Assembly: GCF_003568865.1 (NCBI RefSeq)
Contig: NZ_CP031115.1
Span: forward strand, 2,356,001-2,420,000
DNA: 64,000 nucleotides
Reading direction: 5' to 3'
Source of the DNA: Rubrobacter indicoceani
GTDB lineage: Bacteria; Actinomycetota; Rubrobacteria; Rubrobacterales; Rubrobacteraceae
Below, piece after piece: positions 1-64,000 of this stretch. The notes under the pieces were generated by a model that was given only the letters and a program-made list of their open reading frames with translations, made no database searches and was not told the origin of the DNA. The first letter of the stretch is position 1; each line of letters begins with the position of its first letter. The translations under genes were made by a program, and so were the position numbers.

Positions 1-191
1 ATCTGACCTACCCCCGCCTGAACGACCATCCCGAAGATGGAGTGTTCTATCTGTCCGTCCTCCACCCCGGAGCGGTCTATCGCCTCGCGGACTGCAAGGC
101 CGCCGAGGTCAACCGCGTCTACCGGGGCGAGGCTTCCGCCGAACTTCCCGAACGGCGTCCGGGCCGCACCGAGTATCACCGCGTTCTCCAT
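1..191 (-). CDS. Thiolase (acetyl-CoA acetyltransferase), N-terminal part only
   Basis: The minus strand from 191 to the window edge is open and encodes a typical thiolase N terminus: MENAVILGAARTPFGKFGG, followed by a segment ending in the hydrophobic FGMVVQAGVGQ block that precedes the active-site Cys in thiolases. That Cys lies outside the window. GGAGAGGGAG sits 6 bases before the ATG and fixes the start. A TAGACT box at 228-233 may be its -10. The gene is divergent from the acyl-CoA synthetase at 312, so both probably serve fatty-acid or branched-chain acyl-CoA metabolism. Biosynthetic and degradative thiolases cannot be separated from this fragment. Confidence 0.85.
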   Translation of the reverse strand, partial: MENAVILGAARTPFGKFGGSLAPVDAVDLGGLAVREAIDRSGVEDGQIEHSIFGMVVQAGVGQ

Positions 192-311
192 CGCAACTCC
201 CTCTCCGGTTTCACCACTCCGGCCCTAAGTCTAGCCTGTATCGTCGGGCGCGACCCGCCAGACGGGAGGCTGTAGAATGCATGATGGGAAAGCGTGAGAA
301 GAGGAGAGAAT

Positions 312-1916
312 ATGCCGAACATCGGGGACTACGAGGCTACGTACGCAGACTTCAGCTGGGATACCCCGAAGGGGTTCAACTTCGGTCGCGATGTTATAGA
401 CGCGCAGCCGTCCGGTAGACCGGCCATGATCTGGGTCGGCTCGGACGGCTCCGAACGCCGCCTGACCTTCGGGGATTTCTCCCGACTCTCAAATAAGTTC
501 GCAAACGTCGCCCGTGACCTCGGCGTAGAGAAGGGCGACCGGGTGATGGTGCTTATGGGGAAGGTCCCCGAATGGCACGCCATACTCACGGGTCTTCTGA
601 AGGTCGGGGCGGTCGCCATCCCCTGCGCCCCGCAGCTGCGCGCCTACGACCTTGAGTTCCGCGCCTCGCACTCCGGCTCCGTGATGCTCGTCGCCGACCA
701 GTCAGACATCGAAGAAGCGGAGGCCGCCCGTACGAACATGCCGACGGTTAAAAGCTACGTCTCCTTTGGAGCCGAGCGGAGCGGCTGGGAGCCCTGCGAA
801 ACCCTCATGGACGCCGCATCGGAAGAGTTCACCGCCGAAGACACCGCCGCCTCGGACAACGCCTTCATGCTCTACACCTCCGGCACGACCAAACACCCCA
901 AAGGGGTGCTGCACACCCACGCCTACACCCACGCCAAGCGCATGGAAGCCCTCTACTGGCTTGACCTTCAGGAAGGCGACCGGCTCTGGTGTACGTCCGG
1001 CACGGGGTGGGCCAAGAGCATCTGGAACGTCTTTCTCGGCCCGTGGAGCCTCGGCACCGAGCTCTTCTTCCACGAGGGGGGCTTTGATCCCTCCGAGAGG
1101 CTCGACTTCATACAACAATACGACGTTACCGTGCTGTGTCAGGCTCCGACGGAGTACCGGCTTCTGACAAAGACAAAGGAGCTGGAGGCGGCGGACTTAT
1201 CGAAGCTGCGGCACGTGGTAAGCGCCGGAGAGCCGCTCAACCCGGCGGTGATCGAACGATGGAAAGAGCTTCACGGCATCACCATCTACGACGGCTACGG
1301 CCAGACGGAGAACACTTTGCTCGTCGGGAACTTTCGCGGGGTCGAGGTGCGCCCGGGCTCGATGGGGAAGCCGTCTCCGGGCTGTGACATCCATATAATC
1401 GACCTTGAAGGCAACCCCTGCCCGGACGGTGAGACCGGCGACATCGCTCTTGCCGGGAACCCGCCCGTTCTCTTCGAGGGCTACTGGGAGCAGCCGGAGG
1501 AGACGGAGTCCTGCTACAGAAACGGCTACTACCTGACGGGCGACCGGGCGTACCGCGACGGGGAGGGCTACCTCTGGTTTGTGGGGCGGTCGGACGACGT
1601 GATACTGTCGGCGGGCTACCGCATCGGGCCGTTTGAGGTGGAGAGCGCGCTCATCGAGCACGAAGCGGTCGTCGAGAGCGCGGTCGTCGGGGTTCCCGAC
1701 GAAGACCGGGGGAGCCTCGTGAAAGCGTTCGTGGTTCTGGGCAGGGATCATTCACCGTCGGACGCTCTTGTAAAGGAGCTTCAGGACTTCTGCAAGCGGC
1801 AGACCGCGCCGTACAAGTACCCGAGGCGCATCGAGTTCGTGGAAGAGCTGCCGAAGACCACCAGCGGTAAGATACGCCGGGTGGAGTTGCGGCAGGCGGA
1901 GGGACGGAGGGTCTAG
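312..1916 (+). CDS. AMP-forming acyl-CoA synthetase (medium-chain type)
   Basis: A 534-residue ANL-superfamily enzyme that would activate a carboxylic acid to its acyl-CoA through an acyl-adenylate. Visible motifs are the phosphate loop YTSGTT near residue 188, YGQTE, the hinge-region YLTGDRAYRDGEGY, and the C-terminal catalytic lysine in KTTSGKIRR. The overall layout resembles ACSM-type medium-chain ligases; the exact substrate is not readable. The ATG at 312 follows GAGGAGAG and is preferred to an in-frame GTG at 294. A TAGAAT box at 273-278 is a plausible -10. A deazaflavin-type oxidoreductase gene follows after 3 bases, so the two are probably co-transcribed. Confidence 0.9.
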   Translation: MPNIGDYEATYADFSWDTPKGFNFGRDVIDAQPSGRPAMIWVGSDGSERRLTFGDFSRLSNKFANVARDLGVEKGDRVMVLMGKVPEWHAILTGLLKVGAVAIPCAPQLRAYDLEFRASHSGSVMLVADQSDIEEAEAARTNMPTVKSYVSFGAERSGWEPCETLMDAASEEFTAEDTAASDNAFMLYTSGTTKHPKGVLHTHAYTHAKRMEALYWLDLQEGDRLWCTSGTGWAKSIWNVFLGPWSLGTELFFHEGGFDPSERLDFIQQYDVTVLCQAPTEYRLLTKTKELEAADLSKLRHVVSAGEPLNPAVIERWKELHGITIYDGYGQTENTLLVGNFRGVEVRPGSMGKPSPGCDIHIIDLEGNPCPDGETGDIALAGNPPVLFEGYWEQPEETESCYRNGYYLTGDRAYRDGEGYLWFVGRSDDVILSAGYRIGPFEVESALIEHEAVVESAVVGVPDEDRGSLVKAFVVLGRDHSPSDALVKELQDFCKRQTAPYKYPRRIEFVEELPKTTSGKIRRVELRQAEGRRV

Positions 1917-1919
1917 CTT

Positions 1920-2324
1920 TTGGACGGGCACCCCGAATTCAGCGACTTTTCGGAGGAGTCGCCGGACTCCGAGACGCTGGCCGCCGTAGCAGACGAGGAG
2001 TTCTGCTACCTGACGACCACGGGCCGGGTAACGGGTCAGCCGCACGAGATCGAGATCTGGTTCGCCCTTCTCCCCGAGGTTCGCACCCTCTACCTTCTCT
2101 CCGGCGGCCGCGACGGCTCGGACTGGGTCAGAAACCTGAAGAAAGAGCCGCGGGTCGTTGTCCGGATCCGGCACCTCACCCTCCCCGGTACGGCCCGCTT
2201 TATCGAGGGTCAGCGCGAAGACCCGACCGCAAGGGAGATGCTGGTCGCCAAATACGAACGCGAGAGCGGCGGCCTCGCCGAGTGGCGCGATAGCTCCCTG
2301 CCCATGGCGCTAAACCTCTCCTAG
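1920..2324 (+). CDS. Nitroreductase/deazaflavin-dependent (PPOX-fold) family protein
   Basis: A 134-residue small split-barrel protein. FCYLTTTGRVTGQPHEIEIW followed by LYLLSGG, SDWVRNLKKEP and RVVVRI is the pattern of the nitroreductase/F420-dependent quinone reductase family and the wider PPOX fold, which bind FMN or F420. The start is TTG at 1920, with GGAGGG upstream inside the end of the acyl-CoA synthetase gene. The 3-base gap implies translational coupling. Cofactor and substrate are unknown. Confidence 0.75.
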   Translation: MDGHPEFSDFSEESPDSETLAAVADEEFCYLTTTGRVTGQPHEIEIWFALLPEVRTLYLLSGGRDGSDWVRNLKKEPRVVVRIRHLTLPGTARFIEGQREDPTAREMLVAKYERESGGLAEWRDSSLPMALNLS

Positions 2325-2382
2325 TCTGGCGGGTTGTAGCGCGGCGCACAGCGGGCTCGCGCCGCTCGCGTAGACTCCCGGC

Positions 2383-2544
2383 GTGAAGAGAACCGGAAAA
2401 CAGAACCTGCCGGAGAAAACCTGCCCGGTCTGCGGCAGGCCGTTTACCTGGCGCAAGAAATGGGAGCGCGACTGGGACTCGGTAGTCTACTGTTCAAGAC
2501 GCTGCCGCTCCGAGGCGAAGACGGGCCGTCTCTCTACCCGATAA
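2383..2544 (+). CDS. DUF2256 mini-protein, Cys-rich
   Basis: A 53-residue protein not normally caught by length-filtered gene calling. It carries the DUF2256 signature: [20 protein letters not shown], then W-x-x-V-x-YCS-x-x-CR. The four cysteines form a zinc-finger-like CxxC...CxxxC arrangement. The GTG start is preceded by TAGACT at 2371-2376, exactly 6 bases upstream, with no Shine-Dalgarno, so the mRNA is probably leaderless. The 3' end overlaps the convergent gene at 2534 by 11 bases. The family function is unknown. Confidence 0.8.
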
Positions 2545-3280
2545 GCCGGGCGAGTTGAACCAGCGCGTCGGCCATCCTCGGGCCATACCAGGTAAGCAGC
2601 TTTCCGTCTATCAGGTGGACCCGTCCCAAGCGCGCCGCAGGGACGTCCAGCGCATAGAACTCCGCAAGGTCGACCGCCGAGAACTCGTACGGCTCGCTGG
2701 GGAGCAGCATGACCTCCGGCTGAGCGTCCTCTATCTCCGACGCCGTAACCTCCGGGTAGCGCGTCCGACCGGCAAAGACGTTGGCTCCGCCGCAGGCTTC
2801 AACAACGTCGCTGACGTAGGTATCCCCGCCGGGCGACATGTAAGGGTTTTTCCAGATCGGGGCAAACACCCGCGCCGGACGCTCCGGTCCGTCGGCCCCG
2901 AGCCGCTCCAAGACCCGCTCCGCCCGCTCGATGCTCGAAGTATCCGCAGCGCCAACGGCCTCGGCCAGCTCCCGAAGCATCGAAAGCGTCCCCGAAACCG
3001 TCTGCGGCTCCCCGACAAAGACCTCGACCCCGGCCTCACAGAACCGCTCTACATCGCTTTTCGTGTTCTCCTCGCGCACCGCGACTACAAAGTCCGGCTC
3101 CAGCGACAGCGCGGCCTCGAAGTCTACTTTCTTTGTGCCGCCGACGATCTCCGCCCGTCGCACGAGACGCGGCGGCAGGGTACAGTAGCGGGTTCGGCCG
3201 ATCACCTTCTCACCCGCCCCGAAGGCGAACAGCGCCTCCGTCAGGGACGGAACAAGGGAGATGATGCGCTTGCAGGTCAC
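2534..3280 (-). CDS. BtuF-like helical-backbone substrate-binding protein without signal peptide
   Basis: A 248-residue protein of the BtuF/TroA-like fold. It starts with [20 protein letters not shown] and contains [10 protein letters not shown] and EPDFVVAV, typical of the first lobe of cobalamin or ferric-siderophore binding proteins. The second lobe has [20 protein letters not shown]. There is no N-terminal signal or lipobox, and no ABC permease or ATPase gene nearby, so a periplasmic transport role is doubtful. It lies 75 bases downstream of meaB on the same strand, which suggests a link with cobalamin, perhaps as a cytosolic corrinoid binder. That role is inference. The start is GTG at 3280 with a weak ribosome site. 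Confidence 0.75.
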
Positions 3281-3355
3281 AGGGTCGGCCCGCCCGGACG
3301 GCTCGTCCGGCGCGGGAACACTCGTCCCCGAAACCCGCTCACGACAGGACCCGGA

Positions 3356-4306
3356 TCACACCTCGTGGTAGATCCTCTCCGAAGCCGCTATCGGGTCTAT
3401 CTCCCGCCTGTAGACGCGCTCCATCAGCCCTTCATCCTCCCGCTCGAGCCGCTCCTGCATCTCTTTTTGAAGCCGCGCGGTCGCCCACCCCACAACGAAC
3501 TGCTTGAGCGACTCACGCCGCCGATTCTCCAGCTCGCCACTTTCAAAGAGATAATCCCGGTGCCGCTCTATCTCGGCCTTCAGCTCCGCAACTCCTTCAC
3601 CGTTGTCGCCTCGTGTCAGAACAATGGGTGGCATCCAGGGATCGGGGGTAAGTTCGTGGCCTATTTCCAGCATCTGCCTGACCTGGGTTTTCTGGTTTCC
3701 GGCCTGCGGGTGATCCGCCTTGTTGACGCAGAACACGTCCGCTATCTCCATGACCCCGGCCTTGAGAGCCTGCACCGCGTCGCCCGAACCGGGCTGCAGA
3801 GCCAGCACGACGGTCTCCGCCGCCGAAGCGACCTCGACCTCGCCCTGTCCGACGCCGACCGTTTCGTAGAGAACGACATCGAATCCGGCGGCCTCCATCG
3901 CCATCGCCGCGAGCCGCGAACCTCCGGCAAGACCGCCGAGATGCCCCCGGCTTCCCATCGAGCGTATAAACACGCCCGGGTCAAGGAAGTGATCTGTAAG
4001 ACGGATGCGGTCCCCGAGTATCGCGCCCCTTGAGAACGGGCTCGACGGGTCAACCGAGACGATGGCGACTCGCTTGCCCTCGTCCCGGTAAAGCTTTATG
4101 AGCCGGGCGATTATGGACGACTTCCCGACCCCCGGCGGCCCGGTAAAGCCGATGGTTATGGCGTTCCCCGTCTTCGGGTAGACGGCGGCGACGATATCTC
4201 TTGCCGCCGGGTCTTCGCGCTCGATCAGGGAGATAACCCGCGCAAGAGCGCGTCGGTCGCCGGAGACCAGCCTTTCGGTTAAACCTTCGGATGTCTTCTC
4301 GGTCAT
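3356..4306 (-). CDS. meaB: MeaB/ArgK-family P-loop GTPase (methylmalonyl-CoA mutase chaperone)
   Basis: A 316-residue G3E-family GTPase. Walker A is GFTGPPGVGKSS; VSVDPSSPFSRGAILGDRIR and ETVGVGQGEVEV are the MeaB switch and Walker B segments; the base-recognition motif is VNKAD. MeaB proteins protect and reload adenosylcobalamin-dependent acyl-CoA mutases, so the cell should use methylmalonyl-CoA, although no mutase gene is in view. I chose the ATG at 4306. A TATAGT box at 4313-4318 ends 6 bases upstream, implying a leaderless transcript; the ATG at 4324 has no ribosome site and would begin upstream of that box. Confidence 0.92.
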   Translation of the reverse strand: MTEKTSEGLTERLVSGDRRALARVISLIEREDPAARDIVAAVYPKTGNAITIGFTGPPGVGKSSIIARLIKLYRDEGKRVAIVSVDPSSPFSRGAILGDRIRLTDHFLDPGVFIRSMGSRGHLGGLAGGSRLAAMAMEAAGFDVVLYETVGVGQGEVEVASAAETVVLALQPGSGDAVQALKAGVMEIADVFCVNKADHPQAGNQKTQVRQMLEIGHELTPDPWMPPIVLTRGDNGEGVAELKAEIERHRDYLFESGELENRRRESLKQFVVGWATARLQKEMQERLEREDEGLMERVYRREIDPIAASERIYHEV

Positions 4307-4488
4307 GCGCCAACTATAGAACATCCGGGGCGCGGAATTCTTCCCGTTTTCGTTGTGCTTCCGCTCGACCGGGAGTTATGACGACCCCGACCGTAGACAG
4401 GCCGGGGTAGCAGAGAGACGGCAGTATGCTGCCGGCGAAAGGCCGGCGAAGACGCCAAAGCCTCTCCGCAGACCTTTGTTCGAACGTT

Positions 4489-5811
4489 CTACCCTTCGAG
4501 CAGCAGGCTCTCCGGGTCTTCGATGAGTTCCTTTATCTTTACGAGAAAGGTAACTGCTTCGCGGCCGTCTATGACGCGGTGGTCGTAGGAGAGCGCAAGG
4601 TACATCATCGGACGGACAACGACCTCGCCATCCACCACGACGGGCTTTTCCTGGATCTTGTGCATCCCGAGTATGGCAACCTGCGGCATGGTGAGTATCG
4701 GGGTCGAGAGAAGCGAGCCGAAGATACCGCCGTTCGTGATGGTAAACGTCCCGCCCGAGAGGTCTGCGAGCGAGAGCTTCCCGTCGCGCGCCTTGACCGC
4801 GAGGTCCGCGATGCCGCCTTCTATCTCAGCGAACGATCTGCGGTCGGCGTCGCGCACTACGGGCACGACAAGCCCCTCGTCCGTCGAGACGGCCACGCCG
4901 ATATCGTAGTAGTGCTTGCGCACGAGCTCCGTCTCCTGAAGCTCGGCGTTCACGTCCGGGTGGGCCTTGAGCGCGGCGACAGCGGCCTTCGTGAAGAAGC
5001 TCATAAAGCCGAGCCTCGCCCCGGTGCGCTCGTTGAAGTCGTCCTTGCGCCGCCTGCGGAGGTCCATCACCGCCGACATATCCACCTCGTTGAACGTCGT
5101 GAGCATCGCAGCCGTCTGCTGCGACTCGACGAGCCGTTTGGCGATGGTCTGACGCCGTCGGGAGAACTTGATCCTCTCTTCCTGATCCTCCCTGCCGCTT
5201 GATGAAGCCGCAGGCTGCGCAGCAGGCTTCTGAGAGCCGCCGTTCTGCTCGGCCGCGGGCTCGGAAGGTGCGGAGGGAGTGTCTTTCTCCCGGATGGCCC
5301 GTTCCACGTCTTCCTTTGTCACCCGACCACCCGCGCTTATGGAGGCAAGGTCGATATCGTACTCTGCAGCGAGCTTCTTCACCGACGGAGACGCCCGGTA
5401 CTCGCCGTTCGACTCCTCGACCGAACCGGAGCCGTTGCCCCCCGAGTCTCCTCTCGACTCGCTCAGGGAGAACGTTGCGCGCGGCTTTTTTTCACCGGCG
5501 TCGCCTGCGGGCTCTGACCCCTCCGCGTCCGCGCCGGGTTCATCCTCGGGTTCGTCAGAGCCGCCGGCTTCGCCCGAGCCCGCGCCGATGGAGCCGATCA
5601 CATCCCCGACGTTCACCGTCTCGCCTTCGGGGCTGGCGATGGACTCAAGGACACCGTCCTCCTCGGCCTCGACCTCGAAGTTGATCTTGTCCGTCTCGAG
5701 CTCGACAACGGCTTCGCCGCTCTTTACGGCGTCGCCCTCCTGTTTGAGCCACTTCCCGACGGTGGCGTCGGCGACGGATTCTCCAAGCTCCGGGACGTAT
5801 ATATCAGCCAA
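4489..5811 (-). CDS. sucB: Dihydrolipoyl succinyltransferase, E2 of 2-oxoglutarate dehydrogenase
   Basis: A 440-residue E2 subunit. The N-terminal lipoyl domain has [11 protein letters not shown] with the lipoylated lysine at residue 42. An acidic Pro/Glu-rich linker follows, then a peripheral subunit-binding domain near residues 139-172 ([15 protein letters not shown]...GRVTKEDV), a second linker, and the catalytic domain ending in SYDHRVIDG with His411 and Asp415. It transfers succinyl groups to CoA in the TCA cycle. The TTG start follows GAGAGGAA. It lies 102 bases downstream of sucA with a strong hairpin between them, and needs the lipA/lipB products encoded at 21-24 kb. Confidence 0.93.
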
Positions 5812-5861
5812 TTTTCGTTCCTCTCTGCCTCTGCACTCTCACATACCCCTTTACAGCCGGA

Positions 5862-5891
5862 ACGCGGAGGGCCACATGAAGCCCTCCGCGT
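5862..5891. other. Perfect 11-bp hairpin between sucA and sucB
   Basis: ACGCGGAGGGC at 5862-5872 is exactly complementary to GCCCTCCGCGT at 5881-5891 around an 8-base loop. There is no U-run on either strand. It could stabilise or process the sucA-sucB message, or partly terminate it so that E2 and E1 are made in different amounts. Confidence 0.7.
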
Positions 5892-5913
5892 CCCGTCACG
5901 CCGCCTCCGCTGC

Positions 5914-8913
5914 TCAGGAGACGCCGGACTTCTCATCCGCCTTGTTCTCTACCGCGCCGTTCGTGCCGTTCTCTTCGTTGCCCTTGCTGTCTTCGTCGGC
6001 CTTACCCTCCGGGATCTCATCGGGCGAACCCTTCTTCCCGGTGGAGTCCATCCCGTCGGCGAACGCCGGTTCGACCTCGGCGATAAAGTACTGTGAACCC
6101 CCGAGCCTGCCGGAGAGGGCGTCCGCAACGATGGCCGCGTGTTCCTGCTTGTGGAACCGCCCGGAACCCTGAGCCGGGGACGGACGGGCGGGCTTCCCGA
6201 CGTAGAGAACGGGAACGCCGCCGAGAAGCTCACGCAGGCGCGGCTCCATGAAAAACCACGCGCCCATGTTCTTCGGCTCCTCCTGAGCCCAGACCACCTC
6301 TTCAAGGTTCGGGTACGCCGAGATCATCTCCTGCACCCGCTCCTTCGGGAACGGATACAGAAGCTCGATGCGTCCGATGGCGACCTCTTCCGCCGCGTCG
6401 CGGTCGTCCGCTCCTTCGAGTTCCGTGTAGAACTTCCCGGAGCAGAGTATGAGCCGCTTCACCTTCTTTGCCCGCTCGCGAGCCTTTGCGTCGTCTATGA
6501 CGGGCATAAACTGACCATCCGAAAGGTCTTCGAGCGTTGACGCGCTCATCGGGTGTCGAAGAAGGCTCTTCGGGGCCATGATCACGAGCGGCCGCTGGTG
6601 TTCCAAGAGAATCGCCTGTGCCCGGAGGATGTGGAAGTACTGCGCCGCCGTCGTCAGGTTGGCGATGCGCAGGTTCTCATGCGCCGCAAGCTGCAGGAAG
6701 CGCTCCAGCCGCGCCGAGGAATGCTCCGGCCCGTTCCCCTCGTAGCCGTGCGGCAGCAGCATCACAAGCTCCGAGGCACTCCCCCACTTGGCCTGACCGC
6801 TCACTATAAACTGGTCTATCATCGGCTGCGCCACGTTCGCGAAGTCGCCGTACTGAGCCTCCCACACGAGCAGCGAGTCGTCCGTGTTCATCGAGTATCC
6901 GTACTCGAAGCCCATTACCGCGATCTCCGAGAGCGGGCTGTTGTACACGTCGAACGACGCCGTGCCGTCCGGCACGTTCTGCAGCGGCACGTAGGTCCCG
7001 CCCGTCTTCTCGTCGTGCAGAACCGCGTGGCGGTGGCTGAACGTCCCGCGCTGCGAGTCCTGACCCGTCAGGCGAACGGCGGTGCCGTCTTCTATAAGCG
7101 TTCCGAACGCCAGTGATTCGGCGTGCGCCCAGTCTATCGAGTCGAGGTTGCCCCGGTTTTTCTGCATCATCCGGTCGAGCTTCCCGTTCGGCGTGAAATC
7201 CCCGGGGCGCTCCAGAAGCGCGGCGTTGAGCTTCCTGATCCGGTCCTGCTCGACGCCGGTCTTCGGGATGTCCACAAGTGGGGTGTGCGGCTCGTCGGCG
7301 ACGGTCTCCTCTTCGGTCTCTACGTCCGAGGCCTCACCCTTGTGGATGTCGGTCATCCGCTGGTAGACCTCTTCGACGAGCCGGTCGGCCTCCCCGGCCT
7401 CGATGACGCCGCGCTCCTCGAGGGTGGCTGCCCAGAGCTCGCGGACGGTAGGATGGCTCTTTATCTTTTCGTACATCTGCGGCTGCGTGTAGGCCGGTTC
7501 GTCGCCCTCGTTGTGGCCGAAGCGGCGGTAGCCTATAAGGTCGATCATGAAGTCCTTGTGGAACTTCTCCCGGTAGGCGAACGCCATGCTGATGGCCGCC
7601 ATGCATGCCTCGGGGTCGTCGGCGTTGACGTGCACGACCGGTATCTCGTAGCCCTTCGCAAGGTCGCTCGCGTACGTCGTGGAGCGCGAATCCCGGCTCT
7701 CTGTAGTAAAGCCGAGCTGGTTGTTGGTGATCACGTGTATCGCGCCGCCCGTCGTGTAGCCGGGGAGCTTGGAAAGGTTCAGCGACTCCGCACAGACCCC
7801 TTCCCCGATAAACGCCGCATCACCGTGCAGGATCACGTTGAACGCCGCCTTGAAGTCCTGAACAGGCGCGCCCGCTCTGCTCCGCTTCTCCTGAGCGGCC
7901 CGCGTCATGCCGAGCGCGACCGGGTTGACGTGCTCCAGGTGCGACGGGTTCGGGGCGAGGTTGATTAGAACCTGAGAGGTCGCCTCCTCGTCCTTGAGGT
8001 GGTAGTTCCTGATGCCGAGGTGGTACTTCACGTCCCCCACCCACGCCTGCCCGGAGCCGCCGCCCATGGACTTCCCCTCGGAGCGGTCAGGCTGCTGGAA
8101 CTCGCTGAAGATACTGGCGTAAGGCTTGTTCAAGACGTGCGCCAGAACGTTCAGCCGTCCCCGGTGCGCCATCCCCATCACGACCTCCGGCGTCCCGGCA
8201 TCGCTCGCGAGGCGCATCAGACGGTCGAGCATCGGCACGACGATGTCGTTCCCCTCGACGCTGAACCGCTTCTGACCGAGAAAGGTGCGGTGCAAAAACC
8301 GCTCGAAGGTCTCCACGCGGGTCAGACGCTTCAGAACCCACTTGCACATCGTCTCGTTCAGCGACTTGCTGAAGCGTTCGCTCTCCACCGCATCCCGAAG
8401 CCAGAAACGCTCTTCCGGGAGGTGGGCGATGTGCCCGAAGTCGTAGCCCGTCTTGTCGCAGTAGATGCGCCGCAGCTCCCTGACGGCCTCGAAGGCGTTT
8501 CCGGTGTTCTCGGAGATGGTCCCGCCCACGACGCTCGCAGGCATCTGCCTCAGGTCGTCGTCGGATATCTCGTGCCACGAAACGTCGAGCGCGGGGTCGC
8601 CGGGCGGCTCCGTGCCGAGCGGGTCGAGCTGCGCCGCCGAGTGGCCGAAGTCCCGGATCGAACGCACGTACTTCGCCGCCCCGATAACCTTGTCCACGTC
8701 CACCCCGGAGGCGGTGGCCCCGTTTACGCCGCCCGGAGCCACTACACCCCCCGCAACCCCGTTCGACGAACCGTTCTGCTCGGGCGGCTGCCAGCCCTCG
8801 AAAAACCGGCGCGTCTCGGCGTCCACGGAGTCCGGATCCTGCCGAAAGCTCTCGTAGAGTCCGAGTACGTAGCCGAGGTTCGGCCCCTGAAACTCCCCTA
8901 ATCTCTGCTGCAT
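5914..8913 (-). CDS. sucA: 2-oxoglutarate dehydrogenase E1 component
   Basis: A 999-residue thiamine-diphosphate-dependent dehydrogenase that decarboxylates 2-oxoglutarate and succinylates the E2 lipoyl arm. The N terminus (QGPNLGYVLGLYESFRQDP) resembles the E2-docking helix of classical E1o rather than the longer mycobacterial Kgd with a fused acyltransferase. The ThDP-binding stretch runs from GDAAFIGEGV near residue 365 to ITNNQLGF near 396. MAHRGRLNVLAHV and RRFGHNEGDEP are further E1o signatures. The C terminus carries a charged Glu/Lys/Asn-rich tail of about 45 residues after the domain. The ATG at 8913 follows a GAGGG site. Confidence 0.95.
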   Translation of the reverse strand: MQQRLGEFQGPNLGYVLGLYESFRQDPDSVDAETRRFFEGWQPPEQNGSSNGVAGGVVAPGGVNGATASGVDVDKVIGAAKYVRSIRDFGHSAAQLDPLGTEPPGDPALDVSWHEISDDDLRQMPASVVGGTISENTGNAFEAVRELRRIYCDKTGYDFGHIAHLPEERFWLRDAVESERFSKSLNETMCKWVLKRLTRVETFERFLHRTFLGQKRFSVEGNDIVVPMLDRLMRLASDAGTPEVVMGMAHRGRLNVLAHVLNKPYASIFSEFQQPDRSEGKSMGGGSGQAWVGDVKYHLGIRNYHLKDEEATSQVLINLAPNPSHLEHVNPVALGMTRAAQEKRSRAGAPVQDFKAAFNVILHGDAAFIGEGVCAESLNLSKLPGYTTGGAIHVITNNQLGFTTESRDSRSTTYASDLAKGYEIPVVHVNADDPEACMAAISMAFAYREKFHKDFMIDLIGYRRFGHNEGDEPAYTQPQMYEKIKSHPTVRELWAATLEERGVIEAGEADRLVEEVYQRMTDIHKGEASDVETEEETVADEPHTPLVDIPKTGVEQDRIRKLNAALLERPGDFTPNGKLDRMMQKNRGNLDSIDWAHAESLAFGTLIEDGTAVRLTGQDSQRGTFSHRHAVLHDEKTGGTYVPLQNVPDGTASFDVYNSPLSEIAVMGFEYGYSMNTDDSLLVWEAQYGDFANVAQPMIDQFIVSGQAKWGSASELVMLLPHGYEGNGPEHSSARLERFLQLAAHENLRIANLTTAAQYFHILRAQAILLEHQRPLVIMAPKSLLRHPMSASTLEDLSDGQFMPVIDDAKARERAKKVKRLILCSGKFYTELEGADDRDAAEEVAIGRIELLYPFPKERVQEMISAYPNLEEVVWAQEEPKNMGAWFFMEPRLRELLGGVPVLYVGKPARPSPAQGSGRFHKQEHAAIVADALSGRLGGSQYFIAEVEPAFADGMDSTGKKGSPDEIPEGKADEDSKGNEENGTNGAVENKADEKSGVS

Positions 8914-8999
8914 TGCGCGATCACACCCTCACATAGCGCGTCTTTTAGTGCCTTTTCGGTGCTGCTCGGGACGCCCGCTGTTTCCCGGACATAGGAATA

Positions 9000-9061
9000 C
9001 GACCGACCCGGTAAAGCCGGAATCCCTCTCCAGAAGGGTTCCGTTTCACCGGGCGCGGTCG
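9000..9061. other. Long imperfect hairpin in the sucA leader
   Basis: CGACCG...CCCGGT...CGGAA...CCC at 9000-9026 is matched by GGG.TTCCG...ACCGGG...CGGTCG ending at 9061, giving about 22 pairs in 62 bases with a short CTCTCCAGAA-type loop. It lies 87-148 bases upstream of the sucA start, in the expected 5' leader. There is no U-tract, so a simple terminator is unlikely. It could be a regulatory leader structure or a protein-binding site; no known riboswitch class is recognised. Confidence 0.6.
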
Positions 9062-9191
9062 CTGTTGTAAGACGTCCAGACATTTTTATCTTCTGCGTAA
9101 TATAGCCTACATTCACGCCCGCTACCCGGCTCTGTGCTTACCCTTTCACAGCCCCGCCGACACGTCCGGCCCGGTCCGGTTTCGCAACGGC

Positions 9192-9500
9192 CTAGTCCAG
9201 CCCTTCGAGCGCGAGGGTCATCTCCGCGACCATCCCGTCGTGGCCGTGCTTTCCGGCCTGGGCTATCCCCCGCCCGAACGCGTCCCGGGCCTCTTCTTCG
9301 CGCCCGAGCCCGGCGAGCGTCTCCCCGAGCCGGAGGTAGGCGTTGCCTTCGTCGTCGTTGCTGGCGACGTATTTCTCGAGGGTTCGGGCCTCGTCCTCTT
9401 TTCTGCCCGCCTTTCCGTACTCGTTTGCAAGGGCGAGCAGCCCGGTCGCGTTGGTCGGGTCGTCTTCGAGCATCTTCTCGAAGTAGGCTATCCTGTCCAA
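9192..9500 (-). CDS. Tetratricopeptide repeat protein
   Basis: A 102-residue protein made almost entirely of TPR helices. LLALANEYGKAGRKEDEARTL, then AYLRLGETLAGLGREEEARD, show the A/G/Y/A spacing of about three repeats. It has no signal peptide or enzymatic domain, so it is probably a small cytosolic scaffold. It is upstream of, and divergent from, the trans-sulfuration gene at 9555, and it ends about 280 bases before sucA on the same strand. The start codon at 9500 reads ATG in MDRIAYFEKML. Confidence 0.75.
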   Translation of the reverse strand: MDRIAYFEKMLEDDPTNATGLLALANEYGKAGRKEDEARTLEKYVASNDDEGNAYLRLGETLAGLGREEEARDAFGRGIAQAGKHGHDGMVAEMTLALEGLD

Positions 9501-9554
9501 TCCCTACCCCTTTCCGTGATGAAAGCGTGCTGTTGCAGGGTTAGTATAAGGTCC

Positions 9555-10817
9555 ATGAACGAGGCTAACGGCACGCAACAGAGGCGGCACACGGAGAAAC
9601 GACACTTCGACACGCTCGCGGTGCACGGCGGCGAGCTTAGAGCCGGGGCGAAAGTGCCGGGTGAGAAAGGCCGGGGTGGGGACTTCTACCCTATGTCCAC
9701 GCCGATTCACGCCTCGACCACGTTCTCTCACTCGGACGCCGAGACCGCCGACCGGGTACTCGGCGGCGAGGAGCCGGGCTTCGGTTACGCCCGGTGGGGC
9801 AACCCGACCGTCGTTGCGCTCGAAGGCGCGCTCACGGAGCTTGAGTGTCCTTCGGGCAACGGCCGCGCCCTGGCCGTTTCGTCGGGGATGAGCGCCATCC
9901 ACGCCGCGCTCACGGCGGCGGAGCTTACAAGCGGCTCGACCGTGCTGGTCGCCGAGCAGGTCTACGGCTCGACGATCACGCTTCTTCTTCAGGTCTTTGC
10001 CCCGATGGACGTGCAGGTGCGTTTCTTTGACGCCACCGATTTGGGCGACCTGGAGAAGAAAGTCATCTCCCTCGGGCCGCGAGCGGTGGTCGTCGAGACG
10101 ATCTCGAACCCGCTTCTGCGCGTCGCAGACATCCCGGCGATGGCGAGGATCACAGAGGCGCACGGCGCGGCCCTTATAGTAGACAATACTTTCGGCACGC
10201 CGTACCTGCAGCGTCCCCTTGAGTTCGGGGCGGACATCGTGGTTCACTCGGCAACGAAGTACATAGCCGGACACGGCGACCTGACGGCGGGCGTGGTCGC
10301 TGCGGCGGCCCCGTACGACGCGGCTCTGGAGCAGATCCGGAAGACCGTCGGCTACGTCATGGACCCGTTCGGGGCGTGGCTCACCCTGCGCGGCCTTAAG
10401 ACCCTGCCGCTCAGGATGTCGCGGCAGTGCGAGAACGCCCGCAAGGTCGCAGGGGTTCTTCTGGAGCATCCGGCGGTCGCGGCGGTGAATCATCCCTCGC
10501 TCGCCGGTCACCCGGACGGGGAGATCACGGCCAGGGTTCTCTCCGACACGGGCGGCCTCGTCTCCTTTGAGCTTTCGGACGGAGCCCGCGGGACGGCGTT
10601 CCGCTTTCTGAACGCGCTGGAGCTGTGCGTCCGCGCGCCGTCGCTCGGCGACATCTACACCATCGCAACCCACCCGGCGACCGCCTCACATCGCGAGCTC
10701 CCGCCGTCGCGGCGCGAAAAGCTCGGGGTTACGGAGGGTCTGATCCGCCTCTCGACCGGCATCGAACACCACGCCGACATAACGGGCGACCTGACGCGCG
10801 CCCTCGACGCTCTGTAG
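9555..10817 (+). CDS. PLP-dependent trans-sulfuration enzyme (Cys/Met metabolism family)
   Basis: A 420-residue fold-type I PLP enzyme. FDTLAVHGGE and PIHASTTF are family N-terminal blocks; GYARWGNPT, SSGMSAI, VDNTFGTPYLQRP and the PLP lysine in HSATKYIAGHGD are all present, and TGIEHHADITGDL ends the protein. The family includes cystathionine gamma-synthase and lyase, O-acetylhomoserine sulfhydrylase and methionine gamma-lyase; sequence reading alone does not choose. TAGTAT at 9542-9547 ends 7 bases before the ATG with no ribosome site, suggesting a leaderless mRNA. A weak GGAGGCGCC-TTTTT hairpin follows the stop. Confidence 0.9.
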   Translation: MNEANGTQQRRHTEKRHFDTLAVHGGELRAGAKVPGEKGRGGDFYPMSTPIHASTTFSHSDAETADRVLGGEEPGFGYARWGNPTVVALEGALTELECPSGNGRALAVSSGMSAIHAALTAAELTSGSTVLVAEQVYGSTITLLLQVFAPMDVQVRFFDATDLGDLEKKVISLGPRAVVVETISNPLLRVADIPAMARITEAHGAALIVDNTFGTPYLQRPLEFGADIVVHSATKYIAGHGDLTAGVVAAAAPYDAALEQIRKTVGYVMDPFGAWLTLRGLKTLPLRMSRQCENARKVAGVLLEHPAVAAVNHPSLAGHPDGEITARVLSDTGGLVSFELSDGARGTAFRFLNALELCVRAPSLGDIYTIATHPATASHRELPPSRREKLGVTEGLIRLSTGIEHHADITGDLTRALDAL

Positions 10818-10935
10818 CCGGAGGCGCCTTTTTACCTGCCCGACAGGGTATAGAAATCATCCGCTGCGGTGGCGGGAATCTGGCGTAGCTGAGAGAGTGA
10901 CGGGCGACGTAGCCCGCAAACCCGGAGGTTTCCCC

Positions 10936-11877
10936 GTGGCGCACACGCATTATTTCGACCCGGACACGGTTCACTACCGCTGGAGCAGAAACTACAGGCC
11001 GGAGCTGACGATCTCGAGCGGCGACACCGTCGTGTTCGAGACGCGGGAGGTCTCGGACGGCCAGATAGGGCCGGGCTCCGACGCAAGCGCGCTCGACCTC
11101 TTTGACTGGGACCGCATCTACCCTCTGTGCGGCCCCGTCGCCATAGAAGGGGCCGAGCCGGGCGATATCCTTGAAGTCGAGATGCTCGACCTTCAGACCC
11201 GGGGCTGGGGCTGGACCGCCGTAATACCCGGTACGGGCCTTCTGCCGGAAGATTTCCCCGAGGCTCATCTGAGGGTCTTTGACCTGACAAACGGCGACTA
11301 CACGATGTTCCGGGACGACATCAGGATCCCCATCGAACCGTTCTTCGGCACGATGGGCGTCTGCCACGCCGGGGATGAGGAGCTTCCCGTGATGCCACCC
11401 GGCCCGTTCGGCGGTAACCTCGACACCCGACACCTCACGAAAGGGAGCATCCTCCGGCTTCCGGTACAGATGGCGGGCGCGCTGTTCTCCTGCGGCGACG
11501 CCCACGCCGCTCAGGGCGACGGCGAGGTCTGCGTAACCGGAATAGAATGCCCGATGTTCGCCGCGCTCCGCTTCAACCTCGTAAAAACGGGCGGGCAGTC
11601 GATCCCCGCGCCGCAGTTCATGGTCCCGGGCTCGCTTGTAAAACCCGAGGTAGAGGCCGGCGGCTGGTACGCGACGATGGGCGTGAACACCGACTTGATG
11701 GAGGCATCAAGGGACGCCGTAAGGGCTATGATCTCCCACCTCACGGAGACCTACGATATGTCCCCGGAAGACGCATACCTCCTGTCGAGCCTCGTCGTGG
11801 ACCTGAAGATAAGCGAGGTCGTGGACGCCCCGAACTGGATCGTCTCGGCGTACCTGCCCCTGGCTATTTTCCGCTAG
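10936..11877 (+). CDS. Acetamidase/formamidase family protein
   Basis: A 313-residue FmdA/AmdA-type amidohydrolase that would release ammonia from formamide or acetamide. Typical segments are DPDTVHYRWSRN near the N terminus, GPVAIEGAEPGDILEVEM, PFFGTMGVCHA, PPGPFGGNLDTR, FSCGDAHAAQGDGEVCVTG and the C-terminal DAYLLSSLVVDLKISEVVD. GGAGG at 10924-10928 is 7 bases before the GTG at 10936, which I prefer to the GTG at 10897. A TATAGAAAT box near 10850 could be its -10. It converges on the gene at 11925 with a 47-base gap. Confidence 0.88.
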   Translation: MAHTHYFDPDTVHYRWSRNYRPELTISSGDTVVFETREVSDGQIGPGSDASALDLFDWDRIYPLCGPVAIEGAEPGDILEVEMLDLQTRGWGWTAVIPGTGLLPEDFPEAHLRVFDLTNGDYTMFRDDIRIPIEPFFGTMGVCHAGDEELPVMPPGPFGGNLDTRHLTKGSILRLPVQMAGALFSCGDAHAAQGDGEVCVTGIECPMFAALRFNLVKTGGQSIPAPQFMVPGSLVKPEVEAGGWYATMGVNTDLMEASRDAVRAMISHLTETYDMSPEDAYLLSSLVVDLKISEVVDAPNWIVSAYLPLAIFR

Positions 11878-11924
11878 AACCGCCGGGATGGACGTTCGAC
11901 GCCCGGGCTGACCGGGTCTGACCT

Positions 11925-13970
11925 TCAGGCCGTGAGTTGCCCGAGCATCTCGTCCGCGTCGGTGGTCGGCTGCTGGCAGACGTAGCCTTCGCAGATGTAC
12001 GCCGTCGCCCGGCCTCCCCTGAGCGGACGATTTTCAAGGAGCGGCACGAGCTTCGAGGCCTCTTCGGGGTCTTCCCCGGCGAGGGCGAAGACGCTGTTCG
12101 GGAGGTACACGGAGTACGCCGCCCGGCGCAGCCTCTCCGCGTCCTCTCCGCCCCCGACTATAACGACCTCGCGGGGGCTTGCGAGGTGGAAGTCAAGAGC
12201 GGCGAGGGCGCGCCCGAAGGCCGCCGGGAGCTGCTCCATCGCGCCGCTTACGCCTTCAAGGACCGCCTCGCCGCGCTCGCGGTAATCCGCGCGGCTGGTC
12301 AGCAGCGCGAGGCGCAGCAGAACCTCGGCGGCGACGGAGTTGCCCGAGGGGGTCGCGCTGTCGTAGAAGTCTCTCGGGCGGGTTATAAGCTCTTCGTGGC
12401 CCTCCGGGGTGTCGAAGAAGGCGTTCAGGTCCTTATCCCAGAACAGCCCGTTCATCGCGTCGGCGAGGGCGACGGCTTCGTTCAGCCAGCGCACGTCGCC
12501 GTCGGCCTCAAAGAGCGCGAGCAGCCCGTCGGCGACCATCGCGTAATCTTCTAGGTAGCCGGAGATTCTCGCCTCGCCGTCTTTGTAGGAGCGCAGCAGC
12601 GTCACGTCGGATTTCATCTTCTCGACGAGAAAGGTCGCGTTCCGGCGGGCGGCTTCAAGGTAATCCGACCGTCCGGTTACGGCGGCGAGCAGCGCGACGG
12701 AGCGGAGCATCAGACCGTTCCACGCGGCAAGGGTCTTATCGTCGAGTCCGGGCCGGACGCGACGCTCGCGGACGATCAGCAGTTTCTCTTTTGCGGAGCC
12801 GAGCCGCAAGTCAAGGTCTTCTTCGGAGATGCCGAGCGTCGCGGCGACCTCGGGCCTGCCGCGCTTGACGTTGAGTATGTTCCTGCCTTCGAAGTTGCCG
12901 CGCTCGGTTACGTTGTAGTACGCGACGGCGGCTTCGAGTTCGTCGGGGTCGAGCGCCTCGGTAAGCTCGCGGAGATCCCAGACGTAGAACTTCCCCTCCA
13001 CGCCCTCGGAGTCGGCGTCTTCGGCGGAGTAGAAGCCGCCCGTCCCGGAGTCCGTGAGGTCGCGCAGCACGTAATCGGTCGTCTCCTGCGCCACGCGGAG
13101 GTAGTTCTTGTTTTTCGTCAGCTGATATGCCTCGGTGTAGAGGCGGGTCAGCAGGGCGTTGTCGTAGAGCATCTTCTCGAAGTGCGGGACAAGCCATCGG
13201 GCATCGACGGCGTACCGGGCGAAACCACCGCCGAGGTGGTCGTAGATGCCGCCCGAAGCCATTTTCTGCAGCGTTACCTCCGCCGCCGCAAGCGAGTCCG
13301 CGTCGCCCGTTCTTGCGTGATGGCGCAGCAGCACCTCGACGTTCATCGCCTGCGGGAACTTCGGTGCGTCCCCGAAACCACCGTTCACCCGGTCGGTGTT
13401 CCCGGTCAGGGCGCTCGCCGCCGCGTCGAGGATGGACCGGTTCAGCGCGGTCTTCGGAAGCTGTCCGCTCGTTGAAGCTTCAAGAAACTCGCGGACTTTG
13501 TCCGCGCTCTCGAGCACTTCATCCCGGCGGTTTTCGTAGGCGTCTGCAAGAGTCGTGAGAAGCTGCGTAAACGACGGCAGACCCTGGCGCGGGGTCGGGG
13601 GAAAGTACGTCCCGGCGTAGAACGGCGCGCCTTCGGGGGTGAGAAAGACCGTCATGGGCCAACCGCCCGAGCGCGTCATAGCCTGCAGGGCGGACATGTA
13701 GATAGAGTCTATGTCCGGGCGTTCCTCACGGTCCACCTTTATGTTTATAAAATGCCGGTTCATTACGTCGGCGGTCGCATCGTCCTCAAAGGATTCGCGC
13801 TCCATTACGTGGCACCAGTGGCAGGAGGAGTAGCCGACGGAGAGCAGGATGGGCTTGCCCTCGGCCTTTGACTTTGCAAGGGCTTCCTCGCCCCAGGGGT
13901 ACCAGTCAACGGGATTGTTCCTGTGCTGCAGAAGGTACGGGCTGGTCTCGTCGGCGAGGCGGTTCGGCAT
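11925..13970 (-). CDS. DUF255 thioredoxin-domain protein (YyaL/SSP411 family)
   Basis: A 681-residue cytosolic protein. The N-terminal thioredoxin-like domain carries [16 protein letters not shown] with a CxxC pair and the [16 protein letters not shown] signature. The rest is an alpha/alpha toroid resembling N-acylglucosamine epimerases, seen in [13 protein letters not shown] and the [13 protein letters not shown] block. Length and domain order match full-length family members. The biochemical role is not established; redox or sugar-related functions are suggested for the family. It is a single gene, convergent with the acetamidase and divergent from the small gene at 14140. Confidence 0.88.
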
Positions 13971-14139
13971 GTGTTTTCGATCCTTCCGTGCCGTTGCGGG
14001 GTTCCGTCTGGGGTTGAAGGTAGCATATCCACGGCGCGGGGCCGAATTACGTGGCTTCTCTCACGCTTGCCGCCAGACCTCGTTTAGCCGCCGGACAAGC
14101 CGGGGAATGGGGCTCTGTACCCCACGAAAGGATGCGACC

Positions 14140-14304
14140 GTGACGGACCCGGCGAAATACTCCAAAGAGGAACGCGAGGAAGGAAGCCTGGAGCAGGAAG
14201 CCAGCAAGAAGCTGGAGGAGAACTTAAAAGAAGACTCCGAAACCGACAAGCCCAAAGGGCCCGAAGAGGCCAAGCGGCAGAAGGGCGAGGAAGACCCGTA
14301 CTAG
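14140..14304 (+). CDS. Small highly charged protein of unknown function
   Basis: A 54-residue hydrophilic protein beginning (GTG)TDPAKYSKEEREEGSLEQ, dominated by Glu, Lys, Asp and Ser with no hydrophobic core, so it is probably disordered. AAAGGA lies about 8 bases before the GTG. Short charged proteins of this kind are often stress- or desiccation-related, but nothing here proves that. It converges on the sortase gene with a 49-base gap. Confidence 0.6.
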   Translation: MTDPAKYSKEEREEGSLEQEASKKLEENLKEDSETDKPKGPEEAKRQKGEEDPY

Positions 14305-14353
14305 GCGTTCCCTGTTGTCCGGCGCGGCAGGTCAGCCCTTTCCATCCTCTGTT

Positions 14354-15178
14354 CTAGACCCTGTCGGCGCGGATTATCAGGCGTTTTTCGAAGGTCGGGA
14401 CAGGGGTGCAGGTCTGGAGGGTGACCATATCCCGCCCCCGGAAACGGCCCGTGACCCACGAGTCGGTCGGGTCTACGGTGAACTTCTCGGTTACACGGTA
14501 GGTAAACTCCTCTCCGCCCGGACGAAATACGACTATCCTGTCGCCTTTACGGAGCTTGTCGAGGTTGTAGAAAAGAAGCCGGCTCCCGGTCTGCGGGTAG
14601 CCTATGCGGTGCGCGGCGAGGTAGGTGTTGCGCTCCGGCGTCTCTGACCACGGCAGCGAGGTTTCGGGCGCGTGGGTTACGCCCCGGTCAAGGTAATACG
14701 GGCTGTCGTCCGGCCAGACGGGGGCGTTTCTGATGCCGATGGCGTCTATTGTGAGGCCGAGTATCGCCCCGTCCGGCAACGGGCCGTAGTCCCGCAAGCC
14801 GTCGGCGGCGGCGATCTCATCCGGCTCGGCGGCGGGCCAGTTTGCAGGCTCGTCAGGGAGCGGCGACTGCGCGACGGAGGCCGTGGTCGGTTCGGGCGGC
14901 GGCTCTTCCGGCGGTTCGGGGTCGCCGGGGAGGGCGATGGAGGAGGCTCCGGTGTCTCCGGCGGGGCTTGGTTCTCTAAGGACGCTTACCGGCTCGGGCT
15001 CCCGCAACTCAAGCGGGGAGAAGGTCGGCTCGTCCGTCTGCCCGGCGGCGGATACGGGCTCCTCCGGGCCGCCGAGGACAAAGACCCCGTAGAGCAGCAC
15101 CCCCACCCCGAAGGCCAGAGCAAGACCGAACCCGACCATCCCCGCCCGGAGCAGGGGATCGCCCGGCAACCGGGACAC
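14354..15178 (-). CDS. Class E sortase
   Basis: A 274-residue sortase with one N-terminal membrane span (MVGFGLALAFGVGVLLYGVF, residues about 14-34), a Pro/Glu-rich linker of about 100 residues, and the sortase barrel. The catalytic triad is visible: His190 in AAHRIGY, Cys257 in LQTCTP and Arg266 in KRLIIRA. The TLQTC context is typical of actinobacterial class E enzymes, which attach surface proteins to peptidoglycan or build pili. The GTG at 15178 is 4 bases after the stop of the upstream gene, with AAGGA across that stop, so translation is coupled to the surface protein at 15183. Confidence 0.88.
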   Translation of the reverse strand: MSRLPGDPLLRAGMVGFGLALAFGVGVLLYGVFVLGGPEEPVSAAGQTDEPTFSPLELREPEPVSVLREPSPAGDTGASSIALPGDPEPPEEPPPEPTTASVAQSPLPDEPANWPAAEPDEIAAADGLRDYGPLPDGAILGLTIDAIGIRNAPVWPDDSPYYLDRGVTHAPETSLPWSETPERNTYLAAHRIGYPQTGSRLLFYNLDKLRKGDRIVVFRPGGEEFTYRVTEKFTVDPTDSWVTGRFRGRDMVTLQTCTPVPTFEKRLIIRADRV

Positions 15179-15182
15179 CGGC

Positions 15183-15938
15183 CTATCCTTCGCCGCCCGA
15201 ACCGGGGCGGCGTGTGATCCAAACCATCCCCGCAAGGCCGGAGAGGGCGATCGCGGCCCCGACCGGGACCGCCACCGAAGCCGCCGGAGAAGCCTCCACG
15301 AACCCGCCGGTGTTGCTGAGGACTTCGTTTGTGCCGGTTCCGGCAACCATGTCATCGGGCGCGGTGTTGTTTACCGACTCTTCGGTTTCCGTACTTTTGT
15401 TGTCCCTGTCCTTATCGCCCTCCGTAGCCTCGGGGGGTTTTTCTCCGCCGCCAACGACGTTTCCGTCGCCCTGTACACAGTTCTGGACGGCGTCAATGGT
15501 GGCGTTGTTTTTCGCCGCGACCGCTGCAATGGCCGCGTCTCCGCTGGCCACCGCGTCTCCGGCGACCACGTTGTTGTACTGGTTGACGATCTGGATGCAG
15601 TTCTGCACGTTTTTCGCGGCGGTTCGGGTGTTTTCACCGGTTTCCTCAGCCGAGACTCCGGTGACGTTGCCGTTGCCCTGGACGCAGTTCTGGACGGCTG
15701 CCAGCGAGGCATTGTTCTCCGCCGCAACCATCGCCGTCGCTTCTTCGCCCGAAGCTCTTGCGTTACCGGCGACTGCGTTCTGGTACTGGTTGATGATCTG
15801 GGTGCAGTACTGACTGCTCGCCGAAGAGTTATCCTGGCCTACAGCCCCGGTGGGATACGATGCCATCAGCAGAACTGAGAGTAAAGCTCCGAAGAATCCA
15901 TACCTCGCATAACCCGACAGCATTTTCATACCTCTCAT
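15183..15938 (-). CDS. Exported two-repeat surface protein with LSNTGG sorting signal
   Basis: A 251-residue protein. A signal peptide ([20 protein letters not shown] then AVGQ) is followed by two copies of a 44-50-residue unit, residues 44-92 and 112-161. Each has a C-x39-C pair and the frame NQYxNxVxGxAxASG...[18 protein letters not shown]. A Glu/Asp/Lys/Asn linker follows, then LSNTGG at 207-212, a hydrophobic span ([20 protein letters not shown]) and a basic tail: a complete cell-wall sorting signal. AGGAGG lies 5 bases before the ATG at 15938. The coupled sortase gene downstream makes this its likely substrate. The same unit recurs in the protein at 19213. Confidence 0.8.
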
Positions 15939-16359
15939 CCGGACCTCCTCTACCCCGTCGCCCAAGCCTCCGAAGCCGTCGGGCCTCCCCCTGCTGCCAG
16001 CCCGCTTGAGGGTTTGCCGCTCGTCTTGCATGGCTTGCTTTCGCTGGGCGGCATCATACAGCCTTACGGCGTACCGTGCCAGGGCGATTTATGGCGACTT
16101 CGGTTGTCTTCGCGCCCTTTCAGAGCGGCTTAGGGTCGCCGGAAGTAAGAGTTATTGCAGCGCACGGCGGATAGCGTGTAAAGGTTCACGCAGGATACGA
16201 GCGACCCGAATCCAGCATGTTAGAACCCACTCTATGCAGGGAACACATAGTAAAGATAATAGAAATTCTGGAAGGTCGGAATTCGGTCAGATGAGAGCAG
16301 CGGAGAAACGTTTCCCGGTTTCGGTTTCGGAGATTCTGGAGGAGACAGAAGGAGAAGAG
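15939..16359. other. 421-base divergent intergenic region
   Basis: This lies between the surface-protein gene (minus) and the acyl-CoA synthetase/GNAT gene (plus). It is more AT-rich near 16220-16290, where a GATAAT box at about 16253-16258 could be a -10 for the plus gene, and TATGAT near 16050 could serve the minus gene. I see no convincing -35, tRNA or recognisable riboswitch. Confidence 0.4.
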
Positions 16360-19104
16360 ATGAAGCGTTTCGAGAGTGGCGACCCCGCGCACGACATACT
16401 CGGCTACGAGCGTCAGCAGCTCGACGCCATCTTCAAGCCGGAGAACGTCGCGCTCATCGGGGCTACGGAGCGGGCCGGGAGCGTCGGGCGAACCATTATG
16501 TGGAACCTCGTCTCGAACCCGTTCGGCGGGACGGTCTTTCCGGTCAACCCGAAGAGGTCGAACGTGCTTGGGATCAAGACTTACCAGAGCGTCGGGGAGA
16601 TTCCGGCCCAGGTAGACCTCGCCATCATCGTCTCGCCCGCGTCGTCGGTGCCGGGGATAATCCGCGAGTGCGTCGAGGCCGGGGTGCGCGGCGCGGTCGT
16701 TATCTCGGCCGGTTTCAAGGAGACCGGCGAAGAGGGCGCGAGGCTGGAGGCCGAGACGCTTGAGGAAGCCCGCAAGGGACGGATGAGGATCATCGGCCCC
16801 AACTGCCTCGGGGTGATGAACCCGCTGGGCGGCCTGAACGCAACGTTCGCCGGGTCCATGGCGCGTCCGGGGAACGTTGCGTTCCTCAGCCAGAGCGGCG
16901 CGCTCCTGACGGCCATCCTCGACCGTTCGTTCCGGGAGAACGTCGGGTTCTCCTCCATCGCCAGCGTCGGGAGCATGCTGGACGTTGACTGGGGCGACCT
17001 GATCTACTACCTCGGAGACGACCCGAAGACGCAGTCCATCGTCGTCTACATGGAGTCCATCGGGAACGCGAGGTCTTTTCTCTCCGCGGCGCGTGAGGTC
17101 GCGCTGACAAAGCCGATAATCGTTATAAAGCCGGGCCGGACCGAGGCGGCGAGCAAGGCGGCGGCGAGCCACACGGGTTCGCTCACCGGCTCCGACGAGG
17201 TGCTGGACGCGGCGTTCAGGCGCAGCGGCGTGCTGCGCGTCGACTCTATCTCGGAACTCTTCAACATGGCCGAGACCCTGAGCAAGCAGCCGCGCCCGAG
17301 GGGCCCGCGCCTGACGGTCGTCACGAACGCCGGCGGGCCGGGGGTTCTTGCTACGGACGCGCTCATCACGGGCGGCGGCGAGCTTACCGAGATATCCCCG
17401 GAGGCTATGGAGAACCTCAACGAGATACTCCCCGCGCCGTGGAGCCACAACAACCCCATAGACATCCTCGGGGACGCAGACCCGGTGCGCTACGCGAAGG
17501 CGCTCGAAAAAGCCGCCGACGACAGGGAGAGCGACGGTCTGCTCGTTATCCTTACGCCGCAGGATATGACCGACCCGACCGAGACGGCGAAGGCGCTTGT
17601 GCCGTACGCCAAGTCCACGAAAAAGCCCGTTCTCGCGAGCTGGATGGGCGGTCCGGAGGTTGCAGGCGGTGTCTCGATCCTCAACGGGGCGGGCATCCCG
17701 ACCTTTGACTACCCGGACACGGCGGCACAGGCTTTCAACAACATGTGGCGCTACAACTACAACCTGCGCGGCATCTACGAAACGCCCGAGCTCGCCGACG
17801 ACGGCACGATAGACCGCGAGCGGGCAGGGGAGATAGTCTCCGGCGTGCGGGAATCGGGGCGCACCATCTTCACCGAGTACGAGTCAAAGGAGCTGCTCTC
17901 GGCCTACGGCATCCCGACCGTTGAGACGCGAATCGCAACCTCCGAGGACGGGGCGGTCGGGGCCGCCGGGGACATCGGTTATCCGGTGGTCATGAAGATC
18001 CACTCCGAGACCATCACCCACAAGACCGACGTCGGCGGCGTCAGGTTGAACCTGAAGGACGAGGCCGCCGTGCGGGAGGCCTACACGGCGATGGAACGGC
18101 GCATCCTGGACGAGTTCTCGGCGGAGGACTTCCTCGGCGTAACGGTGCAGCCGATGGTCGACCTCTCCGGCTACGAGGTGATAATCGGGAGCAGCGTGGA
18201 CCCGCAGTTCGGGCCGGTCCTGCTCTTCGGCTCGGGCGGCTCGCTGGTCGAGGTGTACCGGGACCGCGCGCTGGCCCTGCCGCCGCTCACGACGACGCTC
18301 GCCCGGCGGATGATGGAGCGCACGAAGATTGTGGAAGCCTTCGCGGGCGTTCGCGGGCGCGACCCGGTGGACATCGCGGCGGTAGAGAAGCTGCTCGTGA
18401 AGTTCTCGCAGCTCGTGGTGGAGCAGCCCTGGATCTCGGAGCTTGACATCAACCCGCTTCTCGCCTCGCCCGAGCGGCTCCTCGCCCTCGATGCCCGCGT
18501 GGTCCTGCACCCGCCGGAGACCGAGGAGCGCGACCTTCCGCGGCCGGCGATTCGTCCGTACCCGACGCAGTACGTAACCCACGAAAAGCTACCGGGCGGG
18601 GAGGAGATCACCGTCCGGCCCATCCGCCCCGAAGACGAGCCGAAGATGGTCGAGTTCCATGAAACCCTCTCGGACCAGAGCGTTTACCTGCGTTACTTCC
18701 ACATGATGCGCCTGGACCAGAGAACGGCTCACGACCGACTCACGCGCATCTGCTTTATAGACTACGACCGCGAGATGGCCCTTGTCGCCGAACGCAGAAA
18801 CCCCGAGACCGGAGAGACGGAGATCATGGGCGTAGGACGCCTTTCAAGGCATGGTCTGCACACCGGAGAGGCGGAGTTCTCCGTCCTTATAGCGGACCCG
18901 TTCCAGAGAAAGGGACTCGGTACGCTTCTGCTCGCAAGGCTCCTCGACGTCGGAAAAGCCGAGGGTCTGAACCACATCAAGGCCGAGATCCTCATGGACA
19001 ACCGCCCGATGCAGAAGATCAGCAGAAACTGCGGCTTCTCACTCAGGCGAGACACCGAAGAGATGGTGGTGAAGGCCGACCTCGACCTTCTGAAGACCGC
19101 CTGA
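16360..19104 (+). CDS. NDP-forming acyl-CoA synthetase fused to GNAT acetyltransferase (Pat/PatZ-like)
   Basis: A 914-residue fusion. Residues about 20-470 are the CoA-binding and ligase alpha domains ([28 protein letters not shown], with a candidate phospho-histidine near residue 271). An ATP-grasp beta region follows ([20 protein letters not shown]). The last about 170 residues are a GNAT domain with the acetyl-CoA loop [11 protein letters not shown]. The order matches E. coli PatZ (YfiQ), a protein lysine acetyltransferase; because His is kept in SHTGS, real ligase activity is also possible. The ATG at 16360 follows AAGGAGAAGAG; an upstream ATG at 16291 lacks a ribosome site. A strong terminator follows. 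Confidence 0.9.
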
Positions 19105-19134
19105 AAACAGGCCCGGGCGTACGCACGAAACGCG

Positions 19135-19173
19135 AGAAGAGGCCGTCCCCCGACCGGGGGGACGGCCTCTTCT
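19135..19173. terminator. Strong 17-bp hairpin, bidirectional terminator
   Basis: AGAAGAGGCCGTCCCCC at 19135-19151 pairs perfectly with GGGGGACGGCCTCTTCT at 19157-19173 around a 5-base loop. It lies between convergent genes ending at 19104 (plus) and 19213 (minus), so it can end both transcripts. Confidence 0.85.
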
Positions 19174-19212
19174 CCTGCTTCGCTGACCGGGTTTATCCGG
19201 TCCGGTTAGTCG

Positions 19213-19512
19213 CTAGTGGAAAAACCAGTAGTAGAACCCGCCACCGGACTGAACTCCAATCTGGACCGCCTGTATGTAGGCGGAGTTGGTCGCCCTGGAG
19301 ACCGCAATGGAGCCCTCGCCCGAAGCGGTGGCGTCACCCGAAGTAACGGTGTTGATCTGCGTGATGGTCTGCGTCTGCACCTGGGTGTTGGTGCTGTTGT
19401 TGTTGAAGGAGTCGTTGATGCTGTTGTCGGTCACCGAGTGGGCCATCGCCGGGCTCGCCGCAAGAGCGAGCATCGTGGCCGCCGAGGCAGCAGCTATAGT
19501 CAGCTTCTTCAT
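19213..19512 (-). CDS. Small exported protein with one copy of the ASG/AVQ repeat unit
   Basis: A 99-residue protein with a clean Sec signal peptide (MKKLTIAAASAATMLALAAS then AMAHS). After an Asn/Ser/Thr/Gln-rich stretch it has one unit, residues about 48-91: TITQINTVTSGDATASGEGS followed by AVSRATNSAYIQAVQIGVQ. This aligns with both units of the protein at 15183 but lacks their cysteines. The C terminus is strikingly aromatic (GFYYWFFH) and there is no sorting signal, so it may be released or bind the anchored relative. GAAGGG precedes the ATG at 19512. Confidence 0.75.
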   Translation of the reverse strand: MKKLTIAAASAATMLALAASPAMAHSVTDNSINDSFNNNSTNTQVQTQTITQINTVTSGDATASGEGSIAVSRATNSAYIQAVQIGVQSGGGFYYWFFH

Positions 19513-19777
19513 GTGTTTCCCTTCTCTGAAGCTTCTGTGCAAAAACCGGTCGAGTACTTCCCTGAAATAACGATCTCCTGAGGCAAAGCTCCTTTCTATC
19601 TTTCGCCTGCTGTTCCTGCCGGGGTCAGCGGGGTATTGGATCACCGCTTCCCGGTATTCCCTGCGGGGCGTCTTCGCGTAGCGTCCATCTGTGAGGCGCC
19701 CGTATGTGGGGGTGTTTGGATCTCCGCCCCCGAAGGAAGAGATACTTCGACGTGAAAGCCAGTCGGAAAGAGAAAAC

Positions 19778-20041
19778 ATGGGAATCATCAGTTGGATCAT
19801 CTTCGGTCTCATAGCCGGGGTCATCGCCAAGCTCCTGATGCCGGGTCGCGACCCCGGCGGCTGCGTTATCACGATGCTGATCGGCATCGTCGGGGCGTTT
19901 GTCGGCGGCTTTCTATATGAGCTTTTGACCGGGGTTCCGCAGTACACGACCTTCGACATCCCGAGCATGATCACGGCGATCCTCGGCGCTGTAGTGGTTC
20001 TGTTCATCTACCGCCTCCTCGTAGGCCGGGCCGGGAGATAA
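19778..20041 (+). CDS. GlsB/YeaQ/YmgE-family small membrane protein
   Basis: An 87-residue integral membrane protein with three predicted spans: IISWIIFGLIAGVIAKLLMP, VITMLIGIVGAFVGGFLYEL and MITAILGAVVVLFIYRLL. The GLIAGxIAxxLMPGRDPGG motif is the transglycosylase-associated/GlsB family signature, often tied to envelope stress. The ATG at 19778 follows a weak GGAAAGAG. It is divergent from the exported protein at 19213 and converges on the subtilase gene with only 11 bases between. Confidence 0.88.
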   Translation: MGIISWIIFGLIAGVIAKLLMPGRDPGGCVITMLIGIVGAFVGGFLYELLTGVPQYTTFDIPSMITAILGAVVVLFIYRLLVGRAGR

Positions 20042-20052
20042 CCCCGGCTGAT

Positions 20053-21309
20053 CTATCTTCGGGACGCCTTTTCGGCGTCTATCCTGCCCCACCCGAAGCG
20101 CTGGTCCCTGCCGCGCGCGCCGAGGTCCGCCGCCGTCGCCTGAACGCGCTTCACGGTGGCGTTCGAACCCCGGCCCTGCCCCATCAAAACCCCGGCCAGG
20201 GCCGCCGTGTGCGGTGCGGAGAAGCTGCTGCCGGAGTAGGTCGCGTAGCCGCCCGGCACGGTCGAGTAGATATCGACCCCCGGCGCGGCCACATCTATGT
20301 AGTCGCCGTAGCTTGAATGGGACGAGGTTCTGTCCAGCGGCCCGGTGTAGGCGACGGCCATCGCCCCCGGGTAGGCCGCCGGGTAGACCGGAACACTTGT
20401 ACCGTAGTTGCCTCCGGCGGCGGTTACAACGACGCCCCGGCTCCTCGCCCGGTTTATCGCGTCCTCCTCGATGCTTTTCTCGGCCTGACTCCCAAGCGAC
20501 AGGTTCACGACCTTCGCCCCGTTATCCACGCTCCAGTTGATCGCCTGAGCGATGTCCGAGGTGTACCCGAGCAGGTCTCTGTCCAGAGCCTTCGCTGCCA
20601 GAAGCGTGCACTTCGGACACCCGCTCGCCACCCCGACCCCGTTGTTCGTCCTCGCCGCGATGATGCCCGAGACAAACGTGCCGTGACCGTTCAGGTCTTC
20701 CACCGTTGCGTTGTCGTTGCGGAAGTCGTAACCGGCAACGACTTTCCCACGCAGGTCAACGTGGTTCCGTTCGATGCCGCTGTCCACGACCGCGACCCGC
20801 ACCCCGTCCCGGTAGCGTCCGTAGGTGGCCGGGAAACGAACCTTCTTTATCCCGTACTGCCGTACGAAACCGGGGTCGTTCGGGACCGCGAGGCCGCTCC
20901 TAACGTAGTTGTAGTAGACCTTCTCCACCACCGGATTCAGCTCCAGTTCGCGCTTGACCCCGGCCAGGGCCCTAGCCTCCGGGCGGGATGCGCTCTCTCT
21001 TAAACCGGAGAACTCTACAACCTGAGCATCCAGCGCGGGCAACTCTTCCTCAACCCGCACCTCCCCGAAAGAAGCCGTTCCCCGTCCCGGCTCTTCCCCG
21101 AAAAGAACGTCCTTGTCAGCGTCCTCTTTGTAGACGACGATCAACTCCCCCCGCGCTACGGGCTCCCCGGCGGGGTTGTAGCCGATCTCCTTCTCAGGCG
21201 AGGTCTCGCCCTGCGGTGAGAGCGAAGTCGCCTCGCCCGCAACGAAAACCGGCAACAGGATAACGAGAAGCGCCGCGACCATTGTAGAGAACTGCCTCCC
21301 GAGAACCAC
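20053..21309 (-). CDS. Secreted S8 subtilisin-like serine protease
   Basis: A 418-residue protein with signal peptide (STMVAALLVILLPVFVAGEA), a propeptide-like region of about 120 residues that includes ARGELIVVYKE, and a peptidase S8 domain. The triad is Asp in VAVVDSGIERNHVD (near 173), His in LNGHGTFVSGI (near 206) and Ser in YSGSSFSAPHTAAL (near 360). It has no wall anchor or C-terminal domain. I take the GTG at 21309 because GAGGAGG lies 4 bases upstream; an ATG at 21348 in the same frame lacks a site and would spoil the signal peptide. A 10-bp inverted repeat lies in the leader. Confidence 0.88.
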   Translation of the reverse strand: MVLGRQFSTMVAALLVILLPVFVAGEATSLSPQGETSPEKEIGYNPAGEPVARGELIVVYKEDADKDVLFGEEPGRGTASFGEVRVEEELPALDAQVVEFSGLRESASRPEARALAGVKRELELNPVVEKVYYNYVRSGLAVPNDPGFVRQYGIKKVRFPATYGRYRDGVRVAVVDSGIERNHVDLRGKVVAGYDFRNDNATVEDLNGHGTFVSGIIAARTNNGVGVASGCPKCTLLAAKALDRDLLGYTSDIAQAINWSVDNGAKVVNLSLGSQAEKSIEEDAINRARSRGVVVTAAGGNYGTSVPVYPAAYPGAMAVAYTGPLDRTSSHSSYGDYIDVAAPGVDIYSTVPGGYATYSGSSFSAPHTAALAGVLMGQGRGSNATVKRVQATAADLGARGRDQRFGWGRIDAEKASRR

Positions 21310-21353
21310 CGCTCCTCCTCGAAACCGAACGTACGCAGACCCTGACATAGAGG

Positions 21354-21393
21354 CGGGATGGGCGGAGAATATTAGGGGGAGAAGCCCATCCCG
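21354..21393. other. 10-bp perfect inverted repeat upstream of the subtilase gene
   Basis: CGGGATGGGC at 21354-21363 and GCCCATCCCG at 21384-21393 are exact complements around 20 bases. It lies 45-84 bases upstream of the S8 start, probably at the 5' end of its mRNA because ACGATAGT just upstream on the minus strand could be a -10. It may be an operator or a 5' stabilising stem. Confidence 0.5.
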
Positions 21394-21495
21394 GTTACGT
21401 AACTATCGTATGTTACCCCCGGCCCCTCGCAGGAGGCATCACCCAATTTACGTATTTTTTCGTCCGGAGCGGACTTTTTCAGCGAGCCCGGCCGT

Positions 21496-22182
21496 CTATC
21501 GCGAGCCGGGGTGGAATATATCCTGGAAGTGTTCGGTTACGAGCTCCTCGACCTCGGTCATCCGCACTTCACGGCCGAGTTCGCGCTCAAGGGTCGTAAC
21601 CCCGAACTCCTTTATGCCGCAGGGTGTAATACGCTCAAACCACGAGAGATCGGTAAAGACGTTCAGGGCGAAGCCGTGAGACGTTACCCAGCCCGAAGAG
21701 AACTTCACCCCGATGGCGCAGATCTTCCGCGAATCACCTCCGGTCCCGAGCCACGCGCCAGTGTAGTCGGGGTGTCTCCAGGCCGAGAGCCCGTAGTCCG
21801 AGAGCGTCCGGATAACGACCTCCTCAAGGTCGCGCAGGTACTTGTGAGTGTCCTTTGTGTGGAGCCTGATGATCGGGTACCCGACCAGCTGCCCCGGCCC
21901 GTGAAAGGTCGCATCGCCGCCCCGGTCGCTCCAGAAAACCTCCGCCCCGACCGACCTTAGGTGGCTCTCCCCCGCCCCGAGGTTCGACGCGTCCTCACCA
22001 GCCGAGCGCCCGACCGTATAGACCGGATGATGCTCCAGCAGGTACAGCGTATCCGGCACCTCGTCGCGCTTCCTGAGCCGCACCATCTCCCTCTGCATCT
22101 CCCAGGCCCCGGCATATGGCGTCAGGCCGGGCAGTCGCCGCACGTCGAGCTTCGATGAGCCGGGCTTTTTTTCTTCGATCAC
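21496..22182 (-). CDS. lipB: Octanoyltransferase LipB
   Basis: A 228-residue enzyme that moves octanoyl from acyl-carrier protein to the lipoyl domains of E2 and GcvH. Motifs are LEHHPVYTVGRSAG, RGGDATFHGPGQLVGYPI, the catalytic Lys in KICAIGVKFSSG and the Cys in ITPCGIKEFG. The GTG start at 22182 overlaps the upstream stop in GTGA and follows GGGGGAGGAG, so it is coupled to the nitronate monooxygenase gene. In-frame open sequence further upstream is antisense-like and is not part of the gene. Confidence 0.93.
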   Translation of the reverse strand: MIEEKKPGSSKLDVRRLPGLTPYAGAWEMQREMVRLRKRDEVPDTLYLLEHHPVYTVGRSAGEDASNLGAGESHLRSVGAEVFWSDRGGDATFHGPGQLVGYPIIRLHTKDTHKYLRDLEEVVIRTLSDYGLSAWRHPDYTGAWLGTGGDSRKICAIGVKFSSGWVTSHGFALNVFTDLSWFERITPCGIKEFGVTTLERELGREVRMTEVEELVTEHFQDIFHPGSR

Positions 22183-23171
22183 GTCTGCTCCTCCCCCTCG
22201 TCCGAAAAAAGCGAGGCCACACCTTTCAGTTGCTCCTCGGCCTCCCGAACGAGGCGTTCCAGAACCTCTCCGGCTCCCGGGATGTCGTCTATCAGGCCGA
22301 CGGCCTGCCCCGCGTAGAGGTAAGGGGGCTCTTCTCTCTGCGGACCAGCGAACCGCCCGCGAGCCGCATCGAGGTCGGAGGCGAGCTCGTCCTCCCGGCC
22401 ATGCCATTTCTCGGTGAAGTCGTTCTGTATGGCGCGTCCGGGGAACTCCTCCGGCCAGGGAATGCCCTGCACGAGATCGAAAACCCGGGTGTGTACGGTG
22501 TCCGTGTCCCGGGCGGCGAGAAGCTTCCGCTTCGCCGCGCCGGAGCCGAGTGATTCCCTGGTAGCCGAGAAGCGCGTCCCGACCCACGCCCCCGCCGCGC
22601 CCATCGCAAGCGACCCCGCTACACCTCGACCGGTTGCGATGCCGCCCGCCGCCACTACGGGGATTCCGTACCCGGCACCGACCTCAAGAACCTCCTGAAG
22701 CAGCACCATCGTTCCTACGGAGCCCGTGTGCCCGCCCGCGTCCGTCCCCTGAGCCACCAGCACATCTACTCCGGCCTCCGCCGCCTCGACCGCCCGTGCG
22801 TGGTTCTGCACCTGATTGAAAAGCAAGACGCCTCTCTCACGTACCTCTCCGGCAAACGGCGCGGGGGAACCGAAGGAGAGCGATACCGCAGCGGGCCTCT
22901 GAGCGAGCGTCGCCTCCAGAAGTTCCGGGCGATCCTCGACGGCCCAGGTCATCAGACCGAGTCCGAAGGGGTCTCCGTCGGCGGTCTTCCGGGCGAGTTC
23001 CGACTGTTCGCGGATAAACTCCGCGGTGGCCGCACCCGAGACTCCGATCATACCGAGGCCACCCGCCCGGCTCACCGCGCCGGCAAGCTCCCCGCCCGAC
23101 CACCCGGCCATCGGGGCGCATACAATCGGAGATCGAAGGCCGAGCAGGCGCGTGAGGTCGGTCCGTATCAT
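22179..23171 (-). CDS. Nitronate monooxygenase family FMN enzyme
   Basis: A 330-residue TIM-barrel flavoprotein. SPIVCAPMAGWSGGELAGAV, GLGMIG, QGTDAGGHTG (with the conserved His) and VVAAGGIATGRGV with GAAGAWVGTRF are the FMN-binding and catalytic landmarks. It oxidises nitronates to carbonyl compounds and nitrite, or acts as a related dehydrogenase. It lies between lipA (19 bases upstream) and lipB (4-base overlap), an operon position that hints at a role linked to lipoate or acyl metabolism, but that is inference only. Confidence 0.88.
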   Translation of the reverse strand: MIRTDLTRLLGLRSPIVCAPMAGWSGGELAGAVSRAGGLGMIGVSGAATAEFIREQSELARKTADGDPFGLGLMTWAVEDRPELLEATLAQRPAAVSLSFGSPAPFAGEVRERGVLLFNQVQNHARAVEAAEAGVDVLVAQGTDAGGHTGSVGTMVLLQEVLEVGAGYGIPVVAAGGIATGRGVAGSLAMGAAGAWVGTRFSATRESLGSGAAKRKLLAARDTDTVHTRVFDLVQGIPWPEEFPGRAIQNDFTEKWHGREDELASDLDAARGRFAGPQREEPPYLYAGQAVGLIDDIPGAGEVLERLVREAEEQLKGVASLFSDEGEEQT

Positions 23172-23190
23172 GGTCCGTGAGACGCCCGGT

Positions 23191-24228
23191 CTAGGCGCTC
23201 GCGCCGCTCGTTACACCAGAAGCGACACCGCGCCTCGCGTCTTCGGTCTGCTCGTGAGCGTGGTACGACGACCTCACGAGCGGCCCGCTCTCGACGTGGG
23301 AGAAGCCCATCTCAAAGCCCGTCTTCCGGTACTCCGCAAACTCCTTCGGGGTTGCGTAGCGCACCATCGGCAGGTGGTTCTCGCTCGGCCGGAGGTACTG
23401 ACCTATGGTGAGGATGTCCACGTCGTGGTCGCGGAGGTCCTGCATCGTCTGGATGACCTCCTCGCGCACCTCGCCGAGGCCGAGCATAAACCCGCTCTTC
23501 GTCAAGCCCTCGGGGTTGAGCGACTTGGCGTACCGGAGCACCTCCAACGAACGCCGGTACTTGGCCTGCGGACGCACGGCTGCATAGAGACGCGGCACGG
23601 TCTCGATATTGTGGTTGAAGGTGTCCGGTCTTGCGTCTATGACCGTCTGGACGGACTCGGGGCGGCCCTTGAAGTCCGGCGTCAGAACTTCGACGGCGCA
23701 GCCGGGGACTTCCTCGCGGATGGCCCGGATCGTCGCGGCGAAGATGCCCGATCCGCCGTCCAGTTGCTCGTCGCGGTTGACGGAAGTTATGACCGCGTGC
23801 TTGAGCCCCATCTGCTTTGCCGCGTCGGCGACGCGGCGGGGCTCGTCCAGATCCAGCTCGGTCGGCTTGCCGGTCAGGACGGCGCAGAAGCCGCAGGACC
23901 GCGTACAGACGTTGCCGAGGATCATGAACGTCGCGGTCCGGTTGTTCCAGCACTCCCCGATGTTCGGGCAGCGGGCCTCCTCGCAGACCGTGTGCAGGCT
24001 CATGCCGCGCATGGTTTCCTTGATCTCCCGGTAACCCGGGCTGTCCGGGGCTTTGGCCTTGAGCCATTCCGGCCTGCCGTGTTTGCCGCGTTCCTGCTTG
24101 AACGGCAGGTACTCGGTCGGGGTGCCGTCCGGCGACGCCGAGACCGACGAACCTTCCCACATGTGCTTCATCGTGAAGGCTTTGGCCCCGCCTTCCATGA
24201 CCTGGACGGCTATTTTCTTTCGAGTCAT
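23191..24228 (-). CDS. lipA: Lipoyl synthase LipA
   Basis: A 345-residue radical-SAM enzyme that inserts two sulfurs into the octanoyl chain. The auxiliary cluster cysteines are in [12 protein letters not shown] and the SAM cluster is [37 protein letters not shown] and [10 protein letters not shown] are LipA hallmarks. An N-terminal extension of about 65 residues precedes the core, and a Gly/Ser/Ala tail follows the last domain. AGGAGA is 6 bases before the ATG. It is the first gene of lipA-NMO-lipB and supports the E2 at 4489. Confidence 0.95.
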
Positions 24229-24306
24229 TCCGGTTCTCCTGTTCGCATCGGAGATTACCCTCCTATATTAACCTAAGAGCCGATCCCGGTCGTTCTCTCT
24301 GACACA

Positions 24307-24714
24307 ATGGTTCACACCGGAAACGAGGATACCTTGAGCAGACTTCGCCGCTTCGCCCCGATCGCGCTCGCAGTCCTTTTCGCGACAAGCGGCGTAGCGC
24401 ACTTCCTTAAACCCGAAACTTTTACCGGGCTGGTCCCGCGCATCGTCCCGGTCTCCCCCGAAACCGTTGTCTACGCAAGCGGTGCGGTCGAACTCATCCT
24501 GGCCGCCGGGCTTTTCGCGAAACACCGCCACTCCGGCCTTGCGAGCGCGGTGTTCCTGATCGCCCTCCTCCCCGCACACGTTCAGATGCTGCTCGATTTC
24601 CAGAGAGAGTACGGTGCGTATTCGCTGCCGACCGCGATAGCCTGGGCTCGCCTGCCGCTGCAACTCGCTCTTATCTGGGCGGCTCTGCAGGTCAACCACC
24701 GGGGAAGCGACTGA
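24307..24714 (+). CDS. DoxX-like membrane protein
   Basis: A 135-residue protein with about four membrane spans: APIALAVLFATSGVAHFL, YASGAVELILAAGLF, AVFLIALLPAHVQMLL and LPLQLALIWAALQV. The small four-helix layout with GVAHFLKPETF matches DoxX/DoxD-like proteins. The start is uncertain: ATG at 24307 has no ribosome site, while an in-frame TTG at 24334 follows GAGGATACC. It converges on the next gene with a 23-base overlap. The function is unknown; some relatives take part in thiosulfate or redox metabolism. Confidence 0.72.
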   Translation: MVHTGNEDTLSRLRRFAPIALAVLFATSGVAHFLKPETFTGLVPRIVPVSPETVVYASGAVELILAAGLFAKHRHSGLASAVFLIALLPAHVQMLLDFQREYGAYSLPTAIAWARLPLQLALIWAALQVNHRGSD

Positions 24715-25309
24715 CCACACCCAGCGCGGACAGCGGCAGCAGGACCAACCCGAACCCCCTCTCGGACGTAAACCCTTCGTAGGAGAAAGTTCCACGCCCG
24801 GTGTCAAAGACGATGCATCGGTCCCGGCTCTGCGGGCGGTTTGGGTCGTAGACAAAGACCCGGACTTCCCCGGCGGAGCGTTCGACCCGGTACGGTGCAA
24901 CGGCGTGAGACTTCCCCGCGCACTTCAGAAAATTCAAGCTCATGTCCGGACCAAAGCAGACAATGTGCGGGTCCGTGGAACCCGCGACCCGCAGCCGCCG
25001 GACGGCGAACTCCGGCCCCCCGCCCCGACTCCGGAGCCAGTACCTCGCCACCGCGACCAGCGCGGGGGGCCGGAACTGCTTCAGGTGCAGGCGGGAGAGA
25101 TGATCTATAAGGGACGGCGTGGGTTCGAGCCGGGATGCATCCCCGACCGAGCCGGAGAGCGCGGCCACGACCATCCCGAAACAAAGCCCGCGTCCGATAA
25201 ACGGCGCCGCCAGCCGCCCGACGACGCTCTCCCCGCCGGGCTTCGCGCCGAGCGGGTTCCGAAACGCAAAGCCGTGTCGCACCGGGTCGAAGTCGGCGGA
25301 TCGTTTCAC
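24692..25309 (-). CDS. Papain-like/C39-type protein of unknown role
   Basis: A 205-residue protein. FDPVRHGFAFRNP, then GRGLCFGMVVAAL, then KSHAVAPYRV and VRVFVYDPNRP follow the order Cys, His, Asp seen in a family of C39-like cysteine hydrolase domains whose members read GLCxGM...HxVxxYG...YDPNxP. Cys in GLCFGM, His in KSHAVAPY and Asp in VYDPN would be the catalytic set. This is a pattern match, not a proven family. There is no signal peptide; the start is GTG at 25309 without a clear ribosome site. It overlaps the DoxX gene end by 23 bases. Confidence 0.6.
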   Translation of the reverse strand: MKRSADFDPVRHGFAFRNPLGAKPGGESVVGRLAAPFIGRGLCFGMVVAALSGSVGDASRLEPTPSLIDHLSRLHLKQFRPPALVAVARYWLRSRGGGPEFAVRRLRVAGSTDPHIVCFGPDMSLNFLKCAGKSHAVAPYRVERSAGEVRVFVYDPNRPQSRDRCIVFDTGRGTFSYEGFTSERGFGLVLLPLSALGVVSRFPGG

Positions 25310-25494
25310 CGGGCGAGCGGCAAAGAGAAGAAGTTCAAAGTAGCCGACCCTAAGAAAGCCGGCTTTAAAAGAGCCGTTACAGGTTCGCAGCTCTCAAGCC
25401 AACCCTGCAACCCGAAACCGACGAGGGGTCGGGGAATGAAACCCCTGTGGCTCCACTCCCCGACCTCCGGGAACAAACCTAACCTACGCACGCT

Positions 25495-26028
25495 CTATGC
25501 CTTTTCGGAGTTCCTCTCGCCGGGGTCCTGCTCCTCGCCGCCCTGCACCCGGACGTCCTTCTCGGTGGAGCCGGAGCTTTCTATCTGAATTTTCTTCGGC
25601 TCCCGAACCGCCGCCGCACCCTGAATGGTGGCCTCGAGGATCCCGTTTTCGAAGCGGGCGCTGATCGCCCCTTCGTCTATCCCCTCGGGCAGCTGCAGGC
25701 TCCTCCTGAACGTTCCGGAACGCCGCTCCCGCACAAGGTAACCGCCGCGCTCCTCTTCATGCTCCTCTTCGCGCTTGCCCGAGATGGTCAGAACGCCGTT
25801 GTGTACCGTCATGTCCACGTCCTCGGGCTTCGCACCCGGCAACTCAGCCCGGACGACGAGGTCGCCTTCTTTCTGTACTACGTCTATCATCGGCGACCAC
25901 TCGCCTGCCTGTGACCGCTGCGCAGAACCGTTCCCCTGCCGCACAAGACCACCGAACATCTGATCGAAAAGCCGGTTTACCTCGCTCTGCACATCGTAGA
26001 AACCCCGGCCCCTGTACGGACTCAACAT
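25495..26028 (-). CDS. Hsp20/alpha-crystallin small heat-shock protein
   Basis: A 177-residue holdase chaperone. After the N-terminal arm (MLSPYRGRGFYDVQSEVNRL) the alpha-crystallin domain covers about residues 48-135, with VRAELPGAKPEDVDMTVHNG, LTISGKREEE, GTFRRSLQLPEGID and ARFENGILEATI. The I-x-I-type motif is replaced by KKIQIE near the C terminus, followed by a charged tail. GGGAGG is 7 bases before the ATG. A near-consensus promoter lies upstream at 26138-26166. Confidence 0.92.
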   Translation of the reverse strand: MLSPYRGRGFYDVQSEVNRLFDQMFGGLVRQGNGSAQRSQAGEWSPMIDVVQKEGDLVVRAELPGAKPEDVDMTVHNGVLTISGKREEEHEEERGGYLVRERRSGTFRRSLQLPEGIDEGAISARFENGILEATIQGAAAVREPKKIQIESSGSTEKDVRVQGGEEQDPGERNSEKA

Positions 26029-26137
26029 GCTGATGCCTCCCTTTCTCTGTTTCTATCCTGCACCCCTCACTAACTTGCGTTTTGGATCTCCCCTGCCGCA
26101 TCACCCCTCTCTAAAAAACCCCGCTACCTTTGCCTGT

Positions 26138-26166
26138 ATTTTATTTTCGCTCTTTTTTTGTGTCAA
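26138..26166 (-). promoter_or_regulatory. Near-consensus housekeeping promoter for hsp20
   Basis: Read on the minus strand: TTGACA (26161-26166), 17-base spacer, TAAAAT (26138-26143). The -35 is the second member of a TTGAGT-TTAC-TTGACA direct repeat. Transcription would start near 26131 with a leader of about 100 bases. No CIRCE or perfect HAIR inverted repeat is present. Confidence 0.75.
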
Positions 26167-26238
26167 GTAAACTCAACTAAAATAATTTAAAATAGCCAAA
26201 AAACTACAAAAATCATGTGTAGAGAAAGAGGCTGGACA

Positions 26239-26976
26239 GTGAGAGGATCGGATCTCATAGGGGCTGAGGAAGTTGCGGGGTTGATGGGGGTTGAGGTTTC
26301 GACGGTCTGGCGGTGGTGTCGGGAGGGTCGGTTGCCGTGTCTGAAGGCCGGCAAGCACTGGCGGGTACGTCGGGAGGCGATGGAGGAGTTTCTGAGGCAG
26401 AGTGAGCGTCCGACTACGCTTCTGGAGCGGTTGCAGTCGTTTTTCCAGGCTTCGGATAACGTTCTTACCGTGGCTCAGGATGCGGGTCTTCTGCAGCGGC
26501 TGGACGCTGCTTTTTTTCGGGCCGGGGAGGCTCGGGGGGCGTTGTTGATCAAGTTTTACGGTGGCGGGGATGCGGAGCCGGAGGTGCTGCGAAAGCGGTT
26601 GAAGGGGGATCGGCTCGATGTCGAGCGGCTGGAGCGGGAGGGTCGGTTCTTTTTCAGGGAGCAGAGCCAATCGCCGGAAGAGCGCGGTGAGGAGGTCCGG
26701 CGGATCGTAAAAGAACACGGGGTCGGGCAGGACGTTTGGGTGTCCTTTGACTGGTCCGGCCAGACCAGCTTCGAGAAGACCCTCGAGGGGCAGCGGGAGC
26801 TTAGACGGTCGGTCGGTACCAGGCGTCTCGTCATAAAGACCGCCGTGCTCGACGCCGCTATCGACGGGCTGCCTTCCGAGACGCTCAGGCAGGCCCAGAG
26901 TTCCCACTCGGGCACTATCTGGGCCTCCGACAGCGGTCTGTCCCTGAGCCGTCGCGTGCCGATGCCGCCCGCATGA
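26239..26976 (+). CDS. Excisionase-type HTH protein with MEDS/DcmR-like C-terminal domain
   Basis: About 245 residues. The N terminus is a MerR/excisionase HTH_17 domain (LIGAEEVAGLMGVEVSTVWR then EGRLPCLKAGKHWRV). The rest (LLERLQSFFQASDNVLTVAQ, DRLDVERLEREGRFFFREQS and DVWVSFDWSG) loosely resembles MEDS/DcmR sensory domains; that part is a weak inference. The GTG at 26239 follows AGAGG; an ATG at 26215 is an alternative. It is divergent from hsp20 across an AT-rich promoter region and ends next to a decayed gene, so it may be a recent arrival. Confidence 0.7.
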   Translation: MRGSDLIGAEEVAGLMGVEVSTVWRWCREGRLPCLKAGKHWRVRREAMEEFLRQSERPTTLLERLQSFFQASDNVLTVAQDAGLLQRLDAAFFRAGEARGALLIKFYGGGDAEPEVLRKRLKGDRLDVERLEREGRFFFREQSQSPEERGEEVRRIVKEHGVGQDVWVSFDWSGQTSFEKTLEGQRELRRSVGTRRLVIKTAVLDAAIDGLPSETLRQAQSSHSGTIWASDSGLSLSRRVPMPPA

Positions 26977-27039
26977 AGCCGGAGAACACCCGGCGAGGCC
27001 TTTCGGGAGTTCGTTCTCTACCTCGTCCTTGCAACCCGG

Positions 27040-27264
27040 TGTCGGAGCGACAACCGTCGGGATCAACTCCGGTCGTCCGAAGCGGATCAGGACAAAGACC
27101 GAGGCTCCCTCAGCTATCCCGATAAGCTGGAACCGCCGCCAGACCTCTACATGGTCTGTAGCGCCGGGCGGCATCGCGGGAAGCATCGCCGAGGCGCGGA
27201 AGAGATGGACGACGGCGACGATCAGGGCAACCGAAGTCTCCGCCGAAACCGCCGGTCTGCTCAT
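27040..27264 (-). pseudogene. Truncated small membrane-protein gene
   Basis: From the ATG at 27264 the minus strand reads MSRPAVSAETSVALIVAVVH, then SAMLPAMPPG, EVWRRFQLIGIAEGASVFVL and GRPELIPTVVA, the first half of a small multi-span membrane protein with GGGGAG before the start. After about 27040 the frame stays open, but the sequence becomes hydrophilic antisense of the HTH gene and the expected second membrane half is missing. I read this as a gene cut by a rearrangement. Confidence in decay is moderate because no intact relative can be compared here. Confidence 0.5.
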
Positions 27265-27324
27265 GCGAAGTCGCTCCCCACTTTCTCGATCCGCGAGTGC
27301 ATGGGACGCGCCGCCGCCGGGCGG

Positions 27325-27612
27325 TCAGGTCAGAGAGCGAAACTCCGTAACTTTATATTCCACAACCGCCGCAGAGAGTATCGTGGCTCTCCGCTCATCG
27401 CCGGGGCCGCTGCCGCGAAACGCCCCTGCAGCCTCCTGCGACTCCCGGCGCTTGAAGGTACCGATGCGCCCGGTATCCACCAGATCAGCGGAGAAAGTGA
27501 AGTCGAGGCAGCCGGACGAACGACGAGCCTGTTCAACAACACCAGCGCAGCCCGCAAGGTACAAATCGCGCTGTTCCAGTACAACGATGGGGTGTCCAGC
27601 GACGATGATCAC
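27325..27612 (-). CDS. Antibiotic-biosynthesis-monooxygenase (ABM) fold protein
   Basis: A 95-residue ferredoxin-like dimeric alpha-beta barrel. VIIVAGHPIVVLEQRDLYLA, RSSGCLDFTFSADLVD, GRIGTFKRRESQEA and a final AAVVEYKVTEF match the ABM/putative quinol monooxygenase pattern in order and length. AAGAGG is 5 bases before the GTG at 27612; an ATG at 27657 would add 15 residues. It is downstream of lpdA on the same strand after a 110-base gap. The substrate is unknown. Confidence 0.75.
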   Translation of the reverse strand: MIIVAGHPIVVLEQRDLYLAGCAGVVEQARRSSGCLDFTFSADLVDTGRIGTFKRRESQEAAGAFRGSGPGDERRATILSAAVVEYKVTEFRSLT

Positions 27613-27722
27613 GTAAGCCTCTTCTTCGGTCAGATCTGCAAGCTCATCAAAACGCAAACCGCACCCCCCCCCTTGAATCTGGAGGAGACGCGGTTGGAAT
27701 TCTTCCGGGTTGGTGAAGCGGG

Positions 27723-29213
27723 TTACATGTGGATGGCGTGTCCCTCGGTAGCCATCGCGGCCTCGGATACAACCTCGGCGAGCGACGGGTGAGCGTGGAC
27801 GGTCATCGAGATCTCCTCCGGCGTCCCCTCCACCATCTTCGCGAAGACGCCCTCCGCGATCAGGTCCGTAACCTTCGGCCCGATAGCGTGCATCCCGAGG
27901 ATGAGATCGGTCTCCTCGTCGGCGACGATCTTGAAGAAGCCGTTCGGCTCGCCTTCGATAAGGGCTTTGCCGATGGCCTGGAACGGGAACTTCCCGACCT
28001 TGACCTCGTAGCCCTCATCCCTGGCCTGATCCTCCGTAAGACCGAACGATGCAACCTCCGGGCGACAGAAGGTTACGCGCGGTACAAGGTTCTGATCCAG
28101 CGGCATCGGGTCTTCTCCGGCCATGTGCTCGACGGCGATTATCCCCTCGTGTCCTGCGGCGTGGGCAAGCCAGTACCCGCCGATGATGTCCCCGGCGGCG
28201 TACACGCCGTCCTCCCCCGTCCGGTAGAACTCGTCCACCTGTATAACGCCCCGGTCGTCGGTTTCGACTTTCGTGACCTCCAGGTTCAGACCTTCGGCGG
28301 CGGTCTTTCTACCGACGGCGACAAGCAGAGCCTCGGCTTCAAGCGTTTCTCCACCGTTGACCTCGCCGGCGGGGATCTCCTCCCCGCCGTAGCTGCCACC
28401 TTCGCCTTTGGTCTCCTTTTTCTCCCCGGAGTCGGCGCTTGCGACCGTGATCTTCACCCCGGAGTCGGTCTTCTCCAGGCTCGACGGGTCGGCCTTTGTT
28501 CCGGTCAGGCATTTTATGCCGCGCTTCTTGTACGCCTTTGCAAGCTCTTTGGAGATCTCCGGATCCTCGAGCGGGACTATACGGTCGAGAAGCTCGACCA
28601 CGGTAACCTCGGTGCCGAAGTCGTTGTACATGCTCGCGAACTCGACTCCTACAGCCCCCGAGCCGAGGATAATGATGCTCTTGGGGTAATCTTTGTTGTT
28701 GGTTACGATATCGTCGCTCGATATCACCCGCTCGCCGTCGAACTCCAGGCCGGGGAGGGTGCTTACCTGGCTGCCGGCGCTTATAAGGATGTTCTTGCCT
28801 TCGAGTTCTTCCTCGCCGCCGTCGTTGAGTTCGACCTTGATCTTCTTTGCCTCTACAAAGGTTCCCGTGCCGTTGTAGACGGTTATCTTGTTCTTTTTCA
28901 TCAGGCCCTGTACGCCTTTGCGGAGCTGCCCGACGACCTGCTCGCGCCGTTTGGCGGCGGTCGGGTAGTCGAACTGTACGTCTTTGGTCTTGACGCCGAA
29001 GTCCTCGCTGTTCTGCGCATCGTGCAGCAGGTGCGCCGTCTGGAGCAGGGCCTTGGTCGGGATGCAGCCGACGTTCAGGCACGTCCCGCCGAGGTGCCCG
29101 CCCTCGCGCTTCTCCACGAGCGCAACGCTCATCCCCAGCTGGCTGGCACGGATAGCCGGTATATACCCCGCGTTTCCGCCGCCGATGATCACGAGATCAT
29201 ACGATTCTGCCAT
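27723..29213 (-). CDS. lpdA: Dihydrolipoyl dehydrogenase (E3)
   Basis: A 496-residue FAD/NAD disulfide reductase that re-oxidises dihydrolipoamide of the E2 subunits. VIIGGGNAGYIPAI binds FAD; the redox disulfide is Cys45-Cys50 in GGTCLNVGCIPTK; IILGSGAVGVEFA binds NAD; His475 and Glu480 in HAHPSLAE form the base pair. Residues about 258-288 are an extra Gly/Glu/Lys-rich insertion (near SGEKKETKGEGGSYGGEEIP) compared with ordinary E3 of about 465 residues. GGGAGAAG precedes the ATG at 29213. It lies 35 bases downstream of mutM. Confidence 0.93.
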   Translation of the reverse strand: MAESYDLVIIGGGNAGYIPAIRASQLGMSVALVEKREGGHLGGTCLNVGCIPTKALLQTAHLLHDAQNSEDFGVKTKDVQFDYPTAAKRREQVVGQLRKGVQGLMKKNKITVYNGTGTFVEAKKIKVELNDGGEEELEGKNILISAGSQVSTLPGLEFDGERVISSDDIVTNNKDYPKSIIILGSGAVGVEFASMYNDFGTEVTVVELLDRIVPLEDPEISKELAKAYKKRGIKCLTGTKADPSSLEKTDSGVKITVASADSGEKKETKGEGGSYGGEEIPAGEVNGGETLEAEALLVAVGRKTAAEGLNLEVTKVETDDRGVIQVDEFYRTGEDGVYAAGDIIGGYWLAHAAGHEGIIAVEHMAGEDPMPLDQNLVPRVTFCRPEVASFGLTEDQARDEGYEVKVGKFPFQAIGKALIEGEPNGFFKIVADEETDLILGMHAIGPKVTDLIAEGVFAKMVEGTPEEISMTVHAHPSLAEVVSEAAMATEGHAIHM

Positions 29214-29248
29214 CTTCTCTCCCTTCGCTGTTTGCGAACTTTCTACGC

Positions 29249-30121
29249 TTATAGCAATTCTAACTGTTCCGCTCCTTCGGAACCGGTGTCTTTCTCGCCT
29301 TCCTCCGGCTGACACGTCTCGCAGACAAACGTCGCCCGACCGCCGACGGTCATTTTTACGACCACACCGCCGCACCCCGGACACTCCTTACCCGTTCTCA
29401 GGAAAACCTTCAGGTGATCCTGGTGCGTCCCTTTTCTCCCGAGCAGATCCCGGTACAGGCTGAACGTCGTCCCGCGATGCTCGATACCGGCTTCGAGGTT
29501 GGACACGATGGCCCGGTGCAGCCTCTCCCACTCGGCCCGCAAAAGCGAACTCGCCTTTCGCCTCGGGTTGATGCCCGCCTCGAACAAAGCTTCGTCCACG
29601 TAGATGTTCCCGACCCCGGCGACCGTTCTCTGGTCCAGCAACAGCGGTTTGATCTGCGCCCTGCGCTTCCCGATGCTCTCCGGGAGATAGTCAACGGTGA
29701 AAGCCTTGTCGAACGGCTCCGGCCCGAGGTTCGCGAAGCGTTCCTCCAGCTCCTGCGCCGTGAAAACCTGCGCCCGCGTATAGCTTGTCTCGTCGCGCAG
29801 AACGACTTTTCGTCCGTCTTCGAGGTCGAGGCGGAGCATCAGATCGGTCGTCGGCATTTCCACGGGCGGCACGAGCAGCAACTGGCCGCCGATCTTCAAC
29901 TGCAACACCAGCGAATCGCCACTGTCCAGCCCGAGAACCAGATGCTTTCCGCGCCGCCACGCCTCCGTAATGGACCTCCCGGTGAGCCGCTTCAGGAAAA
30001 CCTCCGAGCCGGGATGTCCAGCGATCCGTTCGTCCAGCACCTCTGCCCCGGCAACCTCTGCCCCGGCGATGTATCTCTGCACGTCGCGGAGGATGGTCTC
30101 GACTTCGGGAAGCTCGGGCAT
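29249..30121 (-). CDS. mutM: Formamidopyrimidine-DNA glycosylase (Fpg)
   Basis: A 290-residue bifunctional DNA glycosylase/AP lyase that removes 8-oxoguanine. The catalytic MPELPEVET start (Pro2, Glu3), GRSITEAWRRGKHLVLGLDS, the H2TH region with RTVAGVGNIYVDEALFEAGI, and the C-terminal zinc finger CPGC...CETC are all intact. It begins 10 bases after the stop of the heme-oxygenase-like gene and is followed by lpdA, suggesting an operon joining oxidative-damage repair with redox enzymes. Confidence 0.93.
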   Translation of the reverse strand: MPELPEVETILRDVQRYIAGAEVAGAEVLDERIAGHPGSEVFLKRLTGRSITEAWRRGKHLVLGLDSGDSLVLQLKIGGQLLLVPPVEMPTTDLMLRLDLEDGRKVVLRDETSYTRAQVFTAQELEERFANLGPEPFDKAFTVDYLPESIGKRRAQIKPLLLDQRTVAGVGNIYVDEALFEAGINPRRKASSLLRAEWERLHRAIVSNLEAGIEHRGTTFSLYRDLLGRKGTHQDHLKVFLRTGKECPGCGGVVVKMTVGGRATFVCETCQPEEGEKDTGSEGAEQLELL

Positions 30122-30131
30122 CCCCCGTCCC

Positions 30132-30872
30132 CTATGAGACCACCGCAGGCCGCGAGTAGAGTGGTGCGGGTTCGCGGTATACGGCGCGGTACAGCCCGTC
30201 CAACATAACGCCCCGCGCATCGAGGGAGCGCATCGCGCCCTCCCGCACCCTGGCCTGCCCCGCCTCGTCCCGAACGTACGGCTCGGTCGCGTCCATCATG
30301 ATCCTTGCGTGCTCCACGTCCATGGTTACGTGGCTGATAAAGATCTCGAGGTCGCGGTCGTCGAGCCCGGCGGCCTTTCTCAGACCGCTCGCAAGCCGGG
30401 CGTAGATGGGCGGCACGGGCCACTCGCTCGCCGGCCCCATCGCCCCGAGACCGAGCCGCACGTCGGGGTGCCCTGTCATCGCCTCGTGAACGGCGATGTA
30501 CGCCTCTATCTCCGGCAGGGTCCCCGGCTCACTCCACTGCTCCTCCGAAAGGCCGAGCGCAGCCATGAACCTCCGGTACAGTGCCGGGTGCGTCTCCTCC
30601 GGTTTGAGGCCCCCGTACTCGTCCAGAAGCACGGTAGCCAGCGAAAGCTGCAAGGGTTCGTCGTCCTTGCAGTTCGAGATCAAAGCCGCAAGATACAACC
30701 GGCTCACCCGCACGTGCCGGTAATACTGCACCGCAAACGCCCGTATCCCCTCCTCATCCGCATCCCCACCCGAGAACCGCTCCAGAAACGGATGAACAAG
30801 CGACGGATGCCCCATCACATCCCGCTTCAAAAGCTCAAGAAATTCCCTCGACTCCATCTCTCTTGACCCCAT
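30132..30872 (-). CDS. Heme-oxygenase-like (TenA/PqqC/CADD fold) iron-containing redox enzyme family protein
   Basis: A 246-residue all-helical protein. HPSLVHPFLERF, QYYRHVRVSRLYLAALISNC, LLDEYGGLKPEETHPALYRR and a C-terminal ISHVTMDVEHARIMMD place His/Glu residues as in the heme-oxygenase-like di-iron oxidase group. The reaction cannot be assigned; relatives make pABA or desaturate fatty acids or amino acids. The ATG at 30872 follows AGAAGGG; an in-frame ATG at 30857 is an alternative. It is the first gene of the run with mutM and lpdA. Confidence 0.78.
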   Translation of the reverse strand: MGSREMESREFLELLKRDVMGHPSLVHPFLERFSGGDADEEGIRAFAVQYYRHVRVSRLYLAALISNCKDDEPLQLSLATVLLDEYGGLKPEETHPALYRRFMAALGLSEEQWSEPGTLPEIEAYIAVHEAMTGHPDVRLGLGAMGPASEWPVPPIYARLASGLRKAAGLDDRDLEIFISHVTMDVEHARIMMDATEPYVRDEAGQARVREGAMRSLDARGVMLDGLYRAVYREPAPLYSRPAVVS

Positions 30873-30978
30873 CGAAACCCTTCTCTCTTCTCGCTCGCCC
30901 CCGACCAACACCCTGATTCTACCCCAGCAGAACCCCGCCACCCCTCCCGATGATTTCCTCCCGGACCGGTATAAAAGT

Positions 30979-31007
30979 ATTTCATTCATTTCACTGAAAA
31001 GTATAAT
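30979..31007 (+). promoter_or_regulatory. Operator site A with TATAAT -10 box
   Basis: ATTTCATT-N6-ACTGAAAA at 30979-31000 contains the TTTCA-N10-TGAAA core also found at 50884 and 51496. It abuts TATAAT at 31002-31007, which ends 6 bases before the ATG at 31014, implying a leaderless start. The palindrome covers the -35 to -10 spacer, the usual place for a repressor. Confidence 0.6.
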
Positions 31008-31013
31008 AAAGCC

Positions 31014-31592
31014 ATGGAAGAAGCGAAGACGAAAGGCAGAGATCAGATGAACGACGGAGCGGGGGTACAGGGCTGGTTGAGCCGGCCGAGGCGGTTTGAA
31101 GGGGAGCGGCTCGACCCGCACGTTTACGCGCGCGGGGTGAACGGCTTGACGATCGAGGAAGCGTTGGGGCGGTCGCATCCGAGGGTGATGGGGATACTGA
31201 GGCGCAGCGGCGAGGAGTATACGGCGTTCGAGAGCAGGATGGTGTGGCAGGCGATGCGGGCCGCGCTTATCTCGCAGGTTTCCAGAGCGAACCTGTACCG
31301 GATAGCGGGCATCCTCGTGGCCGACCGGCGGGACGAAGGGGCAAACCGGGATACGACGCTCGCGCTGGCCTATGTGGCGGCGATCCGGGCGGCGTTTCTC
31401 GGAGAGGTCTCGGTCGGTGAGTACGTCGAGACCACCCTCGGGGCCGGTGAGGTCAAGTACATCTCACAGGATGAGAAAAACGCCGTCGTTGCGCTGTCCG
31501 GTGGTCAGCGAGAGGTCTGGCTTCCGGCCGCCGGGCTGCTCAGGGTCTCCGCGGGGGGCGGGGACGATCTCCTCGGCCGGAGGGCTTCGTAA
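31014..31592 (+). CDS. Unknown protein under the shared palindrome
   Basis: 192 residues; I do not recognise the family. It has no signal peptide or membrane span. RFEGERLDPHVYARGVNGLT and HPRVMGILRRSGEEYTAFES open a largely helical protein; ESRMVWQAMRAALISQVSRA and ANRDTTLALAYVAAIRAAFL look amphipathic; a Gly-rich end follows IALSGGQ-like VVALSGGQREVWLPAAG. A TATAAT 6 bases before the ATG suggests a leaderless mRNA; an in-frame ATG at 31047 is possible but unsupported. The promoter palindrome ties it to the 50-51 kb regulon. Confidence 0.65.
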   Translation: MEEAKTKGRDQMNDGAGVQGWLSRPRRFEGERLDPHVYARGVNGLTIEEALGRSHPRVMGILRRSGEEYTAFESRMVWQAMRAALISQVSRANLYRIAGILVADRRDEGANRDTTLALAYVAAIRAAFLGEVSVGEYVETTLGAGEVKYISQDEKNAVVALSGGQREVWLPAAGLLRVSAGGGDDLLGRRAS

Positions 31593-31726
31593 GGGTCGGG
31601 CGGGTCGGTTTCGCCCCACCGGACCGTGTTCTCCTCTGCTAACATCCGGGTCTTCGGGTAGAACAAACGCTGTGAGAGTTGCATGAGGCCTCTACGGGTC
31701 CCGGGACGGCGACGAAGGGTGTGGCG

Positions 31727-32653
31727 ATGGAGACATCGGGGAAAAGGGCGCGGGTCATATGCAACCCCAACTCCGGCGGGGGCGACTACGACCCGCAGAG
31801 CGTCAAAGCCGAGCTGGATCAGTTCGACATCGAGTGGATAAAGACCAGCCAGAGCGGCGAGGCGTGTAAGCTGGCCCGCGAATACAAGGGTGGTCTGCTC
31901 ATCGTTATAGGTGGTGACGGCACCGTGAACGAAGTCGTCAACGGCCTCGGTCAGGCCGGGTTCCCCGAAGACGTAACCCTCGCCATCCTTCCGACCGGGA
32001 CCGGAAACGACCTGGCGGCCACCCTTGCAGTCCCCGAAGACCCGGACCTCGCCGAAGACGCCATCCGCAAGGGTCGGGTCAGAAAGCTCGACGCCGCACG
32101 GGTGCGCTCCGAAGGCAAAAAGGAGAAGTTCTTTATAAACGTCGCGACCGGAGGTTTCGGGGCCGCAGCCTCCGGCGAAAACGACGAGAGCATGAAAAGC
32201 ACCTGGGGCAAGCTCTCCTACCTTCGCGCGACGCTCGAAGCCGCCAGAAAGTTCGACGCTCGCGACACCCTCCTCACCCTCGACGGTGAAGAACGCCGCA
32301 TCCAGGCCGTCAACATCGTTGTCGGAAACTGTCGGTACGCGGGCGGGGGCTGGCTCGCCGCTCCGGTCGCCAACCCGGAAGACGGTCTGCTGGACGTCGT
32401 TGTTATAGAGCCGCTCGGGATGAAAAGCATGCTCGGTCTCGCGCCGGCGGCCTTCGCCGAATACGATTATCTCGGCACCGAGGGCGTGTTCCACGCAAGG
32501 GCCAGGAGCATCCGTGTGTACACCGAACCCGAGGGGCTGGAGTTCACCGCGGACGGCGAGGTAATAGGCGACGAACCCGCACGGTTCGACATCGTGCCGG
32601 GCGCGCTCAAGGTTATCGTTGGCGACGAGTACATCGCCGAGCCGGGGGGTTAG
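31727..32653 (+). CDS. Diacylglycerol/lipid kinase family protein (YegS/DagK-like)
   Basis: A 308-residue lipid kinase. ARVICNPNSGGGD, the nucleotide motif LLIVIGGDGTVNEVVNGL and LPTGTGNDLA are the DAGK catalytic-domain signatures, followed by the beta-sandwich with TGGFGAAAS and the closing PARFDIVPGALKVIV. It would phosphorylate diacylglycerol or a related membrane lipid at the inner face. GAAGGG is 7 bases before the ATG at 31727, which I prefer to an in-frame TTG at 31679. moaD follows 3 bases after its stop. Confidence 0.88.
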   Translation: METSGKRARVICNPNSGGGDYDPQSVKAELDQFDIEWIKTSQSGEACKLAREYKGGLLIVIGGDGTVNEVVNGLGQAGFPEDVTLAILPTGTGNDLAATLAVPEDPDLAEDAIRKGRVRKLDAARVRSEGKKEKFFINVATGGFGAAASGENDESMKSTWGKLSYLRATLEAARKFDARDTLLTLDGEERRIQAVNIVVGNCRYAGGGWLAAPVANPEDGLLDVVVIEPLGMKSMLGLAPAAFAEYDYLGTEGVFHARARSIRVYTEPEGLEFTADGEVIGDEPARFDIVPGALKVIVGDEYIAEPGG

Positions 32654-32656
32654 CGG

Positions 32657-32905
32657 GTGCAGGGAATCACGGTAGTGCTCTTCGGGGCCGCCGCCGACCG
32701 GGCCGGGACCCGTACCGTGGAGCTGTCCGCAGCGGGCGTTTCGACGCTCGACGACGTATGGTTCGGCCTTGTCGAGGCTCACCCCGGCCTGGCCCCGATG
32801 CAGACGATGCTCGCCTTCGCGGTCAACGGCGAGTACGCCGAACGGGGTGCGCCCGTTGCGGCCGGAGACGAAGTGGCCGTCCTGCCGCCGGTCTCCGGGG
32901 GATGA
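32657..32905 (+). CDS. moaD: Molybdopterin synthase small subunit MoaD
   Basis: An 82-residue ubiquitin-fold sulfur carrier. ITVVLFGAAADRAG starts the fold, and it ends in PPVSGG with the C-terminal Gly-Gly that becomes a thiocarboxylate. VNGEYAERGAPVAAGDEVAV is typical. The GTG start is 3 bases after the lipid-kinase stop, and the stop overlaps the moaE start in ATGA. It serves molybdopterin enzymes such as the one at 60029. Confidence 0.88.
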   Translation: MQGITVVLFGAAADRAGTRTVELSAAGVSTLDDVWFGLVEAHPGLAPMQTMLAFAVNGEYAERGAPVAAGDEVAVLPPVSGG

Positions 32906-33348
32906 CCTTGATCGACCACTTCGCGATAGTCGAAAAAGAGATAGACATCCCGGCGATGCTCGACGCCGCGCGCAGGCCCGACTGCGGCGCGATAGACCTC
33001 TTTGTCGGGACGACGCGGGTAGACGAATCATCCGGGTCGCTCGTCGAGTACCTTGAGTACGAAGCGTACCGCCCGATGGCCGACCGGAAGCTCGCTCAGG
33101 TAGGCGAGGAGATCCGCGAGCGGTGGGACGTGGGCTACGTCTCCATAATCCACCGGCTCGGGCGGGTCGAGCCCGCCGAGGCCAGCGTCGCTATAGTCGT
33201 CGCCGCCCCGAGGCGCGGTGCGGCCTTCGAGGCCAGCCGGTACGCCATAGAACGCATAAAGGAGGTGGTGCCGATCTGGAAACGCGAGGTCTGGTCGGAC
33301 GGCTACGTCTGGGTCGGCAGCCAGGTCAGGACGCGCCCGCCGGGGTAA
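32902..33348 (+). CDS. moaE: Molybdopterin synthase catalytic subunit MoaE
   Basis: A 148-residue MoaE. GAIDLFVGTTRVDESSGSLV, LEYEAYRPMADRKL, IHRLGRVEPAEASVAIVVAA, SRYAIERIKEVVPIWKREVW and DGYVWVG are the conserved blocks, including the catalytic lysines in IKEVVPIWK. With MoaD it converts precursor Z to molybdopterin. The 4-base ATGA overlap with moaD implies coupling. Confidence 0.93.
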   Translation: MTLIDHFAIVEKEIDIPAMLDAARRPDCGAIDLFVGTTRVDESSGSLVEYLEYEAYRPMADRKLAQVGEEIRERWDVGYVSIIHRLGRVEPAEASVAIVVAAPRRGAAFEASRYAIERIKEVVPIWKREVWSDGYVWVGSQVRTRPPG

Positions 33349-33492
33349 GCGTAGAGAGCCTCCTTCAAGGTATACTGCCGCCATCGTCGGACCACCGCCG
33401 AGCGATTCGGGCGGTGCCTTTCGGCGTTGTCCGGACGCGGGGTTGTGTCCGGCAGGTCACGGGTCTCTCTAGAACATCGGGCGAGCGGGGGA

Positions 33493-35598
33493 ATGCAAGA
33501 GAGTTTCGAACGTACAGTTGTGGAGCCGGTCGGTTCTTCTGATCCCTTCTCCCTCCTCGCCTCCCTCACCGATGGCGTGTACGTCACCGATGCGAACCTG
33601 AGCGTAATCGCCGCAAACCCCGCGCTTCTCGCCATGACCGGGTATCCGGCGGAGGAGATCACGGGCCGCGACGCCCACGAGCTGTTCCATCATACAAACC
33701 CTGCGGGCGGGCCTTACCGCAGAGAAGACTCGCCCGTCTACCGGACGCTCACGACCGGGCAGGCCCACAGAATCTCCCGGGAATCACTCTGGAGCAGAGA
33801 CGGAACCGGGCTTCCCGTCGAGTACACCTGCTCCCCGATAAAAGCGGGCGGGGATACGACCGGCGTGATAGTCATCTTCCGCGATACCGCGGCCCGGAGG
33901 CGCAGGGAACGACTTGCAAGAGAGCGCGAAGAGCGGTTTCGGGTGCTGTTCCAGAACTCCTCGGACATCATCCTCGTCTCGGACGCCCGGCGCGTGGTGC
34001 GGTACGCGAGCCCCTCCGTCGAGCGTCTCGTGGGCCACAGGCCGGAAGACCTCGTCGGAGGGTCGCTTCTGGACCTCCTCCACCCCGACGACGCCGAAGA
34101 AGTCGTGCGCGTAACCGACGAAGCGCGCAGGAAAGGCGGGTTGACCCGTCCGGTCGAACTTCGGTGGCGCAGGGCCGACGGGGCGTGGCGTACAAGCGAG
34201 ATGATCGTCAGCAACCTTTTCCACGAACCGACGGTGCGCGGCCTCGTGATGAGCATCCGCGACGTAACCGACCGAAAGGTGCTGGAAGAACACATAGCCC
34301 ACCAGGCCTTCCACGACGCGCTCACCGGCCTGCCGAACCGGAGCCTCTTCATGGACCGCCTCACCCTCGCGCTCAAGCGCAGCAAGCGCAGCAGCCGGGC
34401 CGTCGCGACGCTCTTCATGGACCTCGATAACTTCAAGGTCATCAACGATACCCTCGGACACGAGGCCGGGGACAACCTTCTTGTGGAGATAGCCCGCCGG
34501 CTGAAGATCTGCCTGAGGGAATCCGACACCGCCGCCCGCTTCGGCGGCGACGAGTTCACCGTGCTGCTGGAGGATATAAACGGCGAGGACGACGCGCTGA
34601 TGGTCGCCCGCAGAATCCGCGACGAAGTCCGCAAACCCTTTGTCCTTGCCGGGCGGGAGGTCTTTGTCACGACGAGCCTCGGCATCTCCCTCAACATCTA
34701 CGGCGACGAAGCCCCGACCGACCTTCTCCGGCACGCCGACATCGCCGTCTACGACGCGAAAAAGCAGGGCCGCAACCGCTACGCCGTCTTTGTTCCGGAG
34801 ATGAACGCCCGCGTAACCGAGCAACTCATACTCGGCAACGACCTCGGACGCGCCCTCGAACGCAACGAGTTCGTTGTTCTCTACCAACCGAACGTATCGC
34901 TCTCCTCGGGCCGCATAGTCGCCGTCGAGGCGCTTCTTAACTGGGATCACCCCGACAGGGGCCGCCTCGCGCCGGGACAGTTCATCCCGATAGCGGAGCA
35001 GACCGGGACGATCCTCCCGATCGGGCTCTGGGTTCTTGAAGAAGCCTGCCGTCAGGCCCGGGCCTGGGACTCCCTGCCCGGTCACCCCCCGGTCAACGTC
35101 TCCGTCAACCTCTCCGCCCTGCAACTCCGCTCGCGGGACTTCCCCGGCGACGTGCGGCGCATCCTCCGGGAAACGGAACTCGAAAGCTCCCGGCTCTCCA
35201 TCGAGATATCCGAGGGGCTGCTCTCGGACGTCGCCTCCGTTGCGGAAAGCCTGTCTTCGCTCAAGGAACTCGGCGTCGGCCTTGCTCTGGACGATTTCGG
35301 CACGGGCAACTCTTCGCTCTCGACCCTTCGAGAACTGCCTCTCGACACCCTGAAGATAGACAGGTACTTCGTGGACGACCTCAAGGACGACGGAGCAGGA
35401 ACGGGCGTTGTAAAGGCTCTCGTGGAGCTCGCCCACACCCTCGGTCTGCGAGTCGTGGCCGAAGGCGTCGAGACCTCTCGCCAGCTCTCGCTCCTCAGGG
35501 AGATGGGGTGTGAGGTCGCCCAGGGCTACCACATCTCCCGCCCCGTTGAAGCGGAGGCCGCCGGTCGCCTTATTACCTCCGGTCTACGCTGGACATAA
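33493..35598 (+). CDS. PAS-PAS-GGDEF-EAL cyclic-di-GMP protein
   Basis: A 701-residue cytosolic signalling protein with two PAS domains (about 20-140 and 150-260, the second with FRVLFQNSSDIILVSDA), then GGDEF (RFGGDEFTVLL near 350) and EAL (from 455). The cyclase motif is intact. The phosphodiesterase domain keeps NVSVNLSALQL, LALDDFGTGNSSLS, LKIDRYFV, VVAEGVET and QGYHISRP, but the opening motif reads EALLNW instead of EALxRW, so Arg is lost. GGGGG precedes the ATG. A TATACT near 33370 could be its -10, giving a leader with two hairpins. Confidence 0.9.
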   Translation: MQESFERTVVEPVGSSDPFSLLASLTDGVYVTDANLSVIAANPALLAMTGYPAEEITGRDAHELFHHTNPAGGPYRREDSPVYRTLTTGQAHRISRESLWSRDGTGLPVEYTCSPIKAGGDTTGVIVIFRDTAARRRRERLAREREERFRVLFQNSSDIILVSDARRVVRYASPSVERLVGHRPEDLVGGSLLDLLHPDDAEEVVRVTDEARRKGGLTRPVELRWRRADGAWRTSEMIVSNLFHEPTVRGLVMSIRDVTDRKVLEEHIAHQAFHDALTGLPNRSLFMDRLTLALKRSKRSSRAVATLFMDLDNFKVINDTLGHEAGDNLLVEIARRLKICLRESDTAARFGGDEFTVLLEDINGEDDALMVARRIRDEVRKPFVLAGREVFVTTSLGISLNIYGDEAPTDLLRHADIAVYDAKKQGRNRYAVFVPEMNARVTEQLILGNDLGRALERNEFVVLYQPNVSLSSGRIVAVEALLNWDHPDRGRLAPGQFIPIAEQTGTILPIGLWVLEEACRQARAWDSLPGHPPVNVSVNLSALQLRSRDFPGDVRRILRETELESSRLSIEISEGLLSDVASVAESLSSLKELGVGLALDDFGTGNSSLSTLRELPLDTLKIDRYFVDDLKDDGAGTGVVKALVELAHTLGLRVVAEGVETSRQLSLLREMGCEVAQGYHISRPVEAEAAGRLITSGLRWT

Positions 35599-35644
35599 GC
35601 CCGAGAAGATCCCACACCCCCGCCGCCGGGATATACTCGTCGGC

Positions 35645-36175
35645 ATGCGGGACTACTCAAAGAATAGAGATTACAAAGCCGGTCAGGCACCCGTTACGGA
35701 CTTCGGCGTTCGCATCGCAGTCGTTGTACGAAAACAGGGACGGACCCTGCTGGTCCGACACGAGAAGCCGGGCCGCGAGCCGTATTTCGTTCTGCCGGGC
35801 GGGCGGCTGGAGCCGGGCGAAACCATCCCCGAATGCGCCGTTCGAGAGGTTCTGGAAGAGACCGGCCTTACCGTTGAGTACGCCGGAACCCTCTACGTAA
35901 ACGAGTTTCTGAGGGGAGGCCGCCACACCGTGGACATCACCGTGGAGGCCACGATACCCGGAGACTTCGTCGCCGGGGCGACGCTCGGCTCCGACCCGGA
36001 GGTGCCCCCCGGTGAAGCCCCGACGCTCGTTGCGGTGGAGTGGGTCGCCCGCGAAAACCTCGCCTCGGTCGGGTTGCTGCCGGAGTCCGTCAGGGAACGG
36101 CTGCTCGCGGACAGCCGGACAGAAGCCCCCGCAAACGGAAAACCGGATGTCTACCTCGGCGCAAGCGCGGGCTGA
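35645..36175 (+). CDS. NUDIX hydrolase
   Basis: A 176-residue pyrophosphohydrolase with an intact NUDIX box, GGRLEPGETIPECAVREVLE followed by ETGL (the GX5EX7REUXEEXGU pattern). The remainder offers no clear substrate clue; ADP-ribose and nucleotide-sugar or nucleotide substrates are possible. TATACT at 35632-35637 ends 7 bases before the ATG with no Shine-Dalgarno, so a leaderless mRNA is likely. The CPBP protease gene follows after 9 bases. Confidence 0.87.
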   Translation: MRDYSKNRDYKAGQAPVTDFGVRIAVVVRKQGRTLLVRHEKPGREPYFVLPGGRLEPGETIPECAVREVLEETGLTVEYAGTLYVNEFLRGGRHTVDITVEATIPGDFVAGATLGSDPEVPPGEAPTLVAVEWVARENLASVGLLPESVRERLLADSRTEAPANGKPDVYLGASAG

Positions 36176-36184
36176 CAGGCGATA

Positions 36185-36919
36185 GTGCAATCCCCCCTTC
36201 AGGTACTGTTCGTTACTGCGGCTTCAAGCCTGATACTGGGCCTCTTCACCGTCGGTCTTTTCTTTGCCGGGGTCTTTACCGCAAGGCGGCTCGGATACTC
36301 CCCCACCTACTCGCTCTCCTCGCTGGGTTTCTCACGCCCCGGTGGCGGGATGGGGGCGGTTGGCGGTGCGGGGCTCGGGTTCCTGATCGGCCTCGGGGCG
36401 GTCTTTGTCGGCGGCATCATCAGCGCAGCGACGGCTCTGATCCTTACCCGGCTCGGATACCCTGCCGACAACTCGGCCCAGCAGCCGTTCATGGACTCCC
36501 TGAGGTCCTGGGTTGAGACAAACCCGACCCTCGCCGTCCCGGCCATAATCTCCGTCGTAGTCATTATCGGTCCAGCCTGCGAGGAACTCGCCTTCAGGGG
36601 CGGCATCTTCAACGGCCTGAACAACCTCGGGCGTTTTCTTTACGGAACGCTCTCAAGAGGCGACACACCCGCCAAGCTCTCGTCGCTCGGCGCGCCGGCG
36701 GTGCTGGCAGCCGTGCTCTCCTCGGTGTTCTTCGCTCTGCTGCACCTGTCGCCGGTTATCCTACCCTCGCTCTTCGTCTTCGCCCTTGTCCTCTGCTACC
36801 TCTTCCAGAAGACCGGAAGCCTCATCCCCTGTTTTGTGGCGCACGCCACCTTCAATTCCTTTGCGACCGGGGTGATCATCCTCACCGGCCTCGGCGTAGC
36901 CCCGACCCTGCCGACCTGA
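36185..36919 (+). CDS. CPBP-family (Abi/Rce1-like) intramembrane metalloprotease
   Basis: A 244-residue protein with six or more membrane spans. The catalytic GPACEELAFRGGIF (motif EExxxR), FFALLHLSP and the His in FVAHATFNS form the Abi/CAAX protease metal site. The start is GTG at 36185 with a weak ribosome site, probably coupled to the NUDIX gene. The family covers bacteriocin self-immunity and protein prenyl processing; the role here is unknown. It converges on cinA. Confidence 0.88.
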   Translation: MQSPLQVLFVTAASSLILGLFTVGLFFAGVFTARRLGYSPTYSLSSLGFSRPGGGMGAVGGAGLGFLIGLGAVFVGGIISAATALILTRLGYPADNSAQQPFMDSLRSWVETNPTLAVPAIISVVVIIGPACEELAFRGGIFNGLNNLGRFLYGTLSRGDTPAKLSSLGAPAVLAAVLSSVFFALLHLSPVILPSLFVFALVLCYLFQKTGSLIPCFVAHATFNSFATGVIILTGLGVAPTLPT

Positions 36920-36941
36920 TCGGCGAAAAGGAAGAAAATAT

Positions 36942-36978
36942 AAAAAAAAGCGGCCCCCCCGCAAAAGCGGAGGAGCCG
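36942..36978 (-). terminator. Intrinsic terminator reading on the minus strand
   Basis: On the minus strand CGGCTCCTCCGC-TTTT-GCGGGGGGGCCG (10 of 12 pairs) is followed by eight T (36942-36949). It would end transcription arriving from cinA, though 250 bases beyond its stop. On the plus strand there is no U-tract. Confidence 0.65.
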
Positions 36979-37229
36979 TACCCTGTGAGTTCACGTGAGC
37001 ATCCGGTTTTCAAACACGTCCGCTTTCAACTACGAAGAAGGCGGAAAGAAAAATTAACCCAGATCCCCTCGGGAATTTCGGTGGGCCTAGGTCAGAGCCA
37101 CCTCTTCCGAAAGATGCCCACGTCTGCTACTCGGCGCGTCTATCTGGATCACCTCCTCTCGCGTGCTTTCAACTCCTGAGCAGTTTACTATCCGTTATCC
37201 CCTGCGACAAGGGATTTTTCCAGCGGGGT
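36979..37229. other. Non-coding stretch between cinA and its terminator
   Basis: No credible gene. On the minus strand it contains AGGAGGTGATC (near 37150), a perfect complement of the 16S rRNA 3' tail, but no start codon lies at a useful distance after it. The region would form a long 3' UTR of cinA or hold a small RNA released from it. Confidence 0.4.
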
Positions 37230-38570
37230 CTAAACGGATGTATCCCGATTCACGTATGTACTTTCAGTGTCTTTTCCCGCCCCGGATGAGGCGTCTTCCA
37301 CGGCCTGGCGGAGCGCGGCGAAGGCGAGGTTGGCGCTTCTCTCCCGGACGGCGCTGCGGGACTTCGCCCACGCCGTGAGGTCGAGTTTCTCGGCGCGCGT
37401 GCCGGTCCCGCCGGAGACCCCGACCCACACGAGGCCGACGGGTTTCTCTTCGGTGCCGCCATCCGGCCCGGCGACCCCGGTTACGGAGAGGCCGTAATCC
37501 GCGCCGGAGAGCTTACGCACGCCCTCGGCCATCTCGCGGGCGACCTCTTCGGAGACGGCTCCGAAGAGGTCGAGGGTCTTTTTCGAGACCCCGAGGAGCC
37601 TTTCTTTCGACTCGTTTGAGTAGGTGACGAAGCCTTCCTTGAAGTAGGCCGATGAGCCGGGGAGGTCGGTGAGGCGTTTGGCGAGCAGGCCACCGGTGCA
37701 GCTCTCGGCGAGGGCGACCGTGAGGCCGCGTTCTCCGAGCATTCGGGCGGCGGAGCTTTCGAGCGTTTCGGAGTTGTAGCCGAAGAAGTGATCCCCGAGC
37801 CGAAAGAGGAGTTCTTTCTCGACGGGGGCTATCTTTGTCTCGGCGGCCTCCTTTGTGGCGGCGCGGGTGGTGATGCGGAGTCGGACCTTGCCCTGTCCGG
37901 CGAGCGGGGCGACGGTCGGGTCTTCGGCGTCGAGGAACTCCTGGACGCGCTCGGCGATCGCCGATTCACCCATCCCCACAAACCAGAGGGTCCGGGAGAC
38001 GATGATGCCGTCGCTCTTTTTGCGAAGAAGCGGGGCGAGGGTCTCGTCGAACATTCCGTGCATCTCGGGCGGCACGCCGGGCATCGTGGCAAAAAGCACT
38101 CCGTCCACCGCGAGCATCGCCCCCGGAGCGGTCCCCAGGGGGTTTGGTATCAGGGTCGTGTCCTCGGGGAAAAGCGCCTGCTTGTAGTTGGAGGGTGAGG
38201 GCACGCGACCGAACTGCCGGAATTTCGCGTCTATGTGTTCGCGGGCTTCGGCGTACTCGGTCATCCCGACCCCGGCGAGGGTTGCAAGACACTCGTTCGT
38301 GAGGTCGTCCGAGGTAGGTCCGAGGCCGCCGGTGGTAATGACGAGGTCGGCGCGGGAGGCCGCCTCCCGCATCGCCTCGACGATCCGGTCCGGGTTGTCG
38401 CCGACCGTCGTGTGGCGAAAGATGCCGACCCCGAGTTCCGCGAGGCGACCGGAGATCCAGGCCGAGTTTGTGTCTACGATGTCGCCGAGAAGGATCTCGG
38501 TCCCGATGGTGAGTATCTCGGCTCGCTCTATTTTCTCTATCTGCTCGATGTTCTGAAAACTCAAGCTCAT
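37230..38570 (-). CDS. cinA: CinA-family protein (MoCF domain plus nicotinamide-nucleotide amidase domain)
   Basis: A 446-residue two-domain CinA. The N-terminal molybdopterin-binding-like domain has [20 protein letters not shown] and [15 protein letters not shown], linked to ADP-ribose or NMN pyrophosphate chemistry. The C-terminal amidase domain has [20 protein letters not shown] and [12 protein letters not shown] and would deamidate NMN. Length and order match full-length CinA. The start is the ATG at 38570, just after GAAAGAGAG; an in-frame ATG at 38600 is less likely. It is divergent from yqeK. Confidence 0.92.
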
Positions 38571-38621
38571 CTCTCTTTCAAAGGTGTGAGGTGGTGGCAC
38601 GGGATATTCTACAATCGTGCC

Positions 38622-39209
38622 ATGACTTCACTTCCCAAGGAGATGCTGCTCAGAGCCGCAGACCTCGCCCGCCGAAACCTCTCCGATGCTCGCTATGGAC
38701 ACACGCTGCGCGTCGCGGAGTGCGCCGAACATCTCGCTCGGCTGCACGGCGTGGACGGCAAACGGGCGCGGCTTGCGGCCCTGATCCACGACGCGGCAAG
38801 GGAACTTCCGAAGGATGAGTACCTTGAACTGGCGCGGGAGTGGGACATCCCGACGGAAGAACCGGAGCGCGAAAACCCGAAGCTCCTTCACGGCGCGGTC
38901 GCGGCAGAGATGGCCCGCAGGGAGCTTGGCGTTACGGACAGGGATGTTCTGAAGGCCGTTCGGGAGCACACCGTCGGAGCGGCGGAGATGACGGGGCTTT
39001 CGCTTGTTCTGTTCCTGGCGGACAAGATTGAATCCGCAAGGGATTATCCGAGCGTCGAAAGGATACGGGCGCTGTCCGGTGAGAACCTGAGGGGCGCGGT
39101 TGCGGAGACGCTGCGCCGCTCCATTACCTACAACGAGGAGCTTGGCAAGCCGACCCATCCCGAGAGCCGGGCGGCGCTCCGCTGGCTAGAAGAGAGGCAG
39201 GGGCGGTAA
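38622..39209 (+). CDS. yqeK: YqeK-type HD phosphohydrolase
   Basis: A 195-residue HD-domain enzyme. [62 protein letters not shown] and [12 protein letters not shown] are in the YqeK order with the metal-binding His/Asp intact. Family members symmetrically cleave Ap4A. The genes usually next to yqeK (nadD, rsfS) are absent here. TACAAT at 38610-38615 ends 6 bases before the ATG, so the transcript is probably leaderless. Its 3' end overlaps the convergent membrane-hydrolase gene by 24 bases. Confidence 0.88.
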
Positions 39210-39770
39210 GCCGAAGCCGAGCGTCCGGCCTATCGCCGGATGGACCTCGAAGAGCGCGTAAGCCGAGACGGCTACCATCAGCCCGGCGACGATAAACTCC
39301 GCCGCCCCGCCCGAGCGTACGCCGCCCGGCACAAGCCGGAAGTTTTTCCTGACCGGCCACAAAAGCGGCACCCCCCAGGTGTTCAGCGCGTCCGCCGCGA
39401 CGTGCGATACGACCCCGGCTACAAGCGCGAGCTGCAACGCCGGAGAGAACCCGAGGAGCAGGTACACGGGCAGACAGAACAGCAGCAACCCGAGCAGGGA
39501 ATGCGTCAGGGTGCGGTGCCCGACCGTCCGAAAAAGCCCGAAAGACGCGGCCCGAAGCGCCCAGCTGACCGGTCGGGTAACGGCGTTTGCGAGCGGGTTC
39601 CTGCGCCGGCTGAGGCCGTTTCCGAGCCGGGAGCGCGGGTTGTCCACGTCCGGAAGCCAGGCGGCGACGGCGGCCACGGGGTAGGCCCAGACCGGCGGCT
39701 CGACGCCGAGGGCGAGGCCCGCACCGGCAAGCGCCGCGACCCCGAAGATGGAGTGCGTTGTTGCGATCAC
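39186..39770 (-). CDS. YdjM/DUF457-type membrane-bound metal-dependent hydrolase
   Basis: A 194-residue membrane protein. TTHSIFGVAAL near the start, AAWLPDVDNPRSRLGN, VGHRTLTHSLLGLLL and VVSHVAADALNTWGVPLLWP supply the His/Asp metal ligands of the YdjM family, set between several membrane spans. The GTG at 39770 follows GGAAGGG in the end of dut. In E. coli the family member is LexA-regulated; no such control is visible here. It is co-oriented with dut, 19 bases apart. Confidence 0.85.
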   Translation of the reverse strand: MIATTHSIFGVAALAGAGLALGVEPPVWAYPVAAVAAWLPDVDNPRSRLGNGLSRRRNPLANAVTRPVSWALRAASFGLFRTVGHRTLTHSLLGLLLFCLPVYLLLGFSPALQLALVAGVVSHVAADALNTWGVPLLWPVRKNFRLVPGGVRSGGAAEFIVAGLMVAVSAYALFEVHPAIGRTLGFGLPPLPLF

Positions 39771-39789
39771 GGCTGAGAGGCCCTTCCGT

Positions 39790-40227
39790 TCATCGTCCCG
39801 ACGACCCGAACCCGCCCGAGTCGCGACCGTCCGGCCCCTCGTCAAGCGAGGCCACCTCCGTAAACGTCGCGTCCCCGGCCCGGACGAGAACAAGCTGTGC
39901 CACCCGCATCCCGACCTCGACGGTGAAGGTCTCCGACCGGTCGTGGTTGACGAGCGGGACCATCAGCTCGCCGCGATAGCCGGAATCTATAAGGCCGGGG
40001 GCGTTTATAAGGGTTATGCCGTGCCTGACGGAGAGACCGCTTCGGGGCAGCACCAGCCCGGCGTACCCGGTCGGTATGGCGACGGATATCCCCGTCTTCA
40101 CCAGCGAACGCCCGCCCGGCTTCAGCGGGATCTCCTCGACGGAGCAGAGGTCGTAGCCCGCGTCTCCGGCGTGGGCGCGTGTCGGGGCTGCGGCCTCCGG
40201 TCTGAGTTTCTTGAAGGCAACGTCCAT
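39790..40227 (-). CDS. dut: dUTP diphosphatase
   Basis: A 145-residue trimeric dUTPase. Five motifs are present: DAGYDL, PRSGLSVRHG, GLIDSGYRGEL, the strand VGMRVAQLVLV, and the C-terminal GGFGSSGR. It hydrolyses dUTP to dUMP, feeding ThyX (46398). I take ATG 40227 (MDVAFKKLRPEA) as start; a TTG at 40239 would add four residues. The stop is 19 bases before the YdjM-like gene. Confidence 0.93.
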   Translation of the reverse strand: MDVAFKKLRPEAAAPTRAHAGDAGYDLCSVEEIPLKPGGRSLVKTGISVAIPTGYAGLVLPRSGLSVRHGITLINAPGLIDSGYRGELMVPLVNHDRSETFTVEVGMRVAQLVLVRAGDATFTEVASLDEGPDGRDSGGFGSSGR

Positions 40228-40261
40228 GTCGGTCGGCAATGGTAGCAGCCTGAGTCGGCCG

Positions 40262-41590
40262 TTACTCGCGGCGCAGGGCTTCGACGGGGGCGAGCCGGGC
40301 GGAGCGGTAGGCCGGGAGGCTCCCGAAAACGACCCCGATGGTGGCCGCGATGCCGAAGGCGATTGCTATCTGCCGGGCCTCGAAGACCGCCGGGGGGAGG
40401 TCCGGCAGAGCCCTTGGGAGGAGCTCGGAGGCCGTCACGCCGAGCACTATCCCGACCGCCCCGCCGAGCGCGGCGAGCAGCACCGCCTCGAAAAGAAACT
40501 GCAGCAAAACGTCCCCGTTCGTCGCGCCGAGGGCCTTGCGGACACCGATCTCTCGCGTTCTCTCCGCAACCGAGACGAGCATGATGTTCATTATCCCGAT
40601 GCCGCCGACAAGCAGGGAGATGCCCGCGATCCCGGCAAGAAAGACGTTGAGCTGATCCGTGACCTCGGTGAACGTCGAGAGCAGTTCCTCCTGGGTGAAG
40701 ACCGTGAAATCCTCCGTCCCGCCGTGCGCCGCCGCGACCTCCGAGGTTATGCCCTCGCTGGCCCGGCTCACGTTCTCGGCGGAGGTGGCCGAGACGAGTA
40801 TCTGACCGACGTTCTCCTCCCCCGAGAGGTCCAGCGCGTCCTGTGTGTCGAGGTAGGAAGCCTGCGAGATCGGCGGCCCGAACCCGGCTTCTTCGGTCGC
40901 CGCGACGCCCACGACCCTGTAATCTTCGGCGGGAGCCGCGTTTTCGGGTTGTTCGCCCCCTGCGGCCTGCTCCGCTATCTCTTCCCGGACGCCCTCCGGT
41001 ATGTCCTCCGGCGAGATTCCCGCCGGAAGCTGGCCGGGCTCGCTGCCCTCGGGGTTCTGCTGTGCCGCCGCGTCCCTTCCGGCTATCTGCAGAGTCCGGC
41101 CGACGGCCTCCTCCGGAGAGGCCTCGAGAAGCCTCTCCGCGTCGCTCTCCGAAAGCACGACCTCACCCCGGTCTTCAAGAAACCGGCCCGCGCTCAGCTC
41201 GACGGCCCGGATCTCCCGGTAAGCCGGGTCAACCCCGGAGAAAGACACCGTTTCTTCTTCTACGAGCCCGACCGCCGAGATATTCGATGACGCGCTCCGG
41301 ACCGTCGGGAGGTCGGAGATCAGCCGCGTATCCTCGGTCGTCAGGGTGCTGGAGGCCGAGGCTCCGAACGGATCTTCGTTGCCATCGGAGGAGCCGGGTA
41401 CGACGGTGATGAGGTTCGGCCCGAGGGCCGTGATCTGCCCCGAGACGCTTTTCTGGATGCCGTTGCCGAGCGAGGTGAGCGTTACGACCGCCCCGACCCC
41501 GATAACAATGCCAAGCGCCGCCAGAGCCGTTCTGAAGGGCGTCCCGACAAGCCCGGCGAGGCCCATCGCAAGGATCCTGAAGAACCTCAA
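40262..41590 (-). CDS. MacB/FtsX-type ABC transporter permease
   Basis: A 442-residue permease with one N-terminal span (RTALAALGIVIGVGAVVTLT), a large extracytoplasmic MacB core domain (residues about 45-290) and three C-terminal spans that include LLVGGIGIMNIMLVSVAERT followed by REIGVRKALGA and a final PAYRSARLAPVEALR. The core contains an unusual Glu/Pro/Gln-rich insert near residues 170-205. The TTG start overlaps the ATPase stop (TTGA), with AGGAGG upstream. Together they form a lipoprotein- or peptide-exporting mechanotransmission pump; the substrate is unknown. Confidence 0.92.
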   Translation of the reverse strand: MRFFRILAMGLAGLVGTPFRTALAALGIVIGVGAVVTLTSLGNGIQKSVSGQITALGPNLITVVPGSSDGNEDPFGASASSTLTTEDTRLISDLPTVRSASSNISAVGLVEEETVSFSGVDPAYREIRAVELSAGRFLEDRGEVVLSESDAERLLEASPEEAVGRTLQIAGRDAAAQQNPEGSEPGQLPAGISPEDIPEGVREEIAEQAAGGEQPENAAPAEDYRVVGVAATEEAGFGPPISQASYLDTQDALDLSGEENVGQILVSATSAENVSRASEGITSEVAAAHGGTEDFTVFTQEELLSTFTEVTDQLNVFLAGIAGISLLVGGIGIMNIMLVSVAERTREIGVRKALGATNGDVLLQFLFEAVLLAALGGAVGIVLGVTASELLPRALPDLPPAVFEARQIAIAFGIAATIGVVFGSLPAYRSARLAPVEALRRE

Positions 41591-42258
41591 GATGCAACCT
41601 CCTCGAAGATTTTCCCGTCCCGGATCTCGACGGTCCGTTCTCCACGCCCGGCGACCTCACCGTCGTGCGTGACGATCATCAACGTAACCCCGCTTGCGTG
41701 CAGCTCCCCGAACAGCCCGAGGATGTTATCGCTGGACGCGGAATCGAGGTTCCCGGTCGGCTCGTCGGCGAGGATAAGGGCGGGCTCGTTTATAAGCGCC
41801 CGGGCCACCGCGACCCGTTGCATCTGCCCGCCGGACAGCTCGGGCGGTTTGTGCCGCGCTCTGTCGGCCAGACCGACTCGCTCCAGCGCCGCCAGGGAAC
41901 GCTTGCGCCGTTCTCTGCGCCCGACCCCGGCGTAGACCATCGGAAGCTCGACGTTGTAGCGCGCCGTCTCTCGCGGCAGAAGGTTGTAGCTCTGGAACAC
42001 GAAACCCACGAGCTCGCGGCGGGCGCGAGACAGCTCGCCGCCCTTCAGCTCCGACACCTCGCGTCCGTCCAGGGCGTAGGAGCCGGCGGTCGGGCGGTCG
42101 AGAAGACCGAGAACGTTCATCAGGGTCGACTTGCCCGACCCTGATGGCCCGACAAGAGACACCCACTCGCCGCGCCTCACGGCGAGGCTCACCCCGTCAA
42201 GGGCGCGCACCTCGCTCTCGCCCTTTCCGTAGACCTTTGTAAGTTCCTTGGCCTCCAT
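41587..42258 (-). CDS. MacB/LolD-type ABC transporter ATP-binding protein
   Basis: A 223-residue ATPase. Walker A is GPSGSGKSTLMN, the Q-loop lies in VFQSYNLLP, the signature is LSGGQMQRVAVARAL, Walker B is ALILADEPTG, and the switch His is in IVTHDGEVA. It drives the permease at 40262 (4-base overlap). No membrane-fusion gene is adjacent, as is usual in Gram-positive versions. Confidence 0.93.
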   Translation of the reverse strand: MEAKELTKVYGKGESEVRALDGVSLAVRRGEWVSLVGPSGSGKSTLMNVLGLLDRPTAGSYALDGREVSELKGGELSRARRELVGFVFQSYNLLPRETARYNVELPMVYAGVGRRERRKRSLAALERVGLADRARHKPPELSGGQMQRVAVARALINEPALILADEPTGNLDSASSDNILGLFGELHASGVTLMIVTHDGEVAGRGERTVEIRDGKIFEEVAS

Positions 42259-42428
42259 AACGAGGCCTTGATTCTCCGCCGTAACGCCGCCTTTCGGTTT
42301 GTCTGACGTTTCCTACCCAAGAGAGTACGACCAACACCACCGGAAGTAGCAGAAAGGTCTTACAGGTGGCGGAGATTCCATCGTGCGGCCGGGGCAGATA
42401 GCTCTTTTCAGATGCTATTCTTAGCCGT

Positions 42429-44177
42429 ATGACTGAGCGCGAATTCGGAAGTACGGAGAGTACGGAAAACACGGAGAAGCAGCGTTACCTTGTAACGTCG
42501 GCCCTGCCGTACGCAAACGGGCCGCTGCACGTCGGGCAGATCGTCGGGGCGTATCTCCCGGCGGACATCTTCGTGCGTTTTCTCAGGATGCGCGGCGACG
42601 ATGTCCTCTACATCTGCGGCACCGACGAACACGGCGTCCCCATAACCCTGACCGCCGAGCGTGAGGGGAAGTCGCCGCAGGAGGTCGTTGACTTCTGGTA
42701 CGACCACATGAAAGAGACGTTCGACCGGTTCGGCATAAGCTTCGACAACTTCTCGCGGACCTCGACGCCCATCCACGCAAAGAACACCCGGCACTTCTAC
42801 GAACGCCTCAAAGAAGGCGGCTACATAAGCGAAGCGGAGTCGCGGCAGATGTACTCCCCGACCGAGGACCGTTTCCTGCCGGACCGCTACGTCGAGGGGA
42901 CGTGTCCGTTCTGCGGTTACAGGGAGGCGCGCGGGGATCAGTGCGACAACTGCGGCAACTGGTACGAGGCGTACGAGCTTATAGAGCCGCACTCCAAGGT
43001 AACGGGCGGCGCGGTCGAGGTACGGGAGACGACGCACCTTTACCTTGATCTCTCGCAGTTCTCGGGTCGCCTTAAAGACTGGATCTCGGGCCAGGACCAC
43101 TGGCGCAGCGCCGTCAAGAATTTTATCCTCGGGACCATAAACTCGGGCCTCGAGAAGCGTCCTATAACCCGCGACATCAAGTGGGGTGTCGAGATCCCGG
43201 AGCCGGGTTTCGAGGAGAAGCGGTTCTACGTCTGGTTCGATGCGCCCATCGGCTACGTCTCCGCAACTCAGGAGTGGGCGGAGCGCATCGGCGAGCCGGA
43301 CCGCTGGCGCGACTACTGGCAGGAGCCGGATACGAAGATGATCCACTTCATCGGCAAGGACAACACGGTCTTTCACACCATCATCTGGCCCGCGATGCTG
43401 ATGGGCGTCGCAGAAGGCGGCGAGGAGCCGTACATCCTCCCCTACGACGTACCCGCCAACGAGTTCATGAACCTCGACGTGGCCGTCGGGGACGAACGCC
43501 GCGCCATGCAGATGTCAACCAGCCGCAACCTCGCGGTGTGGCTGCACGAGGCTCTGGAGCGTTTCCCGGCCGACCCCTTGCGCTTCTACCTCGCCTCGAC
43601 CCTACCGGAGACGGGCGACGTGAACTTCTCGTGGCGCGACTTCCAGACGAGGGTGAACGGCGACCTGATCGGCAACCTCGGCAACTACGTCAACCGCGTT
43701 CTGTCGTTCACGAACAAGTACTTCGACGGCGAACTCAAGCGTCCCGCCGAACTCTCCGCGGAGGCAGAGCAGGTTCTTGCGGACTTCAGGGAGACCGAAT
43801 CGGACTACGAGCGCAAGATGCTCGACGAACGCCCCCGCGAGGCCCACACGGAACTGCTCGCGATGGGCCGCCGGGCAAACCGCTACTTCGACGCCGCCGC
43901 CCCGTGGAAGAGCCGCAAGGACGACCCGGCCCGGACAAAGCTCGACCTGTACGTCTGCTGCGCGATGCTCGGCTCCATCGCCTACCACGCCTCGCCCTAC
44001 GTTCCGGAATCCATCGAACGCCTTCAGGGCTTCTTCGGCGGCCCCATCGCCCCGATAAAAGCCCGTAGACTACCGGACCTCTACCGCACGAGCGAGGCGA
44101 AACCGCTCTTCGCCCGGATCGAGGACAAAGACATAGAAGCCGCCGACGAACAGCTCACAAGGGCCGTTACGGGGTAG
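42429..44177 (+). CDS. metG: Methionyl-tRNA synthetase
   Basis: A 582-residue class I synthetase. SALPYANGPLHVGQIVGAYL has the HIGH-like HVGQ; the zinc knuckle is CPFC...CDNC; WFDAPIGYVS and FIGKDNTVFHTIIWP match MetRS. The usual KMSKS (or KFSKS) loop reads QMSTS in AMQMSTSRNLAVW, losing both lysines. The anticodon-binding helices follow; there is no C-terminal Trbp domain. TATTCT at 42416-42421 ends 7 bases before the ATG, so it is probably leaderless. This is likely the cell's only MetRS unless another is encoded elsewhere. Confidence 0.93.
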   Translation: MTEREFGSTESTENTEKQRYLVTSALPYANGPLHVGQIVGAYLPADIFVRFLRMRGDDVLYICGTDEHGVPITLTAEREGKSPQEVVDFWYDHMKETFDRFGISFDNFSRTSTPIHAKNTRHFYERLKEGGYISEAESRQMYSPTEDRFLPDRYVEGTCPFCGYREARGDQCDNCGNWYEAYELIEPHSKVTGGAVEVRETTHLYLDLSQFSGRLKDWISGQDHWRSAVKNFILGTINSGLEKRPITRDIKWGVEIPEPGFEEKRFYVWFDAPIGYVSATQEWAERIGEPDRWRDYWQEPDTKMIHFIGKDNTVFHTIIWPAMLMGVAEGGEEPYILPYDVPANEFMNLDVAVGDERRAMQMSTSRNLAVWLHEALERFPADPLRFYLASTLPETGDVNFSWRDFQTRVNGDLIGNLGNYVNRVLSFTNKYFDGELKRPAELSAEAEQVLADFRETESDYERKMLDERPREAHTELLAMGRRANRYFDAAAPWKSRKDDPARTKLDLYVCCAMLGSIAYHASPYVPESIERLQGFFGGPIAPIKARRLPDLYRTSEAKPLFARIEDKDIEAADEQLTRAVTG

Positions 44178-44244
44178 GCCGCGCTCGGGGAACGGGGGAT
44201 GCGGACCGGGCCTTGCGTGGACCAGGCTTTGCATCGGCTTCCCG

Positions 44245-45396
44245 CTAGTTTTCTTTGATCCTCATCGAGAGCATGAAAACGGCGGCTCCGGCGACGATGA
44301 TGGTCGTCAGCGCGAGGCGCAGACCGAAGGCTTCCGCGAGCCCGCCGACCAGAACGGGGCCGAGCAAGAACCCGCCGTAGCTTGTGGTCGTCAGGACGCT
44401 CGTGGCCGCTCCGACCTTGTCCGGCGCGAGGTCTCCGGCGAGCGAGAAGGCTATCGGGACGACGGCGGACAGGGCTAGCCCGACTACAAGAAACCCCGCA
44501 ACGACCAGCACGGGCAGCGTCGTTGCGAGGGAGACGGCCATCCCGACGGCGGCGAGCATTCCGGCGGCTCGCAGCACCCGGCGCGTACCGAAGGCGTTTA
44601 TAAGCGAGGCAGCCCCGATACGTCCTATAGCCATCGCCCCGAAGAATACGGCTACGCCCGTCCCCCCGGCGAGGGCCGACAGCCCGAGCGTGTCGCGCAG
44701 GTAGATGCCCGACCAGTGTTCCATCTCGCCCTCGGAGAGAAGGCCGAGCGTAGCGATAAGCGCGACCAGCAGTAGAGCCCGGTTGGCGAACATCGCGTAG
44801 ACGCCACCGGAGCTTTCCCGTGCTTCCATCTCCGGGGCCGGGGAGGTAAGGTCGGTAGAGGCCACCATGACCGCCACGAGGGCGAGAGGCACAAGGACCA
44901 GCAGGTAGACGACGCGGTAGTCGAAGCCGAAGGCGAGAAAGATACCCGACGCCACCGCCCCGACGAAACCGCCCGCGCTGAAGGCGGCGTGGAAGTAGGC
45001 CATGATCCGCCGGCCGGCCTCGCGTTCGAGGTCTATAGCCGAGGCGTTTATACCGACGTCATAGAGGCCGGAACCGGCGTAGATCACGAGCAGGGCCGAG
45101 ACCAGCCCGCCGAAGCTACCCGCCGCCGAAAGCCCGAAGATACCGGCCCCGAAGACCAGCAGGGCCCCGAACACAAACACCCGCCGCCCGACCGCGTCCG
45201 AGGCCCACCCGAGAAGCCCCATCGAGATTATCGAGGCCACGGCCCCGATCAAAAGCGCGACCCCGAGCGGCCCCGGCGAGAGGCCGATCTCCCGGCTGAG
45301 ATCCGCGAGCAGAACGGCGAAAGTCCCCCAGAAGATCCCGAGCAGGACAAACGCCGACCCCGTAACAGCGAGCCGACGCCCGAATGATGAGTTCAC
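44245..45396 (-). CDS. Major facilitator superfamily transporter
   Basis: A 383-residue protein with 12 predicted spans. LGWASDAVGRRVFVFGA is the loop 2-3 MFS motif; a shorter equivalent, GTRRVLRAAG, lies in the second half. The layout resembles sugar-type (FucP-like) or drug transporters; the substrate cannot be read. The start is GTG at 45396 with no close ribosome site, 22 bases after the rhodanese stop, so it may be read from the same mRNA. Confidence 0.87.
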   Translation of the reverse strand: MNSSFGRRLAVTGSAFVLLGIFWGTFAVLLADLSREIGLSPGPLGVALLIGAVASIISMGLLGWASDAVGRRVFVFGALLVFGAGIFGLSAAGSFGGLVSALLVIYAGSGLYDVGINASAIDLEREAGRRIMAYFHAAFSAGGFVGAVASGIFLAFGFDYRVVYLLVLVPLALVAVMVASTDLTSPAPEMEARESSGGVYAMFANRALLLVALIATLGLLSEGEMEHWSGIYLRDTLGLSALAGGTGVAVFFGAMAIGRIGAASLINAFGTRRVLRAAGMLAAVGMAVSLATTLPVLVVAGFLVVGLALSAVVPIAFSLAGDLAPDKVGAATSVLTTTSYGGFLLGPVLVGGLAEAFGLRLALTTIIVAGAAVFMLSMRIKEN

Positions 45397-45418
45397 GAGA
45401 ACGGGCCGGGCGGCGAGG

Positions 45419-45784
45419 CTATCCTTCCTCGACGGTATAACCGGCCTCGCGCCACGCCTTGAGGCCGCCCTTGAGGTTCGCTACGTTTGTGTAACCCATC
45501 TCCTGCAGGGTCTTTACCGAGAGTGCGCTCCGACCGCCGGAGGCACAGTGGATAACGATACGCCCGTCCTTCTCCGGCAGTTCTTCGGCGGCCCTGTATT
45601 CGAGCAGGCCGCGTGGCAGGAACTTCGAGTCCGGGATGCGCGAGGCGTCGCGCTCCTCCTTCTCGCGCACGTCGAGGATGGTGACCTCCTCGTTTGCTTC
45701 GAGCGCGGCGTTCACCTCGTCGGGGGTTGTCTGCTCGGTAACTTCGCGGGCTTCGTCTACCAGTTCTTCGAAAGTCTTCGCCAT
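45419..45784 (-). CDS. Single-domain rhodanese-like sulfurtransferase
   Basis: A 121-residue rhodanese. VTILDVREKEERDASRIPDS, then the active-site Cys in IVIHCASGGRSALSVKTL, then YTNVANLKGGLKAWREAGY are the family pattern. It can carry persulfide sulfur. The ATG at 45784 is 6 bases after AAAGG; the ATG at 45790 is too close to that site. Cytosolic, no signal peptide. Confidence 0.9.
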   Translation of the reverse strand: MAKTFEELVDEAREVTEQTTPDEVNAALEANEEVTILDVREKEERDASRIPDSKFLPRGLLEYRAAEELPEKDGRIVIHCASGGRSALSVKTLQEMGYTNVANLKGGLKAWREAGYTVEEG

Positions 45785-45840
45785 GGTCATCCTTTCCAGA
45801 AAATTCCATACGGCACGGACAATGTTACCCGCAAAGTTGC

Positions 45841-46368
45841 TCAGATAACTACGGACATCACGCTCGCGGAGATGGCCATCCCGAGCAGGACGGACCCCAC
45901 CGTCCAGACGCTCGTCCCGATAAAATCGTTTCTGAGGAAGATCTGATACGGCATCTTCACCAGCCCGGAGGCGACGTAGCCGAAGGTCTTGAGGACGGGG
46001 ATAAACCGGGCGACCAGCACCGCCCGGTGACCGTGATGGTCAAAGAAGTTTTCGGCCCGGTCGAGCCTCGCGGGCGTAACCCCGACAAACCGCCCCACTT
46101 TCAGCACAAAAGGACGTCCGCCGCGGCGCCCGATCAAATACCCGGCCTGGCTTCCGGCCACCGCCCCGACAAGGCCGAAGAGCACGGCGTAGTACGGGTT
46201 CAGTACGTCCTGTCCGGCCATCACCCCGGCGGTTACAAGGATGGTCTGCGCCGGGAGCGGCAACCCGACCCCCTGCAGCATCGCCCCGAAGACGATGATC
46301 AAGTAGCCGTAGGACTCGATGGCGTCTATTACCACGCTTATCGTCTGGGGGTCAAAGAACCTGTCCAT
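45841..46368 (-). CDS. DedA-family (SNARE-associated/VTT domain) membrane protein
   Basis: A 175-residue membrane protein. LIIVFGAMLQGVGLPLPAQT, GYLIGRRGG, FFDHHGHRAVLVARFIPVLK and PYQIFLRNDFIGTSVWTVGS are DedA landmarks, including the essential R-x-x-P helix. Family members flip or scramble lipid carriers such as undecaprenyl phosphate. TAGAAT at 46375-46380 ends 6 bases before the ATG, implying a leaderless transcript. Confidence 0.9.
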   Translation of the reverse strand: MDRFFDPQTISVVIDAIESYGYLIIVFGAMLQGVGLPLPAQTILVTAGVMAGQDVLNPYYAVLFGLVGAVAGSQAGYLIGRRGGRPFVLKVGRFVGVTPARLDRAENFFDHHGHRAVLVARFIPVLKTFGYVASGLVKMPYQIFLRNDFIGTSVWTVGSVLLGMAISASVMSVVI

Positions 46369-46397
46369 CGAGCGATTCTAACCGCCGGACGACCGTA

Positions 46398-47330
46398 CTA
46401 CGCTTTGCGGTTCTCTGTGCTGATGGTGCGTGTTCCGTCCGGGAGCGTCGCGAGCCTGTAGTCGCCGAAGAGCACCGGGTCGGCCAAGCGGGCGCAGAGA
46501 AATATCCGCAGGGCGAGGGCGCGGATTTCGGACTCCGCGTGAGCGTCGGCCCGCATCTCGATAACGTGCCGGAGCGCGCGCACGTTGGCAGTCCACACCA
46601 TCGGGGCCTCGGTTTCGTTCGGGAGCAGCGAGCGGGCGGTCTGCTGAACCTTCTTTCTCGCGTCGGTCTTCTGGTCCGCGGAGAGCATCGCCGAGCCTTT
46701 CTCCTGCCACCCGAGAAGCCAACCGGCCATCTCCTCGTATTCGGAGGCGGCCCGGTCTATGCGACTCTCGAAGCGTCTGTGCAGGTCGGCATCCTCCTGG
46801 TATTCGGGCCGCTCGACAAAGCGAAGCACGCTCCCGGAGACGTAGCGCTGGCTGATCTGCGAGATGCCGACCCCGGCCCGGTGGCGCACGAGCTCGTGCG
46901 TAACGCTGCGGCTTATCCCGTAGAGCAGGAAGCCGAAGCTGGCGTGTTCCAGAACGGAGCCGTGTCCGGCGGAGGTCAGCCGCTCAAAGTAAGAGGCGGC
47001 GTTTTCGTTTGTGGTGCGCCGGGGGCCGAACGAGGCGTAACAGAGCTGCCCGGCGGTCTTGGCGACCTGCGACGAAGCGGGGAGTTCGGTCGGGTCATCG
47101 AGGTAGTCGGGGAAGCGAAGCTCCGGGTCGAAGCCTTCGAGAAAGCCCGCGAGCCCGGCGACGTTGGCCTGCGGCCTGGAGAGCATTACGACGCCCGGAC
47201 CGCTGAGGTACGGGGTTCCGGCTTCGGTGTGCTTTGTTTCGGAGTCGATCACCGGGAACCCGTTGGAGAGCCGTCCGCCGAGTTCGGTGAACAGGCCCTC
47301 TGCATCCCCGGCTTCTTTGATGTTCGTCAT
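46398..47330 (-). CDS. thyX: Flavin-dependent thymidylate synthase ThyX
   Basis: A 310-residue ThyX using FAD and methylenetetrahydrofolate to make dTMP. The signature RHRAGVGIS (RHRx5S-type) lies in VRHRAGVGISQISQRY, and HGSVLEHASFGF plus HVIEMRADAHAESEIRALAL complete the FAD/dUMP site. The N-terminal region is longer than average, about 70 residues before the core. The ATG at 47330 follows GAGG; in-frame open sequence beyond it is discarded because it holds no family sequence. Confidence 0.93.
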   Translation of the reverse strand: MTNIKEAGDAEGLFTELGGRLSNGFPVIDSETKHTEAGTPYLSGPGVVMLSRPQANVAGLAGFLEGFDPELRFPDYLDDPTELPASSQVAKTAGQLCYASFGPRRTTNENAASYFERLTSAGHGSVLEHASFGFLLYGISRSVTHELVRHRAGVGISQISQRYVSGSVLRFVERPEYQEDADLHRRFESRIDRAASEYEEMAGWLLGWQEKGSAMLSADQKTDARKKVQQTARSLLPNETEAPMVWTANVRALRHVIEMRADAHAESEIRALALRIFLCARLADPVLFGDYRLATLPDGTRTISTENRKA

Positions 47331-47443
47331 ATAACGCCTCGTTTTCAGGTAGATCGTTCCGGCAAGCCGTCTCGTCAACGGCAAAGGGTACAGCACGACG
47401 CGGCGAACGGCGGGAGCCGGTTCCGCCGAGCGACCCGTTTCTA

Positions 47444-47480
47444 CCTGACACCTCGTCCGAGGACCCGACGAGGTGTCAGG
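47444..47480. other. 14-bp perfect inverted repeat between thyX and the M23 gene
   Basis: CCTGACACCTCGTC at 47444-47457 pairs exactly with GACGAGGTGTCAGG at 47467-47480 across a 9-base loop. Both neighbours point away from it, so it is not a normal terminator, and no U-run follows. It lies 24 bases before the M23 -35 box and 113 bases upstream of thyX: a candidate operator. Confidence 0.6.
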
Positions 47481-47504
47481 GTTAACAAAAATTAAAGTTT
47501 CGGC

Positions 47505-47710
47505 TTGACATGGACGATGATCCAGACTTAGATACGTTGCGAATAAAGTATCGTGGTTGGAGAAGCAAACGCGGGACCGTTGATCCCACGTCAGGCTTGA
47601 GGTTCGGTGTTCCGGGTTGGTCGCCCGGAAAAAGGGGTCGGGTTCGTCCCCCCCGTCTGAGATTGCCGGCTTCACGGTCGCGACACGAAAGATTATGCGA
47701 GGGGGGGACA
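47505..47710 (+). promoter_or_regulatory. TTGACA promoter and structured 170-base leader of the M23 gene
   Basis: TTGACA at 47505-47510 is followed after 17-18 bases by TTAGATA (47528-47534). The leader from about 47541 to 47710 holds several possible stems, among them GATAC...GTATC and CCGGG-TTGGTCG-CCCGG, and ends in a very strong GAGGGGGGG ribosome site. Cell-wall hydrolase genes in actinobacteria often have regulatory leaders, but I could not match this one to the c-di-AMP or another known riboswitch. Confidence 0.5.
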
Positions 47711-48781
47711 TTGTTTAACAAAAGACACGAAGGTCGGTTGCGGCCCGCCGTGAGCGGCAGATCCGCCAAGGTTCTGCTGATCGGGGGTGCGCTCACGCTC
47801 TTTGCTTTTTCGGGGGCCGCGGCCCAGCCGGGCTCCGGCGGGGTTCAGGACCTCAACGAAGCCGTAACGGAGGAGATGTCCCAGAAAAGCGGGAAGGATC
47901 TCCCGGTGCCCGGTCAGCGCAGCGCGGCTTCTTCCGGCGTTCCGGGGACGCAGGTCAACGTCATGCGTCAGGCCGAATCCGGCGGCGAGGGCTGGGCGTT
48001 CGGCACCGCCGTTATCGAAGCCCCGAAAAAGAGGGGCCACTACCCGCAGGGCTGGCTCTTTGTAGGCCGGGAGACCGACGAGGGTTGGGATCTTGAGTTC
48101 GAGGGGACACCCGAGTTTGCGGAGCTGGCCGACGAAGCCCCGACAAAGGTAGTCAGCGAGAAAGAGCAGAGCACCTTCAAGGCGCAAAGGTCCGGGACGG
48201 GTTCTGCAGGCGATGCAACGGGGACGGGCTCATCCGAGCCGACCCGCCAGACGGCCTCCACCGGAACCCGCACGGGCCTGATGCTTCCGTGGGCGAAGGG
48301 CAAGGCATGGTACTTCACCGGTGGTCCGCACGGCTGGGGGACGGGCTACGACCGCCCGTACTCCTCACTGGACCTTGTAGGCCGCGGGGCAGATCAGAAT
48401 GTCAGGTCGGTCGCACCGGGCAACGTCTACAACATGTGCGGCTCCGGTCGAGGCTGGATCCGGGTCTATCACCCGAACGGCTACACGACGGATTACTATC
48501 ACCTCGCGAACAACATAAGGCCGCAGGCCGGTGCCTACATCCGGCGCGGGACGGTGCTCGGCCAGACCGGGCAGGACGTCTCCTGCGGCGGTCAGTCTTT
48601 CGGCAGGCACGTCCACTTCTCTATTCTGCGGGGTGAGACCCGCGCCGCGCTGAACGGCAGGCAGCTCGGTGGCTGGACTTTCCAGGAAGGTCAGGCCTAC
48701 GGAGGCTCCGCGACGCGAGGCTCCACGATACGTTATCCCGGTGGCAGTACGTTGCTGGTCAACTACGGAGCGAAAGGATAG
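47711..48781 (+). CDS. Secreted M23 (beta-lytic/LasA-type) metalloendopeptidase
   Basis: A 356-residue secreted protein. The signal peptide is RSAKVLLIGGALTLFAFSGA, followed by a propeptide-like region and a Ser/Thr/Gly linker; the M23A domain covers about residues 195-356. Zinc ligands are His in GGPHGWGTG, Asp in PYSSLDLVG and His in FGRHVHFSI; YHLANNIRP and GTVLGQTGQDVSCGG complete the pattern. It cuts peptidoglycan cross-bridges. The TTG at 47711 follows GAGGGGGGG. Confidence 0.88.
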   Translation: MFNKRHEGRLRPAVSGRSAKVLLIGGALTLFAFSGAAAQPGSGGVQDLNEAVTEEMSQKSGKDLPVPGQRSAASSGVPGTQVNVMRQAESGGEGWAFGTAVIEAPKKRGHYPQGWLFVGRETDEGWDLEFEGTPEFAELADEAPTKVVSEKEQSTFKAQRSGTGSAGDATGTGSSEPTRQTASTGTRTGLMLPWAKGKAWYFTGGPHGWGTGYDRPYSSLDLVGRGADQNVRSVAPGNVYNMCGSGRGWIRVYHPNGYTTDYYHLANNIRPQAGAYIRRGTVLGQTGQDVSCGGQSFGRHVHFSILRGETRAALNGRQLGGWTFQEGQAYGGSATRGSTIRYPGGSTLLVNYGAKG

Positions 48782-48830
48782 CCCGGCACGACGGACCAGA
48801 CAGCCGGTGTGAGCCGTTTCAGTCGGCGGC

Positions 48831-49667
48831 TCACACGGCTTCCGGCAACGCACCCCGCAGCCTGCTGGCGTAGCGTCCCGAGCGAATGGTTCTGAGGGCT
48901 TTCTTCTCGACCTGCCGGGCACGCTCCTGCGAGATGCCCAGTTCTTCGGAGACTTCTCGAAGCGTCTTTGTCTTTTCACCGTCCAGGCCGTGACGCATGC
49001 TCAGTATGCGGGCTTCCCGCTCCGGCAGGGAGCCCAGGGCGTCCCTGAGCATCCCGACCCAGGAACCGGCATTCACGGCTTCGTATTCGGACCTCGACGA
49101 ATCATCCGGGAAGAGCTCCCCGACCTCGGCTGCCTCCTCGTCCCGTCCGATTCGGACGTTCATGCTGGATACCGGCTGGCTTATCTCCCTGAGCCGCCGG
49201 ACTTCTGCGACCTCGACCTCCAGCCTGCTGGCCAGTTCTTCTTCAAGCGGCTCGCGTCCGAGTTCTATGGAGAGCGAGTTCTCGGCCCGGCGGAGCCGGA
49301 AAACGGAGTCCACGACGTGCGCCGGAAGCCGGACTGCGCGGGCGTGGTCGGCGACGGCGCGGGTTATTGCCTGACGGATCCACCACGTAGCATACGTTGA
49401 AAAGCGGAAGCCCCGGTCCGGGTCGAACTTCCCGACCGCTCGTATCAGACCGGCGTTGCCTTCCTGAATGAGGTCCTCGAAATCCAGCCCCCGGCCCCGG
49501 TACTTCTTGGCTATGGAGATAACGAGCCTCAGGTTGGATTCGATGATCCTCCGCCGCGCCGCTTCGTCACCCTGACCGACCCGCCGCCCGAGCGAGACTT
49601 CCTCCTCGGCCCTGAGAAGCCTGCCTCTTCGGACTTTGCCCATGTACTGTGTCAGAACGTCCGCCAT
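48831..49667 (-). CDS. Extra RNA polymerase sigma-70 factor (group 2, SigA/SigB-like)
   Basis: A 278-residue sigma factor lacking region 1.1. Region 1.2 and 2 are clear ([59 protein letters not shown]), then region 3 ([19 protein letters not shown]) and region 4.2 ([20 protein letters not shown]). Region 2.4 and 4.2 resemble the housekeeping factor, so it should read near-consensus promoters. The ATG lies 2 bases after the stop of the Cys-rich gene at 49670, making it the last gene of an operon started at 50840. No anti-sigma gene is adjacent, but a STAS-ATPase protein is encoded upstream. Confidence 0.9.
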
Positions 49668-49669
49668 CT

Positions 49670-49975
49670 CTATCCCATCCTCCTCTTTGGTGCCTTCTTC
49701 TGTTTCATCTCCGGTTCTTCGACCGCCACCGGGAACCTGGCGGCCACTAGCTTGTCGAGGCTGGATACGACCCGCCACTCCCCTCTGCATTCCCCGCAGA
49801 CGACGCCTCCGGGCCCGTCGTCCCCGGGAGCTGCGACCGCCCGCTTGAATGCCCCGAGACAACAGCGCGGCATCTCCGTCAGGTAGATGCCGGGGCCGGA
49901 ATCCCCCTGCACCACCGTATCTGCCCTGAGGGAGAGCGCGTCTCCACGGGTCCCGCCGCTCAGGCCGCGCCCCAT
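49670..49975 (-). CDS. Small CC-CxxC (zinc-ribbon-like) protein, second paralog
   Basis: 101 residues, unknown family. YLTEMPRCC (Cys38-39) and [13 protein letters not shown] (Cys60, Cys63) give a CC...CxxC set that could bind zinc; a basic tail ([11 protein letters not shown]) follows. The upstream neighbour repeats the plan YEVDLPGCC...[13 protein letters not shown], so the two are tandem paralogs. The ATG at 49975 overlaps the upstream gene by 16 bases and has GGGGAA nearby; GTG codons at VVQGD are alternative starts. It ends 2 bases before the sigma factor. Confidence 0.65.
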
Positions 49976-50181
49976 TCCTCTTCCCCGCTCTCCACGATAA
50001 ACCCGCAGGCTTCCGGCGGGACTTCCCCTACCGGTCGCCACGAAGCCCCACATCCGGCGCACTCGAAAGCGTCCCGGTAGGATCTGGCGTCGTGCTCGCA
50101 GCAGCCGGGGAGGTCGACCTCGTAGACGACCTCCCCGCCGAACGCGGAGCTCCACAGCCTAGGGGCCGGATACCCGCGCAC
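49960..50181 (-). CDS. Small CC-CxxC (zinc-ribbon-like) protein, first paralog
   Basis: 73 residues, unknown family. Cys28-29 in DLPGCCEHD and Cys42/Cys45 in [13 protein letters not shown] repeat the spacing of the next gene's product; the C terminus is acidic (ESGEEEW). The GTG start shares one base with the stop of the recombination-protein gene (TAGTG), and GGGAGG lies about 8 bases upstream, so translation is coupled. A longer form from 50214 would overlap that gene by 34 bases and is less likely. Confidence 0.65.
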
Positions 50182-50840
50182 TACGCAGCCCTCCCGGAGA
50201 GCCGGCCGATCCACTCCGAAGCCTCTTCCCGGGTTAACTCGGCGATCTTCTTCCCGACCATCTCCTCGAACTGCGGGATACCGTTTGCAACCGCATCGTC
50301 CACAAGCGACTCAAGATAGTTGAGCTGCTTTCTGGTCGCCGGAAGATGCCCCTTCTGGACTTCCTCCCCGACCGTATCCGCAGCCTTCGCGGCCGGAGCC
50401 TTTGCCGTGGAGGCTTTCGCCGCAGAAGTCTTTGCGGCTCTGGAAGGCACCGACTCGTTTGTCGAGGCCCTTGCGTTCGCCTTCGCCGGACGACCGGCGG
50501 CCTCCTGCTCTTCTCCGCCAAGCTCCTCAAAGGATGTTACCCCGACGTTGATGGCATCCCGAAGAGCCCGCGCCTTGGCCCGAGTCTCGGCCATCCGGAT
50601 AACGTGCGGCGCGATGTTCCGCCCGACGTTCTCCGGCGAAGCGTCCCCGATGCCGCTGAACTTCCCCTCCTCGGTCCTGATCACGGCCTTCACTATCGCC
50701 ACCCCGCCGTTCTCGGCGGAAGGAGCCTGCAGGAGATCCGTCTCGATGCTCCTCAACCCGCGCAGGTGAGCCTCCTCGAGAAGCCCCGCATAAAGCACGA
50801 ACTGCTTGCCCTGGCGCTCGATCATAAACTCTTCTCGCAT
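50181..50840 (-). CDS. Erf/Rad52-like single-strand annealing protein candidate
   Basis: 219 residues. The N-terminal domain (FVLYAGLLEEAHLRGLRSIE, then GIGDASPENVGRNIAPHVI and RMAETRAKARALRDAINVG) recalls Erf/Sak/Rad52-type annealing proteins, which end their core with a similar ETRAxxRAL helix. This is pattern recognition, not a database match. An Ala/Lys/Ser-rich linker follows, then a small helical domain (GHLPATRKQLNYLESLVDDA and LTREEASEWI) common at the C termini of DNA-metabolism proteins. GGGAGG is 8 bases before the ATG. It heads the operon with the two Cys-rich proteins and the sigma factor, under palindrome B. Confidence 0.65.
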   Translation of the reverse strand: MREEFMIERQGKQFVLYAGLLEEAHLRGLRSIETDLLQAPSAENGGVAIVKAVIRTEEGKFSGIGDASPENVGRNIAPHVIRMAETRAKARALRDAINVGVTSFEELGGEEQEAAGRPAKANARASTNESVPSRAAKTSAAKASTAKAPAAKAADTVGEEVQKGHLPATRKQLNYLESLVDDAVANGIPQFEEMVGKKIAELTREEASEWIGRLSGRAA

Positions 50841-50883
50841 CGCTTATACCTCCCTCGATGCCCCGACTACACTAATAACGGTT

Positions 50884-50905
50884 ATTTCACTGATATGAGT
50901 GAAAT
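50884..50905. promoter_or_regulatory. Operator site B, perfect 8-bp palindrome
   Basis: ATTTCACT-GATATG-AGTGAAAT is a perfect inverted repeat 44-65 bases upstream of the annealing-protein start and 25 bases after the STAS/winged-helix stop. A second perfect palindrome, AATAACGGTTATT (50873-50885), abuts it. The same TTTCA-N10-TGAAA core is at 30979 and 51496. Confidence 0.75.
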
Positions 50906-50929
50906 TTAGGTCAAATAGAGAGTTTTCCA

Positions 50930-51520
50930 TCAGACGATCCCTTCGTAGAAATAGCGTCGGCCGCTGGCTTCCTTGCGGCGGTTCACGAGTCCTCTTTCGT
51001 GGAGGTTGCTGGTCCGGTTGTTGCAGGCGGTCTGGTTTATCCCGAGGCGCCTGGCGAGGTCCGCCGTTGTGATCGGCCCCAGCGTCCGGATCGCTTCAAG
51101 GGTCTCCACCAGATGCTCTTCGAGCCTGCCGAGCAGGTGGGGTTCGCCGCCTACCCGCTCGACACGGAAGGCGTTTACGTCGCGTTCCCTGAGCGACATC
51201 TCGATGTTCTCGAGAAGGTCGCGGTCTTCATCAAGGAGTATGGCCCTGCGGTCGCCGTAGTCGCCCCGGGCGGCGCGGGATATGACGGTGCCGAATGCTG
51301 TGTCCGAGAAGGAGTAATCCAGAAACTCGACCCCGCGAAGGTCTATATACAGCAGGCCCCCCGCAGGAACGGACTCCAGTTCGGACTCCAGAACCGCCAG
51401 ACAATTGCGCCCCAGCGAACGAAGGTGAAGCAGCTTCCCCTCGCTCGCCGCCACGTCGAAGACGCGGTGTTCACCACCCCCGAACATCGGACCCGTTTTC
51501 ATTGTGTTCAGTGAAATCAT
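50930..51520 (-). CDS. STAS-like (DUF4325-type) domain fused to winged helix, candidate regulator
   Basis: 196 residues. The N-terminal half (GGLLYIDLRGVEFLDYSFSD, GTVISRAARGDYGDRRAILL) resembles STAS-like DUF4325 domains. The C-terminal half (LETLEAIRTLGPITTADLAR, RLGINQTACNNRTSNLHERG, LVNRRKEASGRRYFY) is a winged-helix DNA-binding domain. TTGCAC-17-TACAAT upstream ends 8 bases before the ATG at 51520, and palindrome C covers codons 2-9, so the gene looks autoregulated. It lies 72 bases downstream of the STAS-GHKL gene. I propose it binds WTTTCAYT-N6-ASTGAAAW; this is inference. Confidence 0.75.
   Translation of the reverse strand: MISLNTMKTGPMFGGGEHRVFDVAASEGKLLHLRSLGRNCLAVLESELESVPAGGLLYIDLRGVEFLDYSFSDTAFGTVISRAARGDYGDRRAILLDEDRDLLENIEMSLRERDVNAFRVERVGGEPHLLGRLEEHLVETLEAIRTLGPITTADLARRLGINQTACNNRTSNLHERGLVNRRKEASGRRYFYEGIV
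51496..51517. promoter_or_regulatory. Operator site C at the start of the STAS/winged-helix gene
   Basis: TTTTCATT-N6-AGTGAAAT, one strand of the shared palindrome, lies immediately downstream of the predicted transcription start and inside the first codons (51520 ATG). A bound protein would block transcription at initiation or early elongation. Confidence 0.6.
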
Positions 51521-51528
51521 TTGAACTC

Positions 51529-51557
51529 ATTGTAAAGGCGGGGCCGGGGATGTGCAA
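51529..51557 (-). promoter_or_regulatory. Promoter of the STAS/winged-helix gene
   Basis: On the minus strand TTGCAC (51552-51557), a 17-base spacer and TACAAT (51529-51534) lie just before the ATG at 51520. The box-to-ATG distance of 8 bases predicts a leaderless or nearly leaderless mRNA. Confidence 0.6.
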
Positions 51558-51592
51558 GGGGGAATTCCGGGTTGTTTTCGTCGGGCAGCTTT

Positions 51593-52513
51593 TCATCGTC
51601 TGTGGGGTTCTCCGGTGTGTCTGGGGAGCGAAACCCGGACAAAGGTTCCGGGGAAATCGGGGACGTTTCTCGGTCTCTGCTTCTCTTCCTTGTTGACGGT
51701 AACACGTCCGGAGCCGGATCTTATAGAGAGCGAACCACCGTTTCTGGCCGAGAGTTGAGCAACGAGGGTCAGGCCGCCGCCGCGACCGATCTCCCCGGTG
51801 GAGGTTACGCCCATCTTGAGCGCGTGGCGGATGGCGTCGTTGTCGGTGGCGGTGTGTTCGGCGTAGACGGGGTTACGCAGAAGCGTGTTCCTGATGCCGG
51901 GTCCACCGTCGGCGATCGAGATAATCACCTCTTCCCCGTCCCGACGCGAGCCGCTGACGATGTGATCGTAAGCCTGTACCGCAACATAGGCACCAAAGGA
52001 AGAGCGACCGTGCTCGGCGGCGTTGCCGCAGATCTCCGAGAGCGTGGAGCAGATAGCGACCCGCTCGCGCAGAAGGTATTCGCGGCTTTCGAGGATATCC
52101 GAGATGCGCTGGATTATGTCTTTTATCTCGCTCTCTTCGTGGAAGTTGACGAGTTCTTGGAGGGTTCCGGGGTTGTGGCGTTCGCGGTCTTCAAGAGAGG
52201 AGACGTCGGGGTGAACCGAGACCCTGCCGGAGAAGAGCCGGAAGAAGTCCATGCGTTCGAGGTATGCGGCGACGTTCCGACCGGAGAGGGCGATGGAGAC
52301 CGCCTCGGAGCGGGTGGTCAGGGCTTCGAGCAGGGCGGCCAGACCGCAGAGCCCGGCGGGTTCGACGAAGTCAACCGAGCGGAGGTCGAGTTCGACCGGG
52401 TCCCCGTCTACGGTGCTGATCGCCTCGAAGGCCGGATCGAGACTTCCGAGCGTCAGAACGCCGGACATCGCGCCGCGACTCTGTACGTTGAGGGTGATCC
52501 TGGTCTTCTTCAC
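51593..52513 (-). CDS. STAS domain fused to GHKL (HATPase) domain
   Basis: 306 residues. The N-terminal STAS-like domain (VELDLRSVDFVEPAGLCGLA) has Ala where the phosphorylated Ser/Thr of anti-sigma antagonists normally sits. A middle helix region leads to a GHKL ATPase: N-box LSEICGNAAEHG, G1 IISIADGGPGI and G2 GEIGRGGGLTLVAQL. It is a one-protein version of the antagonist/anti-sigma kinase pair of partner-switching systems. TACAAT at 52521-52526 ends 7 bases before the GTG, so the mRNA is probably leaderless. The STAS/winged-helix gene follows 72 bases downstream. Confidence 0.8.
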   Translation of the reverse strand: MKKTRITLNVQSRGAMSGVLTLGSLDPAFEAISTVDGDPVELDLRSVDFVEPAGLCGLAALLEALTTRSEAVSIALSGRNVAAYLERMDFFRLFSGRVSVHPDVSSLEDRERHNPGTLQELVNFHEESEIKDIIQRISDILESREYLLRERVAICSTLSEICGNAAEHGRSSFGAYVAVQAYDHIVSGSRRDGEEVIISIADGGPGIRNTLLRNPVYAEHTATDNDAIRHALKMGVTSTGEIGRGGGLTLVAQLSARNGGSLSIRSGSGRVTVNKEEKQRPRNVPDFPGTFVRVSLPRHTGEPHRR

Positions 52514-52552
52514 GAGGTGAATTGTACGGGAGCGTCGTGGGGTTCGAGCCGC

Positions 52553-53053
52553 TTACCTGCGACGTTCGTAGAATATCTCGATGTAGCGGCGGTTGTCGTA
52601 GCGGCTGAGGATGGAGCCTTCGCCGACCTCGACGAAGCCGAGCTTTTCAAAGACGCGCTGCATCCGACGGTTGTGGGAGAGGGTCGAGCCGCGCACGACG
52701 GCGAGGTCAAGGGTATATAGAGCGTAATCCACGAGGAGCTCCACGGCTTCGGAGGCGTAACCGTGGTTGCGGAGGCTGCTCGGGCCTATTTTGATGCCGA
52801 GCTCGCAACCGCCCTTGCGGAAGTCGTAGAGCGTCGCCATCCCCGAAGGTTCGTCGTCGACCTCGATGATAAAGGTCTTCACCGAGCGGTCCCGCCAGCG
52901 GGCCAGGTAGTCGCGCCGGGCGGCCGAGAGCGAGCTTTTTATCGGCGACCGCCCGTTCCAGGCGGCGAGTTCCGGGTCGCGGTCCCAACTGTAGGCGAAC
53001 TCCACGTCCGCCTCGACCGGCGGGCGGAGCAGAAGCGTTTCTCCCCGGAGCAG
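52553..53053 (-). CDS. RimJ/RimL-type GNAT acetyltransferase, start unresolved
   Basis: About 166 residues with a GNAT fold. LLRGETLLLRPPVEADVEFA, WDRDPELAAWNGR, GMATLYDFRKGGCELGIKIG, the acetyl-CoA loop LRNHGYASEAVELL and NRRMQRVFEKLGFVEVGEG are typical of RimJ/L enzymes. The first block lies upstream of the only in-frame ATG/GTG/TTG (GTG 53005), which would cut the domain. I extend to the in-frame CTG at 53053; an ATT start or a frameshift from the ATG at 53118 are alternatives. Confidence 0.72.
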   Translation of the reverse strand: MLRGETLLLRPPVEADVEFAYSWDRDPELAAWNGRSPIKSSLSAARRDYLARWRDRSVKTFIIEVDDEPSGMATLYDFRKGGCELGIKIGPSSLRNHGYASEAVELLVDYALYTLDLAVVRGSTLSHNRRMQRVFEKLGFVEVGEGSILSRYDNRRYIEIFYERRR

Positions 53054-53260
53054 GTTGGTGTCTTCGGCGTGAATCTCGTCTCTCCGTTCGGTTCGAATGC
53101 GTCTGTTCGTGGCCGCATGATCCGCGTCTCCGGTGAATATACAGCGAGACCCCGAGCGGCAATGTGATTTTAGCTAGAATAGCGGCAGGCAACAGAACGG
53201 TGGCTTTGTTGGGCGGCAGGGTTCTTTGAACAGTTCGGTCGGGGATCTTTCGGTGGCCCG

Positions 53261-54556
53261 GTGAGGCGGATCAGGGATGAAATCTGGGGGGATATTCCGG
53301 TCAACCGGGCGATGCGTGCCCTGCTCGAAACAGAGGCCATGCAGCGGCTCAAGGGCATGAGGAAGCTCGGTTTCGTCTCCGGCTCGTTCCCCTCGGCGAA
53401 GCACTCGAGGCTGGATCACGCCCTCGGCGTCTACTACCTCACCGGGATGACGCTGAAGAGGATTACGGACTCCGGCGCATATCTCGAAGAACACGAGGTT
53501 CAGGGTGCGCTCGCCGCCGCGCTGCTGCTCGATGTGGGGCGCTACCCCTACGCGGAGGCCGTGGAGAACATCGCCCTGCCGGAGGTTATCGGTCAGAAAG
53601 AACTCAGCCGCCGCTGGATAGAGGACTCCGAAGTCGCAAGGGTCCTGACGGGCGAGTGGAATCTCGAGCCTCATAACGTCCTGAGGCTCGTCGCCCGCGA
53701 GAACGACCTCCCGATAGCCCTCACCCCCACCGAACACCTTACCCGGGATATTCTTTTCGGCTCCCTCGACGTACATACGCTCGACTCGCTGGTTCGGGAT
53801 GCAAAGGGCGCAAAGGCGTCGTTTGCCCTGGTGAACGCCGAAGGTCTTATGGAGAACCTGCGCGTCGTAGGTCAGGGGAACCGCGCGCTGCTCGCGGTGG
53901 ACGAGGACGGAGCCGGGGCTCTGCAGTCTTACTTCTTCTCCCGCTACCTCATGGACTACAACGTCTACGGCCACCACGCCCTGCGCATCCCGCACACCAT
54001 GTTCGCCCGGGCGGTACAGGACTGTATCCAGGACGAAATATTCGCCTTCGACCAGCTCACCGAGAAAGACGACGCCGAAGCCTTCACCTTTGTCCAGGAA
54101 TCCGCCCCGCACGAGAGCGCGTCCGCCATCCTGACCCGACGGCTATCCGAACGCCGGCCCTACCTGAGAGCCCTGGAGATAGACCCCCGGCACCACAGCT
54201 ACACCTCCCTGATCCGACTCAAAGCCGACGCCTCCTGGCGCCGACGCGTCGAGGAGGCCTGGTCCCGCTACCTGACCCGCTACAGAAAAGGCGTCGCCGG
54301 CTCCTTCGACATCCTTATAGACATACCGAACCCCCCGAGACCGGACGTGAGCCTGCGCTACATCCGCCGCATGCCCCTCCCCGGAGAACGCAACCTCACC
54401 GACTGGGAAGGTCTCTCCGGCATAAACGGGGCTCTAAACGAAGAACTCGCCCTGCCGCTGCACAGGATCCGGATAACGACGGCCAGCCAGGACCTCGCAA
54501 ACTCCGTCCGCCGACACGCCGAAGAACTCTTCACCATTGCAAAGGAAGTCGGCTGA
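53261..54556 (+). CDS. HD-superfamily protein with a degenerate metal site
   Basis: 431 residues, built like dGTPase/SAMHD1-type HD proteins: IWGDIPVNRAMRALLETEAM, KHSRLDHALGVYYLTGMTLK, then LLLDVGRYPYAEAVENIALP where active enzymes have LLHDxGHxPFSHxxE. The HD His, the following His and the SH are replaced by Leu, Arg and Glu, so catalysis is probably lost and a binding or regulatory role is more likely. TSLIRLKADASWRRRVEEAW lies in the C-terminal half. The start is GTG at 53261. tRNA-Lys follows about 200 bases later. Confidence 0.8.
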   Translation: MRRIRDEIWGDIPVNRAMRALLETEAMQRLKGMRKLGFVSGSFPSAKHSRLDHALGVYYLTGMTLKRITDSGAYLEEHEVQGALAAALLLDVGRYPYAEAVENIALPEVIGQKELSRRWIEDSEVARVLTGEWNLEPHNVLRLVARENDLPIALTPTEHLTRDILFGSLDVHTLDSLVRDAKGAKASFALVNAEGLMENLRVVGQGNRALLAVDEDGAGALQSYFFSRYLMDYNVYGHHALRIPHTMFARAVQDCIQDEIFAFDQLTEKDDAEAFTFVQESAPHESASAILTRRLSERRPYLRALEIDPRHHSYTSLIRLKADASWRRRVEEAWSRYLTRYRKGVAGSFDILIDIPNPPRPDVSLRYIRRMPLPGERNLTDWEGLSGINGALNEELALPLHRIRITTASQDLANSVRRHAEELFTIAKEVG

Positions 54557-54743
54557 ACGAAACCTGTCCCGGACCGTGAAAAAGGCCGGTGTTCGTGAGG
54601 ATGGTTCCTCTCCCGGCCCTTTGCGACCTTCAGAAGAGGCCGCCGGAAATGTAAGACCATCATACACCCCGCACCATACCAAACGCAAGTGCCGGGCCTC
54701 GCAAAGTTCCTCCCGAACCGGTAGAAAGAACCGCCGGGCAGTG

Positions 54744-54749
54744 TATAAT
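54744..54749 (+). promoter_or_regulatory. TATAAT -10 of tRNA-Lys
   Basis: A perfect TATAAT ends 14 bases before the tRNA 5' end, giving a short 5' leader of about 7-8 bases. The -35 (TAGAAA-like) is weak. Confidence 0.6.
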
Positions 54750-54763
54750 CCACACCGTTCTAC

Positions 54764-54836
54764 GGGCCGCTAGCTCAACTGGCAGAGCAAGAGACTCTTA
54801 ATCTCTGGGTTCCAGGTTCGAGTCCTGGGCGGCTCA
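54764..54836 (+). tRNA. tRNA-Lys (anticodon CTT)
   Basis: Cloverleaf read by eye: acceptor GGGCCGC/GCGGCTC, D-loop AGCTCAACTGGCAGAGC, anticodon stem GAGAC/ATCTC region with loop CTCTTAA carrying CTT, variable GGGTT, T-arm CCAGG-TTCGAGT-CCTGG, discriminator A. CCA is not encoded. A T-rich tail (CTTTTTCTTTC) right after the gene may terminate it. Confidence 0.93.
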
Positions 54837-54976
54837 CTTTTTCTTTCTCGGACGGATTTCTTCTCAGGGTATTGTGGTTGGATCTCCGGTGACCTCCGTG
54901 GCTACACCGAATCCGTTCGGCCTTCTTTCCGAAAAGCAACACAGAACAGGGCCGTGAAAGGCTTTAAGCGTAGAAA

Positions 54977-55006
54977 GACGGGGGGAGTGCAGGCTCTCCC
55001 CCCGTC
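54977..55006 (-). terminator. Intrinsic terminator of the Met-rich protein gene
   Basis: GACGGGGGGAG pairs perfectly with CTCCCCCCGTC (11 bp, 8-base loop). On the minus strand TTTCTACG follows the stem. It lies 45 bases after the stop at 55051. Confidence 0.75.
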
Positions 55007-55050
55007 CCGGACACCCCGGCGAAAGACCGAGGTGTAAAGTTCTCTAGTAC

Positions 55051-55377
55051 TTACCTGCGCCGGATAACGGCGAAGGTCAGGATGCCGGCTCCGAGGAGCA
55101 GAGCAGCAGCCGGCAGAAGAACGGCCGGACCACCGGAGTCGGGGAGGCTACCAGAGCCGGTACCCATGCCCGAGGTGGTTTCCTCCATCATCATCCCGGA
55201 GTCTTCCATCATCATGCCAGAGTCTTCCATCATCATCCCGGAATCCATCATCATGGACTCCTCCATCATCATGCCAGAGTCTTCCATCATCATGGAATCT
55301 TCCTGCGCGAACGCAGCAGGTGCCATCATAAAGACCGCGAGCATCGCGGCGGCTGCCAGCAATATAGCCCTCTTCAT
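55051..55377 (-). CDS. Met-rich repeat surface protein with LPDSGG sorting-like signal
   Basis: 108 residues. A Sec signal peptide (LLAAAAMLAVFMMAPAAFAQ) is followed by an array from residue 29 to 64 holding six MMM clusters separated by E/D/S/G, 18 Met in 36 residues. After a Gly/Ser/Thr spacer come LPDSGG (78-83), a hydrophobic span (AVLLPAAALLLGAGILTFAV) and IRRR, a wall-sorting layout. AGGAGG precedes the ATG at 55377. Such Met clusters could bind Cu(I) or Ag(I), or act as a sacrificial oxidant sink; neither is shown. Sortase E at 14354 may process it. Confidence 0.82.
   Translation of the reverse strand: MKRAILLAAAAMLAVFMMAPAAFAQEDSMMMEDSGMMMEESMMMDSGMMMEDSGMMMEDSGMMMEETTSGMGTGSGSLPDSGGPAVLLPAAALLLGAGILTFAVIRRR
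55186..55296. repeat. 18-21 bp tandem repeats coding the MMM clusters
   Basis: TCCATCATCAT followed by CCCGGAGTCT or GCCAGAGTCT recurs six times in phase with the reading frame. In-frame units allow slippage to change the number of Met clusters without breaking the gene. Confidence 0.75.
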
Positions 55378-55556
55378 ACAGTCCCTCCTTAGGGTTTCTT
55401 TCGTTTTGCGCGGCCTGCATCTCTTCTCTTCTGAGAAGTTGCCTGTAGTCTACAGCTTCCACAACCCGAAGTCGCTATTATCTTAATATTTTTTAAGAAA
55501 TTTAACGATAAAAACGCAATTTCGTCGCAATTTCGGTAGGCTGCCGGACCGGTCGG

Positions 55557-55641
55557 CGGGGGCGGTAGGATTCGAACCTACGGGCGTTTTACGGCCTCTG
55601 GTTTTCAAGACCAGCGCATTCGTCCGCTCTGCCACGCCCCC
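55557..55641 (-). tRNA. tRNA-Ser (anticodon TGA)
   Basis: Minus-strand class II tRNA of 85 bases: acceptor GGGGGCG/CGCCCCC, D-arm GTGGCAGAGCGGACGAATGC, anticodon stem CTGGT/ACCAG with loop CTTGAAA carrying TGA, a long variable arm (GGCCGTAAAACGCC), T-arm GTAGG-TTCGAAT-CCTAC, discriminator G. CCA is not encoded. Confidence 0.92.
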
Positions 55642-55659
55642 GCGCACCCTGCTCGTCCA

Positions 55660-56298
55660 TTATACGGTGGATGAGGGACAGATGTCGTTGAGCAGGCAGG
55701 TCCGGCAGAGGGGTTTGCGCGCCTTGCAGACGTTTCTGCCGTGAAAGATGAGCAGGTGCGCAAAGAGAGTGCGGTCTCGCTCGGGGACAAGCGGGATGAG
55801 GTCGCGCTCGACCTTTACCGGGTCGGACTCCTCCGTAAAGCCGAGGCGGTTCGAGAGGCGCTTGACGTGGGTGTCGACGACCACGCCCTCGTTTACGCCA
55901 AAGACGTTGCCGAGGATCACGTTCGCCGTTTTCCGCCCGACGCCGGGCAGCGCGACAAGCTCCTGCATCGTGCGCGGGACCTTGCCGTCGTGGTCTCTGA
56001 TGAGCGCTTCGGACATCCCCCGGATAGACCTTGCCTTGTTTCGGAAAAAACCCGTCGGGCGGATGTCCTCTTCGAGTTCCTCCGGCGGAGCAGCGGCGTA
56101 ATCCTCCGGGGAGCGGTACTTCGCGAAGAGATTCCCCGTCACCTGATTTACCCGCACGTCCGTGCACTGGGCGGAGAGGATCACCGCCACGAGCAGTTCG
56201 AGCGGACTCGAGTAGGTCAGTTCCGTCTCGGCATTCGGGTACTCGCCTTTGAGCCGTTCGAGAACGGTTTGCATCGAGGCTGCTCCGGTGGTCGTCAT
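55660..56298 (-). CDS. nth: Endonuclease III (DNA glycosylase/AP lyase)
   Basis: A 212-residue HhH-GPD enzyme that removes oxidised pyrimidines. LLVAVILSAQCTDVRVNQVT, the HhH LVALPGVGRKTANVIL with the catalytic Lys, VVDTHVKRLSNRLG with the catalytic Asp, and the 4Fe-4S motif C-x6-C-x2-C-x5-C (CKARKPLCRTCLLNDIC) are all present. TATAAT at 56306-56311 ends 7 bases before the ATG at 56298, so the mRNA is probably leaderless and the longer frame to 56427 is not used. Confidence 0.93.
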   Translation of the reverse strand: MTTTGAASMQTVLERLKGEYPNAETELTYSSPLELLVAVILSAQCTDVRVNQVTGNLFAKYRSPEDYAAAPPEELEEDIRPTGFFRNKARSIRGMSEALIRDHDGKVPRTMQELVALPGVGRKTANVILGNVFGVNEGVVVDTHVKRLSNRLGFTEESDPVKVERDLIPLVPERDRTLFAHLLIFHGRNVCKARKPLCRTCLLNDICPSSTV

Positions 56299-56718
56299 AG
56301 AGGTGATTATAGCGAGGCCGCCACGACATCCACGAAGTCCCCGCTTGTAGAAGATCACCCATTCAGGTGATGCGCTTGGCCGAGGCCGGTGGCAGCATTG
56401 GGAGGGATCACCACTGAACGGGATCACCAGATAAGGAAGTCGGTCATGATAATCCCCGGTTCGCGGACGTCGCTCAACTTCAATCGTCGGTGGGAAGCAA
56501 ACGTCCGGCTCGCGCGGGACGGCGAGGCGTCCGCCAGGCGTCCCCGCAGTAACCGACTTGCCAGCCGTCTGACAAGGCTTCTCGGAGGCCCGGTCGAATC
56601 AGCCGAAAAGCTTCTGACCCCGGATCCACCCGCTCGGGACGTCGTTGATCCGGGCAAAGCTTGATTCATCCTTCGGGGATCTGTTTTCGGGGGCGGGCCG
56701 ATGCCTCGCGCTTCTTCT
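56299..56718. other. 420-base region with GATCACC repeats and no clear gene
   Basis: It contains ATCACC-CATTCA-GGTGAT (56354-56371), an inverted repeat, and GGGATCACCA twice with a 16-base period (56404-56413 and 56420-56429). Short open frames exist on both strands but are Arg/Ser-rich and unlike proteins. The repeats could be a regulator-binding array upstream of nth. Confidence 0.35.
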
Positions 56719-57522
56719 CTACTTGATAGCCAGACCGAAGGTTACGGGGGCTTTCGGGCCGTGCAGCGGTCTTGTTTCGCGGTCGCAGACGACCCGCCAG
56801 AGCGCGGGCCCGCGCCTCAGAAGTCCCCCGAACGCACCGTTTCGCTCCACATCGTCGGCGAGGATGATGCCGCCGGGGTTCAGGCACGGCCAGACCTCCC
56901 GGAACTCCCGGCGCATGTTCCGGGCCGTATGGAGGCTGTCGTGGAGAAAGAGGTCCACCGATCCGAGCTCCTTCAGGAGCGGGCCGAGCACCCTGCGGCT
57001 GGAACCGGGATGGAGCGTCCAGCGTCGGCGCAGTTCGCCCGGGACAGCTATCCCCCGGAACCGCTTCATCCGACGACCGGGCGGAGCAAGGTCTATGCTG
57101 TGGAGTTCGCCGGAGCCGTTTACCTCCATCGCCCGCAGGACCAGCGCCGACGAAACGCCGTAAGCGACCCCGGTCTCGACCGCGATGCGGGGTTTCGCCA
57201 GCCGGCAGACAAGGTAACAGCACCTCGCAAGAACGGAATCCGCGGCCCAGACCCGCCGAAAGGGGTCCACGGGCCGGATCTCATCCAGCAGCGATCGCAC
57301 GTGCTCCTCGGTCTCAAGAAGCGCCGGTTCCGCAAGTATCCCGGCTACGTCTTCAGCCGGGGAAAGGTCTGAGAGGTCGCGGACAAGCTCCCCCCAGAGA
57401 ACAGAGTCGTAGTCTACCCGCCGGGAGACGAACCGCTGTAGAAGGGTGTCAAACGCGCCAAGCCCGAAGTCCAGAGCATCCGGCACCGCGCCCACCCCGT
57501 GGTACGGGTTCGGGGTCTTCAC
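56719..57522 (-). CDS. Class I SAM-dependent methyltransferase
   Basis: A 267-residue protein. The SAM-binding Rossmann core starts with RIAVETGVAYGVSSALVLRA, followed by GELHSIDLAPPG, VDLFLHDSLHT and GGIILADDVERN, as in the Methyltransf_24 group acting on small molecules or sugars. The N-terminal about 100 residues are helical. The GTG at 57522 follows GAGGGG. The substrate is unknown. It is divergent from the gene at 57667. Confidence 0.85.
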   Translation of the reverse strand: MKTPNPYHGVGAVPDALDFGLGAFDTLLQRFVSRRVDYDSVLWGELVRDLSDLSPAEDVAGILAEPALLETEEHVRSLLDEIRPVDPFRRVWAADSVLARCCYLVCRLAKPRIAVETGVAYGVSSALVLRAMEVNGSGELHSIDLAPPGRRMKRFRGIAVPGELRRRWTLHPGSSRRVLGPLLKELGSVDLFLHDSLHTARNMRREFREVWPCLNPGGIILADDVERNGAFGGLLRRGPALWRVVCDRETRPLHGPKAPVTFGLAIK

Positions 57523-57666
57523 GGGACACCCCTCACCCGGGGCTTTTCGAAGAGGCGGTCATGGCAGGTGAGTTTAGCGCGGCAGGTCGGTTACCGGCCC
57601 CGGCAAACGCCCCGCAGGGTTTATAATCAGGGTTCAGTCTACGAAAGCTAGGGAAGGTTTCCCAGA

Positions 57667-58329
57667 ATGAAGTGGCTCAACGTCTACGGTCTGCCCCGAC
57701 TCCCGCTCCTGCTCGCGAAGTGGGCCATGAAACTCGGGCTTCCCGGTCCGACCTGGTACAAGTGGAAGGCGGCGAGCGCCGGAACGGGGGTCATACTCGA
57801 TGAGATGATCCGGGCCGCCGACGACCTCGGCTACGACGGCCAGCGGGTGGGCAAGCTCGCCATGAGCCGCATCGGGGAAAAGCAGGGCTCGGACCTGCGC
57901 GAACAGCTCGGCGCGACCACGATGAAGGACACCGTAGACGTCGTTATGCTCGCCAACCGCTTCTTCGACATCGAAATAACGCTCACCGAGCAGGCCGACG
58001 GGACCTACACCATCAACGCCGACCGATGCCCCTGGTTTGGCGGGATGGGCAAGGATGGCGTCCCCGGCTGGGACGCAAAGCCGTGCAGCGCGTTCTCGAC
58101 CTACGAGAAGGCGATGGTCGAGGCAATCAACCCGAACGTCAAGCTCTCCTACACCGAGAAGCGCACGAGCGGCGGCCACACCTGCCGGGGCGTCTACAAG
58201 TACCGCGACGAGGAACTCGGCGACGGCCCGCAGGGGGGCGTTCAGCCCGAGATGGTCTCGCTCGGCAAGAAGCCGCTCCGCACCGAAGCCGAGAAAGCCC
58301 TTCAGGGGAGCGGCAAAAAGGCCGGTTAG
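57667..58329 (+). CDS. L-2-amino-thiazoline-4-carboxylate hydrolase-like protein
   Basis: A 220-residue protein. After basic and hydrophobic N-terminal helices it has INADRCPWFGG, KPCSAFSTYEKAMVEAINPN, VKLSYTEKRTSGG and HTCRGVYKYRDEEL; Cys and Tyr spacing matches the ATC-hydrolase-like family, in which many members lack a proven substrate. GGGAAGG precedes the ATG and TATAAT near 57620 is a good -10. It ends just before a convergent membrane-protein gene. Confidence 0.68.
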   Translation: MKWLNVYGLPRLPLLLAKWAMKLGLPGPTWYKWKAASAGTGVILDEMIRAADDLGYDGQRVGKLAMSRIGEKQGSDLREQLGATTMKDTVDVVMLANRFFDIEITLTEQADGTYTINADRCPWFGGMGKDGVPGWDAKPCSAFSTYEKAMVEAINPNVKLSYTEKRTSGGHTCRGVYKYRDEELGDGPQGGVQPEMVSLGKKPLRTEAEKALQGSGKKAG

Positions 58330-58347
58330 CTCCGGTCCCCGGCGCTC

Positions 58348-58770
58348 TTACCCATCGTCTCCGGCGGGGAGCTTCACCTTCGGGCGGCGCACGAAGATCC
58401 GGGCCACCTCCGAGAGGCAGAGAACGAAGACCAGCAGCGCAAGGGTGCCGAGGATCGGGGCCGCCGCGATCGGCAGGGCCGAGACCGACTCAAGAAAGCG
58501 GTCTCCGGCGGTGGTGTTCGCCCCGTAGCCGCCCGGTCCGGCGACGTTCCCCGGCGCGGGCCGCAGAAACAACGCATCCAGAAGCCAGAGCATAAGCACG
58601 GTGACAAGGACTATGCCCGAGGCGATGGCCGACTGAAGTCCGACGACGCGCCACCTTCTGAGGCTGCTCCGGCCCTGAAAGGTCCGCACAAGCTCGGTGG
58701 CGAGCATCAGGAACGCCGAGAGGACAAAGAACAGCCCCCCGAGCCCGATGCCCGGTATCCCGGCGTGCAT
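58348..58770 (-). CDS. Small membrane protein coupled to the glycosyltransferase
   Basis: 140 residues, not recognised. Three predicted spans: LGGLFFVLSAFLMLATELVR, AIASGIVLVTVLMLWLLDAL and PILGTLALLVFVLCLSEVAR, with an outside loop containing GPGGYGANTTAGD. The ATG is 1 base after the glycosyltransferase stop, and GAAGGGAC lies within that gene's end, so translation is coupled. It is probably a partner subunit of polysaccharide export or synthesis. Confidence 0.7.
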   Translation of the reverse strand: MHAGIPGIGLGGLFFVLSAFLMLATELVRTFQGRSSLRRWRVVGLQSAIASGIVLVTVLMLWLLDALFLRPAPGNVAGPGGYGANTTAGDRFLESVSALPIAAAPILGTLALLVFVLCLSEVARIFVRRPKVKLPAGDDG

Positions 58771-58771
58771 C

Positions 58772-59839
58772 TCAGTGTCCCTTCTCGTAGACCGAGAGCG
58801 AGCGTTTCAGCAGCAGCTCCAGGACGATGGCCTTGAACATGATGGCCGAGTTGACGAGCCGCAGCACGAAAAAGGCCGGGTAGCTCAGCAGGGCGCGCCC
58901 GACCTCCCCGCGCTTCGCCGCCCCGACAAGGACCGGGACAAGCACCGCCGGGGCGTCTATGACGTAGCCGATCAGGAACAGAGGGCTGACGAAGACCGCG
59001 AGTAGCGGCAGGAGCAGAAAGTACACGAGCGGCGCGAGCGCGGCATCCCAGAAAGCGACGGCGACGACGGACCTCAGATAACCGACGTGGACTATCCCCC
59101 GCCAGTGGAGCCGCAGGTTCTGCACGAAACCGTGCGACCAGCGTCTGAGCTGCTTTCGCATGAAGCCGAAGTCCTGCGGTTCCAGAGGATAGCAGAGCGC
59201 CTCCGGGACGAAGCGCACCCCGTACCCGGCCTGATAGAAGGTCCAGGTCAGGTCCATGTCCTCGGCCATCGTGCGCCCCGACCAGCCGCCGCACCCCCTC
59301 AGCAACTCCGTCCGGTAGGCCGAGAAGCAACCCGAGGAGATAACGGGCCTCTGAAAGTAATCCTGGACCTGCTTTATAAACGTGAAGGCGAAGAGGTACT
59401 CGATGTAGCGGCCTCGTTCCCAGAGGGTCCTTACGCGCCGGGGGAGCACAAAACCGCAGGCCGCCGCCGTGTTCCTGTCCTCGGCGAGCGCATCGAGGAG
59501 CAGTTCGAGGCCGTCGGGGGCGAGGATGGTGTCGGCATCTATGGCGGCTACGAACTCCGTCCGCACGAGTCCGAGGACGAAGCTCTGCGCCCCGGCCTTC
59601 GAGCCGGTATTCCCGGGCGGGCGTATAACCGTAACCCCGAGAGAGCGGGCGACCTCCCCGGTGCCATCGGTCGAGCAGTCGTCTACGATCATGATCTCCT
59701 CCGGCGGCGCGCTCTGTCCTTGGAGCGAGCGGATGGTGTCCGCGATGCTCCCGGCCTCGTTGAAAGCCGGAACTATAACGGTCAGGGCGGTTCGCGTTCT
59801 TGAGGCGTTCTCGGTACGCGTGGACTCTGTCGAGATCAA
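58772..59839 (-). CDS. Processive family-2 glycosyltransferase (membrane polysaccharide synthase type)
   Basis: A 355-residue GT-A enzyme. LTVIVPAFNEAGSIADTIRS, IDADTILAPDGLELLL (DxD), the ED motif in AEDMDLTWTFYQAGY and KQLRRWSHGF (Q-x-x-RW) define a processive GT2 similar to PNAG or hyaluronan synthases; three or four membrane spans follow. I take the TTG at 59839 after GGGGGG; a GTG at 59947 would add 36 residues with no family sequence. The product sugar is unknown. Confidence 0.85.
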   Translation of the reverse strand: MISTESTRTENASRTRTALTVIVPAFNEAGSIADTIRSLQGQSAPPEEIMIVDDCSTDGTGEVARSLGVTVIRPPGNTGSKAGAQSFVLGLVRTEFVAAIDADTILAPDGLELLLDALAEDRNTAAACGFVLPRRVRTLWERGRYIEYLFAFTFIKQVQDYFQRPVISSGCFSAYRTELLRGCGGWSGRTMAEDMDLTWTFYQAGYGVRFVPEALCYPLEPQDFGFMRKQLRRWSHGFVQNLRLHWRGIVHVGYLRSVVAVAFWDAALAPLVYFLLLPLLAVFVSPLFLIGYVIDAPAVLVPVLVGAAKRGEVGRALLSYPAFFVLRLVNSAIMFKAIVLELLLKRSLSVYEKGH

Positions 59840-60028
59840 AGCTTGTTCCCCCCAGTGTACTTTCAGACGTCTGGACCCTTCAAAGCCGGGATGAAGACAC
59901 ACCCCCAAGCCATATACTTCGGCCTTTGGGCGGAGAAACTTTAGCACCGGGACCTTCTCATCTCCCGCCTGAAAGCCGTGCTAGACTCACTTTTCGCTGG
60001 ATCTCTTTTATCTTTCGGGAGGCTTTCC

Positions 60029-60640
60029 ATGCCGGACAACACGGAGCGCATCGAGATAAACACCGCTCGCGGGCAGGAGAGGGTTCCGCCCGGACAGTAC
60101 CTCGTCGGGGACCGCTGGCCCGTCCTGACCTACGGCCCGACCCCGGATCCGGACCTTGCGACCTGGACCTTCTCCATGGACGGCCTCGTCGAGAATGCTT
60201 TCCGGGTTACGTGGGATGAGTGGAGGGAGTTCCCGCAGGTCGAGGTAAAGGCCGACATGCACTGCGTTACCTCCTGGAGCAAGCTGGACAACGTCTGGGG
60301 TGGCGTCCCGGCGAAGCATCTGCTCAGCCTTGCAAATCCGAAGCCGGAGGCAGAGTTCTTCAGCGCGTTCTGCGAGGGTGGATACACGACGAACCTGCCC
60401 GTCTCGGAGCTTTACGAGGATGACGTCCTGTTCGCGACGCACCATAACGGAGAGCCGCTTTCGGTGTCGCACGGCTACCCGATGCGGCTCGTCATCCCGC
60501 GCCTGTACGCCTGGAAAAGCGCGAAATGGCTGCGCGGGCTGGAGTTTCTCGCCGAGGACCGCTCGGGCTTCTGGGAGGAGAACGGCTACCACGCCTACGG
60601 CGACCCCTGGAAGGAACAGCGCTACAGCTTCAGCTTCTAG
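60029..60640 (+). CDS. Sulfite-oxidase-type molybdopterin-dependent oxidoreductase (YuiH-like)
   Basis: A 203-residue Oxidored_molyb domain protein. DLATWTFSMDGLVENAFRVT, the Mo-ligand Cys in ADMHCVTSWSKLDNVWGGVP, CEGGYTTNLPVSEL, HGYPMRLVIPRLYAWKSAKW and FWEENGYHAYGDPWKEQRY are diagnostic. It has no Tat signal, so it is probably cytoplasmic, unlike MsrP. CGGGAGG is 7 bases before the ATG; TAGACT near 59990 may be its -10. It requires the cofactor made by MoaD/MoaE at 32.7 kb. Confidence 0.87.
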   Translation: MPDNTERIEINTARGQERVPPGQYLVGDRWPVLTYGPTPDPDLATWTFSMDGLVENAFRVTWDEWREFPQVEVKADMHCVTSWSKLDNVWGGVPAKHLLSLANPKPEAEFFSAFCEGGYTTNLPVSELYEDDVLFATHHNGEPLSVSHGYPMRLVIPRLYAWKSAKWLRGLEFLAEDRSGFWEENGYHAYGDPWKEQRYSFSF

Positions 60641-60666
60641 AATTGGCTTGTCTAAACAGATGGTTT

Positions 60667-61005
60667 CTATAAGCTCTTTTTTCGCTTCTTTTTCAAGCGG
60701 ATCTCAGCTTTTAGCAATGTTTTCGTTTTGGAAGTACCTCGAACCTCTATGCTATTTTGTACAGCTTGTCTTGGAAAATTCAGTAGGTCTCCCAAACGGT
60801 AGCATTCGTGCGTTTCTCTGCTGAGACGTGCTTCGGCAGCTCGCTGTTTGTTCGACTTGTTGAATTTACTTCCGATGCGTCCTAGGCTAACTTCTGTACC
60901 CCAAGCTGCACGCTGCTTTTCCTGCCTAGCTTTCTCTTTTTTGATGTTGTAGACATTTTGTCCCATAGAGATTCTATCGGCAAAAACTACAGACACTTTA
61001 GCCAA
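60667..61005 (-). CDS. Lys/Arg-rich orphan ORF in an AT-rich island
   Basis: 112 residues: TTG start, NVYNIKKEKARQEKQRAAWG, KFNKSNKQRAAEARLSRETH, a C terminus of KAEIRLKKKRKKSL. It is strongly basic with no known domain. The surrounding 60641-61070 is far richer in A/T than either neighbour, and the ORF uses AAA, ACT and TTT codons that the genome avoids. Either an acquired gene or a chance frame in foreign non-coding DNA; no clear ribosome site. Confidence 0.35.
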   Translation of the reverse strand: MAKVSVVFADRISMGQNVYNIKKEKARQEKQRAAWGTEVSLGRIGSKFNKSNKQRAAEARLSRETHECYRLGDLLNFPRQAVQNSIEVRGTSKTKTLLKAEIRLKKKRKKSL

Positions 61006-61073
61006 ACTCTGTTCTTATCGAACGGGAATTTCTACCAATTGAACTCCTGATGAAGAACATCGCTTACTAGCCG

Positions 61074-62009
61074 CTAAGTAAGCGGGTACCCGTAACGTAG
61101 AAGAAGCGGGGCGGTCAGGGCCGTTACGGTGTTTCTGTCCCTTTTCGACATCTGTTTTTTCCAGCGGTCGTCGCGCTCGAGCTTTACGGCCCCCGTGTCG
61201 AAGCGGTTGGGGTTGCCGCTGACGGTGTGGGTAACGCCCATCCTGACCTCGGCCTCTGCGGTGAGCGGGAGCTCCGCGTGCGGCTCGCCGATAAAGTCAA
61301 AGATGTTTCGGAGGCCTGTCTTCGGGTCCGATACGAAGTCTTCGTAGCGCAGCCTGAGGTAGCTTCCGGTCTTTTTTTCGTTTCGCCAGAGGGCTTCGGT
61401 CGCGGCGTTCCAGGCATCCCAGAGAAGCGCGCTGTCGCGGGCGGATTTCTGGTGCATGAACTCGCGGTCGCGGCTGTCGGGCTGTTGTTTTTGCTTGATC
61501 CACGAGTACGCCGCCGCTCGCGGGTCGCGCACGAGGTGCAGGACGCGAAGATCCACCGACGGGATCATCCCGATGGCGTAGCCGTAGGCCGGTTCTTTGG
61601 ACGAGTCCACTATCACCCGGTCGCCGGTCACGGTCGGGATCGTCCGGTAGAGCTTCTCCGAAGCAAGGAGAAACTCCTCCATCCGGGGCCGCAACTCGTT
61701 TCGCCCCTTCTCCGTGAGCATCTTCCCGACGTGCCGCGTTCTAGCCCCGGCGTGCATCGAGGCCATTATCCCCTGCGCTCCGGCTCCGTCCATCCCGCCG
61801 AAGGCCCGGCTGAAGACATCGCTCCAGACCGGGCATTCCTGCAGCGGCCTTCCGCAGCCGCAGAGCCGGTTTTCAAGAAAGGCGTGCTTCCAGACAAAGT
61901 TCATCTCCCCGCCCGAGAACAGGCCGGGAACCTGTCCGAGCGAGTTCGCAAGAACAGTGCTGCCGCTCCGTCCGAAGCCCGCGACGTAGAGGACTTTCAC
62001 CTTATCCAT
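61074..62009 (-). CDS. PAPS-dependent sulfotransferase family protein
   Basis: A 311-residue sulfotransferase. The 5'-phosphosulfate loop is VAGFGRSGSTVLANSL; the 3'-phosphate motif is LVRDPRAAAYSW; VIVDSSKEPAYGYAI and LRLRYEDFVSDP are further family blocks. It would sulfate a sugar or lipid of the envelope. The ATG overlaps the flippase stop by 8 bases, so the two are co-translated and probably act on the same surface polymer. Confidence 0.88.
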   Translation of the reverse strand: MDKVKVLYVAGFGRSGSTVLANSLGQVPGLFSGGEMNFVWKHAFLENRLCGCGRPLQECPVWSDVFSRAFGGMDGAGAQGIMASMHAGARTRHVGKMLTEKGRNELRPRMEEFLLASEKLYRTIPTVTGDRVIVDSSKEPAYGYAIGMIPSVDLRVLHLVRDPRAAAYSWIKQKQQPDSRDREFMHQKSARDSALLWDAWNAATEALWRNEKKTGSYLRLRYEDFVSDPKTGLRNIFDFIGEPHAELPLTAEAEVRMGVTHTVSGNPNRFDTGAVKLERDDRWKKQMSKRDRNTVTALTAPLLLRYGYPLT

Positions 62010-63597
62010 CGCGTCTGCGCCGCACTTTGTTCAGGGCCTTCCTCCCCACCTTCCAGAACTCCCCGACAAACTCGCGGTCGGTCCGGGTCAGGCCGAAGGC
62101 GAGGATCAGGGCCACGAACAACCCCCCGAAGACAAGCGCGACGAGCCCGACGGTCGGGATAAGCGGGAGGTCCGGCAGCAGGAGCTTCGAGCCGTAGGCG
62201 ACGGCTGCGGCGACGATTCCGGCGGTCAGGGGCTTCCAGAAAGCCGTGCTGTACGGCCAGAAACCGAGCCGCTTCCTGACGAAGAGCAGGGTGAGCGTGT
62301 TCTCCGTGACGATGGCGGCGGCGGCTCCGAGAGCCGCGCCGATCAAACCGAGCGACGGTATCGCCGCAAAGCAGACCCCGACCCCCGCAAGCGCACCGAT
62401 TATCGTGATGACCATAAGCGTATTCTGGTTGCCGGTCATGGCGAGCATCCGGTTCGCCGGGCCGACCGACGCGCTGTAGAGCTGGGAGAAGGCGACTATC
62501 ACGAGGGCCGCCGCACCGACCGCGTACTCCCGCCCGCCGAAGACCGTCAACGCCTCGCTCGCGAGCAGGACTGTACCGAGAAAGAACGCAAAAGCCCCGG
62601 TGAACGTCCAGCGGGTAACGTCCTTGTAGAGTTGTTCAAGGTCGGCGGTCATCTCTTTTGAGTGGAGGTTTGAGATGATCGGGGAGAAGATCCCGTTGAA
62701 GGCGAACCTCACGAGCGTAGAGAGAGTGGCCGTTCTGAAGGCGATCTGAAACACGCCGACCGCCGCCGCCGGGTAGAACAGCCCCAGCACCAGCACCGCC
62801 GTCCAGTTGTTGGCGTACTGGGTTGCCCGCGAGACGCTCATCGGCACCGAGACCCCGAACAGAGCCTTTGTCTCGAACTTCGCCGGGGCGGCCTGGTTTG
62901 TCAGCGGCGGAAAGAGCCTTCTCAAAAAGTAGAGGCCTATGATGACGCCCGCAAACATCGAGAGCGCATACGCGACCGCCACCCCGACCAGCGTCGCACC
63001 GACGAAATACAGTCCGACGAGCAGGAGAAAGTAGATCAGGGGGCGGAGGATCTGCTGGGTGATCGTGGCATACGTGACCGTCTGGAAACCCTGAGTTGAC
63101 CACAGAAGAATGCTCATCACCGCGTAGAACGGCAGCGCAAAGGCAAACGCCTTTATGACGGGTTCGAGCTCCGGCTGGTAGAAGCCCGAGAGGGTTCCGG
63201 CCCCGAAGAACATAAGCGTCGCAACGACGAGGCTTATGGCGAACGTAAAGCCCGTGGCCTGGAGGATGGTCCCGCGAACCCGCGCCGGGTCGTCCTGCCC
63301 CCGGTAGTGGGCGACGTAGCGCACCACGCCGTTGTCGAGGCCGAAGAGGGAGATGATCTGGGCCGCCGTAACGACCCCGATGCCAAGAGTGTAGAGCCCG
63401 AACGACTGGCTTCCGAGCCCCCGCGCCAGCACCGACTGCGTAACAAACCCCAGGGCGCGGCCCGCTCCCTGTCCGAAGGTGCTGATACCGGCCCCCCGCG
63501 CTACCCGCGCCACGTTTGAATCGTCGCCGGTCGGGGCGCCCTCCGGCGGGCCTCCGACGCTTATCTCCGGCTCGCGGCCTGTGCCTTTCTCACTCAC
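62002..63597 (-). CDS. Oligosaccharide flippase (Wzx/MATE-like)
   Basis: A 531-residue protein with 12-14 spans. ARGAGISTFGQGAGRALGFV and LARGLGSQSFGLYTLGIGVV open the polysaccharide-biosynthesis fold; paired helices continue to IPTVGLVALVFGGLFVALIL, and the tail is basic. It would move lipid-linked sugar units across the membrane. TATAAT at 63606-63611 ends 8 bases before the GTG, so the mRNA is leaderless or nearly so. Confidence 0.88.
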   Translation of the reverse strand: MSEKGTGREPEISVGGPPEGAPTGDDSNVARVARGAGISTFGQGAGRALGFVTQSVLARGLGSQSFGLYTLGIGVVTAAQIISLFGLDNGVVRYVAHYRGQDDPARVRGTILQATGFTFAISLVVATLMFFGAGTLSGFYQPELEPVIKAFAFALPFYAVMSILLWSTQGFQTVTYATITQQILRPLIYFLLLVGLYFVGATLVGVAVAYALSMFAGVIIGLYFLRRLFPPLTNQAAPAKFETKALFGVSVPMSVSRATQYANNWTAVLVLGLFYPAAAVGVFQIAFRTATLSTLVRFAFNGIFSPIISNLHSKEMTADLEQLYKDVTRWTFTGAFAFFLGTVLLASEALTVFGGREYAVGAAALVIVAFSQLYSASVGPANRMLAMTGNQNTLMVITIIGALAGVGVCFAAIPSLGLIGAALGAAAAIVTENTLTLLFVRKRLGFWPYSTAFWKPLTAGIVAAAVAYGSKLLLPDLPLIPTVGLVALVFGGLFVALILAFGLTRTDREFVGEFWKVGRKALNKVRRRRDG

Positions 63598-63640
63598 GGC
63601 GAGTGATTATATAGACGGAGGGTAGTGTTGCGCACCGGCC

Positions 63641-64000
63641 TCAAAAGACCGGTGAACGCTCCCCCACCCGACCGGCCCTCCGGTTGCGCAGGTAGCGGGC
63701 GACGCCGACAAAGACCACAACGGACGAACACCATGCGAACCCGACCCCGAACGCCACCCACATCGCCGCTCCGGCCTCCCCGAAATCCCGGAAAACCGCC
63801 ACCGCGCCCGCAAAGGCCCCGAGAACGAGCGGCAGAGAACCGGCGAGCGGCACGGCCCGGCTTCCGGCCAGCAGAAAGGCGAACAGGAGCGTTCCGGCGG
63901 CAAAGACAAAGAGCCCCAGCCGGAACGTGCGGTAGGCGGGTGCGCTCATTATAAAGATGTCGTCCAGCCCGAGGTGGTACAGCCCGAGGTTCCCCGCCAC
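63641..64000 (-). CDS. Multi-span membrane protein, partial at window edge
   Basis: At least 119 residues with about four spans: FRLGLFVFAAGTLLFAFLLA, AVPLAGSLPLVLGAFAGAVA, AAMWVAFGVGFAWCSSVVVF and a basic tail RYLRNRRAGR. The first span is preceded by NLGLYHLGLDDIFIMSAPAY. The frame is open to the window edge, so the true start is probably outside. No family is recognised. It lies upstream of the flippase on the same strand. Confidence 0.65.
   Translation of the reverse strand: MAGNLGLYHLGLDDIFIMSAPAYRTFRLGLFVFAAGTLLFAFLLAGSRAVPLAGSLPLVLGAFAGAVAVFRDFGEAGAAMWVAFGVGFAWCSSVVVFVGVARYLRNRRAGRVGERSPVF

Follow-up and report, generated by a model that had tools for sequence, protein, structure and literature searches.

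A palindrome conserved at three gene starts of Rubrobacteraceae very probably binds a phosphorylation-controlled repressor related to CapS

A short palindrome over the promoters of repair genes is known from a radiation-resistant group in the form of the DdrO/RDRM system of Deinococcus, and pairs of a STAS protein and a GHKL kinase classically serve general stress, as in SpoIIAA/SpoIIAB and RsbV/RsbW. The closest described system to the locus presented here is CapK/CapS, in which CapK, an HTH-STAS-GHKL kinase activated by single-stranded DNA (ssDNA), phosphorylates CapS at Ser54 (Chambers et al., EMBO J 2026, PMC13373217). Upon phosphorylation, the CapS dimer falls apart, by which capS itself and the downstream immune operon are released, and the system responds to DNA damage (PMC13373217). 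The genes follow each other in the order capK, capS, operon, and the CapS sites, consisting of TTAA half-sites 1 or 10 bp apart, are located before capS and between capS and the next operon (PMC13373217). Trp68 of CapK contacts ssDNA and is needed for activation by it, a deletion of the CapK HTH domain had no effect, and the linkage to an immune operon, found in 348 of 443 published cases, is usual rather than defining (PMC13373217). The published capK-capS locus of Enterobacter roggenkampii (L167, NZ_CP109730.1) sits on an IncHI2A plasmid; among the plasmid records with a match, 32 of 43 carry CapS at an identity of at least 95%, and the listed hosts include Enterobacter, Citrobacter, Salmonella, Klebsiella and E. 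coli.

Here, we analysed a stretch of 64,000 nucleotides from Rubrobacter indicoceani (the window), for which an earlier note had proposed that a shared palindrome, WTTTCAYT-N6-ASTGAAAW, marks three promoters of a candidate new regulon. The palindrome very probably serves a phosphorylation-controlled repressor of the CapK/CapS type as its binding site. To the earlier note, the analysis adds the kinase partner encoded by the adjacent gene, the precedent of CapK/CapS and the DNA-repair genes that are putative targets in the Abditibacteriota. The features of the window on which the analysis is based are the following.

51593-52513, minus strand: capK-like gene, STAS plus GHKL (HATPase) kinase, 306 aa, GTG start
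51529-51534, minus strand: -10 element TACAAT of the capS-like gene, with the -35 element TTGCAC at 51552-51557 and a spacer of 17
51496-51517: putative operator 1, shortly after the predicted transcription start of the capS-like gene, over its codons 2-8
50930-51520, minus strand: capS-like gene, STAS plus winged HTH, 196 aa, predicted leaderless; probable repressor and autoregulator
50884-50905: putative operator 2, between the capS-like and the annealing-protein-like gene, with perfect 8-bp arms
50181-50840, minus strand: probable single-strand annealing protein, 219 aa, with a Rad52/Sak3/Erf-like domain at the N-terminus and a small helical one at the C-terminus
49960-50214, minus strand: small conserved ORF of 84 aa that contains Cys (identity to two relatives 57% and 51%)
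49670-49975, minus strand: small ORF, 101 aa, similar Cys motif
48831-49667, minus strand: RpoD-like sigma factor, which closes the row (ORF listed as 48831-49862, conserved part from near the Met at 49667)
30979-31000: putative operator 3, located 20 kb from the other two in the spacer of the 31014 promoter
31002-31007, plus strand: -10 element TATAAT of the predicted leaderless 31014 promoter, which contains operator 3
31014-31592, plus strand: conserved protein of unknown family, 192 aa, orthologs in 33 of 39 genomes

The core of the palindrome, TTTCA-N10-TGAAA, occurs without mismatch three times in the window, and the positions 30979, 50884 and 51496 given previously were all exact on re-reading. 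Dinucleotide shuffles of the window (n = 300) contained on average 0.03 copies and at most one, and when other spacers between TTTCA and TGAAA were allowed (0-30 tested), a single extra match was obtained, at N1. The earlier statement that the window holds no fourth copy was borne out and can be extended to the whole genome (3,078,689 bases, about 3.08 Mb, in 3 contigs), where the exact scan returned the same three sites, all at gene starts, and no other, and where the reversed-pattern control gave no match. With one mismatch allowed, 10 sites were found in the genome, 7 of them besides the three known ones, compared to 8 in the control, and we therefore do not claim a fourth member of the regulon in this genome.

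Conservation in related genomes was then evaluated with the consensus YTCACT-N6-AGTGAR, which was derived from 77 sites. The W/T at the outer positions and the arm TTTCAYT turned out to be details of this one genome, since relatives carry CTCACT or TTCACT. An exact scan of 39 Rubrobacteraceae genomes yielded 71 matches versus one for the reversed control, and 70 of the 71 could be assigned, by coordinates, to the same three genes. The motif is thus not scattered at random in coding DNA. Across the ortholog loci, the box was present at the winged-helix gene in 30 of 30, at a fixed offset from the ATG (codons 2-8), before the ortholog of the 50181 gene in 30 of 30, and before the 31014 ortholog in 17 of 30, here within the -35/-10 region next to the -10 element; the upstream form of the latter in relatives is often TTGTCTCACTAGTCTCAGTGAAGTATAAT, with the box between -35 and -10, and the 31014 orthologs of the other 13 genomes lack it. 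The scan and the ortholog conservation together support the regulon suggested before. Among the 39 genomes, orthologs were counted in 36 for the winged-helix protein (including a few weak partial matches), in 38 for the 50181 protein (including a paralog found in most genomes) and in 33 for the 31014 protein. At the coding site, a Ser codon TCA and a Thr codon ACA, which account for only 5% of the Ser and 11% of the Thr codons, respectively, are invariant in 30 of 30 loci, from which we conclude that the constraint at 51496 acts on the DNA and not only on the protein; coding constraint as the cause of this site is thereby ruled out. The lone exact match away from the three genes (G022:C40:15457-15474; L133 around 2458) is followed by a TATAAT at a distance of about 11 bp and by a 65-aa ORF, and could be a lineage-specific fourth target or due to chance. 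Many relatives (L038, L040, L043, L047 and others) carry a second conserved element, TTTGCAGG-N-AATTCA, in front of their leaderless 31014-type gene, irrespective of whether the box is there.

The earlier note had named the winged-helix protein as the natural candidate for an autoregulator, and its kinship strengthens this proposal. Pfam matches of the protein are MarR/HTH_24 and the STAS-like DUF4325. A profile of 21 orthologs found CapS structures as the best PDB matches over both domains (9z71 and 9z72/9z73, E 4e-6 to 1e-5), which are the CapS proteins of Vibrio cholerae and Enterobacter roggenkampii (PMC13373217), and hhalign against the latter protein gave E 4e-7. CapS is known to repress its own gene, and its palindromic site is spaced identically: read as TTCA-N10-TGAA, the Rubrobacter box corresponds to the wide palindrome of CapS, i.e. 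18 bp with 4-bp half-sites 10 bp apart, and this spacing fits the interface-1 dimer of CapS. Ser70 of the window protein aligns with the phosphorylated Ser54 of CapS, and the column is Ser in all 34 sequences, including those of the Abditibacteriota and CapS. In contrast to CapS, the half-site is TTCACT/AGTGAA instead of TTAA, and all Rubrobacter sites are wide and none narrow. The CapS-like protein was present in 22 of 22 high-quality Rubrobacteraceae genomes; with a cut-off of E < 1e-10, the only occurrence outside this family among 396 sampled Actinomycetota genomes was a single weaker relative. Taken together, it is very likely that the CapS-like protein reads the box, and autoregulation, as in CapS, would follow the same pattern.

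The capK-like gene is directly upstream of and adjacent to the capS-like gene in 30 of 30 Rubrobacteraceae loci, a count for which the aligned kinase piece ends further from the regulator in G003 and G036. Its product matches HATPase_c (1.3e-7) and STAS_2 (0.004) in Pfam, and hhalign against CapK of Enterobacter roggenkampii (probability 96.7, E 4.4e-10) aligns the Asn of its N-box with the catalytic Asn218. As in the published layout, the kinase gene is directly followed by the gene of the STAS-wHTH protein, and the boxes are located at the capS-like gene and between it and the next gene. Two features of CapK are missing from the window kinase: the N-terminal HTH domain, as its 306 aa comprise only STAS and then GHKL, and Trp68, which has no counterpart since the kinase sequence is devoid of Trp, the residue lying outside the aligned part. 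ssDNA sensing is therefore unsupported for the Rubrobacter kinase, and the trigger of CapK may not carry over. The locus further differs from CapK/CapS in that it is chromosomal, vertically conserved in the whole family and not an immune locus; the genes downstream encode the annealing-like protein, the small ORFs and the sigma factor, and no known immune operon, and with the gene 20 kb away there is also a putative target in trans. Judged by these comparisons, the Rubrobacter switch appears to be a variant related to CapK/CapS that would work like it.

On the minus strand, the genes follow in the order capK-like, capS-like, box, annealing-like, two small ORFs and sigma factor. The start of the capS-like gene reads TTGCAC-N17-TACAAT-8 nt-ATG, and TATAAT/TACAAT, then about 8 nt and then ATG, is kept in the aligned orthologs. 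This arrangement places the predicted transcript start at the ATG or within 1-2 nt of it, with the box a few bases downstream, so that the transcript is probably leaderless or nearly so. The site at 51496, noted before as lying just past the predicted gene start, thus corresponds to codons 2-8, and the description of the site at 30979 as part of the spacer of a leaderless promoter likewise holds, because the box fills the -35/-10 spacer ahead of TATAAT-N6-ATG of the 31014 gene. Both positions would suit a repressor. The box at 50884 does lie ahead of the annealing-protein gene as the earlier note stated, but it is situated inside a row of genes on the same strand and not at the head of a separate operon; no confident promoter was recognized there by eye, and no -10 element is found at the normal distance from the upstream TTGAC. 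The two small ORFs between the annealing-like and the sigma gene (49670-50214) share similar Cys motifs (CC...CxxC) and are possibly small zinc proteins. The 31014 gene is divergent from a haem-oxygenase-like gene, which is followed by a formamidopyrimidine-DNA glycosylase gene (29249-31014), and this order is kept in two relatives.

Based on these results, we propose that the CapS-like STAS-wHTH protein (50930-51520) uses YTCACT-N6-AGTGAR as its operator. As an unphosphorylated dimer, it would sit on the box and block, rather than activate, three transcripts: that of the capS-like gene itself, where the box covers the initial codons of a leaderless gene; that of the downstream probable annealing protein, the two small proteins and the sigma factor; and that of the distant gene at 31014. 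Under stress, most likely DNA damage, the GHKL kinase encoded upstream would phosphorylate Ser70, upon which the dimer would dissociate and the three units would be released together. We consider this reading as a whole, a chromosomal and vertically conserved CapK/CapS-type switch over a small DNA-damage regulon, to be likely. Provided that the CapS-like protein reads the box, there is a good probability that the switch answers DNA damage.

The first of the putative output genes points in the same direction, with moderate confidence. The 50181 protein had no match in Pfam, NCBIfam or PDB and none in PADLOC, and its alignment shows an invariant AETRAKARALRDA motif. Phage relatives share 49-54% identity over the N-terminal part, one of them being annotated as 'DNA repair and recombination protein' and located beside replication genes, and weak viral fold matches comprise SAK3, Erf and Rad52 proteins. 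The 31014 protein consists of a helical domain with an invariant SRANLYRIAGILVADRRDEGA and a Tudor/KOW-like SH3 domain. AlphaFold models of the two proteins were of moderate confidence (pLDDT 67 for the annealing-like and 61 for the 31014 protein), and a PDB fold search with them gave no match at E < 0.001 for either; therefore, only the Tudor/KOW-like end of the 31014 protein and the weak viral annealing matches were used. From this evidence, the 50181 product is somewhat more probably than not an annealing protein. A paralog with 52% identity (G000:C1:51938-52648), which also occurs in most relatives, has no box among the class-wide exact matches.

A search for relatives in 84,980 species genomes revealed capS-like genes with 35-39% identity at three loci of the Abditibacteriota, the third of which (L166) was grouped with this phylum by similarity. 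At two loci, the exact box TTTCACTGATTCGAGTGAA is found upstream of the capS-like gene, and the third carries TTTCACTGACGCGAGTGA there. A homolog from another phylum hence bears the same box at its own gene, which adds to the case for autoregulation; the neighbourhood of these genes is wholly different from that in Rubrobacter, and there is no capK-like gene within the flanks of the three loci. Boxed loci in the genomes G396, G397 and G398 were L163, L165, L166, L178, L179, L188, L190, L191, L204, L206 and L209, with gene identities assigned by Pfam and PHROGs. An exact or one-mismatch box lies upstream of a Sak4-like annealing ATPase in G396 (L209) and G398 (L178), and about 650 bp away from it in G397. 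The five exact sites of TTCACT-N6-AGTGA in G396 all fall between genes, each ahead of a gene, and recA, at a distance of 112 bp (L191), is among the genes concerned. One-mismatch boxes were located 9 bp upstream of ruvB (G396, L188) and upstream of ssb (G398, L204) and an SRAP gene (G396, L190), and a weaker box between a RadA-like gene, so called from a reading of its domains, and a 130-aa gene (G398, L206), the homolog of which has an exact box in G396 (L179). One-mismatch sites in the Abditibacteriota are overall no more numerous than in the control, and the ruvB, ssb, SRAP and radA-like targets are therefore leads; they are based on gene identity and position and not on counts, and the sites inspected were hand-chosen and not blind. 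Of 13 further Abditibacteriota genomes, taken irrespective of their capS-like content, 9 were without a match, and the matches of the other four look like repeats or lie within genes. The boxes possibly mark an SOS-like regulon without LexA: as with LexA, an autoregulated repressor would act before recA, ssb, ruvB and SRAP genes, but the CapS-like regulator has no S24 protease domain, and release would be expected via phosphorylation instead of RecA-stimulated self-cleavage.

Could the boxes be unrelated to the protein encoded between them? Adjacency to a regulator gene is no proof of binding, and the known CapS half-site is TTAA and not TTCACT, so that the box might be bound by another, unlinked regulator for which the capS-like gene is merely one target. 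This is unlikely given that the box accompanies the capS-like gene into another phylum with entirely different neighbours, that the 13 further Abditibacteriota genomes, whatever their capS-like content, gave either no match or repeat-like and in-gene ones, and that the spacing fits the interface-1 dimer of CapS. That the palindromes arose by chance, with the site at 51496 conserved only through the N-terminus of the protein, has practically no probability left: one of the three sites is indeed within coding DNA, but the other two are non-coding and conserved, the rare codons TCA and ACA are invariant, the shuffled windows averaged 0.03 copies, and the class-wide scan (70/71) together with the ortholog conservation (30/30, 30/30 and 17/30) refutes this explanation. 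Only slightly more credit is given to a core promoter element for a special sigma factor, perhaps the RpoD-like sigma factor of the same row, although its gene is in the row and all sites are near gene starts. Such an element is disfavoured by the variable position of the box, which occupies the promoter spacer at 31014 and lies downstream of the start at 51520; moreover, the capS-like and 31014 promoters have ordinary -10 hexamers, and the box is palindromic and found in the Abditibacteriota.

A further alternative accepts a CapK/CapS-type switch but assigns it a signal and an output other than DNA damage; an example would be a partner-switching stress module that answers desiccation or envelope stress mainly through the sigma factor. 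The general-stress role that is classical for STAS/GHKL pairs, the position of the sigma gene at the end of the row and the lack of Trp68, which leaves ssDNA sensing unsupported, speak for it. As in SpoIIAA/SpoIIAB and RsbV/RsbW, a STAS protein with a conserved Ser is combined with a GHKL kinase, whereas the Rubrobacter STAS protein itself bears a DNA-binding domain. Against a non-damage switch stand the resemblance of the first output gene to an annealing protein, the Abditibacteriota boxes ahead of recA, Sak4-like, ruvB, ssb and SRAP genes, and the response of the known CapK/CapS system to DNA damage (PMC13373217). We therefore assign a small but appreciable probability to it and favour the DNA-damage switch.

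Rubrobacter radiotolerans RSPS-4 is extremely radiation-resistant, and its genome paper reported no lexA, irrE, pprA or ddrA-D and suggested other pathways (PMC4148983). The regulator linked to the box is indeed not LexA, the LexA homologs of the family being separate, divergent and patchy: best matches in Rubrobacteraceae reach about 116-161 bits versus about 194-244 in most other Actinomycetota tested (39-41 genomes), and LexA-type proteins number two in the R. indicoceani genome and are absent from G012 (100% complete) and G026 (96%). The likeness to DdrO/RDRM, a short palindrome at repair-gene promoters of radiation-resistant bacteria, does not extend to the regulator, which is unrelated to the CapS-like protein, nor to irrE, pprA and ddrA-D, reported absent from R. 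radiotolerans RSPS-4 (PMC4148983). For radiation-resistant Rubrobacter, the conserved switch of kinase and repressor, whose operator is defined and has no more than three copies, is thus a concrete candidate for the missing control, and literature searches found no description of such a regulon. The CapS family, described in 2026 for immune operons, would be extended to an apparent core stress response in two phyla, and the CapS-like family would gain a second operator sequence. More tentatively, and with a probability somewhat short of even, CapS-like repressors could stand at the top of a chromosomal response to DNA damage, in place of or alongside LexA. In this view, the regulon would be minimal in Rubrobacteraceae, with two units, and SOS-like (recA, ssb, ruvB, SRAP, Sak4-like, capS) in part of the Abditibacteriota, and the anti-phage CapK/CapS pairs would be mobile relatives of the system.

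The Rubrobacter switch seems to guard probable DNA-repair genes and not an anti-phage operon. The window kinase matches DrmA of PADLOC over model positions 31-266 (E 3.5e-9), and a part of the kinase matches PHROG 3364, which suggests that the STAS-GHKL module occurs in defence and phage proteins too.
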